This document shows, piece after piece, positions 1 through 49,953 of a DNA stretch of 49,953 bases. Origin of the DNA: Planctomycetia bacterium (lineage in GTDB: Bacteria; Planctomycetota; Phycisphaerae; Phycisphaerales; SM1A02); the NCBI GenBank assembly GCA_005790565.1, contig SXUJ01000003.1, positions 1 to 49,953 of the forward strand. The letters run 5' to 3'. Position 1 is the stretch's first letter, and the number at the start of each line of letters is the position of its first letter. The position numbers and the translations under genes are program-made. Under the pieces are notes generated by a model. It was not told the origin of the DNA. It searched no databases and saw nothing but the letters and a program-made list of their open reading frames with translations.

Positions 1-48
1 CAGGGCCAGATGGCAAACACTGCGGAACCCCGCAGAAAAATCCATGCG

Positions 49-2031
49 CTAAGTCAGAAAGTCAAGCAGACTCATGTTCACTGCGCGCGATGCGCCGGCC
101 AGTCCAGCCTGCAGTTGCTGCTGGAGCGCCGCGAGTTGGGTCGCAGCGTCGGCGTAGTCAAGGTCTTGGATGCTCGCGCGAAGGCTCATGTCTTGGATCG
201 AAAGCTCGGTTTCTCTACTCGAGGCGTCAGACACGCGTCGAGATCGAACTCCGACATCGGCGCGCGCCTGAGCGGCGCGGGTGAGATCGGATTCGAGTCG
301 TTGGGTTGCAAAGGAGATGCCAGCCTCGTCATTGGCAAGGAGCGCGTCGCGGAGGGCCATGAGGTGCGCAAATGCACCGTCAACGGCAACGGTTGCCTGA
401 TCGGAACCCGCAAGAACCGCCGTGGACGTGTCTCCGGCGATGCCGAGCGCCTCGGCGGTGCCGGAGTTGTTGATCGACTCCACGTTCGTCTTGGCGCCAA
501 TAGTGTTGTCGATGATCGAGATGCCGTTGCCATCCGCATTGAGCCCGACAGCGAAGTCGGCGACGCTCACCGACGCCGCGCTTGCGGCAGCGAGCATCGA
601 CGAAATGACATCGCCGACCGCCGAACAGGTGCTAATGTCAACCTCGATCGTCCGCCCATCCTTGAGCGTCACGCGAATGTCGCGATCCGCTGCCGGATCA
701 GGCAGACCTGTGACCGGATCGACGGAGCCCGTCGACTGCGGCACACCGCGCCCTTCGCGGAAATCAGTCAATCTGGTTGAGAGGTTCAACGAGCGAATGC
801 CGAGTTCGGTCGCGATCGACCCACCGGCGACTTCTTCGATGGACATTCGTGCGCCAGAAAGTTCATTCTTGACATCGAGGCGCCGACCGTCCGCCGCGAT
901 TTCCACGCGAATGCCGATGTTCAGGCCAGCGACCGCGTTTTGGAATTCTTGCACGGTGTCGAACTGAGAAAGGTCGAGTTCACGCACCTGACCGCCGTTG
1001 CGCAGCCGAAGCGTGCCACGCGGGCTTGAGACGCCGCTCAACGAATCGAGCGTGGTCATGCCCGTCAGCTTTGGATCAATGTCAACACCTGCTGTCGTGG
1101 TGCCGCCGACGAAGGTCCCAGTGAGGCCGAGATCCCCTGCCGCGTTTGATTGATTCAGATCTCGGATCACGACCGTGTTTCCCGCACTCGGCGTGATCGT
1201 AAATCGATCTCCGGTCGCTCCGTCAATCGCGATCGTCGCGAGCGGGTCAACTGTCTGCATCGCGTTCTGCACCGCCACGCGAACATCTTCGATGCTGTCC
1301 GCTTCGGTGAGATCGACGGGCACGACGGTGCCGTTTACTTCAACTTCGATAGTGCCGGTTCGAATGCCGACCCCCTGCGCACCGCGAATCTCCGAGAGGC
1401 GCGTGGACGCTGTCATGGCTGGGTCGAGATCGCGATCGCCTTCCACCCGCGCGCTCAATGCGCCAAATGCCTGTTCGCCCGAGATCGTCAGACGGACATC
1501 CGATGCAAGACCGAGGTCCGCGCGCATCCCGAGGCCCTCGCCGCCATACCGAAGCCCGTTGAGGAGCGAACCGAATGGCTCTCGACCGTGCGCATCGCCA
1601 CCAAAGTAGTGAATGCCCCGCTGCTCACGATTCGCGATCTGCGAGAGCGATTGCACAAGTGAGGAGACAACGGCCGCTTGGTTCTGGCGAGTTGCCGCGT
1701 CGCTGCCCACGCCGATTTGCGAGAGACCGATGCCGCGCGCCTCTTGGAGAATGTCACTGAGGTCGCCAAGTGACGCATCGAGCGAGTTCAGGACGGACTC
1801 GGCTTGCCCAAGGTTTGTCCCGCGCTGCATTCGCCGCTCGATGAGATCATCGAGGACGGTGACGCTCGATGCGCCGATCGCATTTTCAGATGGTCGCGTG
1901 AACTGCATCCCCGAGGCAAGTTGCACTTGCACCGCGAGGAGCCCGCGATTGGATCGCTGAATGCCACTAAGCGCAATTCTTGACGCCAAGAGATTGGGAA
2001 CACGGGCAAGATTTGCAGGATTTGGACCCAT
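49..2031 (-). CDS. flgL: Flagellar hook-associated protein 3 (FlgL), enlarged
   Basis: FlgL forms the second hook-filament junction ring outside the cell, between FlgK and the flagellin filament. The N-terminal coiled-coil D0/D1 region (about residues 10-150) holds a flagellin-type stretch with ASGMQFTRPSENAIGAS and a following IHYFGG. The C-terminal helix ends in NMSLLDFLT, as in FlgL rather than flagellin. At 660 aa it is about twice the length of enterobacterial FlgL (about 317 aa). The extra length is a central Thr/Asp-rich region, probably surface-exposed D2/D3-like domains. The start is the ATG at 2031, 76 nt after kbl, behind a sigma-54-type promoter at 2065-2080. It lies 32 kb from flgK, which is usually adjacent. 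A divergent flagellin is possible but less likely. Confidence 0.85.
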   Translation of the reverse strand: MGPNPANLARVPNLLASRIALSGIQRSNRGLLAVQVQLASGMQFTRPSENAIGASSVTVLDDLIERRMQRGTNLGQAESVLNSLDASLGDLSDILQEARGIGLSQIGVGSDAATRQNQAAVVSSLVQSLSQIANREQRGIHYFGGDAHGREPFGSLLNGLRYGGEGLGMRADLGLASDVRLTISGEQAFGALSARVEGDRDLDPAMTASTRLSEIRGAQGVGIRTGTIEVEVNGTVVPVDLTEADSIEDVRVAVQNAMQTVDPLATIAIDGATGDRFTITPSAGNTVVIRDLNQSNAAGDLGLTGTFVGGTTTAGVDIDPKLTGMTTLDSLSGVSSPRGTLRLRNGGQVRELDLSQFDTVQEFQNAVAGLNIGIRVEIAADGRRLDVKNELSGARMSIEEVAGGSIATELGIRSLNLSTRLTDFREGRGVPQSTGSVDPVTGLPDPAADRDIRVTLKDGRTIEVDISTCSAVGDVISSMLAAASAASVSVADFAVGLNADGNGISIIDNTIGAKTNVESINNSGTAEALGIAGDTSTAVLAGSDQATVAVDGAFAHLMALRDALLANDEAGISFATQRLESDLTRAAQARADVGVRSRRVSDASSRETELSIQDMSLRASIQDLDYADAATQLAALQQQLQAGLAGASRAVNMSLLDFLT

Positions 2032-2064
2032 AGTGTCACCCCGAGAGGGAGCGACGACACTGCA

Positions 2065-2080
2065 TGCGAGTCCTGTGCCA
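2065..2080 (-). promoter_or_regulatory. Putative sigma-54 (-24/-12) promoter of flgL
   Basis: On the minus strand the site reads TGGCAC, 5 nt, TCGCA. It keeps the invariant GG (-24) and GC (-12) at the right spacing, with one departure from TTGC. It lies in the 76-nt gap between kbl and flgL. Transcription would start about 20 nt before the flgL ATG. A near-perfect site of the same type precedes flgI. Confidence 0.6.
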
Positions 2081-2107
2081 GTTCGGTCTGGGGCGCGTCC
2101 TCGCCGA

Positions 2108-3328
2108 CTAGGACTCAGACTTCAGGCGCTTGAGGGCAGCGCAGAGCGAGGCAATGTCCTCGGTCGTGTGCGCGGCGCTGATTTGAATGCGCAAGCGCGC
2201 GTGGCCTTCGGCAACCACGGGAAATCCAAATCCAATCACGAAAACGCCGAAATCCAAGAGTCGCTTGGACATCGCGATCGCTTTGGCCGTGTCATGGACG
2301 ATCACGGGACAAATCGCGGTGGAACTCTCAAGAACGGTAAATCCGGTTCCTCGAATCCCCTCGCGCGCCACAGCGACATTGTCGCGCAGGCGCTGCACCC
2401 GCTCCGGCTCCCGCATGAGTACTTCAATCGCCTTCTCCGCGCTACACGCAATCGTGCAGGGCAGCGCATTGGAAAAGAGTGTTGGACGACCGCGTTGCGT
2501 CAGAAGGGCGATCGCACGCGCGCTGCCAACGATGTACCCGCCCGCGCCACCGCCGAGCGCCTTGCCGAGCGTGCCGGTGAAGTAGTCAATGGCAGAGGCG
2601 GGCATGCCAAAGTGCTCGTGCGTGCCGCGACCCGTCGCGCCCATCACGCCTGTTCCGTGCGAGTCATCGACAACCAACAGCGCGTTGAATTCATCGCACA
2701 GCGCACGCATCGAGGGCAAGTCTGCGATGTCGCCCTCCATCGAGAACACGCCATCCGTGACAACCCAAATCGTGCCCGTGACTTCCGGGTTCTTCCGCGC
2801 ATCCTCGAGCTTCGCGCGGAGCGCGGCGATGTCGTTGTGCTTGTAAACGGTGCGGAGAAGTCCCTTCTTGATGACGCCCGCGAGCCGGATTCCGTCGATG
2901 ATCGACGCGTGATTGAGTTCATCTGAAATGATCAGGTCGCCCGCTTCACAGAGCGTTGCAAAGATCGCTTCGTTCGCGTTCCAACAACTCGTGAAGGTGT
3001 ACGCCGCCTCGCAACCGTAGAACGCGCACAGTCGCGCCTCGAGTGCGGCGTGGCAATCGAAGTTTCCGCAGATGAATCGAACGCTTGCGGTGCCGGCGCC
3101 GTACTTGCGCAGACCGGCAACACCGGCCTCGACGACTTCGGGATGATTCGCAAGTCCGAGGTAGTTGTTCGAGCAGAAGCAGAGCACCTCGCCCCTGCCT
3201 TGGAGGCGCACCGTGCGATCCATCGGGCCTTCAATCGTCTGCAATCTCTTCAATTGTCCGGTCTCAGCGAGTGTGCTGAGAATGGTTTGTGTGCGTGAAG
3301 AGAAGGACGGTGCAGCGACGGCGGTCAT
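2108..3328 (-). CDS. kbl: Glycine C-acetyltransferase (2-amino-3-ketobutyrate CoA ligase)
   Basis: This PLP enzyme of the alpha-oxoamine synthase family cleaves 2-amino-3-oxobutyrate with CoA to glycine and acetyl-CoA in the cytoplasm. It is the second step of threonine degradation. Visible features are CSNNYLGLANHP near residue 52, the DDSHGTG motif at 221-227 and the PLP lysine K256 in TGTLGKALGGG. Its 406 aa is close to the usual ~398 aa. It sits 33 nt downstream of a threonine-dehydrogenase-like SDR gene on the same strand, which favours Kbl over the related BioF or HemA. The start is the ATG at 3328. Confidence 0.9.
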   Translation of the reverse strand: MTAVAAPSFSSRTQTILSTLAETGQLKRLQTIEGPMDRTVRLQGRGEVLCFCSNNYLGLANHPEVVEAGVAGLRKYGAGTASVRFICGNFDCHAALEARLCAFYGCEAAYTFTSCWNANEAIFATLCEAGDLIISDELNHASIIDGIRLAGVIKKGLLRTVYKHNDIAALRAKLEDARKNPEVTGTIWVVTDGVFSMEGDIADLPSMRALCDEFNALLVVDDSHGTGVMGATGRGTHEHFGMPASAIDYFTGTLGKALGGGAGGYIVGSARAIALLTQRGRPTLFSNALPCTIACSAEKAIEVLMREPERVQRLRDNVAVAREGIRGTGFTVLESSTAICPVIVHDTAKAIAMSKRLLDFGVFVIGFGFPVVAEGHARLRIQISAAHTTEDIASLCAALKRLKSES

Positions 3329-3361
3329 GGGCCGCCGATTCTACAACACGCCCGAATTCGT

Positions 3362-4456
3362 TCAAACGCCGTAACGGCTTCGGATCTTCGGAACGAGGTA
3401 CTCCGAGAACGCCTTTGCGAAGTCGTGCGCAGGTTTCCATCCCCAATCGCGACGCGCCGCCGAATCATCGCAGTCTTCTGGCCAACTATCGATGATCTGC
3501 TGCCGCTCGGGTGTGGGGTTGTAGGTGATCGTCGCGGCGGGGAAGAACTCCCGCACCTTCGCGGCAATCTCTTCCGCGCTCGGCGCAAACGCGCTCACAT
3601 TGTAAACCAGCTGTCGGAGTGACTCGCGCGGCGCGCCCGCGAGTTCCATGATCGAACGCACCGCGTCCGGCATCGTCATGAATGGAATGCGCGCATCGGC
3701 GCGAACGAAGCACTCATACGCCTTGCCCTGTGCGGCGTTGTGCAGCATCTCGGGGCCGTAGTCACTCGTCCCGCCCGTTGGCACCGTGTCGGCCGAGATG
3801 ATTCCAGGAAATCGGATCGCGCGGAAGTCGACGGTGCACTCCATTCGATCCGCGCTCAGCAGTCGGTAGTGCTGTGCGTAGTAACGACCGAGTTCTTCGA
3901 CTGCGCGCTTGTTCACGCCGTACATCGTGATTGGTTCGAGGCACTGATCTTCGCGGATCGTGCCCGCCTTGCGCTTGGCTTCGAGAGAGGGGACGCCGTA
4001 CGCGGCGATCGTTGATGGAAACAGGAACTTCACCGGGCTCTTGCGCCGAGTCGCACTCTCCGCCGCAAGACGCAGCATGTTCGCGCTCCCCATCACATTG
4101 ACCTGCATCGCAAGTTCGGGCGACCGCTCGCCTCGCGTGGACAGCAGTGCCGCGAGATGCCAGATCTCCGAGATGTCGTGGTTGGCGGCAATCGCCTCAA
4201 CGAGTCGCGGATCACTGATATCGCCCGTGTAGCTCGACTGCACATGCACCTTGCGGTCTGCCGAAAGCTCCTTCAAATCCATCGCGACTATCTCGCGCTT
4301 GCCCTGATGGAGCGCGGCGAGTTGCGCAAGCAATGCGTGCCCCATCTCCCCTCCCGCACCGGTGACGAGAATGGAACCGAGTCCGATGCCGGATGGGGTG
4401 CGCGTCTTGGGTTCGATCATGGTGTCAAAGGCAACGGTCGTTGGAGTGATGGTCAT
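3362..4456 (-). CDS. tdh: NAD-dependent epimerase/dehydratase, probably SDR-type L-threonine 3-dehydrogenase
   Basis: The 364-aa protein is an extended short-chain dehydrogenase. It has a Rossmann glycine motif (VTGAGGEMG, 31-39), the active-site FPST serine (S148) and the YGVNK catalytic pair (Y179, K183). SDR-type threonine dehydrogenases oxidise L-threonine to 2-amino-3-oxobutyrate, the substrate of the Kbl enzyme encoded immediately downstream. The assignment therefore rests on both family and context. The reading frame is open further upstream to 4561, but that stretch overlaps the previous gene and is Arg-rich, so the ATG at 4456 is preferred. The ATG at 4420 is a fallback. A nucleotide-sugar epimerase is the main alternative. 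Confidence 0.82.
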   Translation of the reverse strand: MTITPTTVAFDTMIEPKTRTPSGIGLGSILVTGAGGEMGHALLAQLAALHQGKREIVAMDLKELSADRKVHVQSSYTGDISDPRLVEAIAANHDISEIWHLAALLSTRGERSPELAMQVNVMGSANMLRLAAESATRRKSPVKFLFPSTIAAYGVPSLEAKRKAGTIREDQCLEPITMYGVNKRAVEELGRYYAQHYRLLSADRMECTVDFRAIRFPGIISADTVPTGGTSDYGPEMLHNAAQGKAYECFVRADARIPFMTMPDAVRSIMELAGAPRESLRQLVYNVSAFAPSAEEIAAKVREFFPAATITYNPTPERQQIIDSWPEDCDDSAARRDWGWKPAHDFAKAFSEYLVPKIRSRYGV

Positions 4457-4548
4457 GGGAGAACGCCTTCTCGATCGCGCTCGCACGAGCGGAGGAACGG
4501 AACAGTATACGGACAGGCCCGTCACAGACCGCTGCGACAAGTGAGGCG

Positions 4549-5490
4549 CTAGATCACGCAACCCAGTCGAAGGAGCAACGCCTTCGTCGCGAGAATCCCC
4601 GCTGTTTCCGACATCGTCCGGCCCTCGAACTCAATACCCACCGGACCGCGATACTTGCTCGCGCGAACGACATCGAGGAGCTTGGGATAGTCGAGCGTTG
4701 ACTCATTCCCTTGCGCGTCGAAACCGTAACTTTTCGCCGAGCAACCCTTCGCAAAGGGCATCACGAGCGCCGTGTTCGCGACCGGATCATGAAGCACGCC
4801 AGACTCGTCACGCCAATTGCCAAAGTCAGGAAGCGTTCCGCACGCATCATCGTGAATCGCTTGCATGAGTTTCACAACCCACGCTCCGTCGGAACTCAAT
4901 CCACCGTGATTCTCCACGATTACAGCCAACCCAAACGGCTTCGCAACGGCGAGCAGTTGCGTGAGCCCATCCGCGCACCGTTCGAGCTGTTCGTGCGCAG
5001 TGCCTTCGCCTCGCGCATTCACACGAATCGCCGTGCATCCGAGTGCCGCTGCTAGCTCGCACCACTTCTTATGATTCTGCGCGAACGCGGCTCGCTCGGC
5101 CGCGGCCGCTCCGCCAGAGAGTCCCTCGCCGTCACACATGATGAGAACGCTCACCACGCCCGCATCGTCCGCGCGCTTGCGTAACTCTGAAGCGAAGTGT
5201 GGCGTGGATACCTTCGCGGCATAGAACTGATTGACATACTCCACGCGAGAGATTCCAAACTGCTCCTTGGAAATCTTCGCGAAGTCCATCGCGTCAAGGA
5301 CGGTTGGCGGACGCTCTTCCGGCCTGCAAAGTCCAAATGATCGATGAAGCGACCACTGCGCGAGCGAGAGAGGGTTCGTCGGTCGAGCGAGTGGTTCCGA
5401 CTGCGCTGCCGTACCGCGCGCTGGGGCGAGGAGCATCGCCGCTCCCGCAAGTGCGATCGACCCCAGTGCATCGCGTCGCGATGCGTTCAC
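4549..5490 (-). CDS. Tat-exported sugar phosphate isomerase/epimerase-like TIM-barrel protein
   Basis: The N-terminus carries a twin-arginine signal (SRRDALGSIAL, residues 4-14) followed by a hydrophobic stretch and an Ala-rich cleavage region near residue 29. Folded export to the periplasm is likely. The remainder resembles xylose-isomerase-like TIM barrels (AP endonuclease 2 family), with VIVENHGG and GIEFEGRT as typical metal-ligand-bearing strands. Such Tat-tagged barrels are abundant in Planctomycetota, mostly with unknown substrates. The start ATG overlaps the stop of the upstream small membrane protein gene by 4 nt, so the two are co-transcribed. The tdh gene follows after about 90 nt. 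No substrate can be named. Confidence 0.75.
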   Translation of the reverse strand: MNASRRDALGSIALAGAAMLLAPARGTAAQSEPLARPTNPLSLAQWSLHRSFGLCRPEERPPTVLDAMDFAKISKEQFGISRVEYVNQFYAAKVSTPHFASELRKRADDAGVVSVLIMCDGEGLSGGAAAAERAAFAQNHKKWCELAAALGCTAIRVNARGEGTAHEQLERCADGLTQLLAVAKPFGLAVIVENHGGLSSDGAWVVKLMQAIHDDACGTLPDFGNWRDESGVLHDPVANTALVMPFAKGCSAKSYGFDAQGNESTLDYPKLLDVVRASKYRGPVGIEFEGRTMSETAGILATKALLLRLGCVI

Positions 5491-5753
5491 CGCTTGCCAC
5501 CGGCCAGTCGCTCGGCCATGTCATCCGTGGAGTCCCACCGTCCCGCCGACGCGTGCCGAGCGGTCACGACCACCGCCGCAATCGAGGCGAGTAACAGGAC
5601 TAAGCTGACGAAGACGATGTGGTCGCCCTCAAGGGAGACCTGCGTGACCAGCATCGCGAACGCAGCAAGCGTGGTGAAGAGCACAGCGTAGAGTGCGAAC
5701 AACTTGAGGAGGTGCAGGGGCGAACGCGGATCCTGTCGCTTCGAATGTGGCAT
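5487..5753 (-). CDS. Small two-helix membrane protein, unknown function
   Basis: An 88-aa protein with a basic N-terminus and two hydrophobic segments, about residues 16-38 (LFALYAVLFTTLAAFAML) and 46-66. A charged tail is rich in Arg, Asp and Lys. The 4-nt stop/start overlap with the downstream Tat-exported barrel gene supports it as a real gene leading that operon. I recognise no family. Confidence 0.6.
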   Translation of the reverse strand: MPHSKRQDPRSPLHLLKLFALYAVLFTTLAAFAMLVTQVSLEGDHIVFVSLVLLLASIAAVVVTARHASAGRWDSTDDMAERLAGGKR

Positions 5754-5815
5754 GCCTCATACGCTAGCGCCTTTCCGGCCGACTCGCATGGAATCCGCGG
5801 CCGTATGATTGTCGC

Positions 5816-6910
5816 ATGCACTTCCGATCGATCGCCTCTTTGAGCGCCTGCGTTTTCCTCTCGCTCTCTGCTTCCTCTGCGAGCGCAGCGCCGCAAGAAG
5901 ACACTCGCAAGCACCATAAGCACGAAAAAGACGCGCCGAGTTCCGCCGACTCTCCCGCAACGGTGCCGGCTTCGAGCGCGCCCGCCGAAACCATCTCCTG
6001 TTGGTACATGACGCTCCACGGCGGCGCAGCCGACACCATTCTGCAATTCGATTCCAAGGGAAATCCGCTTGGCTCGGCCCTCGGCCCCACTCCGGATTCC
6101 ATCGGCGCGGTCCACGGATTGCGCGGCATGCTTCGCCTCGCCGACAACACCCTGCTCGTCATTTCGGCGTGGAAAGAGAACACGCAAGTGCTTCGCTTCG
6201 GCGTGCGCGGCGCCGACGGCGTGCGACCGTTTCTCTCGGTCTTTGCGAAGCAGGATGCTTCGAATCCACTCATGCTTCACCCCTACTGCCTCGCGCAAGC
6301 GAGCGACGGATCGATCTACGCGTCGAATCAAGACACGAACACCATCACGCGTTACGCAGCGCCCGGAAGCGCCAACGAGGGCGCGCCGATTGACTGTCAT
6401 GGCCAACCCAGCACCGGCGCACAAGCTGGCATGATTGTCCCCGACTCAAAGAGCAGTGCCGATGGATTGCACGCGGTGCGCGGTATCGCGTTTGGTCCGG
6501 ATGGCTTGCTCTATGTCGCAGATCGCGGAGATGGTCAAGTTTCGCGCTGGAATGTCACCACCGGAAAGCGCGTGGATACGCTGTTGAAGAAGGCGGACTC
6601 TGACAAAACACCGATTCAACTGATTTTCACCCCCGGTGGAGAGGCATTGCTCGTCAGCGACAACAAACTCAATTGCGTCCTTCGGGTGACGCTTGCCGAT
6701 CAGTCGTGGTCGATCCTCATTCCCGAGAGCGCTGGAATTGACGCAGCGAGTTCGCTCGCGATCAGCGGCAATCAACTCTATGTTGGGAGCCGCAAAGGCA
6801 AAGAAGTGCTTCGCTTCAATCTCACCGACGGCACCGCGGAGAGTGCGCCGTTTCTGCAAGATCTTCCGGACAACCCAGAGTTCTTCATCCCAGGGCATCT
6901 CGGCTCGTGA
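5816..6910 (+). CDS. Secreted NHL/SMP-30-like beta-propeller protein
   Basis: A 364-aa protein with a Sec signal peptide (cleavage likely after ASA at residue 24). A His/Lys-rich segment (RKHHKHEK) and a Ser/Ala/Pro linker follow. From about residue 70 there are repeated blade-like units such as GIAFGPDGLLYVADRGDGQV and LAISGNQLYVGSRKGKEVLR, typical of NHL, SMP-30 or YncE propellers. These bind ligands or partners, and some are lactonases. No catalytic set is obvious. The downstream acylase gene starts on a GTG sharing bases with this stop, so the two form one transcriptional unit. The function could be a periplasmic binding or scaffolding role. Confidence 0.65.
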   Translation: MHFRSIASLSACVFLSLSASSASAAPQEDTRKHHKHEKDAPSSADSPATVPASSAPAETISCWYMTLHGGAADTILQFDSKGNPLGSALGPTPDSIGAVHGLRGMLRLADNTLLVISAWKENTQVLRFGVRGADGVRPFLSVFAKQDASNPLMLHPYCLAQASDGSIYASNQDTNTITRYAAPGSANEGAPIDCHGQPSTGAQAGMIVPDSKSSADGLHAVRGIAFGPDGLLYVADRGDGQVSRWNVTTGKRVDTLLKKADSDKTPIQLIFTPGGEALLVSDNKLNCVLRVTLADQSWSILIPESAGIDAASSLAISGNQLYVGSRKGKEVLRFNLTDGTAESAPFLQDLPDNPEFFIPGHLGS

Positions 6911-9369
6911 GGTGCGTGCGCTCAGCCATCGCACTCGCGCTGTTGTGCGCTTTCAGCGTCATCGCGCAAACACCGCCAACGACCCCGATCGCGCCGCCAC
7001 GAGTCATCAAGCCAACTATCGCCGGGCTCACCGCGAACGCCACCGCGACGGTCGACGCATTCGGTGTGCCGCGAATCGAGGCAAGCTCCTTGCTCGATGC
7101 CGTCCGTCTAGAAGGATGGCTCCATGCGCGCGATCGCTTTCTACAAATGGACGCCATGCGCCGCACCGCGGGCGGAGATCTCGCGGCGCTCGCGGGTGAA
7201 GTCGCGATCACGAGCGATATCATTCATCGAACCAAGCGGCTGCGCGAGGTTGCGCAAACCGTGCTTGACGCGATTCCCGCCAATCATCGCGCGCTCCTTG
7301 ATGCCTACACCGAAGGCGTGAATGCACGACTGCAAGCGGCACCCCCACCGGAGTACCGCGTCCTCGGCGCAACCCCGAGAAAATGGCGCAGCCTCGATTG
7401 TGTCCTCGTCACGCTGGTGATGGTGGACATGCTTGTGAGTAGTGAGGGCACCGAACGCGCGCAATCCATCTTTCGCGAGTGCTACTCGCCTGCCCTCGCG
7501 AGTTTCCTGTTCGAAGTCCGCGGCCCCTGTGAAGCCATGCTGCTTCCGGACGCATCCGATGCGTCGATCGAGCACGGATGTGTGGCGGCTCCGCTGCCAA
7601 GCGCAGCGATCATCGACCTCCGAAACGCCTCGGATGGACCAACGAGCAACGCGCAAACGCCCGAAAAATCCCCGACGCCTGGCTCCAACGCCTTCGCGAT
7701 TTCCGGCAGCCGCACGAAGGATGGGCGTGCCATTCTCGGCAACGACATGCACCTCATGTTGACCGCGCCTGGCATTTGGTATCGAGTCGAAATCGACTGC
7801 GGCGAGTGCATGCTTGTGGGGGTGTCGCTGCCGGGGGTTCCTGGAGTTGTCGCGGGAACGAATGGGCACATTGCATGGGGATTTACCAATCTCACTGCGG
7901 ACCTCGCAGACCTCACGCGCCTTGAACCAGTGGCGGATGATCCACTCGCGTACGCAACCGCCGATGGAAGCGAGAAACTCCTAGCGGAGGAAGTGACGAT
8001 TGAAGTCGGTCGCGGCGGCAAGCCGTTCACTTTCACCGCCTACCGATCGAGCCTCGGTCCAATCGTTGGAACGGATGCCGATCCGCGCGCGCAGTACATC
8101 GGGAAAGACACCGACGGCGTGCGCCTCGCGTTGCAGTCGAGCGCGACGACCGCGCGCTGCATCGACTTTCGCTTGTTCGATATCTACAGCGCCCGACGGG
8201 TGGAAGACGCCATCCCGATCGCCGCCGATTGGGGCGGCGCGCCGCAGAACTTCCTCGTCGCCGACAGCGCCGGTTCGATCGGTTGGACGGTCACCGGTCA
8301 CCTTCCACTGAGGCAAGGAGGCACGCGTCCCAAATCAAGTCGCGACGCGAGTGCGCGTTGGCAGCACTTCATGGAAAGCAGCGCGAAGCCGCGCATCGTG
8401 AATCCGCCTTCGGGCGTGCTCACAAGCGCCAACAATCTCCCCTGCTCAAGCGAGTTGCTCCCGCTTGGATGTGAGTTTGACCAAGGCGATCGCGCGTTTC
8501 AAATGCGCGAAGTCCTCCGGTCGAAATCGGATTGGACGGAGTCGGAGCTGCTTCGCGTGCAACTTGACACGCGCTCGCGAAGGCTTGAGCGTTGGCGCGA
8601 TGCGATTGTGAAGACGCTCGCACAGAGCACGGACGACGCGACGACTGTTTCGCTGCTGCGAGCATGGGATGGGCTCACCTCGAAAGACAGCACAGCGATT
8701 TCCATTCTCGACGAGTTTCGGCGCGCATTCGCACGCCGAGTCGATCGACCGATTCGACAGGTTGTTGCAGCGCAGTTGAGTCGCGAAGGGGCGACGACGC
8801 TGGCCGATCGATTGCGCGCTGCGCCAGGGAGTGCGATCGAAGATGAAGCGGCTTTGCGAGTCTGCGAAGTCCAGGCACCCCACTGGCTCATCTCGGAGTT
8901 CTCGACATGGGAGGCCTTCGTCGCGGCGATGTTGCGCGAAGCGATCGTGCATTCGACGAAGACGGACGGATCGCTCTGGCGCCACGGGGAACTGAACAGG
9001 GCTGAAATCTCTCACCCACTCGCATCGGCGCTAGGCCCCGCGTCCGTGCTCGCGTCGATGCCTGCCGATGAGTTCGCTGGCCATCCCACCGCGCCATGCG
9101 TGCTCGGTCCCAACTTCGGCGCGAGCGAACGGATGATCGTGAGTCCCAATCATCTTGAGGACGCGATCCTGCAAACGCCCGCCGGACAAACGGGAATGCC
9201 TGGTTCTGCGCACTTTCGTGATCTGCATGAAGCCTGGGTGAAAGGCGCGCCATTTCCACTGCTGCCGCAACTTCCTCGCGGTTCCAGCCAAGCAGCGACG
9301 CCGTCTCTGCAGGCCGAAGAGCTCATCCACGCACGGCCACGCGCGGCGCTTACCCCGTCCAATCGTTGA
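6907..9369 (+). CDS. Penicillin acylase family (Ntn) amidohydrolase, secreted
   Basis: Penicillin-amidase-family enzymes are periplasmic N-terminal-nucleophile hydrolases. They are made as one precursor that cuts itself into alpha and beta chains and hydrolyses amides such as acyl-homoserine lactones or beta-lactam side chains. Here a signal peptide (residues 1-20) is followed by an alpha-chain region containing AFGVPRIEA and GWLHARDRFLQMD. The linker then leads to the PTPGSNAFAISG motif, in which Ser260 is the predicted nucleophile. ILGNDMHL and PGVVAGTNGHIAWGFTN are conserved beta-chain segments. The 820-aa length fits the family. The start is a GTG overlapping the previous stop. The last 20 nt overlap the convergent metalloprotease gene. 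The substrate is unknown. Confidence 0.85.
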   Translation: MRCVRSAIALALLCAFSVIAQTPPTTPIAPPRVIKPTIAGLTANATATVDAFGVPRIEASSLLDAVRLEGWLHARDRFLQMDAMRRTAGGDLAALAGEVAITSDIIHRTKRLREVAQTVLDAIPANHRALLDAYTEGVNARLQAAPPPEYRVLGATPRKWRSLDCVLVTLVMVDMLVSSEGTERAQSIFRECYSPALASFLFEVRGPCEAMLLPDASDASIEHGCVAAPLPSAAIIDLRNASDGPTSNAQTPEKSPTPGSNAFAISGSRTKDGRAILGNDMHLMLTAPGIWYRVEIDCGECMLVGVSLPGVPGVVAGTNGHIAWGFTNLTADLADLTRLEPVADDPLAYATADGSEKLLAEEVTIEVGRGGKPFTFTAYRSSLGPIVGTDADPRAQYIGKDTDGVRLALQSSATTARCIDFRLFDIYSARRVEDAIPIAADWGGAPQNFLVADSAGSIGWTVTGHLPLRQGGTRPKSSRDASARWQHFMESSAKPRIVNPPSGVLTSANNLPCSSELLPLGCEFDQGDRAFQMREVLRSKSDWTESELLRVQLDTRSRRLERWRDAIVKTLAQSTDDATTVSLLRAWDGLTSKDSTAISILDEFRRAFARRVDRPIRQVVAAQLSREGATTLADRLRAAPGSAIEDEAALRVCEVQAPHWLISEFSTWEAFVAAMLREAIVHSTKTDGSLWRHGELNRAEISHPLASALGPASVLASMPADEFAGHPTAPCVLGPNFGASERMIVSPNHLEDAILQTPAGQTGMPGSAHFRDLHEAWVKGAPFPLLPQLPRGSSQAATPSLQAEELIHARPRAALTPSNR

Positions 9370-11578
9370 GCAGGATGGTGAGATCGCCGGAATCCACGCG
9401 ACCGCTTCCGTTGAGATCGAAGGCGGCGTTGACTTCACCCCAGTGACTCAAGAGCAGCGCGAGATCCTGTGCGCCGATCTCGCCGTCGTTGTTGAAATCG
9501 GCAACCTCGTCGGCACCGCCGCGCGCGAACGCAGTCGCGGGAACTGCAGCAGGAAGCCCCGTCGGTGGCGCCCACGAGAGAATGCATCCGCCCAAGTCAA
9601 CATTGTCAAAGTACTCCAAGCGGAATGCGTGTGTTCCAGCCTGGAGTCCGATCACTGTGTTCTGGAGCAGCATCGCATGCGCACCGTCGTTGTCAATGAC
9701 GAGATCGTCGCCGAGATACATACGAGATCCATCATCGCTCGCGAGGGAGAACCCCCACGCGCCCGAGATCGGAATCGTGATCCATCCTTCAAAGACTGCC
9801 GCGACATGATCACTCATGCCACTCGTCGCGAACGCGCCCGTGCTCGGCGCGAAATTGATCGCGTTCACGGTGTTCGTCACGCTCGGCACGAGTTGCGCAA
9901 AGTTCGGCAACGCACTCAGCGTGGGGATCGAGTAGTAGCGTGCGTCCAACTGCGCGACGCTGCCGACTGGATTTTCTGGCACGCGAAGCGCCGTAACCGT
10001 CACCGACACGCCCGTTGTCGCACTCTGCGCGCCCGCTCCAGCCACGACATACGAGAACGCGTCCGCGCCTGCGAAGTTCGGATCACTCTGCGTGTAGAGC
10101 AATTCATCACGGCCCTCCGCGCCCGTGCCAATGGATCGTGTGATGCTCGCCCCATGCGCGGAGACTGCATCGAAGCTCGCGATGCTGAGGGTGTCGCAGT
10201 TTGAACCCGCGTCGTTGGCGAGGACATCGATACGGATCTCCGTCGCCGCAAATCCATTCGCCGCATCCGCGATTGCGACGGGAGGGGAACTCAGACCGGA
10301 GTAATCGCAACCGAGCCCGTTGAAGTACGACTCCATCGTTGCGATGTTTCCAGGATGAAACTCGAGGCGAATGTTCTGCATGCCACCACCGCAGAGGTGG
10401 CAGTACGACATGATCGTTCCCGCCTTCGCAAATCCGACGGAGCAATCAGGAGGGCTCGCGCCGCATCCATCAAGGACTGGGCTATAGGCATGGGTGTGTG
10501 GTGCACCAAGGTTGTGCCCGAGTTCATGCGCGACGACGAAGATGTCCCAATTCTGCGGGTTATTGTCGAGCAGTGGATACGGGAAGAACCCAATCAGATT
10601 CGAACTCACCGCATACCCGTTAGTGTTGCAGAGTCCGTTGAGGTAGGCGATGCCACCGCCGAGCGCACGACCGGACAGGAACTGCGCCGTGTCGCGCTGC
10701 ACATAGCCCATCGACGCCATCCAACTCGTCCGAAACTCATAAAGTTGCCCGGCCGCACTCGTCGCAGTCCATGGATCTTGTGGATCGATCCAGAGGCGAA
10801 CGAAAGAACTGGAGATTCGCGCATTGAGATCGCGCGAATAGATCGAGTTGAGTGCCGCGACGATCGTCTGCACATACCCGCTCGCGGCAGCCGCGTCTCC
10901 GCCAAACATCTGAAGGAACTCGTAGTCGGTTTCGAACGCGAGACGAAACTCGCGACAAGGAGCGCTCGCGATCCCGCCCTCGGCAAACGCGGATGAGGAC
11001 GGAACAAACTCCGGATCAAGCGTTTCGCACACCCAATTCGACCAGTTGATCGCACCCTCAGGCAAGGAGTCCAATTCGTACGCGAGCGTCGGGAGTCCTG
11101 CGCCGTGTGGACCGCTCGAAACAATCCAGGTGCGCCCCTGCGTTTCGACAACCCCAAAGTTTCCTGCCGCACTACATGCGAGGAACGCGAAGCTCTGCGC
11201 GTCGTCCTTCACACCACCCGCGAGCACGATGGCCTGTGGCACCTCTATCGCTCGTTCGCCACGCGCGTCGGCCAGCACAACTCGCGCATCCGCGCCCGCG
11301 ACCTCGATTGGCTTCAGTTCCAATGTGGCTTGCGCAACAGCTCCGAGAGGAAACCGCTCGATCGTCACCGCGCCTGCGTTGGCGCGAGCGCGGAGAGCGT
11401 CGACATCGAACGAGATCACCGCAGCAGACCTTCGCAACGCCTTCGGGAGACGCGCGTCCACCTTGCTCGCTCGCTCGACGAGCGGCGTGTGACGCGCGAT
11501 CGACTCCTTCTGCGCAACCCCGAAGGCAGGCGCGCCGAGGATAGATACCAAAAGAAACAGAACGGCTCGAATGCACAT
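9350..11578 (-). CDS. Secreted M12-type (reprolysin-like) metalloprotease with PA14 and GC-type dockerin
   Basis: The 742-aa product has a signal peptide (start ATG 11578, LFLLVSILGAPAFG) and a propeptide-like region. The zinc-protease domain carries HELGHNLGAPHTH (near residue 351) and a Met-turn GTIMSYCH. A cadherin-like/tandem domain follows (about 440-540, with VLANDAG). Next is a PA14-like module (about 555-690) with a DDGSRMYLGDDLVIDN segment. At the C-terminus are two EF-hand-like dockerin repeats (DFNNDGEIGAQDLALLLSHW and DLNGSGRVDSGDLTILLNDW). Such proteins are exported and held at the surface. The open frame extends to 11668, but that part lacks a signal peptide, so the internal start is chosen. 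Confidence 0.85.
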   Translation of the reverse strand: MCIRAVLFLLVSILGAPAFGVAQKESIARHTPLVERASKVDARLPKALRRSAAVISFDVDALRARANAGAVTIERFPLGAVAQATLELKPIEVAGADARVVLADARGERAIEVPQAIVLAGGVKDDAQSFAFLACSAAGNFGVVETQGRTWIVSSGPHGAGLPTLAYELDSLPEGAINWSNWVCETLDPEFVPSSSAFAEGGIASAPCREFRLAFETDYEFLQMFGGDAAAASGYVQTIVAALNSIYSRDLNARISSSFVRLWIDPQDPWTATSAAGQLYEFRTSWMASMGYVQRDTAQFLSGRALGGGIAYLNGLCNTNGYAVSSNLIGFFPYPLLDNNPQNWDIFVVAHELGHNLGAPHTHAYSPVLDGCGASPPDCSVGFAKAGTIMSYCHLCGGGMQNIRLEFHPGNIATMESYFNGLGCDYSGLSSPPVAIADAANGFAATEIRIDVLANDAGSNCDTLSIASFDAVSAHGASITRSIGTGAEGRDELLYTQSDPNFAGADAFSYVVAGAGAQSATTGVSVTVTALRVPENPVGSVAQLDARYYSIPTLSALPNFAQLVPSVTNTVNAINFAPSTGAFATSGMSDHVAAVFEGWITIPISGAWGFSLASDDGSRMYLGDDLVIDNDGAHAMLLQNTVIGLQAGTHAFRLEYFDNVDLGGCILSWAPPTGLPAAVPATAFARGGADEVADFNNDGEIGAQDLALLLSHWGEVNAAFDLNGSGRVDSGDLTILLNDWTG

Positions 11579-11737
11579 ACGGGACGCAATACAGGGCCAG
11601 CGAACAACAACAGGTCGACGCGTCCTCCACGACGCAGTGACACATAGAGAACTTCGGCGTTTGACCATCCGTTCTTGCGAATCGCACGAAGTTCATCGCA
11701 AGAAAGTTCGCACGGCACATGCGGGAAACCGCCAGAT

Positions 11738-12454
11738 TCAGCGATTCCCGACGCGCAGGCGCTTGGCGAGGCCGGTGCTCGTTGGACGCACGGTTGGCTC
11801 GCCCGTGAAATCGAGCGGGGTGCCCGGCTCCCAGGATCGCACCGCATAGCCGTTCTCCATCGGCGTGAGTTCATCCATCCACCCATTGGCCCAACGGACG
11901 CGCAGGGATTCTCCCTTGGCCCACCAACTCCCAACATTGGGCGTGTTGATGGTTTTCCATGCGGCGTGCGAGGACTGAATCGCGACGAAGAAGGATTTCT
12001 TTCCACCCGAAAGCGCGTCGGGAAGTTCATAGACACCGACCCAGCCCGCCTCCGCTTCGGTCGTGCGCGCGCTGAATCCGAAATTCGTGGCCATACCGTC
12101 TCGAGAGGCGCCTGGCTCGAATCCCTCCTTCGCGAAGCGACCGGCGGCTGTGGGAATCACGACATCGCGCCATCCGTCGGTGTAATCGATCACAAGGCGT
12201 CCCTGCTCGATCTTCCAAGATCCCTGCTCGCCTTGTGCGCTCGTGGGTCCCTTCGACCAGTTGCTGATCGCGCTTCCATCCGCATCGATGATCACATCAA
12301 AGGTTGTGTTCTCACTGTCGGTGAGCGTCCATGTTCCAATCGCCGTTGACATCGTGAGCGCTTGAGCACCTTGCACGCTCTCTGCGGCGCATCCGCTGAG
12401 TTGTGCGATCGCGAGCGCGAAAACCATCGACAGAAAGAGAGACAGAGAGCGCAT
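11738..12454 (-). CDS. Lipoprotein with an internally duplicated domain, unknown function
   Basis: From the ATG at 12454 the product is 238 aa and starts with a type II signal peptide ending in a lipobox, LSGC, with Cys22 the predicted lipidated residue. Two similar units follow. One runs from GSWKIEQGRLVIDYTDGW to FEPG, the other from GSWWAKGESLRVRWANGW to WEPG. Both share the pattern GSW, Gly-x-Leu, GW-x-Asp, Pro and EPG. This points to a duplicated beta-rich domain. An upstream ATG at 12466 is also possible. No family is recognised, and the gene appears monocistronic. Confidence 0.65.
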   Translation of the reverse strand: MRSLSLFLSMVFALAIAQLSGCAAESVQGAQALTMSTAIGTWTLTDSENTTFDVIIDADGSAISNWSKGPTSAQGEQGSWKIEQGRLVIDYTDGWRDVVIPTAAGRFAKEGFEPGASRDGMATNFGFSARTTEAEAGWVGVYELPDALSGGKKSFFVAIQSSHAAWKTINTPNVGSWWAKGESLRVRWANGWMDELTPMENGYAVRSWEPGTPLDFTGEPTVRPTSTGLAKRLRVGNR

Positions 12455-12560
12455 AAGCCTGCACATTAGACTCGACGAGACTCGACATGACGCGGCGCGA
12501 CCTTGAAATGCTCGAATCACAAACTGAAGATTGCATCTCCGTTTCCTCCCGCGAACAGAA

Positions 12561-12632
12561 AGCCACCCATGGGATTCGAACCCACGACCTGCGCTTTACG
12601 AAAGCGCTGCTCTACCACTGAGCTAGGGTGGC
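12561..12632 (-). tRNA. tRNA-Thr (anticodon CGT)
   Basis: The minus strand folds as a standard cloverleaf. The acceptor stem is GCCACCC/GGGTGGC, the D arm GCTC-AGTGGTA-GAGC, and the anticodon stem GCGCT/AGCGC with loop TTCGTAA, giving anticodon CGT. The variable loop is AGGTC and the T arm contains TTCGAAT. The discriminator is T, and no CCA is encoded. The anticodon reads ACG threonine codons. Confidence 0.96.
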
Positions 12633-12717
12633 GATTGTGCAAGGCAACCGACTTCCAGCGCCAAGGCGATCGCCCGCCATGGCAAGGGCGAGAAGTGTAG
12701 CGCGTGACGCCTCGGAA

Positions 12718-14889
12718 TCACCTCAAGATCAGCTTGACCGCCTCGGCCGATCCGAGATTCAACGCACCGTACAGGCGGCCAGCCGCGTCGGCGGCCGCGC
12801 CCTCGCTTGAGGCGACGAGGTTCGTGACACCTGCGACCTGCTTTTCGCTTCCACGAAGGCCGGACGCGCGCACCGCAGCGGTTGCCGCATCGAGAAGCGC
12901 GATTTGGGTATCGGGGGTCGCAAGCAGCGCGGCGTCGACGAGCCCTGCTGCTGCAGTGGTCGTGCCAAAGGCAGCGAGTGTTTCAGCCACAAGGAGTTTG
13001 AACGACTCTGGACGATCGGCGAGCGCGCGCAGAAGCGTCGGCTCAGCGTCGGTGGCGACCATGATCGGATTGTGACTCGTGGCGAGAGACTCAAGCGACT
13101 CAAGCGCCGCCGCAGCGTAGGCGACTGCTTCAGATTCGTCGACCATGCTTCCGCTCACGGACGCAACCACTGCCGATGCCGCGGCGCGGAAGGTCTCGAT
13201 CGTCCCGCCAGAGGTCCACGCTGCAATCGATGGATCGTTGCCGATGAACGCGCGGACTGCCGGCTCATCATGTACCGAGACAATCGCGAGCACCGGAGTT
13301 GCGTAGGTCATTGCGTTTGCTCGGATCGCGCGGTAGGAGGTTGTCAACGCGTCCGCGTCGCCGCGGAGCACGACGAGTTCCACACCGTCAGCCGCAGCGA
13401 TGTTGGCCGTTGCGTCGACCAACCCGCTCGCGTTGAGAATTGGGGTGAATCCCGCTTCGGCCAACTGCGCGTCAATCGCGTTGCGGTCCTCGGCGATCCC
13501 GCCGAGCGCAATCGCGCGTGGAGCACCATCCCAGCTCACCGCCGCAGCGAGTGAGGAGACCACTGCGAACGAGCCGTCGAAACTCTCAGTCGCCTTCGAA
13601 CTTGCAAGCGCGAGCGCGGCATCAAGCCGCACGCGTCGATCTGGAAATCGGAGGCACTCCGTCATTGGCGCACGACCGCCGCTCGTGAGCGACTTGGCAT
13701 CCGCAGTCTGCGCGAGCGCCGCGATTGCGTCGCGCACGAGGGCGCCGTCGCCGCTGTCGATCGCGAGCGCGAGCACACCAGTGGCGATCTGCGATCCGGC
13801 AACCGTCGCGTAGAACGCGGGGCTGTAGCCCGTTGGTTCCATCGCGTCGCTTCCAAGCGTGTTCTCTCGACGAAGATTTGCCGCAATGAAAAGCGAAAGC
13901 GCCTGCGTGTTCGTGGCATCCAGCGTCAACGCTCGGCGCGACATGTTCATCGTCATCGCGTCGCAGAAGACATTCGTCGCCACGGCAGCTGCGGAAAGGC
14001 CGCCGGTCGCGTGGTAGCTCCAGACATTGTTCGTCGGATCATTGCCGTGAGGAATGAGCATTTCTTCACGGTTGAAGAAGCGATGTGCCAACGCCGTGTA
14101 CTGCGCGCTCGCGTTGGTCGAACTTGCGCCGAGTCGGGTCATCGCGGCTTGGGCCGCATTTCGCACATCAGAGGTCGTTCCCTCCGTGGATGCGAGGTCT
14201 GCAAGGAAAGGAATCGCCGTTGGCCAACCAATGTCCGCGAGGACGCCGATCAGTGTGTTTTGGGTATCCGGATCAACCGACGGGAGCGCCGCGCAAATCG
14301 CAAGCACGGAGAGGCGCTTCATTTCCACGAGTGTGGTAACCGACTTCGATGCAAGCGCGGGATCGTCATGCTTCTCGATGACGCGCAAGAGCGCGGGGAC
14401 TGCGTGTTCATCGGCCGCGGCGAGTCGTTCGCGCGCGAGCATCTGCTGACGCAACGTGCCTGTGAGCATTCCAACCGCTTGGTTGATCCGATCGAGATCG
14501 CGTGCGAGCGCCTTGCGACCGCTCTCCACCTTGTGCTCGAGCTTGGTCGCGACAGCCGCGACTTCACCCATTGCACGACTTCGCGCGATCGCGCGGTCGA
14601 GTCGCTCGCCGAGATCATTCGCGTCGACCAGTTCCGCGAGGGCTTCATCGCTCACCCCGCTATCGAGCGTTGCCTGACCAGCCGCGAGCGCGAGATCCGC
14701 TTTCCCGATCAGCACATAATGGACAAAGTTCTCAACCTGTTGCGCCGCAGCCGCGTCCGCCGCGGCCGCCGCGGCCGTGTCCGTTCCGTCCTGCGCGAGA
14801 AGCGTCGGAGTGGCAGCCAGAAGCACACTCGCAGTCAGAATCGTGGCGAGGCGGCAGGAGACGGTGCAGCGGAGAAGATCAGATCGCAT
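12718..14889 (-). CDS. Secreted HEAT-repeat protein
   Basis: A 723-aa protein with a signal peptide (LATILTASVLLAATPTLLA, cleavage near residue 32) and an Ala/Asp-rich stretch. HEAT/Armadillo-like helical repeats follow (for example AVPALLRVIEKHDDPALAS and TAIPFLADLASTEGTTSDVR, about residues 160-250). The region around 430-540 (from RNAIDAQLAEAGF to IAAWTSGG) has a hydrophobic pattern reminiscent of a degenerate response-regulator receiver fold. That reading is tentative. HEAT solenoids are protein-binding scaffolds, so a periplasmic scaffold is the likely role. A sigma-70-like promoter lies just upstream at 14936-14965. The gene is divergent from the riboswitch transcript. Confidence 0.7.
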   Translation of the reverse strand: MRSDLLRCTVSCRLATILTASVLLAATPTLLAQDGTDTAAAAAADAAAAQQVENFVHYVLIGKADLALAAGQATLDSGVSDEALAELVDANDLGERLDRAIARSRAMGEVAAVATKLEHKVESGRKALARDLDRINQAVGMLTGTLRQQMLARERLAAADEHAVPALLRVIEKHDDPALASKSVTTLVEMKRLSVLAICAALPSVDPDTQNTLIGVLADIGWPTAIPFLADLASTEGTTSDVRNAAQAAMTRLGASSTNASAQYTALAHRFFNREEMLIPHGNDPTNNVWSYHATGGLSAAAVATNVFCDAMTMNMSRRALTLDATNTQALSLFIAANLRRENTLGSDAMEPTGYSPAFYATVAGSQIATGVLALAIDSGDGALVRDAIAALAQTADAKSLTSGGRAPMTECLRFPDRRVRLDAALALASSKATESFDGSFAVVSSLAAAVSWDGAPRAIALGGIAEDRNAIDAQLAEAGFTPILNASGLVDATANIAAADGVELVVLRGDADALTTSYRAIRANAMTYATPVLAIVSVHDEPAVRAFIGNDPSIAAWTSGGTIETFRAAASAVVASVSGSMVDESEAVAYAAAALESLESLATSHNPIMVATDAEPTLLRALADRPESFKLLVAETLAAFGTTTAAAGLVDAALLATPDTQIALLDAATAAVRASGLRGSEKQVAGVTNLVASSEGAAADAAGRLYGALNLGSAEAVKLILR

Positions 14890-14935
14890 GGAGCACTCCA
14901 GAGTGGACTTCAGACGGATTTTCGCAGAGTCGAGA

Positions 14936-14965
14936 ATCGTACAAGCGACAGTCCGAGAGTGTCAA
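14936..14965 (-). promoter_or_regulatory. Putative sigma-70-type promoter of the HEAT-repeat gene
   Basis: The minus strand reads TTGACA, 18 nt, TACGAT, ending about 46 nt before the ATG at 14889. The -35 element is a perfect consensus match and the -10 element is fair. It lies in the long divergent intergenic region. Confidence 0.5.
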
Positions 14966-15077
14966 AGCGCCGATGCATTCGCGTTCGCAATGATTGCGCA
15001 CCGCCCGCAGCTATCCGCCGCCGATCCCCCCGCTGAAACGAGTACGATCCCCAGCACGCAAACTCTGCGTACTTCGA

Positions 15078-15308
15078 TTTGCCCAGTTCGGAGATTGGTT
15101 CTCCGAGGCGCAAATGCCGCGAATCCCGCTGCATTCGCGTGATGGAAGGTGGTGAAAATCCACCGCGGACGCGCCGCCGTAACAGGAATGCGAGACTGCC
15201 TCTCAGAGGACGCTTCTCGCGACAATCGGGCCTTTGAGCCACTCGCACCACGGTGCGGGGAAGGCGCCCGAAAGTTCAATCCTGAAGCCGGAAAACCTGC
15301 TGCGCAAA
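15078..15308 (+). promoter_or_regulatory. Cobalamin riboswitch aptamer
   Basis: The region carries the conserved blocks of the cobalamin (RF00174-type) aptamer in order. They are GGTT near 15097, then GGAAGGTGGTGAAAATCCACC at 15144-15164, where the L4 GTGAAAATCC core is exact. The GCCGCCGTAACAG block follows, then GCCACT-hairpin-CGGGGAAGGC at 15238-15265. The closing GAAGCCGGAAAACCTGC spans 15284-15300. A closing P1 stem is likely between TTTGCCCAG (15078-15086) and CTGCGCAAA (15300-15308), with one mismatch. When cobalamin binds, such RNAs normally repress the downstream gene, here the secreted dockerin protein and overlapping pseudopilin gene. The rest of the 510-nt gap (14890-15399) holds only the HEAT-gene promoter and the expression platform. 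Confidence 0.94.
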
Positions 15309-15330
15309 CCATGCGGTGCCGAGGACTCGG

Positions 15331-15387
15331 CACTCCGGATGCTCCCCGATCGGAGCGCAGCGACGCTCCGACGCGACAACCGGAGTG
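15331..15387 (+). promoter_or_regulatory. Probable riboswitch expression platform hairpins
   Basis: Immediately after the aptamer, CACTCCGG (15331-15338) is perfectly complementary to CCGGAGTG (15380-15387). This encloses a second hairpin, CGGAGCG (15351-15357) with CGCTCCG (15364-15370). No U-tract follows. The outer stem ends 12 nt before the ATG at 15400, so control of translation initiation, rather than termination, is the more likely mechanism. Confidence 0.55.
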
Positions 15388-15399
15388 AGAGCAGGATCC

Positions 15400-16335
15400 A
15401 TGCGGCAGCCGCCCGTCTCCCTCGTCTGTGGTTTCATGCAAGATTTCCGTCGCGCCCTGTGGGTCGCGCTCTGCTTCGCCACGAGCGCCCACGCGCGTGA
15501 GAGTCCGTACGCAACGCAGGTTGTCGCATTCAATCCTGGCGTGGGCGCGGCGTTTGGCTACACCAACAGCAGCAGCGTGCTCGGCTCACCCGAACGGTTT
15601 ACGGGGGAGGGGCTCATCCCGCAGTGCGTAACCCCTTTTCAACCAGCGTTCTTGCAGAACGAGATTGTGTCACTGGGCGTGGGCGGCTTTGTGACGATCG
15701 AGTTCGATCACGATGTGATGAATGACCCACGGAATGCGTACGGCGCAGACCTCCTCGTTTTCGGCAACGCATTTTTTACCGATCAGGGCGGCGCAGTCAT
15801 CGCCGGCCTTGCGTCCGAACCAGGCACCCTTGAGGTAAGCCAAGACGGCATCGTTTGGTTCACCGTCTTGGGGGTGGGGCCGGAGTCGCTCTTTCCAACC
15901 CAGGGATTTCTTGATGTTGGGGCGTATGGGGTCGTTGCGGGAAACGCCTTCAGTGACTTCACGAAAGCGGTGGACCCTGCGCACACGATGAAAGATCTCG
16001 TGGGGCTCGACTACGAGAACCTCCAACTGCACTATGGAAACTCTGGGGGCGGCGTCGGCATTGACCTTGGCGCGTTGCAACTCGATTGGGTCCGCTTCGT
16101 GCGCGCTCGCGGCGCGACGGTCAGTGGGCAAAGCCCGGAAGTCGATGCGTTCGCGGATGTTTCTCCAGAAAGTGCGCTCGAAGACCTCGATGCGGACGGA
16201 ATCGTGGGCGCGACGGATCTTGCGATGTTGCTCGGCGCCTGGGAAACACGAGGGGACATCGCGGACATCGATGGTGACGGCACGGTTGGAGCAACGGATC
16301 TTGCGCGAATGCTCGGCGCATGGAGCAGCACTTGA
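15400..16335 (+). CDS. Cobalamin-riboswitch-controlled secreted protein with GC-type dockerin
   Basis: The 311-aa product has a signal peptide (ALWVALCFATSAHA, cleavage after AHA). A single beta-rich domain follows, starting SPYATQVVAFNPGVG and including VLGSPERFTGEG, DLLVFGNAFF and GNSGGGVGIDLGALQLDWVR. The tail has two dockerin repeats, DLDADGIVGATDLAMLLGAW and DIDGDGTVGATDLARMLGAW, a surface-association tag typical of Phycisphaerae. The exact function is unknown. Its position directly behind a cobalamin riboswitch implies a role in cobalamin capture or uptake, or in a B12-dependent process. Three in-frame starts exist (15316, 15400, 15436). The first lies between the aptamer and the platform hairpins. 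ATG 15436 gives the most compact signal peptide, and 15400 places the platform hairpin just upstream. Confidence 0.8.
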   Translation: MRQPPVSLVCGFMQDFRRALWVALCFATSAHARESPYATQVVAFNPGVGAAFGYTNSSSVLGSPERFTGEGLIPQCVTPFQPAFLQNEIVSLGVGGFVTIEFDHDVMNDPRNAYGADLLVFGNAFFTDQGGAVIAGLASEPGTLEVSQDGIVWFTVLGVGPESLFPTQGFLDVGAYGVVAGNAFSDFTKAVDPAHTMKDLVGLDYENLQLHYGNSGGGVGIDLGALQLDWVRFVRARGATVSGQSPEVDAFADVSPESALEDLDADGIVGATDLAMLLGAWETRGDIADIDGDGTVGATDLARMLGAWSST

Positions 16336-17141
16336 AGCGCAACGCATTCACGCTCGTCGAAGCACTCGTCGTCATCGGGATCCTCTCGACGCTCCTGGCG
16401 ATTCTCCTTCCAGCCGCGTCGAGTGCGCGCGCGAGCGCGCGAGCGGCGGAGTGCCAATCCAACCTTCGACAACTGGGCATCGCGTCAACGGCCTACGCGG
16501 CGCAGAACGCCGACCACTATCCGCCTGCACTGCTCTACAAGATGCAGCCCGAGGGGCTCTCCACAATTGCGTGGGATTTCGAAACCCGTGCGAATGGAAG
16601 CGTCACGCCTGGCGCGCTCTGGTCGTTCATCGGCGGAGCCAACAAAGTGCAGCAGTGCCCGGAGTTTCTCGGCGCGTCAACTTCTGGAAACGACCCGTTC
16701 ACGGGCTACAACTACAACACGACCTACATCGGGGCGGAAGGACGATTTCCCACCATGGACCCAACAACTGGGAAATGGATTGATGGTTGGAACTCCGCAC
16801 GACGAGGACTTCGCGCTGGGCAGATTCGACACACCACAAAGGTGGCGCTTTTCGGGGATGGCGGCTGGAGAGGCGGCGCGAACAAGTTCATGCGCGCGCC
16901 GTCCAATGCAGTGGAAAACGACCTCTCGCTCGTCGCGGCTGGCGCGCAAGCCTTCCGACACAAAGGCTGCACCGCGTTCTGTGCCATCGACGGTCACATC
17001 ACATCCTGTGCGCAATCATGCGCGGGGGCGAACACGACCGAACCGTTGCAAGTCGAGGTCATGGACTTTCCGAACAACGGCTTCCTCAGCGAAGACGACG
17101 CGGCGTATGACCCGTCTATCGCGCTGCGCGGGGGTCGCTAA
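16320..17141 (+). CDS. Prepilin-type H-X9-DG protein (pseudopilin-like)
   Basis: A 273-aa protein beginning with a short basic leader and a type IV prepilin motif, NAFTLVEALVVIGILS, followed by a hydrophobic helix. The predicted peptidase cut is before Phe, with Ala at -1. Near the C-terminus FRHKGCTAFCAIDGHI fits H-X9-D-G exactly, the signature of the planctomycete prepilin-like family. Four cysteines cluster there (CTAFC and SCAQSC). The gene starts 16 nt inside the preceding dockerin-protein gene, so it is translationally coupled to it and under the same riboswitch. Such proteins are thought to be envelope-anchored and processed by PilD. The role here is unknown. Confidence 0.8.
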   Translation: MEQHLKRNAFTLVEALVVIGILSTLLAILLPAASSARASARAAECQSNLRQLGIASTAYAAQNADHYPPALLYKMQPEGLSTIAWDFETRANGSVTPGALWSFIGGANKVQQCPEFLGASTSGNDPFTGYNYNTTYIGAEGRFPTMDPTTGKWIDGWNSARRGLRAGQIRHTTKVALFGDGGWRGGANKFMRAPSNAVENDLSLVAAGAQAFRHKGCTAFCAIDGHITSCAQSCAGANTTEPLQVEVMDFPNNGFLSEDDAAYDPSIALRGGR

Positions 17142-18922
17142 CTTCTTCCGAAGCGGCGCTCGAGATCTCGAAGCGAAATCTTGAGACTCGTCGGTCGGCC
17201 GTGCGGGCAATTCGTGCTGCGCTCGAGTCCCTCGCGGAGCGCGAGCAGCGCGTGGAGTTCGCCGTCGCTGAGTCGATCCCCCGCTTTCACCGCGGCCTTA
17301 CACGCCATCATGTCGACGATCTCATGCAGCGAACCTTCGAGCGTCAGTGTGCTGCCATGATCGAGCGCCTTGCCAAGCAGCGCGCGCGCGAACACGACGG
17401 CGTCGACACCTCGCGAAGAGAAGAGTGACGGCACGGCATCGATCGCGAGTGAGCGCGTCCCGAATGGCCTCATAGCGAGGCCAATTCGTTCGCACAGCGG
17501 AGCGATTGAAGCCGCCGCATCCCTCTCCACCACCGAACACTCGACGACTTCTGGCACGAGCAATCTCTGACTCTCAAGGTTGCCCTGCGAAAGTCGGTCG
17601 AAAATCAACTCAAACATGTACCGTTCATGGAGGGCGTGCTGATCGATGATGAGAATCCCGTCGGCGTCCTCCGTCACGATGTAGTTCTCGTGGAATTGCG
17701 CGAGGGAAGCTCGCGCGGACTCGGCTGACTCCACGCTGGCAGGCGACTCACGATTTGGAACGCGTGCGCCGCCGTCCTGCGCCTGGGCGTGCGCGAGTGC
17801 TGCCAATTCCACGAAGCTCGCGCTCTTCCCCGACCCAAACAATCGCCCTTCACCCTGAAAACTCGCGTCTTTCGCCCCATGCGGCGTCGACGAGTCTTGC
17901 TTCGGTAACTCGAAAAACGGGACGAGATTGGCGGCGCGAAGCGCCCGTTCAATCGCGCGCCGAACGCTCTGATGCACCACTTGGGGAGTTCGGAAGCGCA
18001 CCTCGGATTTCGCAGGATGCACATTCACATCGACCTCCCGCGGATCCATCTCAAGGAAGAGGGCAACCGAAGGCGATCGCGCGGGATCGAGCAATCCCCG
18101 ATACGCCTCCTTCACGGCGTGCAGAAGCAATCGATCCATGATCGGTCGACCGTTGAGATGGATGCGCACGGCCTTCGCGGTCGGTCTCGCGATGGCTGGT
18201 TTCCCCGCGAATCCATGCACAATCAGCCCACCGCTTTCCGGCGCGCTCCACTCGAATTCAAGAAGTTCCGGCTCGAGCTCTTTTCCCAAGACATCGAGCA
18301 TGCGGCGCTTTGGCTCGTCGGTCGGAAGCAGTGCGAGCAGGCGACGACCATTCGAAGTCAGCGTGAACGCAACCGACGGATGCCCGACTGCAATCGCCTC
18401 CACGACTTCGGTAATGCGCGCGGTCTCCGCCGAATCGGCGCGCAGAAACTTGCGTCGCGCGGGGACATTGAAGAAGAGCGTGCGCACCTCCACGCAAGTT
18501 CCAACACGCATGGACACCGGGCGAAGCGCCCCAATCACTCCGCCGTCGCAGGTCACTTCTGATCCCGCGTCGACATCGCGAGTCCTCGACCGCAGCGTCA
18601 TGCGCGAGACGGAAGCGATCGAGGCTATCGCCTCGCCGCGAAAACCCAGCGTTGCGATCGATGCGAGATCCTCGCTCGTCGAAATCTTGCTCGTCGCGTG
18701 CGCTGCGAGTGCGAGGAGTAGCTCATCCTTCGGAATGCCGCAGCCATCGTCGATGATGCGCACAAGCGCACTTCCGCCCTCTTCAATCTCGATCTGAATC
18801 GACGATGCGCCTGCATCGAGTGCGGTTTAGACGAGTTCCTTCACCACGCTCGCGGGTCGCTCCACGACCTCGCCCGCGGCGATTTGGTTGATGAGATGCG
18901 GGCTGAGTGCGCGAATAGGCAT
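17138..18922 (-). pseudogene. mutL: mutL, DNA mismatch repair endonuclease, interrupted by an in-frame TAA
   Basis: MutL couples MutS mismatch recognition to strand incision. The frame from ATG 18922 reads a normal MutL N-terminus ([20 protein letters not shown]). It then meets TAA at 18827-18829, exactly where KELVENSLDAGA is expected (E32 position). The next residue is Thr instead of the invariant Mg-binding Asn. After this the frame is intact to 17138. Downstream motifs include DDGCGI, GFRGEAIASI, the endonuclease motif DQHALHERYMFE, ACKAAVKAG and CPHGRPT. Without the stop it would encode 594 codons. A restart at GTG 18763 would lack part of the ATP site. It follows nadE by 13 nt. A sequencing error remains possible. 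Confidence 0.85.
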
Positions 18923-18935
18923 AACGGCTTCTCAC

Positions 18936-20582
18936 TCAGCGACGAACGATGGGGAATGGCCGTCCGCGCCCGAATGCGCGATGCGTGAGTTTGAGAATGA
19001 CCGCCGCTTGATCCCGCTTGTACTGCGCCCGATCAATCGCTGTGCACCATCGCGTGACGAGTGCGAGATCTAAGCTCGTCGCCGCGGCGATGTGCTCGGG
19101 AGACTGTTCGCGCTCGATGACGCCCTCGATGATTGCATCGAGATCGACATAGGCGGGGAGCGTGTCTTGATCGGTTTGTTCAGGACGAAGTTCTGCGCTA
19201 GGCGGTTTCTCGATGGATCGGGCGGGAATCGGCGGCGCGCTGAATCCACACTCCTGCCAGTTTGCGTTCATCCAGCGAGCCAGTGCATAGACGCGAGTTT
19301 TCAACAAATCGCCCAACGGAGCAAGCGCGCCGCACATATCGCCGTACAGCGTCGCGTAGCCGGTCGCGAGTTCGCTCTTGTTCCCCGTGGTTAGGACAAG
19401 CGAACCAGTCGCATTCGAATGCGCCATGAGGAGCACCCCTCGCACGCGCGATTGCAGGTTCTCATCGACGATCGAAGGAATGGCAGAAAGCGCAGGCGCG
19501 AGCGCAGCGCGGAGCGACTCGTGCGCATCGTGGATGGGAAGCCGGAGCGCGGAGTCAAGGCCGAGCGCTTTCGCGCTCGCGCGCGCATCCTCTAAGGAAT
19601 GCGCGGAGGAGTAACGCGAAGGGAGGAGCAACGCGTCGACTTGTGCGCCGCCAAGTGCGTGGGCGGCAAGCGCCGCCACGAGGGCGCTGTCGATGCCGCC
19701 GGAGAGTCCAAGCACCGCGCGCGTGTGACCGGTCTTGCGAAAATATCCCTCAATCCCCGTTGAAATCGCGGAGAACACTTCTGACTCCCAACACCGATCG
19801 CGTGGCGGCACGCGCGTGGCGTTTGAGAGATCAATCGTGTGTTCGGCACGGGCGGTGGACCATTGCTCGTCAAGGAGGAACAAGCCGTCGCTGCGCACGA
19901 TGCGCGCATGTCCGTCAAAGACGAGGTCGTCATGCGCGCCAGCTTGATTCACGCTGACGACCGTGACGCCGCGCCGCGCCGCCGCGTCGAGGATCTTGCG
20001 ATGCGCGGCGTCTTTCCCGAGCGCAAATGGGCTGGCGCTTGGGACGACAAGCACGGTTGCGCCGAGCGCGATGCTCTCCCCCACTGCATCGACGCCATAC
20101 TGGCAGTGCGCAAGTGCATCTTCGGCGCGCCAGAGATCTTCACAGATGAGCACACCGACCTTTGTCCCTGCGCAGTCGAGCACGCACGGACTGCGGCCTG
20201 GAACGAAGTATCGTTCTTCGGCGAACACATCGTATTCGGGCAGCAGTCTCTTGTGATAAATCGCCTGCACGCGCCCGCCGTGAAGCACGGCCACCGCATT
20301 CGCGCAACCGCGTGTCGCACTCGTAAGCAGCGCAGGAAAACCAACGAGCGCGGTCACGCGCAGGGCGGCCTGTGCCACCGTCGCGATCGCCTCGTGGCAG
20401 GCATGGGCAAATCCCTCACGAAACAAGAGGTCACGAGGCGGATACCCAGCGATCGCAAGTTCGCCAAAGACAATCAAGTCGATTCCATCCCGATCCGCAC
20501 GCGCGACCGCTTCGGCAATGCGCGCAGCGTTGCCGCTGACATCACCCACGATGGGGTCAAATTGCACGGTTCGAATCTTCAC
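18936..20582 (-). CDS. nadE: Glutamine-dependent NAD+ synthetase
   Basis: This two-domain cytoplasmic enzyme makes NAD+ from deamido-NAD+, ATP and glutamine-derived ammonia. The N-terminal nitrilase-like glutaminase domain shows the catalytic triad context: Glu in VFGELAIAGYPP, Lys in YHKRLLPEYDVF and Cys in GVLICEDLWR. The C-terminal synthetase domain has the PP-loop LGLSGGIDSALVAALA near residue 295 and TTGNKSELATGYATLYGDM. The length from GTG 20582 is 548 aa, normal for the family. This start gives the usual VKIRTVQFDP opening, though a TTG at 20594 is possible. A terminator just upstream separates it from the regulator gene, and mutL follows 13 nt downstream. Confidence 0.93.
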   Translation of the reverse strand: MKIRTVQFDPIVGDVSGNAARIAEAVARADRDGIDLIVFGELAIAGYPPRDLLFREGFAHACHEAIATVAQAALRVTALVGFPALLTSATRGCANAVAVLHGGRVQAIYHKRLLPEYDVFAEERYFVPGRSPCVLDCAGTKVGVLICEDLWRAEDALAHCQYGVDAVGESIALGATVLVVPSASPFALGKDAAHRKILDAAARRGVTVVSVNQAGAHDDLVFDGHARIVRSDGLFLLDEQWSTARAEHTIDLSNATRVPPRDRCWESEVFSAISTGIEGYFRKTGHTRAVLGLSGGIDSALVAALAAHALGGAQVDALLLPSRYSSAHSLEDARASAKALGLDSALRLPIHDAHESLRAALAPALSAIPSIVDENLQSRVRGVLLMAHSNATGSLVLTTGNKSELATGYATLYGDMCGALAPLGDLLKTRVYALARWMNANWQECGFSAPPIPARSIEKPPSAELRPEQTDQDTLPAYVDLDAIIEGVIEREQSPEHIAAATSLDLALVTRWCTAIDRAQYKRDQAAVILKLTHRAFGRGRPFPIVRR

Positions 20583-20589
20583 GAGGGAG

Positions 20590-20627
20590 TGCAAGAATAC
20601 GACAAACGCCTCCGCGGGGCGGAGGCG
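20590..20627 (-). terminator. Intrinsic terminator after the HTH-receiver gene
   Basis: CGCCTCCGC (20607-20615) and GCGGAGGCG (20619-20627) form a perfect 9-bp GC-rich stem with a 3-nt loop. On the minus strand the stem is followed by a T-rich run (TTTGTCGTATTCTT). It lies between the regulator's stop (20664) and the nadE start. Confidence 0.75.
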
Positions 20628-20663
20628 CTGGTCGTCTTCTTTCTTCGCTCAATTCCGCTGCGT

Positions 20664-21257
20664 TTACCCGACGAACGCGTGTGCGTGTTCGATCGCATCG
20701 ACCACCTGGCGCACCGTAAACGGCTTGCGCAGAATGCAATCAAAGCCCTTGCCGTTCATCGTGGTGACTTGCCCGTCCGTGAGTTTTCCCGTGACGCCGA
20801 TGACTCGGGTCATCTGGAGATCATCGGAGTGGCGCACGAAACTCATGAGTGCTCCGCTCTCGACTTCCGGAAGATGGAGGTCCACCAACAACACATGCGG
20901 CCGGAAGCGTTCAAGTTCGCACCCAGCCGCAAAGGAACTCATCGCACACCGCACTTCGAAGCGCGTTTGCTCCGAGAGCACCTTGCGCAACATGTCCGAG
21001 GCGCTCGCATCACCATCGAGGACAAGCACGCGCGGATTACCGCTCATGAGTCCGTCCATAGGAATGTTGTGCTTCTTCATGAACGCGAGCAGATTGGTGA
21101 CGGGGATTCGGCGATCCTTCGAGCCCGGAATCCGGTAGCCACGAAGTTGACCGGAATCGAACCACTTGCTCACCGTGCGACTCGCGACATTACAGACCTT
21201 CGCAACCTCGCCGGTCGTCAATACATCCTTGTCAGTGAAACTACATTGATCCTTCAT
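20664..21257 (-). CDS. HTH-receiver response regulator (N-terminal BldC/MerR-like HTH, C-terminal REC)
   Basis: The 197-aa protein has an N-terminal excisionase/BldC-type winged HTH (residues 12-60, TTGEVAKVCNVASRTVSKWF and IPGSKDRRIPV). A receiver domain follows (about 75-195) with phospho-acceptor D126 in LLVDLHLP, acidic pocket residues D81/D83, a GVTG switch Thr (T156) and K178 in LRKPF. All key receiver residues are present, so it can probably be phosphorylated. The domain order is reversed relative to typical response regulators. The start ATG 21257 has a strong Shine-Dalgarno (AAGGAGG at 21269-21275, plus GGAG 5 nt upstream). No histidine kinase is adjacent. The 197 nt upstream contain no other gene. 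Confidence 0.8.
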   Translation of the reverse strand: MKDQCSFTDKDVLTTGEVAKVCNVASRTVSKWFDSGQLRGYRIPGSKDRRIPVTNLLAFMKKHNIPMDGLMSGNPRVLVLDGDASASDMLRKVLSEQTRFEVRCAMSSFAAGCELERFRPHVLLVDLHLPEVESGALMSFVRHSDDLQMTRVIGVTGKLTDGQVTTMNGKGFDCILRKPFTVRQVVDAIEHAHAFVG

Positions 21258-21454
21258 AGCAACTCCAGCCTCCTTGCCGAGTGCAGCCCTACCAGCTGCT
21301 TCCTTGCATGTCTCGACGCAAGGGAATCGGGCAGAAGCGAGGTTGGATTGATCCGAAGGTGCGTTTCCTGCGTGAAAGGAGGCTGATTCCGCCTGCACAG
21401 TCTGCGCCGCGGCACAAATCTCGTCGTTATCGGGTGCGAAGCGCTAGCCGCGAC

Positions 21455-22717
21455 TCAGGAAAGAACCCCAACTGCGCGGCGCGCAGCCTGAACCCGCTCA
21501 AGGATCGTGATTCTTCGTTCGACGAGCAGTCGATTCAACTCTTCCCCATGCGCGGCATCGCGCACCTCAACCACGCATTGCACTTCTACGCGCGACACAT
21601 CCGGTCCACCAAAGATCCGTTCGTGTCGAATGTCGAGCACGCTCGCGCCGGCGTCTGCAATCGCGCGCGTCAACTCCGCGAGTCCGCCGGGTCGATCGCT
21701 TATCACCGCTGCGAAGTGCACCAGCCGCCCATCGACTGCGAGCGCGTGATCAATGACGCGACTCAGTACGAGCGGGTCAATGTTGCCGCCGCCGAGGATC
21801 AGCACCACCCGCTTGCCAACGAGGTGCTGCAATTGATTCGTCAAGAATGCCGCGAGCGGCGCGGCGCCCGTACCTTCGACCACACTGCGCGTATGTTCCA
21901 CGAGGCGCAGAATCGCCAGTGAGATCGCCTGTTCATCGACGGTGACCAAGCGGTCCACGAGTGGGCGCGCAATCGAGAATGCACGCGCGCCAACTTCAGG
22001 GACGGCCAAGCCGTCCGCAAGCGTTGTATCCGCTTGAACGCGGACGGGCTTCTGTTGACCAGCGGCAGCGAGGAATGATGCGCACCGCGCTGGTTCCACT
22101 CCGATGATCTCGACGCTGTCTCGCGCGTCCTTCGCGACAAGCGCGACGCCCGCGATCAGTCCGCCACCACCCACCGGAACGACGATCGCGTCAGCATCAG
22201 GGACATCCTCAAGCACTTCGAGTGCCACAGTCCCTGCTCCGGCAATGATCGCCGCGTCATTGAAGCCGTGGATGTAGGTCATCCCGTGCGACTCCACGAA
22301 TGCGTCTGCCCTAACTTTCGCCTCCGCGATATTCGCGCCCTCAAGCAGCACGCGCGCACCGATCTCTCGGCAGCGCGCTTGCTTCACGAGTGGCGCGGTC
22401 ACTGGCATCACCACCGTGACCGGGATCCCGAGGTCGCGACCGTGCCACGCGAGCGCGAGTGCGTGGTTTCCCGCGCTTGCTGCGACGACTCCATGCGCGT
22501 GATCCGCAACCGGAATCTGAAGCAGCGCATTCCGTGCGCCTCGTTCCTTGAAGCTCCCAGTGGTTTGCAGGTGCTCGTTCTTGGTCCAAATCTCTGCGCC
22601 GGTCAGTCGACTCAGGGCGGGAGAGTAAGTACACCCCGTTCGAATCACGCCTCCCGCGATGCGCTTCGCCGCGAGGCGAACATCATGGGGTGTGACATCG
22701 ACGCACGAGGTCGTCAC
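21455..22717 (-). CDS. ilvA: Threonine ammonia-lyase with C-terminal ACT domain
   Basis: This PLP enzyme deaminates threonine to 2-oxobutanoate (and serine to pyruvate). The PLP lysine K57 lies in TTGSFKERGARNAL. The SAGNHALALAW and VPVGGGGLIAG loops are typical. A single ACT domain (about 330-400, VHFAAVISDRPGGLAELTRAI) follows, as in the ~400-aa short threonine dehydratases rather than the long two-ACT IlvA. It may serve isoleucine synthesis or threonine catabolism. Its start overlaps the accC stop by 4 nt, so it is the last gene of an accB-accC operon. Confidence 0.9.
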   Translation of the reverse strand: MTTSCVDVTPHDVRLAAKRIAGGVIRTGCTYSPALSRLTGAEIWTKNEHLQTTGSFKERGARNALLQIPVADHAHGVVAASAGNHALALAWHGRDLGIPVTVVMPVTAPLVKQARCREIGARVLLEGANIAEAKVRADAFVESHGMTYIHGFNDAAIIAGAGTVALEVLEDVPDADAIVVPVGGGGLIAGVALVAKDARDSVEIIGVEPARCASFLAAAGQQKPVRVQADTTLADGLAVPEVGARAFSIARPLVDRLVTVDEQAISLAILRLVEHTRSVVEGTGAAPLAAFLTNQLQHLVGKRVVLILGGGNIDPLVLSRVIDHALAVDGRLVHFAAVISDRPGGLAELTRAIADAGASVLDIRHERIFGGPDVSRVEVQCVVEVRDAAHGEELNRLLVERRITILERVQAARRAVGVLS

Positions 22718-24066
22718 GGCGCATCCTTCTTGAGGAACCTCTCGACATAGTGAATGTCGAACGATGCGTCGCGGAACTCTGGATGCTCAACGAGTCGGCG
22801 ATGCAATGAAATGGTGGTCTTCATCGGACCGATCTTGAACTCGGCGAGCGCGACTTTCAATCGCGCGATCGCCGTGGCGCGATCTGGCCCGTGAACGATG
22901 AGTTTCCCGATCATCGAATCATAGTTACTGGGAATGCGATACCCCGCACGCGCATGCGAGTCGAGTCGAACCCCAAGCCCACCTGGCGGCGCCCACGACT
23001 CGATGAGTCCCGCCTGCGGCATGAACCCACGATCAGGATCTTCCGCATTGATTCGGCACTCAATCGCGTGGCCGCGCGCGACAACCTCCGACTGCTGCAT
23101 CGACAGACGCGCACCGCTCGCAACCAAGATCTGCTCGCGAACGATGTCGACGCCCGTGATCATTTCCGTCACCGGAGGTTCGACCTGCACGCGCGTGTTC
23201 ACTTCGAGCATGTAGAAATTCTGCTTCGCGTCCATCAAAAACTCGACGGTCGCCGCGCCGCAATACCTCGCGCTCCGAATGAGCGCTGCGGCGCTCTCGC
23301 AGACGCGCATGCGCTTCTCAGGATCCACCGCGGGCGCGGGGGCTTCTTCGATCAACTTTTGATGGCGCCGCTGGCTTGAGCAATCCCGTTCAAAGAGGTG
23401 CACCGCGTTGCCATGCGAGTCCCCAATCGTTTGCACCTCAAAGTGCCTTGCATGCTCGAGGAATTTCTCGATATAGACCGCGCCATTGCCGAAGGCCGCG
23501 GCCGCTTCCTGTCGCGCCGACGCAATACCTGCGCGCAGTTCATCGTCGTTGCGCGCGATACGCATACCACGCCCACCACCACCCGCCGTCGCCTTCACGA
23601 TGACCGGATACCCAATCTCATGAGCGACCTTGACGGCCTCTTCAACTTCTTCGATCGCGTCTTCGGTTCCTGGAAACACGGGCGTACCCGCTTTTCGCGC
23701 CATCTTCTTGCACGACACCTTGTCACCGAGCAATCCCATCGCTTCCGGCGAGGGACCAATGAACGCGATCTGAGAGTCGCGGCACACCTCCGCGAAGTGC
23801 GCGTTCTCGGAGAGGAATCCGTACCCCGGGTGGATCGCATCTGCGCCGCTCACTTCCGCGGCGGCAATGATTCGCTCGATGCGAAGGTAACTTTGCGCGG
23901 AGGGGCCAGGTCCGATGCAGATAGAACGATCGGCGTGTTCGAGCCAAGGCGCACCAGCATCCGCCTGGGAGTAGACGCAGACCGTCTCGATCCCTAGACA
24001 CTTGGCCGCTCGGATGACTCGCAAGGCAATCTCGCCTCGGTTCGCGATGAGGATGCGTTTGAACAT
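22714..24066 (-). CDS. accC: Acetyl-CoA carboxylase, biotin carboxylase subunit
   Basis: AccC carboxylates biotin on AccB using ATP and bicarbonate, the first half-reaction of malonyl-CoA synthesis. The N-terminus MFKRILIANRGEIALRVIRA is the hallmark start. The ATP-grasp glycine-rich loop (VKATAGGGGRGMRIA) and the catalytic-region EVNTRVQVEPPVTE are present. The 450-aa length is standard. The start at ATG 24066 lies 19 nt after the accB stop, and ilvA overlaps the 3' end. An upstream extension of the frame to 24138 overlaps accB and is not needed. Confidence 0.96.
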   Translation of the reverse strand: MFKRILIANRGEIALRVIRAAKCLGIETVCVYSQADAGAPWLEHADRSICIGPGPSAQSYLRIERIIAAAEVSGADAIHPGYGFLSENAHFAEVCRDSQIAFIGPSPEAMGLLGDKVSCKKMARKAGTPVFPGTEDAIEEVEEAVKVAHEIGYPVIVKATAGGGGRGMRIARNDDELRAGIASARQEAAAAFGNGAVYIEKFLEHARHFEVQTIGDSHGNAVHLFERDCSSQRRHQKLIEEAPAPAVDPEKRMRVCESAAALIRSARYCGAATVEFLMDAKQNFYMLEVNTRVQVEPPVTEMITGVDIVREQILVASGARLSMQQSEVVARGHAIECRINAEDPDRGFMPQAGLIESWAPPGGLGVRLDSHARAGYRIPSNYDSMIGKLIVHGPDRATAIARLKVALAEFKIGPMKTTISLHRRLVEHPEFRDASFDIHYVERFLKKDAP

Positions 24067-24085
24067 GGTGGGGTTCGCGATGAAC

Positions 24086-24562
24086 TCAGAGGGGACGAAT
24101 GCGGAACAATGGCTGGCCGAACTCGACCGCCTTCCCACTCTTCACGAGCACTTCCTCGATCGTGCCCGCGGTCTCCGCCTTGATCTCGTTGAAGATCTTC
24201 ATGGCCTCGATCAGGCAAACGGTGGTATCCGCGGTGACGGCGCTTCCAACCGACACGAACGCAGGTTTGTCAGGACCTGGACTTAGGTAGAAGGTCCCCA
24301 CCATCGGACTCTCGATGGCCGGAAGTGCCGGAGCCGCCGGAACCGCTGCCGCTGCCGCTGCCGCAGGCGCGGCTGCCGGAGCGGACGCCGCGGCAGGCGA
24401 GGGCGCTACGGCATGGGTTGGGGCCGTATAGACCACCGGCACCCCGCCCGCTGCGCCACGCTTGACGGTGACGGTTTCTTCCTTATCCTTGAGATCGAGC
24501 TCCGAGAGGTCGTTCTCCACCATCAATCGGACGAGTTCTTTGAGTTTTCGAATGTCAATCAT
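24086..24562 (-). CDS. accB: Biotin carboxyl carrier protein of acetyl-CoA carboxylase
   Basis: A 158-aa carrier. It has an N-terminal segment MIDIRKLKELVRLMVENDLS, an Ala/Pro-rich flexible linker (about residues 50-82) with a long alanine run, and a biotinyl domain. The biotinylated lysine is K122 in IEAMKIFNEIKAE. It passes carboxylated biotin between AccC and the carboxyltransferase. The start ATG 24562 was chosen because it gives the conserved N-terminus. A GGAG lies upstream and a sigma-70-like promoter at 24595-24622 leads the accB-accC-ilvA operon. Confidence 0.95.
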   Translation of the reverse strand: MIDIRKLKELVRLMVENDLSELDLKDKEETVTVKRGAAGGVPVVYTAPTHAVAPSPAAASAPAAAPAAAAAAAVPAAPALPAIESPMVGTFYLSPGPDKPAFVSVGSAVTADTTVCLIEAMKIFNEIKAETAGTIEEVLVKSGKAVEFGQPLFRIRPL

Positions 24563-24594
24563 GGGGTTCACTCCCCGCGTTGGGGAAAGGGCGA

Positions 24595-24622
24595 ATGATA
24601 CCGCGAAGTAAATTCGGGTCAA
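24595..24622 (-). promoter_or_regulatory. Putative sigma-70-type promoter of accB-accC-ilvA
   Basis: The minus strand reads TTGACC, 16 nt, TATCAT, about 33 nt before the accB ATG. Both hexamers are one or two bases from consensus. No other gene occupies 24563-24692. Confidence 0.55.
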
Positions 24623-24692
24623 ACCCCCACCTGTTCACGAGAGATCCCGCCATTATCGAAGCATTATCCCGCCTCGAACGCTCCTCTGGGTT

Positions 24693-25178
24693 CTAACCCA
24701 CGGGATGCCAAGGCGCTACCGCGCGGCAGCCACCGAGGACTTCGGACATCGCCATGAACTCTCGCATCGCGACCGGAGAACGCGCTTGACGCTTGAGCCT
24801 CGCGAGATCCGACGCGGCGTGGGCGCGGAAGGCACTCTTGTGATCCGCCATCGCCTCGGCAGCGGTCCCAATCGAGTAGGCCTTCGGATCTGAGGTCGGA
24901 GCCTGGGGGATCGAGCTTGGCGCACGGGTCTGCGCTGGTATCCGCGGCGGTTGGGCCTTTGCCTTGCCTTGCGCGGTCATTGCGCCCTTCTGAGTTTGCC
25001 CCTGATGATTCCCGTGCTTGTGATGCTTCTGCACCGAAACAGGGACGCGCGGCGGCGCCTTGGCGTCGCCGGTTCGAAGCAGCGCGTCCGCTTCTGCTTT
25101 GGCCTTCGCGCGCTTGGCGATTCCCGCGAGAATCGCGTTGGCGACGAAGACGGCGAGGATCCACCAAATGCCATTCAT
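24693..25178 (-). CDS. Hypothetical single-pass membrane protein
   Basis: From ATG 25178 the 161-aa product begins with one hydrophobic segment (WWILAVFVANAILAGIA). A basic Ala/Lys-rich stretch, a Pro/Gln-rich linker with a His/Lys cluster (QKHHKHGNH) and a helical C-terminus follow. It starts 19 nt after the btuD-like gene on the same strand, so it is probably the last gene of the ABC importer operon. The frame is open further upstream, but that part overlaps btuD and is Arg-rich shadow sequence. I recognise no family, and no function can be given. Confidence 0.55.
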   Translation of the reverse strand: MNGIWWILAVFVANAILAGIAKRAKAKAEADALLRTGDAKAPPRVPVSVQKHHKHGNHQGQTQKGAMTAQGKAKAQPPRIPAQTRAPSSIPQAPTSDPKAYSIGTAAEAMADHKSAFRAHAASDLARLKRQARSPVAMREFMAMSEVLGGCRAVAPWHPVG

Positions 25179-25197
25179 GCGCGCATCGTAGCGAGAT

Positions 25198-25941
25198 TCA
25201 CAAGTGCGGCCGCAGCCAACGCGCATCCGAGTTGGCCTCCAGCATTTCGTGCGCGTAGACCTCGCGGAGCATCGTCGGCGAAAGCACCTCGTCCGCGCTG
25301 CCCATCGCAATCGCTCGACCACCGCGCAACGCGATCGCGTCCGATGCAACCTCTCGCGCGAGACCCGCATCGTGGAGCGACAGGATCACGCTCCCCCCCT
25401 CACTGGTAAATCCTCGCAGCGCGATCACAAGTCGCGCGACTTCCGCTGGATCAAGACTTGAGAACGGCTCATCAAGAAGTAACACACTCCCCTGTGCGCA
25501 CTCGATCTGTGCGAGCGCACGGCCGACTCGCACACGCTGCTGCTCCCCACCACTGAGGCTGTGAAAACGGACGGCGCAGCGGGCGGCGAGCCCGACAGCC
25601 TCAAGGGCCGCATCCACGCGCGCCGCCGATGCCGTCTTCAACGCAGTACCGAGTGCAATCGTCTCGCGGACGCTGAAGTCTGCGGCGAGGGATGCCCGTT
25701 GCGGCACAAACGCGCGCTTCGATGCGCGCTCCACGCGAGTGGAGTCAACGACTCCCTCACTCGGTACAAGCACACCGGCGGCGAGTCGAAGCATCGTGCT
25801 CTTGCCACTTGCATTCGCTCCAACAATCGCGGTGGTGCGGCCCTTCGCAAACGCTGCATCGACCCCCGTCAGGGCAGCGGCGCATTCGGTGCGCGTCGAA
25901 AAACGCATGCTCACTCGATGAAATCTGATCAGAGGTTCCAC
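25198..25941 (-). CDS. ABC importer ATPase, BtuD/FecE type
   Basis: The 247-aa ATPase has Walker A GANASGKST (41-49), the signature LSGGEQQRV (129-137), Walker B VLLLDEPF (153-160) and a switch His in LSLHDAGLA. It energises the adjacent FecCD-family permease for uptake of cobalamin, or of an iron-siderophore or heme. Its start lies 13 nt inside the permease gene, so they are coupled. Substrate identity cannot be read from the ATPase itself. Confidence 0.88.
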   Translation of the reverse strand: MEPLIRFHRVSMRFSTRTECAAALTGVDAAFAKGRTTAIVGANASGKSTMLRLAAGVLVPSEGVVDSTRVERASKRAFVPQRASLAADFSVRETIALGTALKTASAARVDAALEAVGLAARCAVRFHSLSGGEQQRVRVGRALAQIECAQGSVLLLDEPFSSLDPAEVARLVIALRGFTSEGGSVILSLHDAGLAREVASDAIALRGGRAIAMGSADEVLSPTMLREVYAHEMLEANSDARWLRPHL

Positions 25942-26930
25942 TCGGATCCTCCCCGCCGTGATCGCGAAAGCATCCAGAGAAAGAACGGTCCACCGACGAG
26001 GGCCGTGATGATCCCCACGGGCAATCGTCCGGTTCCAAGATCAAGCGCCTGGCGGAACAGATCCGCCCCTAAGAGCACAATCACTCCGCACAATGCTGTC
26101 GCAGGAACCAGGAGCGCATGTCGGTGCGAAATGAAGAGGCGCGCCGCATGCGGCGCAACGAGCCCGACGAAACCAATGGGTCCCGCAAAGGAGACCGCCG
26201 CGGCCGCGAGCACTCCCCCGATCAAGAAAAGTGCAACGCGTGTTCGCACGAGCCTCACGCCCGCTGCCGATGCCTCATCATCATCAAGCATCAAGAGGTC
26301 GAGTACATGCGCCATGCGCCAAACCAAGAGCATGCCGACAATGGCGATGCTCCACAGCGCAAGAAGGGTTGAAAACTCCGGCAATTCTGGAATACGGCCC
26401 GCCATCCACGCCAGCAGATCTCCCCGCAATCCGCGTGGAACGATCTGCTCGAGAAGCATCGCTCCGGAACTCATCACGCCGCCAAGAACGACTCCCGCGA
26501 GCGCGAGCGCGACCGCGTCGCGACCAGACGCGCGCTTGGCAAGTATCCAGACAAGGCCAAGCGCAAGGGCCGCACCCACGAGCGCGCCGGTGAACTCACC
26601 TCCAAACGCGCGCGTCGAAAGTCCGGTGGTCGCCGCAAGCGCAAGCACGCACGCGACGCCGAAGGATGCGCCGCTTGAGACACCGAGCGTGAATGGAGAC
26701 GCCAACGGATTTCGCAGCAGTGCTTGCAACGCAAGGCCAGAGAGCGCAAGCAGAAGTCCAACCGCACCCGCTCCGGCAATCGACAAAGCGCGAAACTGCA
26801 GCGTCTGGGCGGTCGGAAGCGCGAGACCGAGGACGATGTTTCCATCGGAATCGGCTTGTGGACCAACGCACAGGCGAAGGAATGCCAACAGCAGGACGAC
26901 GAAGACGAGGATGCAGAATCGGAGCGTCAC
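25929..26930 (-). CDS. FecCD/BtuC-family ABC importer permease
   Basis: A 333-aa inner-membrane protein with about 9-10 hydrophobic helices. It shows the family landmarks LSGLALQALLRNPLASP near residue 60 and the coupling-helix/periplasmic segment FAGPIGFVGLVAPHAARLF near 250. It forms the homodimeric channel for cobalamin or ferric-siderophore import. Translation starts at a GTG overlapping the binding-protein stop (GTGA), and the ATPase gene overlaps its 3' end. The operon order is binding protein, permease, ATPase. Confidence 0.9.
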   Translation of the reverse strand: MTLRFCILVFVVLLLAFLRLCVGPQADSDGNIVLGLALPTAQTLQFRALSIAGAGAVGLLLALSGLALQALLRNPLASPFTLGVSSGASFGVACVLALAATTGLSTRAFGGEFTGALVGAALALGLVWILAKRASGRDAVALALAGVVLGGVMSSGAMLLEQIVPRGLRGDLLAWMAGRIPELPEFSTLLALWSIAIVGMLLVWRMAHVLDLLMLDDDEASAAGVRLVRTRVALFLIGGVLAAAAVSFAGPIGFVGLVAPHAARLFISHRHALLVPATALCGVIVLLGADLFRQALDLGTGRLPVGIITALVGGPFFLWMLSRSRRGGSEWNL

Positions 26931-27802
26931 CGCTTGGCTCCGCGCGCTTCGAGCGCTCGATCGATCACTGGTTTCAGGGCTTCCATCGCTTGCAATGCAT
27001 GCGTCGAGGGACGCAAGAGTTCGCCAGCAACCACCACGACGACGCGCCCCTCACGCGCGGCCTTGCAGGGGATTGCCTCAAGCGATCGCGTGAGCAATGC
27101 GCGATGCTCCTCGTGCTCGGCGATGCCAAGGAGAAGGTCGGCATCGAGAAGCGCAAGCGACTCATGCGAGCATTCGATCCATCCTTCGCGATCCATGGCG
27201 TTTCGGATTCCCACGAGTGGCAATAGGTCCGTGAGATAGGTCGCGCTCCCTGCAACCAGCATCGGTTCCGCATTGACGAGAACGACGGCGCGCGGCGCGC
27301 GCGCATCCACCGTCGGAATCTGCGCGAGTGCTTCCATTCGCTCCTGCACGCGCGAACCATGCAGTCCGAGCTTCCCCACCGCGCGGACAAAGGATCGCAC
27401 ATGCTCCATGCGATTGATAGGGAGTGCGACGAGTTCGATACCCTCTTTCGCCGCGAATGTCACGAGCGCTGGATCGATGCCACTGAGCGGTGGTTGCAGG
27501 ACGAGGTGCGTGGGCCGAACAAGCAAGAGGCGTTCCGCATCGAACTCGCGAAAGTCACCGACCACAGGCAGCCCCTTCGGGACATCGGTGCACCAAGGGC
27601 TTCTCGCCACGATCTCCGCCGCAAATCCAAGGTCAACGAGCGTCGCGGTCATCGCGGGACTGAGCGAAGCAATTCGGACCTCGTCGGCCTCAGCGACCGT
27701 CGGACTCGGCGATGTTGGGACATCGCAACCGATCGTCAAGCACGCCATCGCGCACGCGAGCAACAACCGTCGCAAGAGGATGGAGGGCGTTCGACTCTGC
27801 AT
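26927..27802 (-). CDS. BtuF-like periplasmic substrate-binding lipoprotein
   Basis: From ATG 27802 the 291-aa protein has a lipoprotein signal with lipobox TIGC (Cys26), then a TroA/BtuF-type fold. The opening RIASLSPAMTATLVDLGF, the segment DAERLLLVRPTHLVL and a long linking helix (NRMEHVRSFVRAVGKLG) are typical of helical-backbone cluster A binding proteins. The PWCTDVPKGLPVVGDF segment resembles cobalamin-binding BtuF proteins more than siderophore binders, but this is only suggestive. The reading frame is open to 27964, but the signal peptide fixes the start. No riboswitch is visible in the 142 nt upstream. Confidence 0.82.
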   Translation of the reverse strand: MQSRTPSILLRRLLLACAMACLTIGCDVPTSPSPTVAEADEVRIASLSPAMTATLVDLGFAAEIVARSPWCTDVPKGLPVVGDFREFDAERLLLVRPTHLVLQPPLSGIDPALVTFAAKEGIELVALPINRMEHVRSFVRAVGKLGLHGSRVQERMEALAQIPTVDARAPRAVVLVNAEPMLVAGSATYLTDLLPLVGIRNAMDREGWIECSHESLALLDADLLLGIAEHEEHRALLTRSLEAIPCKAAREGRVVVVVAGELLRPSTHALQAMEALKPVIDRALEARGAKR

Positions 27803-27944
27803 CAGAGGGAGAGATTGTGCAGGAAATCGTCCGGCTCGGCCCAGATCGCGCTCGGTCCGCCGCAAGTGCAATGCTTCCATTGCCGGGATGGGAGGAGTTC
27901 GGGCGCAGTCCTCTCGATCGGGGTCGCGGGTAAACTTCACGCGC

Positions 27945-28565
27945 ATGTTTGATTGGATTCGCAAACTCTTCAGCCCTCAGGCCGTCGATGCCGATTCGGC
28001 GGACGGATCCTCCGACGAGGTTGTCTCCGGACGAGAGTCGAAGCGACGCAAGTGGCTTCAAATCCCGAAACTGCGCGATCCACGCATTGCCGAGGTGCTC
28101 GCGAACCTCGAAGAGTTGCAAGAGGAGCATAGGCGCTGCGAACTGCGCCTTGCGGAAGACATTGCACGCATCGCTGCGGGTGTCGAGGCGATGCCGCAGG
28201 TCAGGCAGCAAGTGGAGGACTTTGTCCGTACCGTGGGCGGTGCGCTTGGCAACGCTGCGGCGCGGCTTGAAGAGGCCGACGCTCGCATGGGCGACATGGA
28301 ACACTCGGCCCGTACGCAAACGGAGATCATTGCCATGATGCGCACGGAACTTGATCGCCAAGGTCGTTCGCTGCGCGACATCGCCGATCAGTCAGCCGCA
28401 CTCCTCTCCGCCATGGAGCGCTTCACCACGGCACGCACGAATGTCGAACGCGCAAAACAAGACCTTGTCGGAAATGGGTCACACGGTTTCTTCAACCGCG
28501 ACCTCGTGGTGTACGGAGCCGCATGTGTGGCGGTGATCGCCGCGCTCCTCACGATTTTTCGCTAG
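27945..28565 (+). CDS. Coiled-coil protein with C-terminal transmembrane anchor
   Basis: A 206-aa protein starting at ATG 27945 (MFDWIRKLFSPQ). A charged linker, long amphipathic helices (about residues 55-175, with LANLEELQEEHRRCELRLAE and MRTELDRQGRSLRDIADQ) and one C-terminal hydrophobic segment (VVYGAACVAVIAALLTIF) follow. This is the architecture of a tail-anchored cytoplasmic coiled-coil protein. It is divergent from the importer operon, and its stop overlaps the convergent exporter gene by 4 nt. No family was recognised. Confidence 0.6.
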   Translation: MFDWIRKLFSPQAVDADSADGSSDEVVSGRESKRRKWLQIPKLRDPRIAEVLANLEELQEEHRRCELRLAEDIARIAAGVEAMPQVRQQVEDFVRTVGGALGNAAARLEEADARMGDMEHSARTQTEIIAMMRTELDRQGRSLRDIADQSAALLSAMERFTTARTNVERAKQDLVGNGSHGFFNRDLVVYGAACVAVIAALLTIFR

Positions 28566-30418
28566 CTCGCACTCAAGAGTTGCGTGCGCGCGAGCCGCTC
28601 ATAGAGAGGGCACCGCGCAAGCAGCGCGTCATGCGAGCCTATATCGAGGATTCGCCCATCCTCCATGACCACGATTCGGTCCGCCCGCCGCACGGTCGAC
28701 AGACGATGCGCAATCGCAATGACGGTTCTTCCGGCGCGGAAGTCTTCGATCGCTTGCGCGATTTGCGCTTCGCTTTCCGCGTCGATCTGACTCGTCGCTT
28801 CATCAAGCACCAGAATCGCCGGATCTCGCACGAGCGCGCGCGCGATCGCGAGTCGTTGCTTCTGCCCGCCTGAGAGACCAGTCCCGCCCTCTCCAATCAG
28901 GCTGTCCAAGCCCTTCGAAAGCGTGGCGACAAAGGAATTCGCATGCGCGAGTTCGAGTGCGCGATCAAGACCGCGCTGGTCGATGTCATCGGCACCAAGC
29001 ATGACATTCTCTCGGATGGTGCCGCGAACAAAAACGGACTCTTGCCCAACCACCCCGATTTGTCGGCGCAAACTCTGCATGTTTCCCGCACGAATGTCCG
29101 TGCGATCGAGCAGTACCGACCCTTCGATCGGGTCGAAGAGCCGACACAAGAGCGACGCGAGTGTCGTCTTTCCGCAGCCATTGGGACCAACCAGCGCGAT
29201 GAACTCCCCGTGCGCAATCGTGAGTTGGATGTCGCGCAGCGCGTCGCGCTCCGCGTCCTCGTAACGGAAACGAATCCCGTCGAATTGAATCGACCGCGCG
29301 TGCCGCGGGAGTGCGGGAAGATCCAACTCACGCCGACCTTCGACCGGCGTCGCGAAAATCTCTTGCAATCGCTGCGCGGGTGCACGCGAACTTTGAATGT
29401 CATTCAACAGTCCGGTGAGCGGGCGGAGATTCCCACCCGCCACACCGAGTGCCCCCAAGGAAAGGATGAACCGTTCAAAGGTCATGCGGCCCGCGAGGAT
29501 TTCGTTCGCCGCGATGAGCGCGAGCCCGACAATCACGAAGATTGCAATCACTTCGACCACTGGCACACTGAAGGCGCGAGCAAAGCGCGCGCTGAGTTCC
29601 GCGTCGAGCAGCGCGCGACTCGCACGAGCGAAGCGGCGGAACGCGGTTGCTTCCGCGGTTGCGGTCTTGATACCACGGAGTCCTGAGATCGCCTCATGTG
29701 AGACGCGCAGGATGTCTTCCTGCTGCTCGAGGGCGAGTCGCGTCGAGCGGCGAATCCGCTTGCCAATCTTGCGCAAGATCACCGCGAGAATCGGCGCAAC
29801 GACGATCGCCGCAAGCGTCAATCGCCAATCGAAGTACACCGCGGCAGCAAAGGCTGCGAGTCCCTTCGTGAGTTGGGCGAGCACCTTGCTCGTCAGCGCC
29901 GTAAAACCGCGCTCGAGTTCTGCGGTGTCGCGACTGATCCGCGAGACAATCTCCGCCGGACCGCGGCGCAACACCGGGCCGAGTGGAAGATGAATCGCGT
30001 GTTGAAATGCACGCAACCGAATCTCCGCGACCGTGACGGCACTGAGCGTCAGCGAGCACGACTGATGAATATAGTTGGCGATACCGCCGAGCACCGCGAG
30101 GGCGCAAAGTCCGCCCATGAGGAGTGCGACGCCAGAGAATCGATCCGTGGGAATCCACGCTGTCGCCGCGATCGGATCGGAAACGATCACATTCGTCCAC
30201 GAATGCGCCTGCAACCACTCCCGCGCGATTGTCTGCAGGTCCGCGCCGACGCCGAGGATCAACTCGAGCACTGGTCCGATGGCGACGAGGCCGAACGCAA
30301 GTCCGCCCGCGGAGAGCACCGAAAAGACGAGGGTGCAAATGAACAACTTTCGGCGGCGTGTCATCCGCTTGGCGAAGAACCAGAATGCGTCATTTCGTCG
30401 AAACATTGCGTCATCCAA
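28562..30418 (-). CDS. MsbA-type ABC exporter (fused permease-ATPase)
   Basis: The 618-aa half-transporter has six predicted membrane helices in residues 25-340. A nucleotide-binding domain follows, with Walker A ALVGPNGCGKTTLAS, Q-loop region VGQESVFVRGTIRENV, signature LSGGQKQRLAIARAL and Walker B ILVLDEATSQID. The family dimerises and flips lipids, often lipid A, or exports drugs or peptides. It is the third gene of a groES-like/aroA/exporter run, 30 nt after aroA. MsbA-like lipid export is plausible given LptF/LptG elsewhere in the window, but the substrate is not determined. An ATG four codons in is an alternative start. Confidence 0.85.
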   Translation of the reverse strand: MDDAMFRRNDAFWFFAKRMTRRRKLFICTLVFSVLSAGGLAFGLVAIGPVLELILGVGADLQTIAREWLQAHSWTNVIVSDPIAATAWIPTDRFSGVALLMGGLCALAVLGGIANYIHQSCSLTLSAVTVAEIRLRAFQHAIHLPLGPVLRRGPAEIVSRISRDTAELERGFTALTSKVLAQLTKGLAAFAAAVYFDWRLTLAAIVVAPILAVILRKIGKRIRRSTRLALEQQEDILRVSHEAISGLRGIKTATAEATAFRRFARASRALLDAELSARFARAFSVPVVEVIAIFVIVGLALIAANEILAGRMTFERFILSLGALGVAGGNLRPLTGLLNDIQSSRAPAQRLQEIFATPVEGRRELDLPALPRHARSIQFDGIRFRYEDAERDALRDIQLTIAHGEFIALVGPNGCGKTTLASLLCRLFDPIEGSVLLDRTDIRAGNMQSLRRQIGVVGQESVFVRGTIRENVMLGADDIDQRGLDRALELAHANSFVATLSKGLDSLIGEGGTGLSGGQKQRLAIARALVRDPAILVLDEATSQIDAESEAQIAQAIEDFRAGRTVIAIAHRLSTVRRADRIVVMEDGRILDIGSHDALLARCPLYERLARTQLLSAS

Positions 30419-30448
30419 TCACACGCGGCGCGGAACCATGGGCGAAGC

Positions 30449-31768
30449 CTAGCCTAGGAGCGTGGCTTCGCGTAATGCATCCCAGAATCTTGGCCAACTC
30501 TTCGAAACCACCGATGGTTCGGCAATGGAAACCCCTTCGCGTGCGCACCCAAGTACACCGAACGCCATCGCGAGGCGGTGATCGTTGGCGGACTGGATGA
30601 CCGCCGGAGTCAATCGTCGAGGAAGAGGGTGGACGCGCGCCCAATCCGAGCCGACATCGACGGAGCCGCCAAGCGCGCGCAATCCGGCGGCGACTGTTTC
30701 GATGCGATCCGATTCCTTGACGCGAAGTGTCGAGAGCCCAGTAAACAGGCTCGGTGCGTCCCCACACGCCGCCAGCAGCATCGCCATGACTGCGGCATCA
30801 GGTGCGCTGGAATAATCGCTGTCGTGAGCGCGCAGCACAGTCCCTCGGGGAACCCGAATGAGGACTCCGGATTCCGATCCACCCTGTGCGACGACTTCCA
30901 CACCACGCGCCTGAAGGTCCCGGAAGAAAAAGAGATCGGGCTGACTACTCTGCAGGTCCAAGCGAGGAATCTCGATACTTCCGCCAACGAGCGCCGCGAG
31001 CGCTCCGAAGTAGACCGCGCTCGATGCGTCGGGCTCGATGAGCACACTGTGCGCCGGAATCATCTGTGGCGCAATCGAAACGCACGAAAGCTCGCCACCC
31101 TCGTGTCGTTCCACTTGGGCATGCACGCCGACGCGGCATAACGCCTCGATCGAGAGCTCCAGATAGGACGCGCTTGTGGGATGCTCCGCGAACCGAATCG
31201 CAATTCCGTTTTCGGTACAGGGGGCGACGAGCATGAGCGCCGAAACAAACTGACTTGACGCCGTGCGGTAGACGGTGACAGCGGGCTCGGTCAGCGGACC
31301 ATGGATTGCAACGGGAAGTGCGCCCGCCTTGCGGGGAAATCTCGCCTTCGCGCCGAGCGCAACGAGCAGGTCAATGCCTTCGTCGACCGGACGCTCGCGC
31401 ATGCGATCGCTTCCATCGACGAGCGTTTCATCCTCGCAAAGCGCCGCGACGGCAAGCATGAATCGCGTTGGAGTCCCACCGTGGCCAAGGTCGATCGATC
31501 CCCCGCCGCGCGGGTTCCCGGTAACGCCATCCACCAACCACGCATCGTCCTTCGCTTCAAATCGTGCGCCCAGTTGCGAGAGCGCGGCACGAAGCATGTC
31601 ACAGTCGTCCGACGCGAGCACGCCTCGCAGTTCGCTCGCGCCGTGGGAGAGCGCCGCGAGGACAAGGTGCCGATTGGAAAGACTCTTGGAACCCGGAATC
31701 GAAACACGCGCGGCGATCGCTCCTCCGATCGCGTGTACGCGCCGCGTTGCGTCGTCCCCTCGCGCCAT
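30449..31768 (-). CDS. aroA: 3-phosphoshikimate 1-carboxyvinyltransferase (EPSP synthase)
   Basis: EPSP synthase joins shikimate-3-phosphate and PEP in the shikimate pathway to aromatic amino acids. Visible motifs are IPGSKSLSNRHLVLAALS near the N-terminus, LGHGGTPTRFMLAVAAL near residue 95, TASSQFVSALMLVAP, and LRVKESDRIETVAAGLRALG near 350. Its length of 439 aa is typical. The start ATG shares its A with the stop of the upstream groES-like gene (TAATG). The ABC exporter gene follows by 30 nt. Confidence 0.95.
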   Translation of the reverse strand: MARGDDATRRVHAIGGAIAARVSIPGSKSLSNRHLVLAALSHGASELRGVLASDDCDMLRAALSQLGARFEAKDDAWLVDGVTGNPRGGGSIDLGHGGTPTRFMLAVAALCEDETLVDGSDRMRERPVDEGIDLLVALGAKARFPRKAGALPVAIHGPLTEPAVTVYRTASSQFVSALMLVAPCTENGIAIRFAEHPTSASYLELSIEALCRVGVHAQVERHEGGELSCVSIAPQMIPAHSVLIEPDASSAVYFGALAALVGGSIEIPRLDLQSSQPDLFFFRDLQARGVEVVAQGGSESGVLIRVPRGTVLRAHDSDYSSAPDAAVMAMLLAACGDAPSLFTGLSTLRVKESDRIETVAAGLRALGGSVDVGSDWARVHPLPRRLTPAVIQSANDHRLAMAFGVLGCAREGVSIAEPSVVSKSWPRFWDALREATLLG

Positions 31769-32091
31769 TACTTCGTTTCGCGGCGAAAGACTGCCACGAC
31801 ATCCTCGATGGGGATTACAAAGAGCCGATTGTCGCCTTCAAAGTCAACCGGTACACAGTGCTTGGGATTGAAGAGCACGCGGTCATACTGGCGGATCGGA
31901 TAGTTTTCGTCGCGTTCAATTTCCGCACTCACCGCCACGATGCGGCCGGTGAGCGTGGGAATCTCCATCTTGTCGGGCAGATGAATGCCGACCTTGGTGA
32001 TTTTCTTGTCTTCGTCTTTCCGAATAAGCACGCGCTTGCCTATCGGCTCGACAACCTCAATCGTGGTTTTCGAAGTGCTGCGTTCTTGCAT
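31768..32091 (-). CDS. GroES-like co-chaperonin family protein
   Basis: The 107-aa product fits the GroES beta-barrel: VEPIGKRVLIRKDED, then GIHLPDKMEIPTLTGRIVAV, YDRVLFNPKHCVPV and LFVIPIEDVVAVF. GroES caps the GroEL folding chamber. No groEL is present here, and the mobile-loop tripeptide would be Ile-His-Leu rather than the common Ile-Val-Leu. It may be a secondary, specialised or chaperonin-independent GroES-fold protein. It is translationally coupled to aroA. The start ATG 32091 gives the family-like N-terminus, and ATG 32103 is also in frame. Confidence 0.75.
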   Translation of the reverse strand: MQERSTSKTTIEVVEPIGKRVLIRKDEDKKITKVGIHLPDKMEIPTLTGRIVAVSAEIERDENYPIRQYDRVLFNPKHCVPVDFEGDNRLFVIPIEDVVAVFRRETK

Positions 32092-32123
32092 GGAACGGCG
32101 CATGATACGGCAGCGGTCGATCC

Positions 32124-32163
32124 CGCAATGAAAGAAGCGCCAACGCAAGCGCGTCGGCGCTTC
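32124..32163 (-). terminator. Probable intrinsic terminator between a small membrane protein gene and the groES-like gene
   Basis: GAAGCGCC (32134-32141) pairs perfectly with GGCGCTTC (32156-32163), extended inside by ACGC/GCGT across one mismatch around a 4-nt loop. On the minus strand a short T-rich tail (TTTCATT) follows. It would end the transcript of the membrane-protein gene upstream. Confidence 0.5.
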
Positions 32164-32188
32164 GATGCGGTGCATTCCTAAATCTCTG

Positions 32189-32488
32189 TCAGTGATTGCC
32201 GCCGCCGAGCAAGCCCATCACGACACCAAGACCACCAAAGAGCAGACCGATCACGCAACCCAGAAGGCTCATGAGCGTCGCAATCATGCCAAGGATCCTG
32301 CCCACATTGGTGTTACTGCGACCAGCGTCATCCATCAAACCGGCGTCCATCTTCTTCAGATCGCCTCCGCCCATGACCCACGCCGCGATTCCCAGAGGCA
32401 GGCAGCACACCAATCCAATGATGCCAAAGATCAAGATCATTGTGCCGCGATGCGGCGCTTTCGTCGCAGTCGATCCATAGTTTGCCAT
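32189..32488 (-). CDS. Small two-helix membrane protein (paralogue of the next gene)
   Basis: From ATG 32488 the 99-aa product has a hydrophobic helix (GTMILIFGIIGLVCCLPLGI), a conserved cytosolic-looking loop (GGGDLKKMDAGLMDDAGRS) and a second glycine-rich hydrophobic helix. The arrangement resembles DUF4190-type small membrane proteins. The loop motif DLKKMDAGLMD is shared with the neighbouring 32619-32957 product ([11 protein letters not shown]). Function unknown. Confidence 0.65.
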   Translation of the reverse strand: MANYGSTATKAPHRGTMILIFGIIGLVCCLPLGIAAWVMGGGDLKKMDAGLMDDAGRSNTNVGRILGMIATLMSLLGCVIGLLFGGLGVVMGLLGGGNH

Positions 32489-32618
32489 ATCGTTCTCCGG
32501 TGTCGCTCTGAGAGCGGGACAGGTATCTCCTCCAGCGGCGCACACGCGCCACTGCATAATCTAAGAAAACTCTACCGCAAGGAGGCGAGCAGCGCAATGT
32601 TCTCGAAGGAACACCTGC

Positions 32619-32957
32619 TCAACTCTGCACCGCGCTCTCCAACAGACGCATCGCATAGAAACAAGTCAACGGCACAAGCACGATCATCAGCGCGGTTTGC
32701 ACGACATTCGCGATGCCGATCCACTGACTCCACTTCGTCAGTTGCCGACCGCTCGGATCCATCAACCCTTCGTCCATCGCTCGCAAATCTCTCGACGCCA
32801 TTGGCCATGCCATGATTCCGATTGGCGCGCAGAGCACAAATCCTCCGCATGCGATGGCAAGCAACAATGAGGCGCGATGCGGGCGTAATCCCGCGTGCGC
32901 CGTTCGCGTCGACGATTCCGCCCCTATCGGCAAGTGGGATGGAGGAATCTGCGTCAT
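32619..32957 (-). CDS. Small two-helix membrane protein (paralogue of the preceding gene)
   Basis: The 112-aa protein has a hydrophobic helix ([20 protein letters not shown]), the loop [20 protein letters not shown], and a second helix ([19 protein letters not shown]). The shared RPHRASL/KAPHRGT lead-in and DLxxMDxGLMD-xxGR loop show common ancestry with the gene 130 nt downstream. It is divergent from apt with about 32 nt between starts. Function unknown. Confidence 0.6.
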
Positions 32958-32989
32958 TCGCGGGCACAGAGTACCATTGCTCGCATCTC

Positions 32990-33532
32990 ATGCGCGATCA
33001 ACTTGCTGCGCTTATCCGCGATGTTCCAGACTTTCCAAAGCCAGGAATTCTCTTCAAGGATGTCACTCCGCTCTTAGCCGATCCCGCGGGCCTCGCGCTC
33101 GCGGTCGAGATGATGGCGAATCCGTTTCGCGCATCCCGCATCGACATCGTGGTTGGCCCCGAGAGTCGCGGGTTCATCTTCGGGACGGCGATCGCGACCA
33201 GCCTCTCCGCAGGATTTGTTCCGGTCCGGAAGCGTGGCAAACTCCCGTTTCGCACGCGCTCGATTGAATACGCGCTTGAGTACGGAACCGACTGCCTCGA
33301 GATGCATGAGGACGCGGTGCGACCAGGATCTCGCGTGCTGATCGCCGATGATTTGCTCGCAACGGGCGGCACCATGCGCGCATGCATGGAACTCGTCCGG
33401 CACCTTGGCGGCGAAGTGGTGGGCGCGAGCGTCCTCATCGAACTCGCGTTCCTCGGCGGACGCGACTTTCTGAACAAACAAACGCCGGAAGATGGAAAAA
33501 CCTGTGATGTTCGGACGGTGCTGACTTACTAG
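32990..33532 (+). CDS. apt: Adenine phosphoribosyltransferase
   Basis: Apt salvages adenine to AMP using PRPP. The 180-aa product from ATG 32990 has the family length and opening ([20 protein letters not shown]). [12 protein letters not shown] and the PRPP-binding motif [13 protein letters not shown] follow. The open frame extends upstream to 32822, but that part overlaps the divergent membrane gene and is not conserved Apt sequence. The hppD gene follows after 9 nt on the same strand. Confidence 0.95.
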
Positions 33533-33541
33533 AATGGCAGC

Positions 33542-34738
33542 ATGACCTCGCTCAGTTCCGCCCCATCCCTCTCGACCTCGACCGACCCGCTGCAGTTGAT
33601 CGATGTCGACCACGTCCGATTCTTTGTCGGCAACGCGAAGCAGTCTGCCTACTACTACGCGAGCGCGTTTGGCTTCGAAGTCGCGCAGATCGCTGACCTC
33701 ACCACCGGCAGCCGTGAGAGCGCCTCGTACCTGCTCACGCAAGGCAATATTCGCATTCTGCTCGAAACATCACTCACGAAGGATGGACAAGCGTCGCGCG
33801 AAGCGAGTCTGTATGGCGACGGCGTGAAGGACATCGCGATGACGGTGTTTGATGCAGAAAAAGCGTGGAAGCAAGCGATCAAGAATGGCGGTGCGAGTGC
33901 GTACGAGCCGCGCGTTTACACCGATGCAACGGGCACCGTCACCATGGCGGGCATCCAGACTTACGGGCGCGCGATTCACTCGTTCGTTTCGCGAACGGGC
34001 GCGTATGCCCTTCCAGCACTGAAGCAAGGCGGACTCTTCGCGCCTGGATTCAAGAAGGTCGAAGGATTCGCGCTGAACGAGTACAACCGGAAGCATCCTT
34101 GCGGCCTGAAGTATGTGGATCACGCCGTCGGCAATGTCGAACTCGGCAAGATGAATCATTGGGTGAAGTGGTACGAAGAGGTGCTCGGCTTCGCCATGTT
34201 CAAGCACTTCGATGACAAAGACATCGGCACCGAGTATTCCGCGCTCATGTCCAAGGTCATGGCGAGCGGAAATCACCTCATCAAGATGCCGATCAACGAG
34301 CCCGCCGACGGCAAGAAAAAGAGCCAGATTCAAGAGTATCTCGACTGGCACAACAACACACCCGGCGTGCAGCATCTCGCGCTTCGAACCGATGACGAGC
34401 TTGCGTCGATCACCGAACTCCGTCGGCGTGGCGTCGACTTCTTGGCGATTCCCGACACTTACTATGAAGCCGTTTGGAAGCGCGTCGATGCCATGCTCAC
34501 GCAGCACGGTCATTCGATTGTGAAGGAAGACCATCAGCACGTGAAGGATCTCGGCATCCTTGTCGACGCCGACGACGAGGGATACCTCCTCCAACTCTTC
34601 ACGAAGCCACTTCAAGATCGTCCGACGCTCTTTTTCGAAATCATCTGTCGCCGTGGCTCGCAGAGCTTCGGGAAAGGCAACTTCAAGGCGCTCTTCGAGA
34701 GCCTCGAAATCGAACAAGAACGCCGAGGCAATCTTTAA
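33542..34738 (+). CDS. hppD: 4-hydroxyphenylpyruvate dioxygenase
   Basis: This Fe(II) dioxygenase converts 4-hydroxyphenylpyruvate to homogentisate in tyrosine degradation. It has two vicinal-oxygen-chelate halves. The iron ligands are predicted as H194 (YVDHAVGNVE), H278 (GVQHLALRT) and E366 (LFFEIICRRG). The C-terminal FGKGNFKALFESLE helix that gates the active site is intact. The 398-aa length is close to eukaryotic and planctomycete-type enzymes. No other homogentisate-pathway gene is in the window. It ends 16 nt from the convergent flgK. Confidence 0.94.
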   Translation: MTSLSSAPSLSTSTDPLQLIDVDHVRFFVGNAKQSAYYYASAFGFEVAQIADLTTGSRESASYLLTQGNIRILLETSLTKDGQASREASLYGDGVKDIAMTVFDAEKAWKQAIKNGGASAYEPRVYTDATGTVTMAGIQTYGRAIHSFVSRTGAYALPALKQGGLFAPGFKKVEGFALNEYNRKHPCGLKYVDHAVGNVELGKMNHWVKWYEEVLGFAMFKHFDDKDIGTEYSALMSKVMASGNHLIKMPINEPADGKKKSQIQEYLDWHNNTPGVQHLALRTDDELASITELRRRGVDFLAIPDTYYEAVWKRVDAMLTQHGHSIVKEDHQHVKDLGILVDADDEGYLLQLFTKPLQDRPTLFFEIICRRGSQSFGKGNFKALFESLEIEQERRGNL

Positions 34739-34754
34739 GCCCGCGCTCGGCGAT

Positions 34755-36449
34755 CTAGATCGCAAGCAGTGTCTTGAGCGTTTCGTCGATGACGGAGATG
34801 TACTTCGCCGCAGCTTGATATTGCCGCTGGAATTGCAAGAGGTTGATCGACTCTTCGTCAATCGAAACGCCGCTGAGCGCCTGCGCCTGCCCGTCGAGAC
34901 CTTCGCGAACCACGCGTGCGGTTTCTGCCTTGGTGTTCGAGGCCTGCGTTCGCACGGCCAACGCGGTGGTCGCGCCCTGCCAGTATCCGCGTAGCGTGCG
35001 TCCACCGAGTTCCGTCACCGACTTGTCTTGGAGCGCCGCGATTGCGAGCGCTGTTCCATTGGAACCATCGACATGACCTGCGCCCGCCGCGAGGAGTGCC
35101 GGATTTCCGACGATGGACTGGTTGACTTCGATCGACGCCGCGTCCGACCCACCAAAGAGCACATTGACGCCGAGCGAAGCCAGTGCGCCCGAGGTGTCAT
35201 TGGAAAAGTGCATCGTGTAGCCACTACTCGCGTCTAGCTGCAGCCGGCCATCACTCGTCACGCTCGCAGTCGCCGTTCCACTCGGAACCGCTGCGTTGAT
35301 TGCAGCCGCGAGATCGACCAGGCTCATCGTCTGCGGATCCACCGCGATGACGGCCGTGGTGAGCAGTCCCGTCTGCGCGTCGCGCATGCTGAGTTCGAAG
35401 GAACCGTTTCGGATGGCGAAAGGAATCTCGGCTGCATCGGCACCGAGATTTGCGCTCGGATCCGCGACGCTCTGCATCCCTCGGATCTGCGACCAACCAA
35501 TGCCGCCCTGCCCCTGTGAATGCACTCGATTCACCTGATATGCGAGTTGACCCGCGAGCGTGTCTAACTCCGCGATCGCTGGCTCCACAGTCTCCGCGCG
35601 CTGGCGGAAGAGTGCGCCGAGTTGACCTTCTTGCGGCGCGAGGAAGGACCCGTCATCGCGAACCCGCAGGGACAGGTCGACCGCACTACCCTGAGCGTCG
35701 GCGCGAAGCTCAAGTCCGCGCGATCCTCCCGCGAGGACGACCGGAATCGATCCCACGAGAATGTCGACGGATCCATTGGGCTGCTCCACGCTGTGGCAAT
35801 CGATGAATTGAGAGAGTTCATCAATCAACTGATCTCGTCGATCGCGGAGCGAATTCGCATCACTGCCCGATCCCTGTTCCGTGTTCACGATTTGCGAGTT
35901 GAGCGTGGCGATCTGATCAAGAATGCCGTTAGCCTGATTGACGGTCGCGTCAAGGGCACGGTCGATTTCCTCTCGAACCACGACATGCTCATTGCGAAGT
36001 TGCCGAATCGCCGTCGCCAATCCCGATGCCTGTTGCACGACAACGGTGCGCACCGCTTCGTCATTGGGATTGTTCGAAAGTTCACTGAAACTGTTGAAAA
36101 ACGCGCCAAGTCGGCTTGAGAGGTCCTGATTGGTGAGTTCGTTCCGGATCGTTTCGATGGAATTGAGAAAGCGCTGGTCGATCGCAGCGGAGTTCTCGTC
36201 GCTGATGGCAGAGCGGAGGCGCGCCTGCAACGCGGTGTCAACGGCGCGAGAGATTGCGGTCACACTCACGCCCGTTCCCACGAATCCAGCTCGCCCGATG
36301 TACTCCGGCCGTGCTGGCGAAATGCGCGCGATTTGCCGGTGATATCCCGGCGTCGAAGCGTTCGCGAGGTTGTTTCCCGCGATCTGCAACGCCGCTTGAC
36401 TTACCTGAATGGCGGAGTGACCGATGTTGAGCGCGCCGTTGATACTCAT
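34755..36449 (-). CDS. flgK: Flagellar hook-associated protein 1
   Basis: FlgK forms the first junction ring on the hook. The 564-aa product carries the rod/hook N-terminal motif IAGNNLANASTPGYHR and the FlgK helical region (residues 85-200, including FFNSFSELSNNPNDEAVRTV). The C-terminal helix SIDEESINLLQFQRQYQAAAKYISVIDETL is typical of the family. It overlaps no gene but follows flgN by about 30 nt and ends the flgI-flgJ-flgN-flgK operon. Confidence 0.95.
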   Translation of the reverse strand: MSINGALNIGHSAIQVSQAALQIAGNNLANASTPGYHRQIARISPARPEYIGRAGFVGTGVSVTAISRAVDTALQARLRSAISDENSAAIDQRFLNSIETIRNELTNQDLSSRLGAFFNSFSELSNNPNDEAVRTVVVQQASGLATAIRQLRNEHVVVREEIDRALDATVNQANGILDQIATLNSQIVNTEQGSGSDANSLRDRRDQLIDELSQFIDCHSVEQPNGSVDILVGSIPVVLAGGSRGLELRADAQGSAVDLSLRVRDDGSFLAPQEGQLGALFRQRAETVEPAIAELDTLAGQLAYQVNRVHSQGQGGIGWSQIRGMQSVADPSANLGADAAEIPFAIRNGSFELSMRDAQTGLLTTAVIAVDPQTMSLVDLAAAINAAVPSGTATASVTSDGRLQLDASSGYTMHFSNDTSGALASLGVNVLFGGSDAASIEVNQSIVGNPALLAAGAGHVDGSNGTALAIAALQDKSVTELGGRTLRGYWQGATTALAVRTQASNTKAETARVVREGLDGQAQALSGVSIDEESINLLQFQRQYQAAAKYISVIDETLKTLLAI

Positions 36450-36479
36450 ATTGCGTTCCTTGCCGCGAGCGCGGCCATT

Positions 36480-37007
36480 TCAACTGCGAAGGTCAATCGT
36501 CGAAGCGACAGTCGCACCAAGCGCGACGCGCCCGTGACGACCGTACACACCTGTTTGCGCGAGCGCGCCACGAACCGTTTGTAAGACACCGGCCATGTGC
36601 TGAGCGAGTCGTTCCGCAGCCGCTCGGAGAATCCCGCCTTCGCGGCGAGTCTCTTCGATGCGCTGCTTGAGCATTCCGCGCAATCCTTCCAGCCGCGCAC
36701 GGCTTCCTTCTGGAAGTGCGCTACTGATTTCGAGAATGCTCGCACCCTTGGCGAGGCCAAGTCGCGTCGCGAGTTCGACACCGAGTGCGGTCCGACGAGT
36801 ATCAAGCGCGTAGACTTCAGCGAGCGCTCGCTGCTCTTCAATCGCGAGTCGGCTGTAGCGCTCAAGGTCTGCGCCGCCCACCGCGTCCCTGCGCTGCTGC
36901 AGGAGTCGCTGGACGCCTCCATAGAGTTCATGCTGAGCGGCAAGCACATCGGCGAGTTGCTGCGCGAGTGCCTCCACATGTCGCATCGTCGATGGGGAAC
37001 TCGTCAT
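36480..37007 (-). CDS. flgN: FlgN-like flagellar export chaperone
   Basis: A 175-aa, almost entirely helical protein (for example LAQQLADVLAAQHELYGGVQ and GLRGMLKQRIEETRREGGIL) ending in a VYGRHGR segment. FlgN proteins keep FlgK and FlgL export-competent in the cytoplasm. Sequence identity in this family is low, so the call leans on size, helical character and its place immediately before flgK. Its ATG overlaps the flgJ-like stop by 4 nt. Confidence 0.75.
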   Translation of the reverse strand: MTSSPSTMRHVEALAQQLADVLAAQHELYGGVQRLLQQRRDAVGGADLERYSRLAIEEQRALAEVYALDTRRTALGVELATRLGLAKGASILEISSALPEGSRARLEGLRGMLKQRIEETRREGGILRAAAERLAQHMAGVLQTVRGALAQTGVYGRHGRVALGATVASTIDLRS

Positions 37008-37387
37008 CCGCGCGCCTCCAGCATCGGTTGCGTGGCGGGAGTCGCTTGCTGGCGAAAGGCTTTGGTGAGCAGCGAGCGCTGCGTCGCCTGCACGAGATCA
37101 AAGTTTTCACTGCGGGCGATTCGGTCGGAGAGTTCGCCGTCAAGAAGCGGACGAAATGCCTTTTCCGCACTTCCAGGTGCAAACGGTTTCATCATGTCCG
37201 AACTCGATCGAACCTGTGCGAGGATCGGTTTGATGAATGCGTCGGACACGAGCCGAACCGCCGCTTCGAACGCGAGCTCCTGTGGATTTCCGTCGCGCGC
37301 CGCCTTCGCAAGCCGCGCCGTCGGAGAGGTCAGGGCGAGATGCTGAGGAGCCGTGCCGCGAGGTTGCATTGCGAGCGAGTCACTCAT
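37004..37387 (-). CDS. flgJ: Rod-binding protein (FlgJ N-terminal domain only)
   Basis: The 127-aa protein matches the FlgJ rod-cap domain in outline: EAAVRLVSDAFIKPILAQVRSS, then a DGELSDRIARS segment (usual form D-x-x-x-x-x-LA) and a C-terminal helix. The muramidase domain of enterobacterial FlgJ is absent, as in many bacteria where a separate enzyme opens the peptidoglycan. It overlaps both flgI (4 nt) and flgN (4 nt), so translation is coupled through the operon. Confidence 0.75.
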   Translation of the reverse strand: MSDSLAMQPRGTAPQHLALTSPTARLAKAARDGNPQELAFEAAVRLVSDAFIKPILAQVRSSSDMMKPFAPGSAEKAFRPLLDGELSDRIARSENFDLVQATQRSLLTKAFRQQATPATQPMLEARG

Positions 37388-38508
37388 TGCTCAATGATCT
37401 CCGCCTTCATGGCGCCCTGCGTCTTGAGGCTCCTGAGGACCGCGACCTGTGTGCTGAATGGAACATCGAGCTCGATGAGGGCATCGAGCAACGCACGCAG
37501 CTTCATACTTGTTCGTCCGGCTTCGCTCGTGGCAATACCGGCCCACGCGATCGTGTCTGCCAAGGGCGCGTCCGCCGTGGGCTGCGGCTCTGGGCTAATG
37601 GTCGTGATACGAAGCGTGCCCGCCGTCACCGCCGATGGCCTAAACTCGACTCGATCGTCGATCGTGATGACTTCATTCGCTCGATCGATCACCACACGCG
37701 CGGGCGTACGCACGAGGTCGCCTGGCACGGCGAATGTCATGAGCCTAGCAAGAAACGCGTTGGCTTCCGCAAGCGCATTCTGGGGGATACGCACGAGAAT
37801 GGCCCCTTGGTCGATGACGCGCGCGCAATCGGAGTATCCAGAGAGAGAGAGTTCGTCGTTCACGAGATCCGCGAGGCTTGCCGCCGTGGCGTAGCCGGCG
37901 TACTGCGGCGCAATCAAGAGGGTGACCGTGTCGCCTTCAATCGGATTCTGAAGGACATCGCGGACCATTTGCGCGCCTCCGCGAATCACGCCGATGCGCG
38001 GATTGGAAGGATCGACTTCGATCGTCCCGCTCGCGACTGCGTAGGGCAGCCACGCAACACCAGCGCGGGGCTCGAAGGGGATCTTCACCGGACTCGCATG
38101 CAGACGACCACGGGAGAGGCTCGATGCCGAGCCAACCGCCGACACGCGCACATCGAATCGGTCACCACTTCGGGCACCCGTGGAAGGAATGTCTACCGTG
38201 ACGCTCACGAGCGCGGCGGACTTGATCTTCGAAAGGCTCTTCAAGTCGGAGCGAATATTGAGTTCCTTGCTGAGGAGTCCGGCGAGGCTTTGTGCAGCGG
38301 GCGACCCGTCCTTCATCGAATCGCCGGAATCCTCAAGACCCGTCACGAGTCCGATTCCCTCGAACTGGTTCGACTCAAGCCCGCGAAGGCGACAGTACTC
38401 CTGGAGTTCGCCAGCCTGAGCCGTGCGCGCAGAAAATGCGCCTACGAGAAGCGCGAAAAGGGCGAGTAAGGCAAGATTCGCAGTGAAACGGGCGAGCGTC
38501 ACGCTCAT
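37384..38508 (-). CDS. flgI: Flagellar P-ring protein
   Basis: FlgI forms the periplasmic P ring around the rod. The 374-aa product from ATG 38508 has a signal peptide (ANLALLALFALLVGAFSARTAQA). FlgI signatures include LRGLESNQFEGIGLVTGL, KSAALVSVTVDIPSTGARSG, FDVRVSAVGSASSL and the C-terminal LRALLDALIELDVP. The start is fixed by a perfect AGGAGGT 7 nt upstream (38516-38522). A sigma-54 promoter lies at 38543-38558. P and L rings imply a Gram-negative envelope. Confidence 0.95.
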   Translation of the reverse strand: MSVTLARFTANLALLALFALLVGAFSARTAQAGELQEYCRLRGLESNQFEGIGLVTGLEDSGDSMKDGSPAAQSLAGLLSKELNIRSDLKSLSKIKSAALVSVTVDIPSTGARSGDRFDVRVSAVGSASSLSRGRLHASPVKIPFEPRAGVAWLPYAVASGTIEVDPSNPRIGVIRGGAQMVRDVLQNPIEGDTVTLLIAPQYAGYATAASLADLVNDELSLSGYSDCARVIDQGAILVRIPQNALAEANAFLARLMTFAVPGDLVRTPARVVIDRANEVITIDDRVEFRPSAVTAGTLRITTISPEPQPTADAPLADTIAWAGIATSEAGRTSMKLRALLDALIELDVPFSTQVAVLRSLKTQGAMKAEIIEQ

Positions 38509-38542
38509 AAGAAGGACCTCCTGTCCATGGGAGCCAATCCCC

Positions 38543-38558
38543 TGCAATCGAAGTGCCA
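38543..38558 (-). promoter_or_regulatory. Sigma-54 (-24/-12) promoter of flgI-flgJ-flgN-flgK
   Basis: The minus strand reads TGGCAC, 5 nt, TTGCA, an exact match to the TGGCAC-N5-TTGCW consensus. It ends about 34 nt before the flgI ATG, leaving a short leader carrying AGGAGGT. Sigma-54 promoters need an NtrC-type activator, and one is encoded at 48.6 kb. Confidence 0.82.
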
Positions 38559-38604
38559 CGCGGAAGAGTTCTCGCGCCTGCGCGATCGAACCGATACGCA
38601 AGGG

Positions 38605-40875
38605 ATGCGACAGCCGCTTCTTGCCCTCCTCACATTCGTGGTCGTGTTCGTGGTTTGCCTCGTCGTTTTTTCCGGAGCCGACTACGCCGGGGGCTCATCG
38701 AGGACCGACGGCGTGTTCCGAAGCTGCTTGACAGACGCTCCGCTCGCCCTCCTATGGATCACCGGTGCGGGTGGGATTGGCTGGCTCCTCCGACGCGCAT
38801 GCGCCTCATGGGCGAGCGAACGGATCGGTGATTCTCCAACACGCGCGAATCCATTCGATCGACAGAACCTCCTCGATCAGATCGCGGTCGAACTTCCGCT
38901 GGGCATCTGCGGAATGCTGCTTCTGGACACCTGGCTTGGCCTGTGTGGAGCATTTGGGGGCTCCACGAAGCTCGTGGGTTGGGGCCTGCTCCTCGCGCCG
39001 TCGCTGGTTTGGATTCGCGCGCTTCGCAATGCCGCGCAGGACGGAAGCACACTTGGGCTCCGCGCGCTGATCGAGTCGCAGACGCGCGTGCAGGTGATCT
39101 CAATCTCCTTCGCCTTAGGGTTGCTCTTCGGCATCCTCGCAATCGCTGCCTCAAGTACGCCGCTCTGGCTCTGGTCGAGCGAGTTCGGAGGATACGACGC
39201 GCTCAGTTACCACCTTGAACTCCCCAAGCAATGGATGATCGTGGGAAGTGCGGGAGTTGTCGAAGGAAATGTTTACTCGCACCTCCCTTCGTTCGTCGAG
39301 CATGCATTCCTCCACTTGATGATCGTGCGTGGAGATCCTTGGCATGGTGCGCTGACCTGCCAGTGGCTCTCGAGCGTCTTCGCGCTTACGACCGCCTTCG
39401 TCGCGTGGCGCCTCGCTCGAACGCTTCTACCAACCGCGGAGCGCGGATTTTCTTTCCTCGCACCGATGCTCATCCTGACGCTTCCCTGGATGCTGGTGGT
39501 GGGAACGCTTGCGTACAATGACACGATTCCGGTGCTCCTGCTCGGCGCGGGTTGGCTCCTTGTTGCAAGAATCCCCGCGGACGATTCGGACGCACGGCGC
39601 TTCACGCGGCCGATCCTGTGCGCCGTCGCGTTTCTCGCGGCGGTCGCCTGCGGCGCGAAACCAACCGCGCTGCTCTTCACCGCCTTGCCACTTGCAACAC
39701 TCGTCCTCTTGCGACTGGGTTGGAAATCGGCGATCGAGCTTCCACTCTGCTGCGCGCTTGGCCTGCTCGTTCTCCTGCCGTGGATCCTGAAGAATTACGC
39801 CGAGACATCGAACCCCGTGTTTCCCTTCGCCACTTCGATCTTCGGCCTCGGTCATTGGACGCAGGAGCAAGCCGATCTGTTCTCGTCCGCGCACTCGACT
39901 CAGGCCGCGTGGAGTGATCGCGCCGTTGCATGGGGGCAGGAGTTCATCTATCACGGATTCGGGACCCGTCCGAGGGCAAACGAACCGTGGTACCCACAGT
40001 GGGGATTGCTTCCCGCTCTTGGACTTGTGTGCGCGGGTGCGTCCACGTACCGACGCGACGCCTCGCGCATCATTCGATTTGGCGCACTGAGTGTGCTGCT
40101 CGTCCAAACCATTGCATGGTTGCTCGCCACACACCTCAAGAGTCGATTCATGCTTCCTGCGGCAATGCCGCTAGCGATTGCGGTGACTACCGCGTGCGCT
40201 CCCGAACTGCTCAGATTCCGTTGGAAAACGCCAGCCGCCATCGGCTGCGTCTTGCTCGCCCTCTTCCCTCTCTCCGTGTTCCTCCGAGAACCGGCACGAG
40301 GCGGCGTCCGCGCGCCCGCCGCATTTGTCGACGGACTTTCGCAAGCGCATGGCGACGAAGCGCTCGCGGCGCATCGAGCGGCAATGTCGGATCAAGCGCG
40401 AGCCGAGACACTGCAACTCTTGCCATCATCGGTCGTCGTCGATGAGTTGTTCCCTCCCAATGCGCGCATCCTTGCGGTCGGGCTCGCGACTCCATTCCAT
40501 TTCCACCGGCCCATCGAATCAACGACTGTGTGGGATCGCGGCGCACTCGATGAGGTTGCGCAAGAAAACTTCGGACAACCCGAACGCTGGCGCGATGCGC
40601 TTTCCGCGCGAGGCTACACACACCTCCTCGTTCAACCGACCATGCTTGAGGTGTGGCGACAGAGTGGATGGCTCAATCCCGTTCTCGATCTCCCCTCGCT
40701 CGGGAAGTTCGTGCAAACGATCCGCCCCGTCATGCGATGCGCCGATGGCGTCATCATCTACCTCCTTGAAGCGCCGCCGCCACCCACACCGAGTGCACCG
40801 TCGGGCGCAACTCCCTCGGTTCCGCCTGCGCTTCTCACTCCGCTCGAGCCGCAGCCGGAACCGAAACCGGGGTAA
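38605..40875 (+). CDS. GT-C-type multi-pass membrane protein (glycosyltransferase 39-like)
   Basis: The 756-aa product has about 10-12 hydrophobic helices in residues 1-540 and a soluble C-terminal domain. The first large periplasmic loop carries GGYDALSYHLELPKQWM, with an Asp/His arrangement like the catalytic loop of dolichyl/undecaprenyl-phosphate-sugar transferases (ArnT/PMT family). Such enzymes transfer lipid-linked sugars outside the membrane. The tail is Pro-rich. ATG 38605 was chosen for its hydrophobic N-terminus, and an ATG at 38527 is in frame. The 3' end overlaps the convergent zinc-ribbon gene by 41 nt. Donor and acceptor are unknown. Confidence 0.7.
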   Translation: MRQPLLALLTFVVVFVVCLVVFSGADYAGGSSRTDGVFRSCLTDAPLALLWITGAGGIGWLLRRACASWASERIGDSPTRANPFDRQNLLDQIAVELPLGICGMLLLDTWLGLCGAFGGSTKLVGWGLLLAPSLVWIRALRNAAQDGSTLGLRALIESQTRVQVISISFALGLLFGILAIAASSTPLWLWSSEFGGYDALSYHLELPKQWMIVGSAGVVEGNVYSHLPSFVEHAFLHLMIVRGDPWHGALTCQWLSSVFALTTAFVAWRLARTLLPTAERGFSFLAPMLILTLPWMLVVGTLAYNDTIPVLLLGAGWLLVARIPADDSDARRFTRPILCAVAFLAAVACGAKPTALLFTALPLATLVLLRLGWKSAIELPLCCALGLLVLLPWILKNYAETSNPVFPFATSIFGLGHWTQEQADLFSSAHSTQAAWSDRAVAWGQEFIYHGFGTRPRANEPWYPQWGLLPALGLVCAGASTYRRDASRIIRFGALSVLLVQTIAWLLATHLKSRFMLPAAMPLAIAVTTACAPELLRFRWKTPAAIGCVLLALFPLSVFLREPARGGVRAPAAFVDGLSQAHGDEALAAHRAAMSDQARAETLQLLPSSVVVDELFPPNARILAVGLATPFHFHRPIESTTVWDRGALDEVAQENFGQPERWRDALSARGYTHLLVQPTMLEVWRQSGWLNPVLDLPSLGKFVQTIRPVMRCADGVIIYLLEAPPPPTPSAPSGATPSVPPALLTPLEPQPEPKPG

Positions 40876-41704
40876 GCCAATCGCGCAGCGCCATCGTGAA
40901 CTGGACCAACAACGCGAGTGAAATCACGAAGCACACAAGGGTCGTCGCAAGCAGAATGCGATTGGTTCGTTCGAGGCGTGCGGCACGATCGAGCAGCGTG
41001 CGCTCCATCACCGTCAGGAGTTCAGCGGAACTCCCATCGACTGAATCATGCCCCTCTCGCGTAAACGCGCTCTTGCCAGAAACGATACCCATGGGTTGTG
41101 CACGCGCCGTCCGCGCAAGCGCCTCGGACGCATTGCGTGGGGCATCCGAGCAAACCTCTGGGACAAGCAGTTCGTCGTCGGTGACAAAGGTCGACAGCGA
41201 AGCACTGCGCGTCGGCGTCATTCCTCGAGGAGTCATACGATCGGCGGGGTCGAGCGATGGGTCGTCAGGCAACGGATTGATGTCGGGAAGGCCGTACCAG
41301 TTTCGATCAAGATACGCGCCAAAGCTCACGCCGCACGCTGCGCAGCAGTGCGGAAGTTGCGCACCTGCGCGTCGTTCCACCTTGGCACGACACTGATGGC
41401 AATTCCCCACGAGATGCGCGATGCCCGGAACGCGCCGTGCCACCTGCCAGAGTTGTCTCGTGGAGGGACCGCGCAGAATGCTGTCGCGTGTCACAGCGCC
41501 CGTGGACACCATGCGCAGCAAAGTCTCGTACGAACAGCCGACAACCGTCGGATTGTCGACGCGATGCACGCTCCACGGTCCCATCTCATTGAGTGACGCT
41601 TGAATGGAGAGTGGGTCGAAGAGCCCCGAGCAGGAGCGGCATTTCTTGGCGATCGGTTGAAGATCACCGCAGTATGGGCAGATGCATGAATGGGGAGACG
41701 ACAC
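40835..41704 (-). CDS. Zinc-ribbon membrane protein, unknown function
   Basis: A 289-aa protein opening with a zinc ribbon, CPYCGDLQPIAKKCRSC. A GYF-like or DUF4339-like region follows (GPWSVHRVDNPTVVGCSYET to RGPSTRQLWQVARRVPG), then a second Cys cluster (CHQCRAKVERRAG with CCAACG). A low-complexity linker and one transmembrane helix near the C-terminus (ILLATTLVCFVISLALLVQF) complete it. The pattern suggests a cytoplasmic sensor or adaptor anchored to the membrane. Its end overlaps the convergent GT-C gene. The function is not known. Confidence 0.65.
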   Translation of the reverse strand: MSSPHSCICPYCGDLQPIAKKCRSCSGLFDPLSIQASLNEMGPWSVHRVDNPTVVGCSYETLLRMVSTGAVTRDSILRGPSTRQLWQVARRVPGIAHLVGNCHQCRAKVERRAGAQLPHCCAACGVSFGAYLDRNWYGLPDINPLPDDPSLDPADRMTPRGMTPTRSASLSTFVTDDELLVPEVCSDAPRNASEALARTARAQPMGIVSGKSAFTREGHDSVDGSSAELLTVMERTLLDRAARLERTNRILLATTLVCFVISLALLVQFTMALRDWLTPVSVPAAARAE

Positions 41705-41754
41705 AGCGTGCAGACTACACGACGATGACGCAATAAAACTACACTAGATCGGAG

Positions 41755-42717
41755 ATGCTCTCTCGCGCGCGAACCTGCTTCGTCCACTCACTCTGCGCCC
41801 TCAGCGCCTTCTGCTTGAGCGACTGCACGAGTCGGGGTGCCCCACGGCAGCAGTCCACTGCTCCCTTCATCCCTCAAGGCACGATCCCGAAACGCAATGA
41901 AGATCCGCTGATTGCACTCGTGGATGGCAAGACCATCACGATGAGCACGCTCGAGTCGGAGTTGATTGAAGCGGCGGGCAACCAAGCGCTTCGTGATGCG
42001 GTGCTTGATGTGCGCCTGAAGGAGGAATGTGCCGCGCAACGCCTCGAGGTGACGCCAGCACTCCGCGAACAGGAGCGGGCGCTCCTGCTTGAGACCCTTT
42101 CCAAGGAACCGCGCGAGGCGGAGGACCTCTTGCGAAAACTTCGCGCGAATCTCGCCCTCGGCGACGCTCGGTTCGAGGCGCTGCTCCGGCGCAACGCCGC
42201 GCTCCGACTCCTCGCAGGCCGAGATGTTGTCATTGACGATGCCGGGATGCACGCCACCTTCGACACGATGCACGGCCCTAAGCGGCGCGCACGCGTCGCC
42301 GCGCTCGCCGATCTCGCTTCCGCTGAACGATTCCTCGCATCCGTCGAGAGCGGAAGGACCTTCGCGGAAGTCACCGCGGAACTCTCCATCGATCCGAGCG
42401 CCCCACGTGGAGGGTTACTTCCTCCCATCGCTGCTCTCGACCCGAGTTGGCCTGAGAGCGTACGCCGAGCGCTCTTTGCGTTGGAGAAGGCTGGGGACCG
42501 CACGATGCCGATTCTCGATCAATCACACTACATCGTGATCGAGTTCCTCGCGACAATCCCTGCCGACGGCGTGACCATGGAGGCGGCGCGTGCGGATGTC
42601 GAACGCGTGCTTCGCCGCAGTCGAGAGCGGATCCTCATGGACGGCCTCGCGCGAACGCTTTCTTCGCTTGAGGGGGTGACCGTCTTTGATCGACGCTTCG
42701 CGTCGCGCGGCCACTGA
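41755..42717 (+). CDS. SurA/PpiC-like peptidyl-prolyl isomerase, exported
   Basis: A 320-aa protein with an N-terminal signal (CALSAFCLSDC). A lipobox is imperfect because Asp precedes Cys. A SurA-like helical domain follows (VDGKTITMSTLESELIEAAG to AALRLLAGRDVV). A parvulin-like region (RARVAALADLASAERFLASV, FAEVTAELSIDPSAPRGG and HYIVIEFLATIPA) comes next. Such proteins chaperone outer-membrane proteins in the periplasm. Its stop lies 1 nt from the convergent lptG stop, a possible functional link to envelope biogenesis. The PPIase residues cannot be judged by eye. Confidence 0.7.
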   Translation: MLSRARTCFVHSLCALSAFCLSDCTSRGAPRQQSTAPFIPQGTIPKRNEDPLIALVDGKTITMSTLESELIEAAGNQALRDAVLDVRLKEECAAQRLEVTPALREQERALLLETLSKEPREAEDLLRKLRANLALGDARFEALLRRNAALRLLAGRDVVIDDAGMHATFDTMHGPKRRARVAALADLASAERFLASVESGRTFAEVTAELSIDPSAPRGGLLPPIAALDPSWPESVRRALFALEKAGDRTMPILDQSHYIVIEFLATIPADGVTMEAARADVERVLRRSRERILMDGLARTLSSLEGVTVFDRRFASRGH

Positions 42718-42718
42718 G

Positions 42719-43846
42719 TCAAGTGCGAAGCGCGCCGAGTCGGGCTGCGGCGAATGGGAGGAGCAGCGCAACGGGAAGGAACACGCCGAGCATCACTGGG
42801 ACGCCCGGGAGTGGCACCGACATCAGAAAGAAGCTCGTGAGCATGGCTGGAACGGAAACGCCCGCGCAGATCACGCTGGATCGGAGCAGCGTCTGCGGCA
42901 CGCGGAGCAAGAAAAACGGCAGGCAAATCGCGAGCATCAGAAGATTGACAGAGGCGCCCGCGAAGCGCATGCCCGTCAATCGCGACGCGGTCGCTGGCGC
43001 CATGCCGCCGTCTTGGGCGAGTTGATGGAGTTGTCCAATGGACAAGAGTTGCGCGTAACTTCGAAAGTGCCGCGACATGATCTCTCGCGGAGAAACATCG
43101 GTGGCGAAAAAATCGATGGGCTCGCTTTGATCGATGCGCGTCTCGCGCGTCGCGTGAATATCAGGAATCGCGCGGCCACTGGCGCTCCCACCAACGAGGA
43201 CCCACCCCTTGCGCGCGTCATCCCAAATCGCTGATTCCGCAACGATGCGCCGCGTTGCGCGACCATCACTATCCCGCTCGATGACAAGCACACCCGTGGC
43301 CTCTTCCGATTGCGGCTCGAATCCGCGGGCAAGAAAAAGTGCGTGGGATGCATCTTCGATCAACGGCACGCTGAATCGCGCAACACCATCGGAAAAAATC
43401 GCGTCATGCTCTCGAACGAGCCTCGGGGCCAGGCGAGGAAGCATCACTTCCTGATTGGCGAGTTGGAGCAGGTTCAGTCCAACGCACGCGGCAAGAATGG
43501 CGAACGCCACGCGATGGAGAGACACCCCTGCGGACATGATGGCGACAAGCTCTCGATTTCGAACGAACTGCGCGAGGGTAAATCCCGCGGCAGCGACGCT
43601 GACGAGGCCGAGCATGTACGCATAGAACTGAAAAATGCGCGGTGCATTGAAGTCGATCACCGCGAGTGGGAGCGCGAGCAGCATCGATCCAAATCGCCCC
43701 TGTTCGACGGCCGCTTCGGCGGCACTCACATACCGCTCGAGTTCAAGGATGACATCGATCGATGCCGCGAAGAGGAACATGATGAGGAACAGCACAGCAA
43801 AGTTCGCAAGAAATCGCAGGGCTATCCATCGGTCGAGCAGGGTCAT
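42719..43846 (-). CDS. lptG: LPS export permease, LptG-like (YjgP/YjgQ family)
   Basis: The 375-aa product opens MTLLDRWIALRFLANFAVLF and has three N-terminal membrane helices, a periplasmic jellyroll-like region (about 105-270) and three C-terminal helices. This is the LptF/LptG layout. LptF and LptG form the membrane core of the LptB2FG extractor that drives LPS to the outer membrane. It lies 16 nt after an lptF-like gene on the same strand. Which of the two is F or G is a guess based on order. Confidence 0.82.
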   Translation of the reverse strand: MTLLDRWIALRFLANFAVLFLIMFLFAASIDVILELERYVSAAEAAVEQGRFGSMLLALPLAVIDFNAPRIFQFYAYMLGLVSVAAAGFTLAQFVRNRELVAIMSAGVSLHRVAFAILAACVGLNLLQLANQEVMLPRLAPRLVREHDAIFSDGVARFSVPLIEDASHALFLARGFEPQSEEATGVLVIERDSDGRATRRIVAESAIWDDARKGWVLVGGSASGRAIPDIHATRETRIDQSEPIDFFATDVSPREIMSRHFRSYAQLLSIGQLHQLAQDGGMAPATASRLTGMRFAGASVNLLMLAICLPFFLLRVPQTLLRSSVICAGVSVPAMLTSFFLMSVPLPGVPVMLGVFLPVALLLPFAAARLGALRT

Positions 43847-43862
43847 GAGGAAATGCTTCGCA

Positions 43863-45503
43863 CTAGTGTTGTGCGAGAAGCCTCCAGTTGTACAGAATGA
43901 GCGTCAATAGAATGAGATTGCCGGTCGACGCGACCACGGCGCCGAGGCCGAGGGAACCAGAACGCACCAACTGCTCGCCACCAGAAATGAAGAGCATGCA
44001 CGCAATCGCGGGAATGAACGCGAACATGTAAATCTGGAGTGGGAGCGCTCCTCGCATCCGCACGGCGAGCACGGCGCCAAGCAGGAGTGCCAAGGGTGCA
44101 GAGAACGCTTGATTCACGCGCTGCACGCAGCGAGCGAAAACATCCGCGCGAGTCTTTTCGAGTTCCCGTTGGAGGCCGTCGCGCTCGGATTGCAGTGTCG
44201 CGGCTGGCGCCGTTCCGACGGCGGAGAGCGGGCGAGCGCGGTAGGCATCCGCCTCCGCAATGCGTGTCTTCGAGGAGCCCGTCATGGCCGGATGCGGGGC
44301 ACTTCCCTCCTGCGCGAGGTTGAGGATTCGCCCTGGCCAACGCCCGCCCGCGCCGATGCCGCGCAAGTCCTCGACATCACTCGCCTTTACGCGCAACTCA
44401 AACAGCGCGCGCTCGCCTGGTTCGGATGCGATGAGCGCAAGCCCTGCGCTCGTCGCGTTCGTGCGTCTGGTCGCGATACCTCGGTCAAACTCCGTCAACT
44501 CAAGGAGCGTCGATACATCCAAGGGGACAAGCCCTTCCGGCACAACGCGCGCGTTCTTCACTTCGTAGGCTCGGCGAGAGGTTGCGTCCTCAAACCGTAC
44601 CACGCCGTCCATCGACGCCTCCGCGAGCGCGTTCCACGCGACGCAGGCCGCGAATGCCCGCTCAAACGCCAACCGCGACTCCAGCACCGGAAGGTAGTGC
44701 TCTGGATCATTCCACAGCGCCCACAATTCCGACGCGTTCATGCCGCGAGGACTCGGGCGAAAAGAGCGGCCAAGGTCAACCGCCTCTGGCACCACCGACG
44801 GCATGTAGATCAACGCCTTGTCGCCGCCTCGAAATCCCATCGCGTCGACGAGGGCAAGCTTGAGATAACTCGAACCGCCCCGCCGGTGGACATCCACGGT
44901 GGCGAACTTCGCGGTGAACTCGGTTGTGGGCATCCCATCGCGGCCGATTTCAACCGCCGCAACGCCCGCAAGCAAAAGTTCCGTCTCCGCGCCGTTGGCA
45001 TGCGGTCCCTCCACCACCCGAACCTGGTCCGCGTAGAGCTGCGTCTCACCGATCTTCAGCGACTCACCCTTCTCAACACTCGCCACAAAGAGCTTCGTCA
45101 CATCGTTGGCGAGCAGCTGCCTCATGCCGGTCCAGAATCGCGGGACACCAACATCGAGGAGCACCGCCATGACAACAAAAAGCACGACTCCTAAGACCAT
45201 CGCGGGAAGGAGTACCTTGCGGTAACTCAGACCGCACGCACTCATGGCGAGCACTTCATTGTCGACGGCGAGCCGCTGATAGACGATGGTTCCCGCAAAC
45301 GCGGCCGCGAACGGAATCGCGAATTGCATCATTGGGATGCTTGCCATCGCGACATACTGCAACAATTCATTCGGACCGAGAAGACTCTGAATGATCGGAC
45401 GAATCGCGGCGCCAAAGGCGATCACCGCCACAAGCACGGTCGTGGTGAGTGCAAAGTTCCGGAGAATGTCGAGAAGGATGGAGCGAAACAGAATTCGCGA
45501 CAT
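43863..45503 (-). CDS. lptF: LPS export permease, LptF-like (YjgP/YjgQ family)
   Basis: From ATG 45503 the 546-aa product (MSRILFRSILLDILRNFAL) has the family's six-helix layout. It keeps the first-helix segments IPMMQFAIPFAAAFAGTIVYQR and VDNEVLAMSACGLSYRKVLLPA, the latter a conserved LptF/G coupling region. The periplasmic part is longer than in Proteobacteria (about 350 aa), giving an unusually large protein. It starts an operon with lptG. The intergenic region to the pseudopilin operon (45504-45695) contains a small inverted repeat, TGCCG/CGGCA, near 45607, but no convincing promoter. Confidence 0.82.
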   Translation of the reverse strand: MSRILFRSILLDILRNFALTTTVLVAVIAFGAAIRPIIQSLLGPNELLQYVAMASIPMMQFAIPFAAAFAGTIVYQRLAVDNEVLAMSACGLSYRKVLLPAMVLGVVLFVVMAVLLDVGVPRFWTGMRQLLANDVTKLFVASVEKGESLKIGETQLYADQVRVVEGPHANGAETELLLAGVAAVEIGRDGMPTTEFTAKFATVDVHRRGGSSYLKLALVDAMGFRGGDKALIYMPSVVPEAVDLGRSFRPSPRGMNASELWALWNDPEHYLPVLESRLAFERAFAACVAWNALAEASMDGVVRFEDATSRRAYEVKNARVVPEGLVPLDVSTLLELTEFDRGIATRRTNATSAGLALIASEPGERALFELRVKASDVEDLRGIGAGGRWPGRILNLAQEGSAPHPAMTGSSKTRIAEADAYRARPLSAVGTAPAATLQSERDGLQRELEKTRADVFARCVQRVNQAFSAPLALLLGAVLAVRMRGALPLQIYMFAFIPAIACMLFISGGEQLVRSGSLGLGAVVASTGNLILLTLILYNWRLLAQH

Positions 45504-45695
45504 AGAAGGGCGCAATCCTCACGCATTTAGGCCATTCGCGCAAGCGGTCCGAGCGATCGACGCAATCGTTACAGATAGAACTTGAAACCAAGGCAAACAG
45601 GGTGAATGCCGTAGGTTCGGCAATGCCTCCTGCGGGCGTATCCGATTTCTAGTGAACGGTGCCCAATTCGTCGTGGGCTCCGCGAGGAGATTGGA

Positions 45696-46139
45696 ATGCC
45701 CCGAAGGGATCTGCATATCCGCTGTCGACCGCGTCGCGCAATCTCGCTCATCGAGACGCTCGTCGCAATGTTCGTGCTTTCGCTGGCAGGCGTGGCGGTT
45801 CTCAACCTTTTTGCGACCTCACACCAGAGTCGCAATGAGTCGAGCATTCGTCTCGCCGCCACTATGCGATCGGAAGAAGCTCTCTCGCGATTCGTTGGCG
45901 CGTCTCCGAGCGGGCGCAGAGACTTGCTCCGTGATGGCGAGTCACTCTCAAAGTTCGACTCGAACCTCCCCACGGGCAGCACCACCACCTTTTCGACGCA
46001 AGAGGAGACGCTCGCGCTCGGCGCCACGCGCGTCGAGATCCGCATCCTGCGAATTCGCGCGACCGTGCATGACGCCGATGGGCACACGCTCGCCACACTT
46101 GAGAGACTTGAACCGGTTGAAGAGAGGGGAACGCGATGA
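45696..46139 (+). CDS. GspI-like type II secretion/type IV pilus minor pseudopilin
   Basis: A 147-aa protein with a basic leader and a prepilin cleavage motif RRAISLIETLVAMFVLSL. The predicted processing site has Ala at -1 and Ile at +1. A beta-rich C-terminal domain follows. It is the first gene of a three-gene pseudopilin operon (I-J-K order). Minor pseudopilins of this set form the tip complex that primes pseudopilus assembly. The start ATG 45696 has GAGGAG 6 nt upstream. The stop overlaps the next start by 4 nt. Confidence 0.8.
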   Translation: MPRRDLHIRCRPRRAISLIETLVAMFVLSLAGVAVLNLFATSHQSRNESSIRLAATMRSEEALSRFVGASPSGRRDLLRDGESLSKFDSNLPTGSTTTFSTQEETLALGATRVEIRILRIRATVHDADGHTLATLERLEPVEERGTR

Positions 46140-46774
46140 CCGCCCCGCGATGCAATCGCCGCGGCTTCACGGTGGCGGAGCTCTTACTCTCGCTCGCCAT
46201 TCTCGTGTTCGTCGGCCTCGGCATCACTGGCGTGCTCGCCGCGACGGCGACCGCAATCGATGACCGCTCGAAGTTTGGGGATCCCGCAGTGCTTGCGGCG
46301 CTCGCGCGTACGCGAATCGATGCGGTGACGGGCGGTGCGCGCTGCGTGCTTGGGACGGAGGAATCCCCCACGCAGCGCACCCTTGTCCTCTGGCTCGACG
46401 ACGCGAGGCCAAGCGCCACCGCGCACGCGAGTGAACTTGGCTACCTTCGATTCGATCGGACGCGTGGCTCGCTTTGGCTCGATCTTCCCGACCCACTGCT
46501 GCGGAGTTCTCCCAGCGCGCTCGCGCGTCGAGATCCTGAACTCGACGCAGAAACGGGGTGGATGGGGTTCCGCGACGAGGAGGCCGCATCGGGCATGCTC
46601 CAGTCGGAGTTGCTCTACGAGGGACTTGCCGACTGCCGATTTGAACTCCCGCGCGACGCGCAGCGATCAGAGAGCTTTGCGATCCTTCTTGAACTACATC
46701 CGGACGCTGCGGCGAGCACGCGTGTGCTCCTGCTTCCCTTCGGCATTGAGGCGCATGAGGTACCTGTGCGATGA
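46136..46774 (+). CDS. GspJ-like minor pseudopilin
   Basis: The 212-aa product has a prepilin motif RRGFTVAELLLSLAILVFVG with Gly at -1 and the conserved Glu at +5. A beta-rich domain ending in VLLLPFGIEAHEVPVR follows. It is coupled to the gene before and after by 4-nt overlaps. Size and position match GspJ, though the family is too divergent to be certain. Confidence 0.78.
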   Translation: MTAPRCNRRGFTVAELLLSLAILVFVGLGITGVLAATATAIDDRSKFGDPAVLAALARTRIDAVTGGARCVLGTEESPTQRTLVLWLDDARPSATAHASELGYLRFDRTRGSLWLDLPDPLLRSSPSALARRDPELDAETGWMGFRDEEAASGMLQSELLYEGLADCRFELPRDAQRSESFAILLELHPDAAASTRVLLLPFGIEAHEVPVR

Positions 46775-48588
46775 GTCGAAGCCTGCACTCCATCACCCTT
46801 CGCCCATCGACTTCGGTGCGTGCGCGCCGCGGTGTCGCACTCGCCTTCGCGCTCATGGCGATTGGCCTCGCGTCGTTGATCGCGCTGTCCTATGCCAAGT
46901 CTCGCGATAGCACACTCAAAGCCGCCGATGAACTGCGCATCGCCGCACAGGCGCGCCTTGCCGCGAAGAATGGCATCGCACTCGCGACCGCCATGCTCGA
47001 CGCCGGGGTGATGCCATCACCTCGCGAGCAAGGCGTGCTCTTTGCGAGCGTACCCATCGGTGACGCACAGATGGACGCAACACTCTACGACCTTGAGACG
47101 AAACTTCCCGCATCCCAATTCACACGCGCATTCATGCTCGTCGTGGCAGGAATGAGCGGGAACATGCAGCAGGTCGCGACGGCCGTCGGACGCGTGCCCG
47201 CCCCCAATGCCTCGAGCTTGGCGGACGTGGATTTCTCTGAGTTTGCGATCTTTTCGACCACGACGATCGACATCGCTCCCGATGCCGCGCTCGCGCGTTG
47301 GAGCAACTCCCCCTTCGCGGCGCTGCATGAGCCACTCGCGGTTGCGACCACGGCGCTTGATCCAACGCAGGTCCGCATCGAACGCGATGCGGACGCGATC
47401 GACTTCGTCATCGGGCATGCGCGCCCACTTCCCACAAGTGCCGACGCGGCGCTCGTCTCGCTCGCCGATGGACGGCTCGCGATTCCCGACGCCATGACGC
47501 TGCCCGAACCACCAACGCCACCGACGCTGCCTGCGACTGCGGCGCTCGCTCTCGGAACTCCCTTCACGCTTGATGGGCTCGTCGAGTCGAGCGCACACGC
47601 GCCCGGGGACATTCGCGTTCCCGCTCGCGCCTCTGTCACCGTGCGCGGAGTCGTCACCATCGGCGCGGACGCTGACTTCAAGATCGAACGCGGCGCTCGT
47701 TTGACGGTCGAAGGTACGCTCGCGCTCGTCGTTGGCGATGACTTCATCCTCGAAGCTTCGGATGTGGAGGTTGCTCCTGGGGGAAGCCTTGTCATCTTCG
47801 TCGGTGGCGATGTGGAGATGGACAGCGCGTTCATAGGTCCGCTTCGCCAAGATTTCGACGAAGGACGGGATTCAAGCGGCCATGCGCAATGGGACGGCGG
47901 CGCCGAGCGCGCCGTGCTCTACTCCCTGCCGAAAGGAGCGAACAGAAGGAGCACAGCGGATGCACAATGGCGGCTCCGCGGCAACACCGTCGCGAAGGCA
48001 ACGCTCTATGCACCGAGTGCTGTCATCCGACTTGAAGGCACCTCTGCGCTCTATGGTCGCGCTGCGGGGCACAAGGTCGAATTGCTCACTGGCAGCGCAC
48101 TGTTCTATGACCCTGCGCTCGACGACCGACAAGGGTTCACCGCGTCTGCGAGTGGCGTCTATGACACCCGAGGTCGGGTGCACGCTGCGATCCGCGGACT
48201 CGCTTCTCTTTCTCCAGGAGATCTGTCACGACTCGCGAGCAATCTTGGTTCTCGCGTGCAAAGCGTCGCACGCAATCATCCCTTCCTTGAGCTTGCCATC
48301 GACACGCAGCGAAATGCCGAACAGCGCGCGGTCGAAACCAGTATCGCGTCGGCATTCGCGCGCGCGAGACACGCAAGCGAGCCGGAGCGAAATGGCGCGC
48401 GCCGCGGCGACCCCGAGGATGCGAGAGATGATGCGAGAGGTGATGCGAGAGGTGATGCGGCGAGTGACGAGTCGGAGATTGAGACGCGATCGCCGACTGC
48501 GGAGGCGCTGCTGCGGCGCATGACAACCCAGCAAGGTTCTTCCGTTCGACTGCTCACCGTCCAAGGAAGATCGGGCTCGGGCGACTGA
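46771..48588 (+). CDS. PilX/GspK-like pilus assembly protein with charged repeat tail
   Basis: A 605-aa protein with an N-terminal transmembrane helix (ARRGVALAFALMAIGLASLIAL), like GspK and PilX proteins, which lack a canonical +5 glutamate. From about residue 270 a repetitive beta-helix-like region (VPARASVTVRGVVTIGADAD to FVGGDVEMDSAFIG) resembles polymer-forming or right-handed beta-helix domains. Near the C-terminus an Arg/Asp/Gly/Ala-rich segment is encoded by 12-bp tandem repeats. It closes the I-J-K pseudopilin operon and would be a tip or adhesin-like component. Confidence 0.7.
   Translation: MSRSLHSITLRPSTSVRARRGVALAFALMAIGLASLIALSYAKSRDSTLKAADELRIAAQARLAAKNGIALATAMLDAGVMPSPREQGVLFASVPIGDAQMDATLYDLETKLPASQFTRAFMLVVAGMSGNMQQVATAVGRVPAPNASSLADVDFSEFAIFSTTTIDIAPDAALARWSNSPFAALHEPLAVATTALDPTQVRIERDADAIDFVIGHARPLPTSADAALVSLADGRLAIPDAMTLPEPPTPPTLPATAALALGTPFTLDGLVESSAHAPGDIRVPARASVTVRGVVTIGADADFKIERGARLTVEGTLALVVGDDFILEASDVEVAPGGSLVIFVGGDVEMDSAFIGPLRQDFDEGRDSSGHAQWDGGAERAVLYSLPKGANRRSTADAQWRLRGNTVAKATLYAPSAVIRLEGTSALYGRAAGHKVELLTGSALFYDPALDDRQGFTASASGVYDTRGRVHAAIRGLASLSPGDLSRLASNLGSRVQSVARNHPFLELAIDTQRNAEQRAVETSIASAFARARHASEPERNGARRGDPEDARDDARGDARGDAASDESEIETRSPTAEALLRRMTTQQGSSVRLLTVQGRSGSGD
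48418..48459 (+). repeat. 12-bp tandem repeat inside the PilX-like gene
   Basis: Three and a half copies of GATGCGAGAGGT (first copy with one change) encode D-A-R-G units. Twelve bp preserves the frame, so copy number could vary without disrupting the gene. Confidence 0.85.
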
Positions 48589-48642
48589 GTTTGCCTTGGC
48601 GAGCAAGCGTCCGACAAACTCGCCTGTCACCGACCACTCGTT

Positions 48643-49953
48643 TCAGCGCAGGCCGTATTCCTTGAGTTTGCGATAGAGCGTGCGCTCACCAATACCGAGC
48701 ATCTGTGCGGTCAATTCGCGGTTGCCGCCCGTCATCGCGAGCGTCTGTCGGATCGCTTCCTTTTCGAGCTTGTCAAGACCAACGCCTGCGAGCGTGCGCG
48801 TGGAGGGCAACTCGGAGTCGCTCTCGCTCGAGCGAATCTCCGCCGGAAAATCGCGGAGATCAATCGCGTCGCCTTGGCACATCACACTCAAACGATGGAT
48901 GAGATTGAAGAGTTCGCGCACATTGCCGGGCCAGTCGTACGCCACGAGGCGCAGCATCGCAGGCTGCGTGACATCGAGCCGAGGCCGTCCAATCTCCGCG
49001 CAGTACTTCATGACGGCATGCTGCACGAGTAACGGAATGTCATCCCTTCGATCACGCAGCGGCGGAACATGAATCTCTGCTCCCTTGAGTCGGAAGTACA
49101 GATCCTCGCGGAACCTCCCCTCTTGGACGAGCACTTTGAGATCTCGATTCGTAGCGGACACCAGCCGTACGTCGACCTTTTTCGCGTCGTTGGCACCGAG
49201 GCGCACCACATCGCCTGTCTCGAGAACGCGCAGTAACTTTGGCTGCATGGTGAGCGGCATGTCACCGATTTCATCGAGAAAAACACTGCCCTTGTCGGCG
49301 TACTCAAAGACGCCTTCTCGATCGCGATCCGCGCCGGTGAATGCGCCACGGACATGCCCGAACAACTGATCTTCAAGCAGACTCTCCGCCTGACCGGCCG
49401 CGTTAAAAGTCACCAATCGCCTCGCCGCGCGCCGCGACAAACGATGAATTGCGCTCGCGACGAGTTCCTTCCCCGTACCGCTTTCGCCCGTCACGAGAAC
49501 AGGGATGTTCGAAGGCGCGATCTGCCGCACCGTCTGAATCACGGCTCGCATCAAGGCACTTTCACCAATGATGCCCTCGAATCCAAAGCTCGCGCTCACT
49601 TGTCCTTTGAGCGATGCGTTCTGGGTTCGCAACGAGACGGTTTCCGCTGCGCGATGGACGAGGTTTCGCAGCACCACGAGATCGAGCGGCTTCTCAATGA
49701 AGTCATACGCGCCGCCCTGCAACGCCCTCTTTGCGGTGGGCACATCGCCGTGCGCGGTCACCATGATTGTCTCGGCGTCGGGCTGATGTTCCTTCGCGAG
49801 GGCGAGTACTCGGAGCCCGGAGTCCTCTGCCTCCATGACAAGGTCTGTCACGATCACATCGAAGTGACCATGCAGCAGTTCATTCTTCGCTTCCTTGAGG
49901 GAATGCACGATCGTGCAAACATGACCAGGACGACGCAGCGACTCTGCCATCGC
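48643..49953 (-). CDS. NtrC-type sigma-54-dependent response regulator (N-terminus outside the window)
   Basis: The visible 435+ aa lack roughly the first 10-20 residues. Residue numbers here count from the first Met in view. The receiver shows phospho-acceptor D36 (VIVTDLVME) and K87 (FIEKPLD). The AAA+ domain has Walker A GESGTGKE, the sigma-54 contact loop GAFTGA (200-205) and Walker B VFLDEIGD. SATNRDL and DWPGNVRELFNLIHR follow. A Fis-type HTH closes the protein (GNRELTAQMLGIGERTLYRKL). It should activate sigma-54 promoters on phosphorylation. Two flagellar sigma-54 promoters are in this window, so FlrC/FlgR-type flagellar control is plausible, though nitrogen or other control is not excluded. 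Confidence 0.92.
   Translation of the reverse strand, partial: AMAESLRRPGHVCTIVHSLKEAKNELLHGHFDVIVTDLVMEAEDSGLRVLALAKEHQPDAETIMVTAHGDVPTAKRALQGGAYDFIEKPLDLVVLRNLVHRAAETVSLRTQNASLKGQVSASFGFEGIIGESALMRAVIQTVRQIAPSNIPVLVTGESGTGKELVASAIHRLSRRAARRLVTFNAAGQAESLLEDQLFGHVRGAFTGADRDREGVFEYADKGSVFLDEIGDMPLTMQPKLLRVLETGDVVRLGANDAKKVDVRLVSATNRDLKVLVQEGRFREDLYFRLKGAEIHVPPLRDRRDDIPLLVQHAVMKYCAEIGRPRLDVTQPAMLRLVAYDWPGNVRELFNLIHRLSVMCQGDAIDLRDFPAEIRSSESDSELPSTRTLAGVGLDKLEKEAIRQTLAMTGGNRELTAQMLGIGERTLYRKLKEYGLR

Follow-up and report, generated by a model that had tools for sequence, protein, structure and literature searches.

In the genome of a planctomycete of the order Phycisphaerales, a motif that looks like a sigma-54 promoter stands directly in front of flgI, the gene of the flagellar P-ring protein. 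The locus raises the question of whether this motif is a working promoter, which protein would activate it, and whether the genes behind it are under any further control. Flagellar tiers under sigma-54 are textbook knowledge in other bacteria. The window, by which we mean the whole stretch of 49,953 nucleotides that was analysed (contig SXUJ01000003.1 of assembly GCA_005790565.1, positions 1 to 49,953), contains one single exact match to TGGCACN5TTGCW, namely TGGCACttcgaTTGCA at 38558-38543 on the minus strand. It is made up of a -24 box TGGCAC (38558-38553), the spacer TTCGA and a -12 box TTGCA (38547-38543), and the GG and GC of the two boxes are 10 nt apart, in exact agreement with the consensus TGGCAC-N5-TTGCW. 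This is where the initial annotation had placed a sigma-54 promoter, and the Shine-Dalgarno sequence and flgI start codon that it described behind the site are also present, as AGGAGG and as an ATG at 38508, 34 nt downstream. Counting 12 nt past the C of the -12 box, we predict the transcription start at 38532 on the minus strand (38531 had been expected), which would leave a leader of about 24 nt.

A gap of 96 nt, which contains the site, separates flgI from its divergent neighbour, an ORF on the plus strand. This ORF was first listed as 38527-40875, and reading it from the ATG at 38527 would make it overlap the sigma-54 site. The conserved in-frame start is however the ATG at 38605, and the congeners have insertions and deletions in the stretch that separates the two genes, for which reasons we take the site as intergenic and the ORF as 38605-40875 (756 aa, start placed by conservation, no Pfam family). 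On the minus strand, flgI (37384-38508; PF02119, E 4e-46) is followed by a putative flgJ for a rod-binding protein (37004-37387, 127 aa; PF10135, Rod-binding, E 0.029, below the cut-off), a putative flgN (36446-36979, 177 aa, named by position only and matching no flagellar family) and flgK for hook-associated protein 1 (34755-36449; PF22638 E 1.3e-51, PF06429 and PF00460). In the proposed operon flgI-flgJ-flgN-flgK the identities of flgI and flgK are thus firm by Pfam, but the names of the two small genes between them are putative and based on position. An mRNA starting near 38532 would cover flgI, both small genes and flgK. In most relatives PF02119 also matches, over about 220 residues, a second protein of mostly 600-1100 aa (e.g. 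G003:C21:20695 and G002:C19:28469); this long protein occurs in relatives without flagella as well and is absent from the genome of the window.

The motif by itself shows no genome-wide enrichment. When up to two mismatches are allowed, the window has 21 matches against 22.4 in shuffled sequence, and with up to one mismatch the 2.66-Mb genome has 80, against 93 for the reversed pattern. One could thus argue that the motif is a chance match and that flgI is transcribed from another promoter, since the pattern is genome-wide no commoner than its reversed control. What speaks against chance is the position of the matches at gene starts, together with the footprint in the congeners and the recurrence throughout the family described below, and we regard this explanation as very improbable. 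Half of the eight exact matches in the genome are found upstream of flagellar genes, these being flgI, fliE, flgE (contig C74) and fliD (contig C143), and the other four lie before or within three further genes (YbjN-like, elongation-factor-G-like and EF-hand) and a long ORF of opposite orientation. The initial annotation had suggested a scan for the same motif before other flagellar genes. We inspected 200 nt upstream of 32 starts, belonging to flagellar genes or to genes adjacent to them on the contigs that were read; fliM, fliN, fliQ, motAB, flgA and flgH were left out of the list, the flgB start was placed 3 nt too far in, and the remaining starts are those of the ORF caller. A site with at most one mismatch precedes 8 of the 32, and the reversed pattern none (0/32), when about 0.1 sites would be expected from the genome-wide frequency (Poisson 2e-13). 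The fliD contig had been found through the motif, and a stricter count, from which it and flgI itself are removed, still gives 6 of 29 starts (Poisson 7e-10). A control with random windows (486/20000 at one mismatch or fewer) proved too generous, as the windows came mostly from loci that had been fetched for motif matches, and the genome-wide count was used instead.

The eight starts with a site are those of flgI, flgL, flgC, fliE, fliK, flgE, the flgF/G operon on contig C36, and fliD. No site with one mismatch or fewer was found in the 200 nt before fliO, fliP, fliR, flhB, flhA and flhF, nor before the genes for the activator and kinase on C74 or the remaining starts of the 32, several of which follow closely upon the preceding gene. 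Such a division, in which genes of the rod, ring, hook, cap and junction have a site and export genes have none, looks like the pattern expected of a middle flagellar tier. From these positions we conclude that the promoter of flgI is very probably a real one and that about eight of its kind exist in the genome, which would serve the rod, ring, hook, hook-cap and hook-filament-junction genes.

The site before flgL, TGGCACaggacTcGCA, lies on the minus strand at 2080-2065, has one mismatch and ends 33 nt before the gene. In the genus flgL stands at the contig edge, about 33 kb from flgK, with this sigma-54-like site of its own. The gene (49-2031, minus strand, 660 aa) encodes hook-associated protein 3 (TIGR02550 E 3.8e-31, below the cut-off; PF00700 E 5.5e-6), and in 15 of the 16 relatives a single alignment covers most of the protein and shows 41-55% identity to the product of the gene directly after flgK. 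By this identity and by TIGR02550, a reading of 49-2031 as flagellin was rejected in favour of flgL. A sigma-28 box before flgL was also considered, and its best candidate, with 5 mismatches in 16 positions, is not convincing.

Conservation of the promoter is clearest in the genus. In an alignment of four genomes, TGGCA and TTGCA are invariant while the spacer and flanks vary, so that both boxes are present in 3/3 congeners, and the next block of identity after them is the ribosome-binding site. Among 47 distinct flgI loci, the plain pattern with one mismatch at most occurs within 450 nt upstream in 18, and the reversed pattern in none. We also scored the upstream regions of the 47 loci with a matrix trained only on the eight sites of the own genome. 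As controls we took 94 scores, obtained with the reversed matrix and on the other strand, and set the threshold at their 95th percentile. Before flgI it is exceeded in 18 of 21 members of the family that do not belong to the genus, and in only 5 of 23 loci from other families of the order; only 4 of the 44 scores from outside the genus are higher than the top control score. At several loci outside the family flgI follows closely behind the preceding gene, and we read it there as part of a longer operon. Strict sites before flgB (1/16 relatives), flgC (4/16) and fliE (2/16), genus mates included, are mostly absent outside the genus and were not retained as a family feature.

A sigma-54 promoter would lose its meaning in a genome without rpoN, which the initial annotation had named as a refuting observation. 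The gene is present on contig C92, with the AID, CBD and DBD domains and the RpoN box ARRTVVKYREQL. The gene flgE is divided between two contigs, with its N-terminal part at the beginning of C74 and its C-terminal part at the end of C92, and rpoN therefore appears to be located near the flagellar cluster. Both rpoN and the sites before other flagellar genes support the claim that the flgI operon has a sigma-54 promoter and belongs to a flagellar tier under this sigma factor. Matches to rpoN were found in 60 of 61 genomes, the sole exception being 72% complete, and matches to fliG in 51 of 61. A joint loss of rpoN and flagella is ruled out, as relatives without fliG have retained rpoN, and by the same observation sigma-54 does not serve flagella only in the non-flagellated relatives.

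Only two strong sigma-54 activators are encoded in the genome. The first, at 48643-49950 on the minus strand of the window (receiver-AAA-Fis; PF00158 E 3.4e-65), is the NtrC-type regulator that had initially been suggested as activator of the flgI promoter. The second is on C74 and has a receiver, an AAA domain with GAFTGA and a Fis-type helix-turn-helix; the receiver can be seen in the sequence and is covered by NCBIfam response-regulator models. Its gene lies between a histidine kinase gene and flgB. The distribution of the two among relatives differs. Orthologues of the 48.6-kb protein, at 65-76% identity, are present in all 14 non-genus genomes searched, including 8/8 family members that we call non-flagellated, meaning that they have no fliG match and only the long FlgI-like paralogue. 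Its conserved role would therefore not be flagellar, and it is probably not the flagellar activator. The C74 type occurs in 8/8 flagellated relatives and not convincingly in the 8 non-flagellated ones, six of which have exactly one strong activator; the other two, G029 and G036, have two. A quick tree groups the C74 type into a clade of nine, made up of eight flagellated genomes and G007, whose FliG is divergent and which lacks a normal flgI, and the second activator of the non-flagellated G029 falls at the base of this clade on a very long branch, a placement that is unsure. When positions were compared by eye, at least 33 of the 48 genomes with a clear fliG proved to have an activator no more than 6 kb away from it.

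It could still be that the promoter is real and that the 48.6-kb regulator activates it, since the genome has only one other strong activator and the distance of this one from flgI is about 8-13 kb, both in the window and in the flagellated G001, G003, G018 and G035. Its retention in every family member without fliG, and the fact that the other activator adjoins flgB-flgC-fliE and tracks the flagellum, make this quite unlikely, and the earlier assignment is not borne out. The most likely flagellar activator is instead the C74 protein, a two-component regulator that would be encoded beside its own kinase upstream of flgB; we favour it because it follows the flagellum among relatives and sits with the kinase and flgB. 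Its scores against the NCBIfam models FlgR (298.8) and FlbD (339.4) are far below the cut-off of 750 in both cases, and by these cut-offs it is a member of neither family. The 48.6-kb gene adjoins a gene with a weak prepilin match and a DUF7305 gene (46136-48588, plus strand), and in view of these neighbours it may regulate type IV pili.

Three relatives, G006, G007 and G024, have a divergent FliG-like protein with an activator a few kb away; G006, like G007, has no normal flgI, and the flgI of G024 is divergent. Perhaps they possess a reduced or repurposed flagellar machine. A FliA/WhiG-like sigma factor (G000:C48:9370-10038, locus L149) adjoins flhA-flhF-flhG, and homologues of it above the cut-off are found also in several relatives without flagella.

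The second invariant block of the congener alignment is GGACAGGAGGTCC, at 38526-38514 on the minus strand, which begins about 6 nt after the predicted mRNA start. It reads GGAC-AGGAG-GTCC, a possible hairpin with the Shine-Dalgarno sequence in its loop and a candidate CsrA-type site. The identical sequence is found in 17 of 25 flgI leaders of the family, window included (in this set L076 duplicates L080, and L052 is without a usable start), and the leaders of G012 and G024 have one extra loop base, giving ATGGAG or AAGGAG. Of all 202 fetched loci 21 hold the element, and all 21 carry flgI. The sequence AGGAGGT is fully complementary to the usual anti-Shine-Dalgarno sequence, and it could be argued that the 13-mer is merely a very strong Shine-Dalgarno sequence. 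Six further bases (GGAC and CC) are however equally conserved, despite an identity of only 28-47% between the FlgI proteins of other genera and that of the window, and at eight other gene starts the best shared 13-mer occurs in at most 5 of 11-21 genomes. We therefore hold this simpler explanation to be unlikely.

A hairpin with GGA in the loop is possible in 19 of 25 leaders of flgI and in 12 of 16 of flagellin. Among control leaders it is possible in 5 of 114; these were taken from seven genes (flgK, flgB, flgC, fliE, fliF, fliG and an activator, the last being the nearest activator in the labelled loci and not always the orthologue of that in the window). The binding consensus of CsrA/RsmA is [A/U]CANGGANG[U/A], where the GGA is exposed in the loop of a hairpin at the Shine-Dalgarno sequence, and the flgI loop, mostly AGGAG, is one base short of the form ANGGAN. 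In its strict form the consensus is matched by 2/25 flgI leaders, by 12/16 flagellin leaders and by 0/114 controls, and with the N made optional by 20/25 flgI leaders and 1/114 controls. A five-base loop of CsrA type is reportedly supported by Lapouge 2013, as the title of that work has it. Loop hairpins before possible starts are not in excess in what was read of the own genome (9 vs 11 in reversed sequence), and two of the nine stand before flagellar operons; in the flgI regions of the family, the three genus loci included, there are 31 vs 5 in reversed sequence. The own flgF/G operon also starts with an AGGAG loop, closed by GGCA/TGCC.

The leader folding energy of the four congeners is no better than that of shuffled sequences (z 0.25 to 0.93), and the idea that the hairpin is a thermodynamic outlier was rejected on these values; in one congener, G003, the best fold differs from the GGAC-AGGAG-GUCC hairpin. 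The 401 nt around the leader match no Rfam family, and among family leaders no compensatory changes are found in the flgI stem, so that the element could also be recognised as an operator or as plain sequence. In Vibrio, FlrC is known to have activator sites downstream of the transcription start, and the 13-mer might likewise be a DNA operator of the flagellar activator, a palindrome GGAC-N5-GTCC downstream of the start. The inverted repeat without compensatory changes and the Vibrio precedent agree with such an operator. By inspection the element is, on the other hand, not seen upstream of the other sigma-54 flagellar genes of the own genome, and the flagellin leaders keep the design and a like loop with other stems (AATC/GATT, GAGC/GCTC), which fits recognition of an RNA loop. 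An operator thus seems rather unlikely, and we infer that translation is controlled through the leader in the manner of CsrA, in addition to the control by sigma-54. The mRNA would begin with its leader of some 24 nt, the ribosome-binding site would be presented in the loop of the potential hairpin GGAC-AGGAG-GUCC, and a CsrA-type protein would bind this hairpin and add control at the level of translation.

In the family outside the genus, the gene for such a protein is close by. At 16/16 loci csrA follows flgK at a distance of 2.2-3.0 kb, flgL standing between the two, and one copy was confirmed by Pfam. The ORF directly before csrA is fliW at 3 of 4 loci checked; the fourth, at L218, has no family match, and the choice of ORF there may be wrong. 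At most loci the gene behind csrA begins like a flagellin gene, which Pfam confirms in one case. Among the 12 of 16 relatives with the flagellin leader hairpin, the sequence is exactly AATC-A(A/C)GGAG-GATT in 7. Hairpins with the Shine-Dalgarno sequence in the loop were seen before flagellin at L205, L206, L209-L211, L216 and L222, and, with differing stems, before a few csrA genes (L204, L209, L222). Between flgL and csrA, a second copy of GGACAGGAGGTCC precedes an ORF in G023 (L218, minus strand), and L204 has a CGTC-AGGAG-GACG hairpin at a like place.

The genus is arranged differently. Where other genera have flgL and csrA after flgK, it has a 327-aa gene without a clear family (33770-34753, minus strand). 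No csrA was found in the part of the 2.66-Mb own genome that was searched, about 0.9 Mb, and none stands next to flgI in the genus; our guess is that the own csrA lies beyond the contig edge behind flgL. In the other genera the presence of csrA, often with fliW, and of flagellin in the same block means that the block would hold its own translational feedback. We hypothesize, at about even chances, that two locks act on the P-ring gene in this family, one being a promoter of sigma-54 and an FlrC-like activator and the other an almost invariant hairpin, with the Shine-Dalgarno sequence in its loop, that is read by CsrA, and that the gene block of the other genera has translational feedback of its own. 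The broader explanation, in which the flgI operon has a sigma-54 promoter, the C74 protein as activator and a leader hairpin with CsrA-type control, we consider likely as a whole.

A middle flagellar tier of sigma-54 with a kinase and an NtrC-family regulator is well known from Vibrio (FlrBC), Pseudomonas (FleSR), Campylobacter (FlgSR) and Caulobacter (FlbD). The present case is like these in that rpoN is present, that the gene of the receiver-AAA-Fis activator adjoins one for a histidine kinase, that -24/-12 sites precede genes of the rod, ring, hook and cap, and that a FliA-like sigma factor adjoins flhA-flhF-flhG. It differs in that the organism is a planctomycete, that the activator is encoded upstream of flgB and that the FlgR and FlbD models match it far below their cut-offs. 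A study of Pirellula, cited by Carrera-Reyna 2025, has reportedly treated this subject for the phylum.

In Planctomycetia, motility genes and flagellar components are reported to be enriched for predicted sigma-54 promoters (Carrera-Reyna 2025, PMC12316311), in a paragraph that deals with the P-ring group COG1261 as well; control of flagella by sigma-54 is thus already known, also in that class. The leader element is not part of the passages of that paper considered here, in which Phycisphaerae are named once, for chaperone genes. From the freshwater Phycisphaerae family Nemodlikiaceae, FlrB-FlrC and flagella have been mentioned (Andrei 2019, PMC6461901), which is likewise a flagellar two-component pair; the pair is tied to surface affinity, and promoters are not discussed in the sections concerned. 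Such control had initially been called little described in Phycisphaerae, and this is a fair statement as far as these parts of the two papers go, with the class named once in PMC12316311 and FlrB-FlrC mentioned in PMC6461901. Neither the regulon nor the leader element is described in the titles and abstract openings that we found on flagellar sigma-54 or csrA in planctomycetes and Phycisphaerae.

The closest parallel to the leader comes from Campylobacter jejuni, where, in the parts of the study considered, flgI is RpoN-dependent and has GGA motifs near its Shine-Dalgarno sequence, and CsrA binds the leader (Dugar 2016, PMC4894983). The flagellin leader of that species has ANGGA in hairpin loops, and CsrA is antagonised by FliW. 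The flgI leader is, according to the same passages, a weak CsrA target with a Kd above 350 nM, and the FlgI level was unchanged on deletion of csrA and fell on deletion of fliW (PMC4894983). In comparison with C. jejuni, the flgI element is here near-invariant across a family, with a loop of 5 nt in most members.

These results extend the sigma-54 middle flagellar tier to a family of Phycisphaerae, with a list of genes and a candidate for the activator, and they correct the activator first proposed at 48.6 kb. It is the leader rather than the promoter that is the part worth following, as it offers a short target on which control of P-ring synthesis at the level of translation can be tested. 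If our explanation is true, the combination of sigma-54 and CsrA known from Campylobacter would be present in a distant phylum as well.
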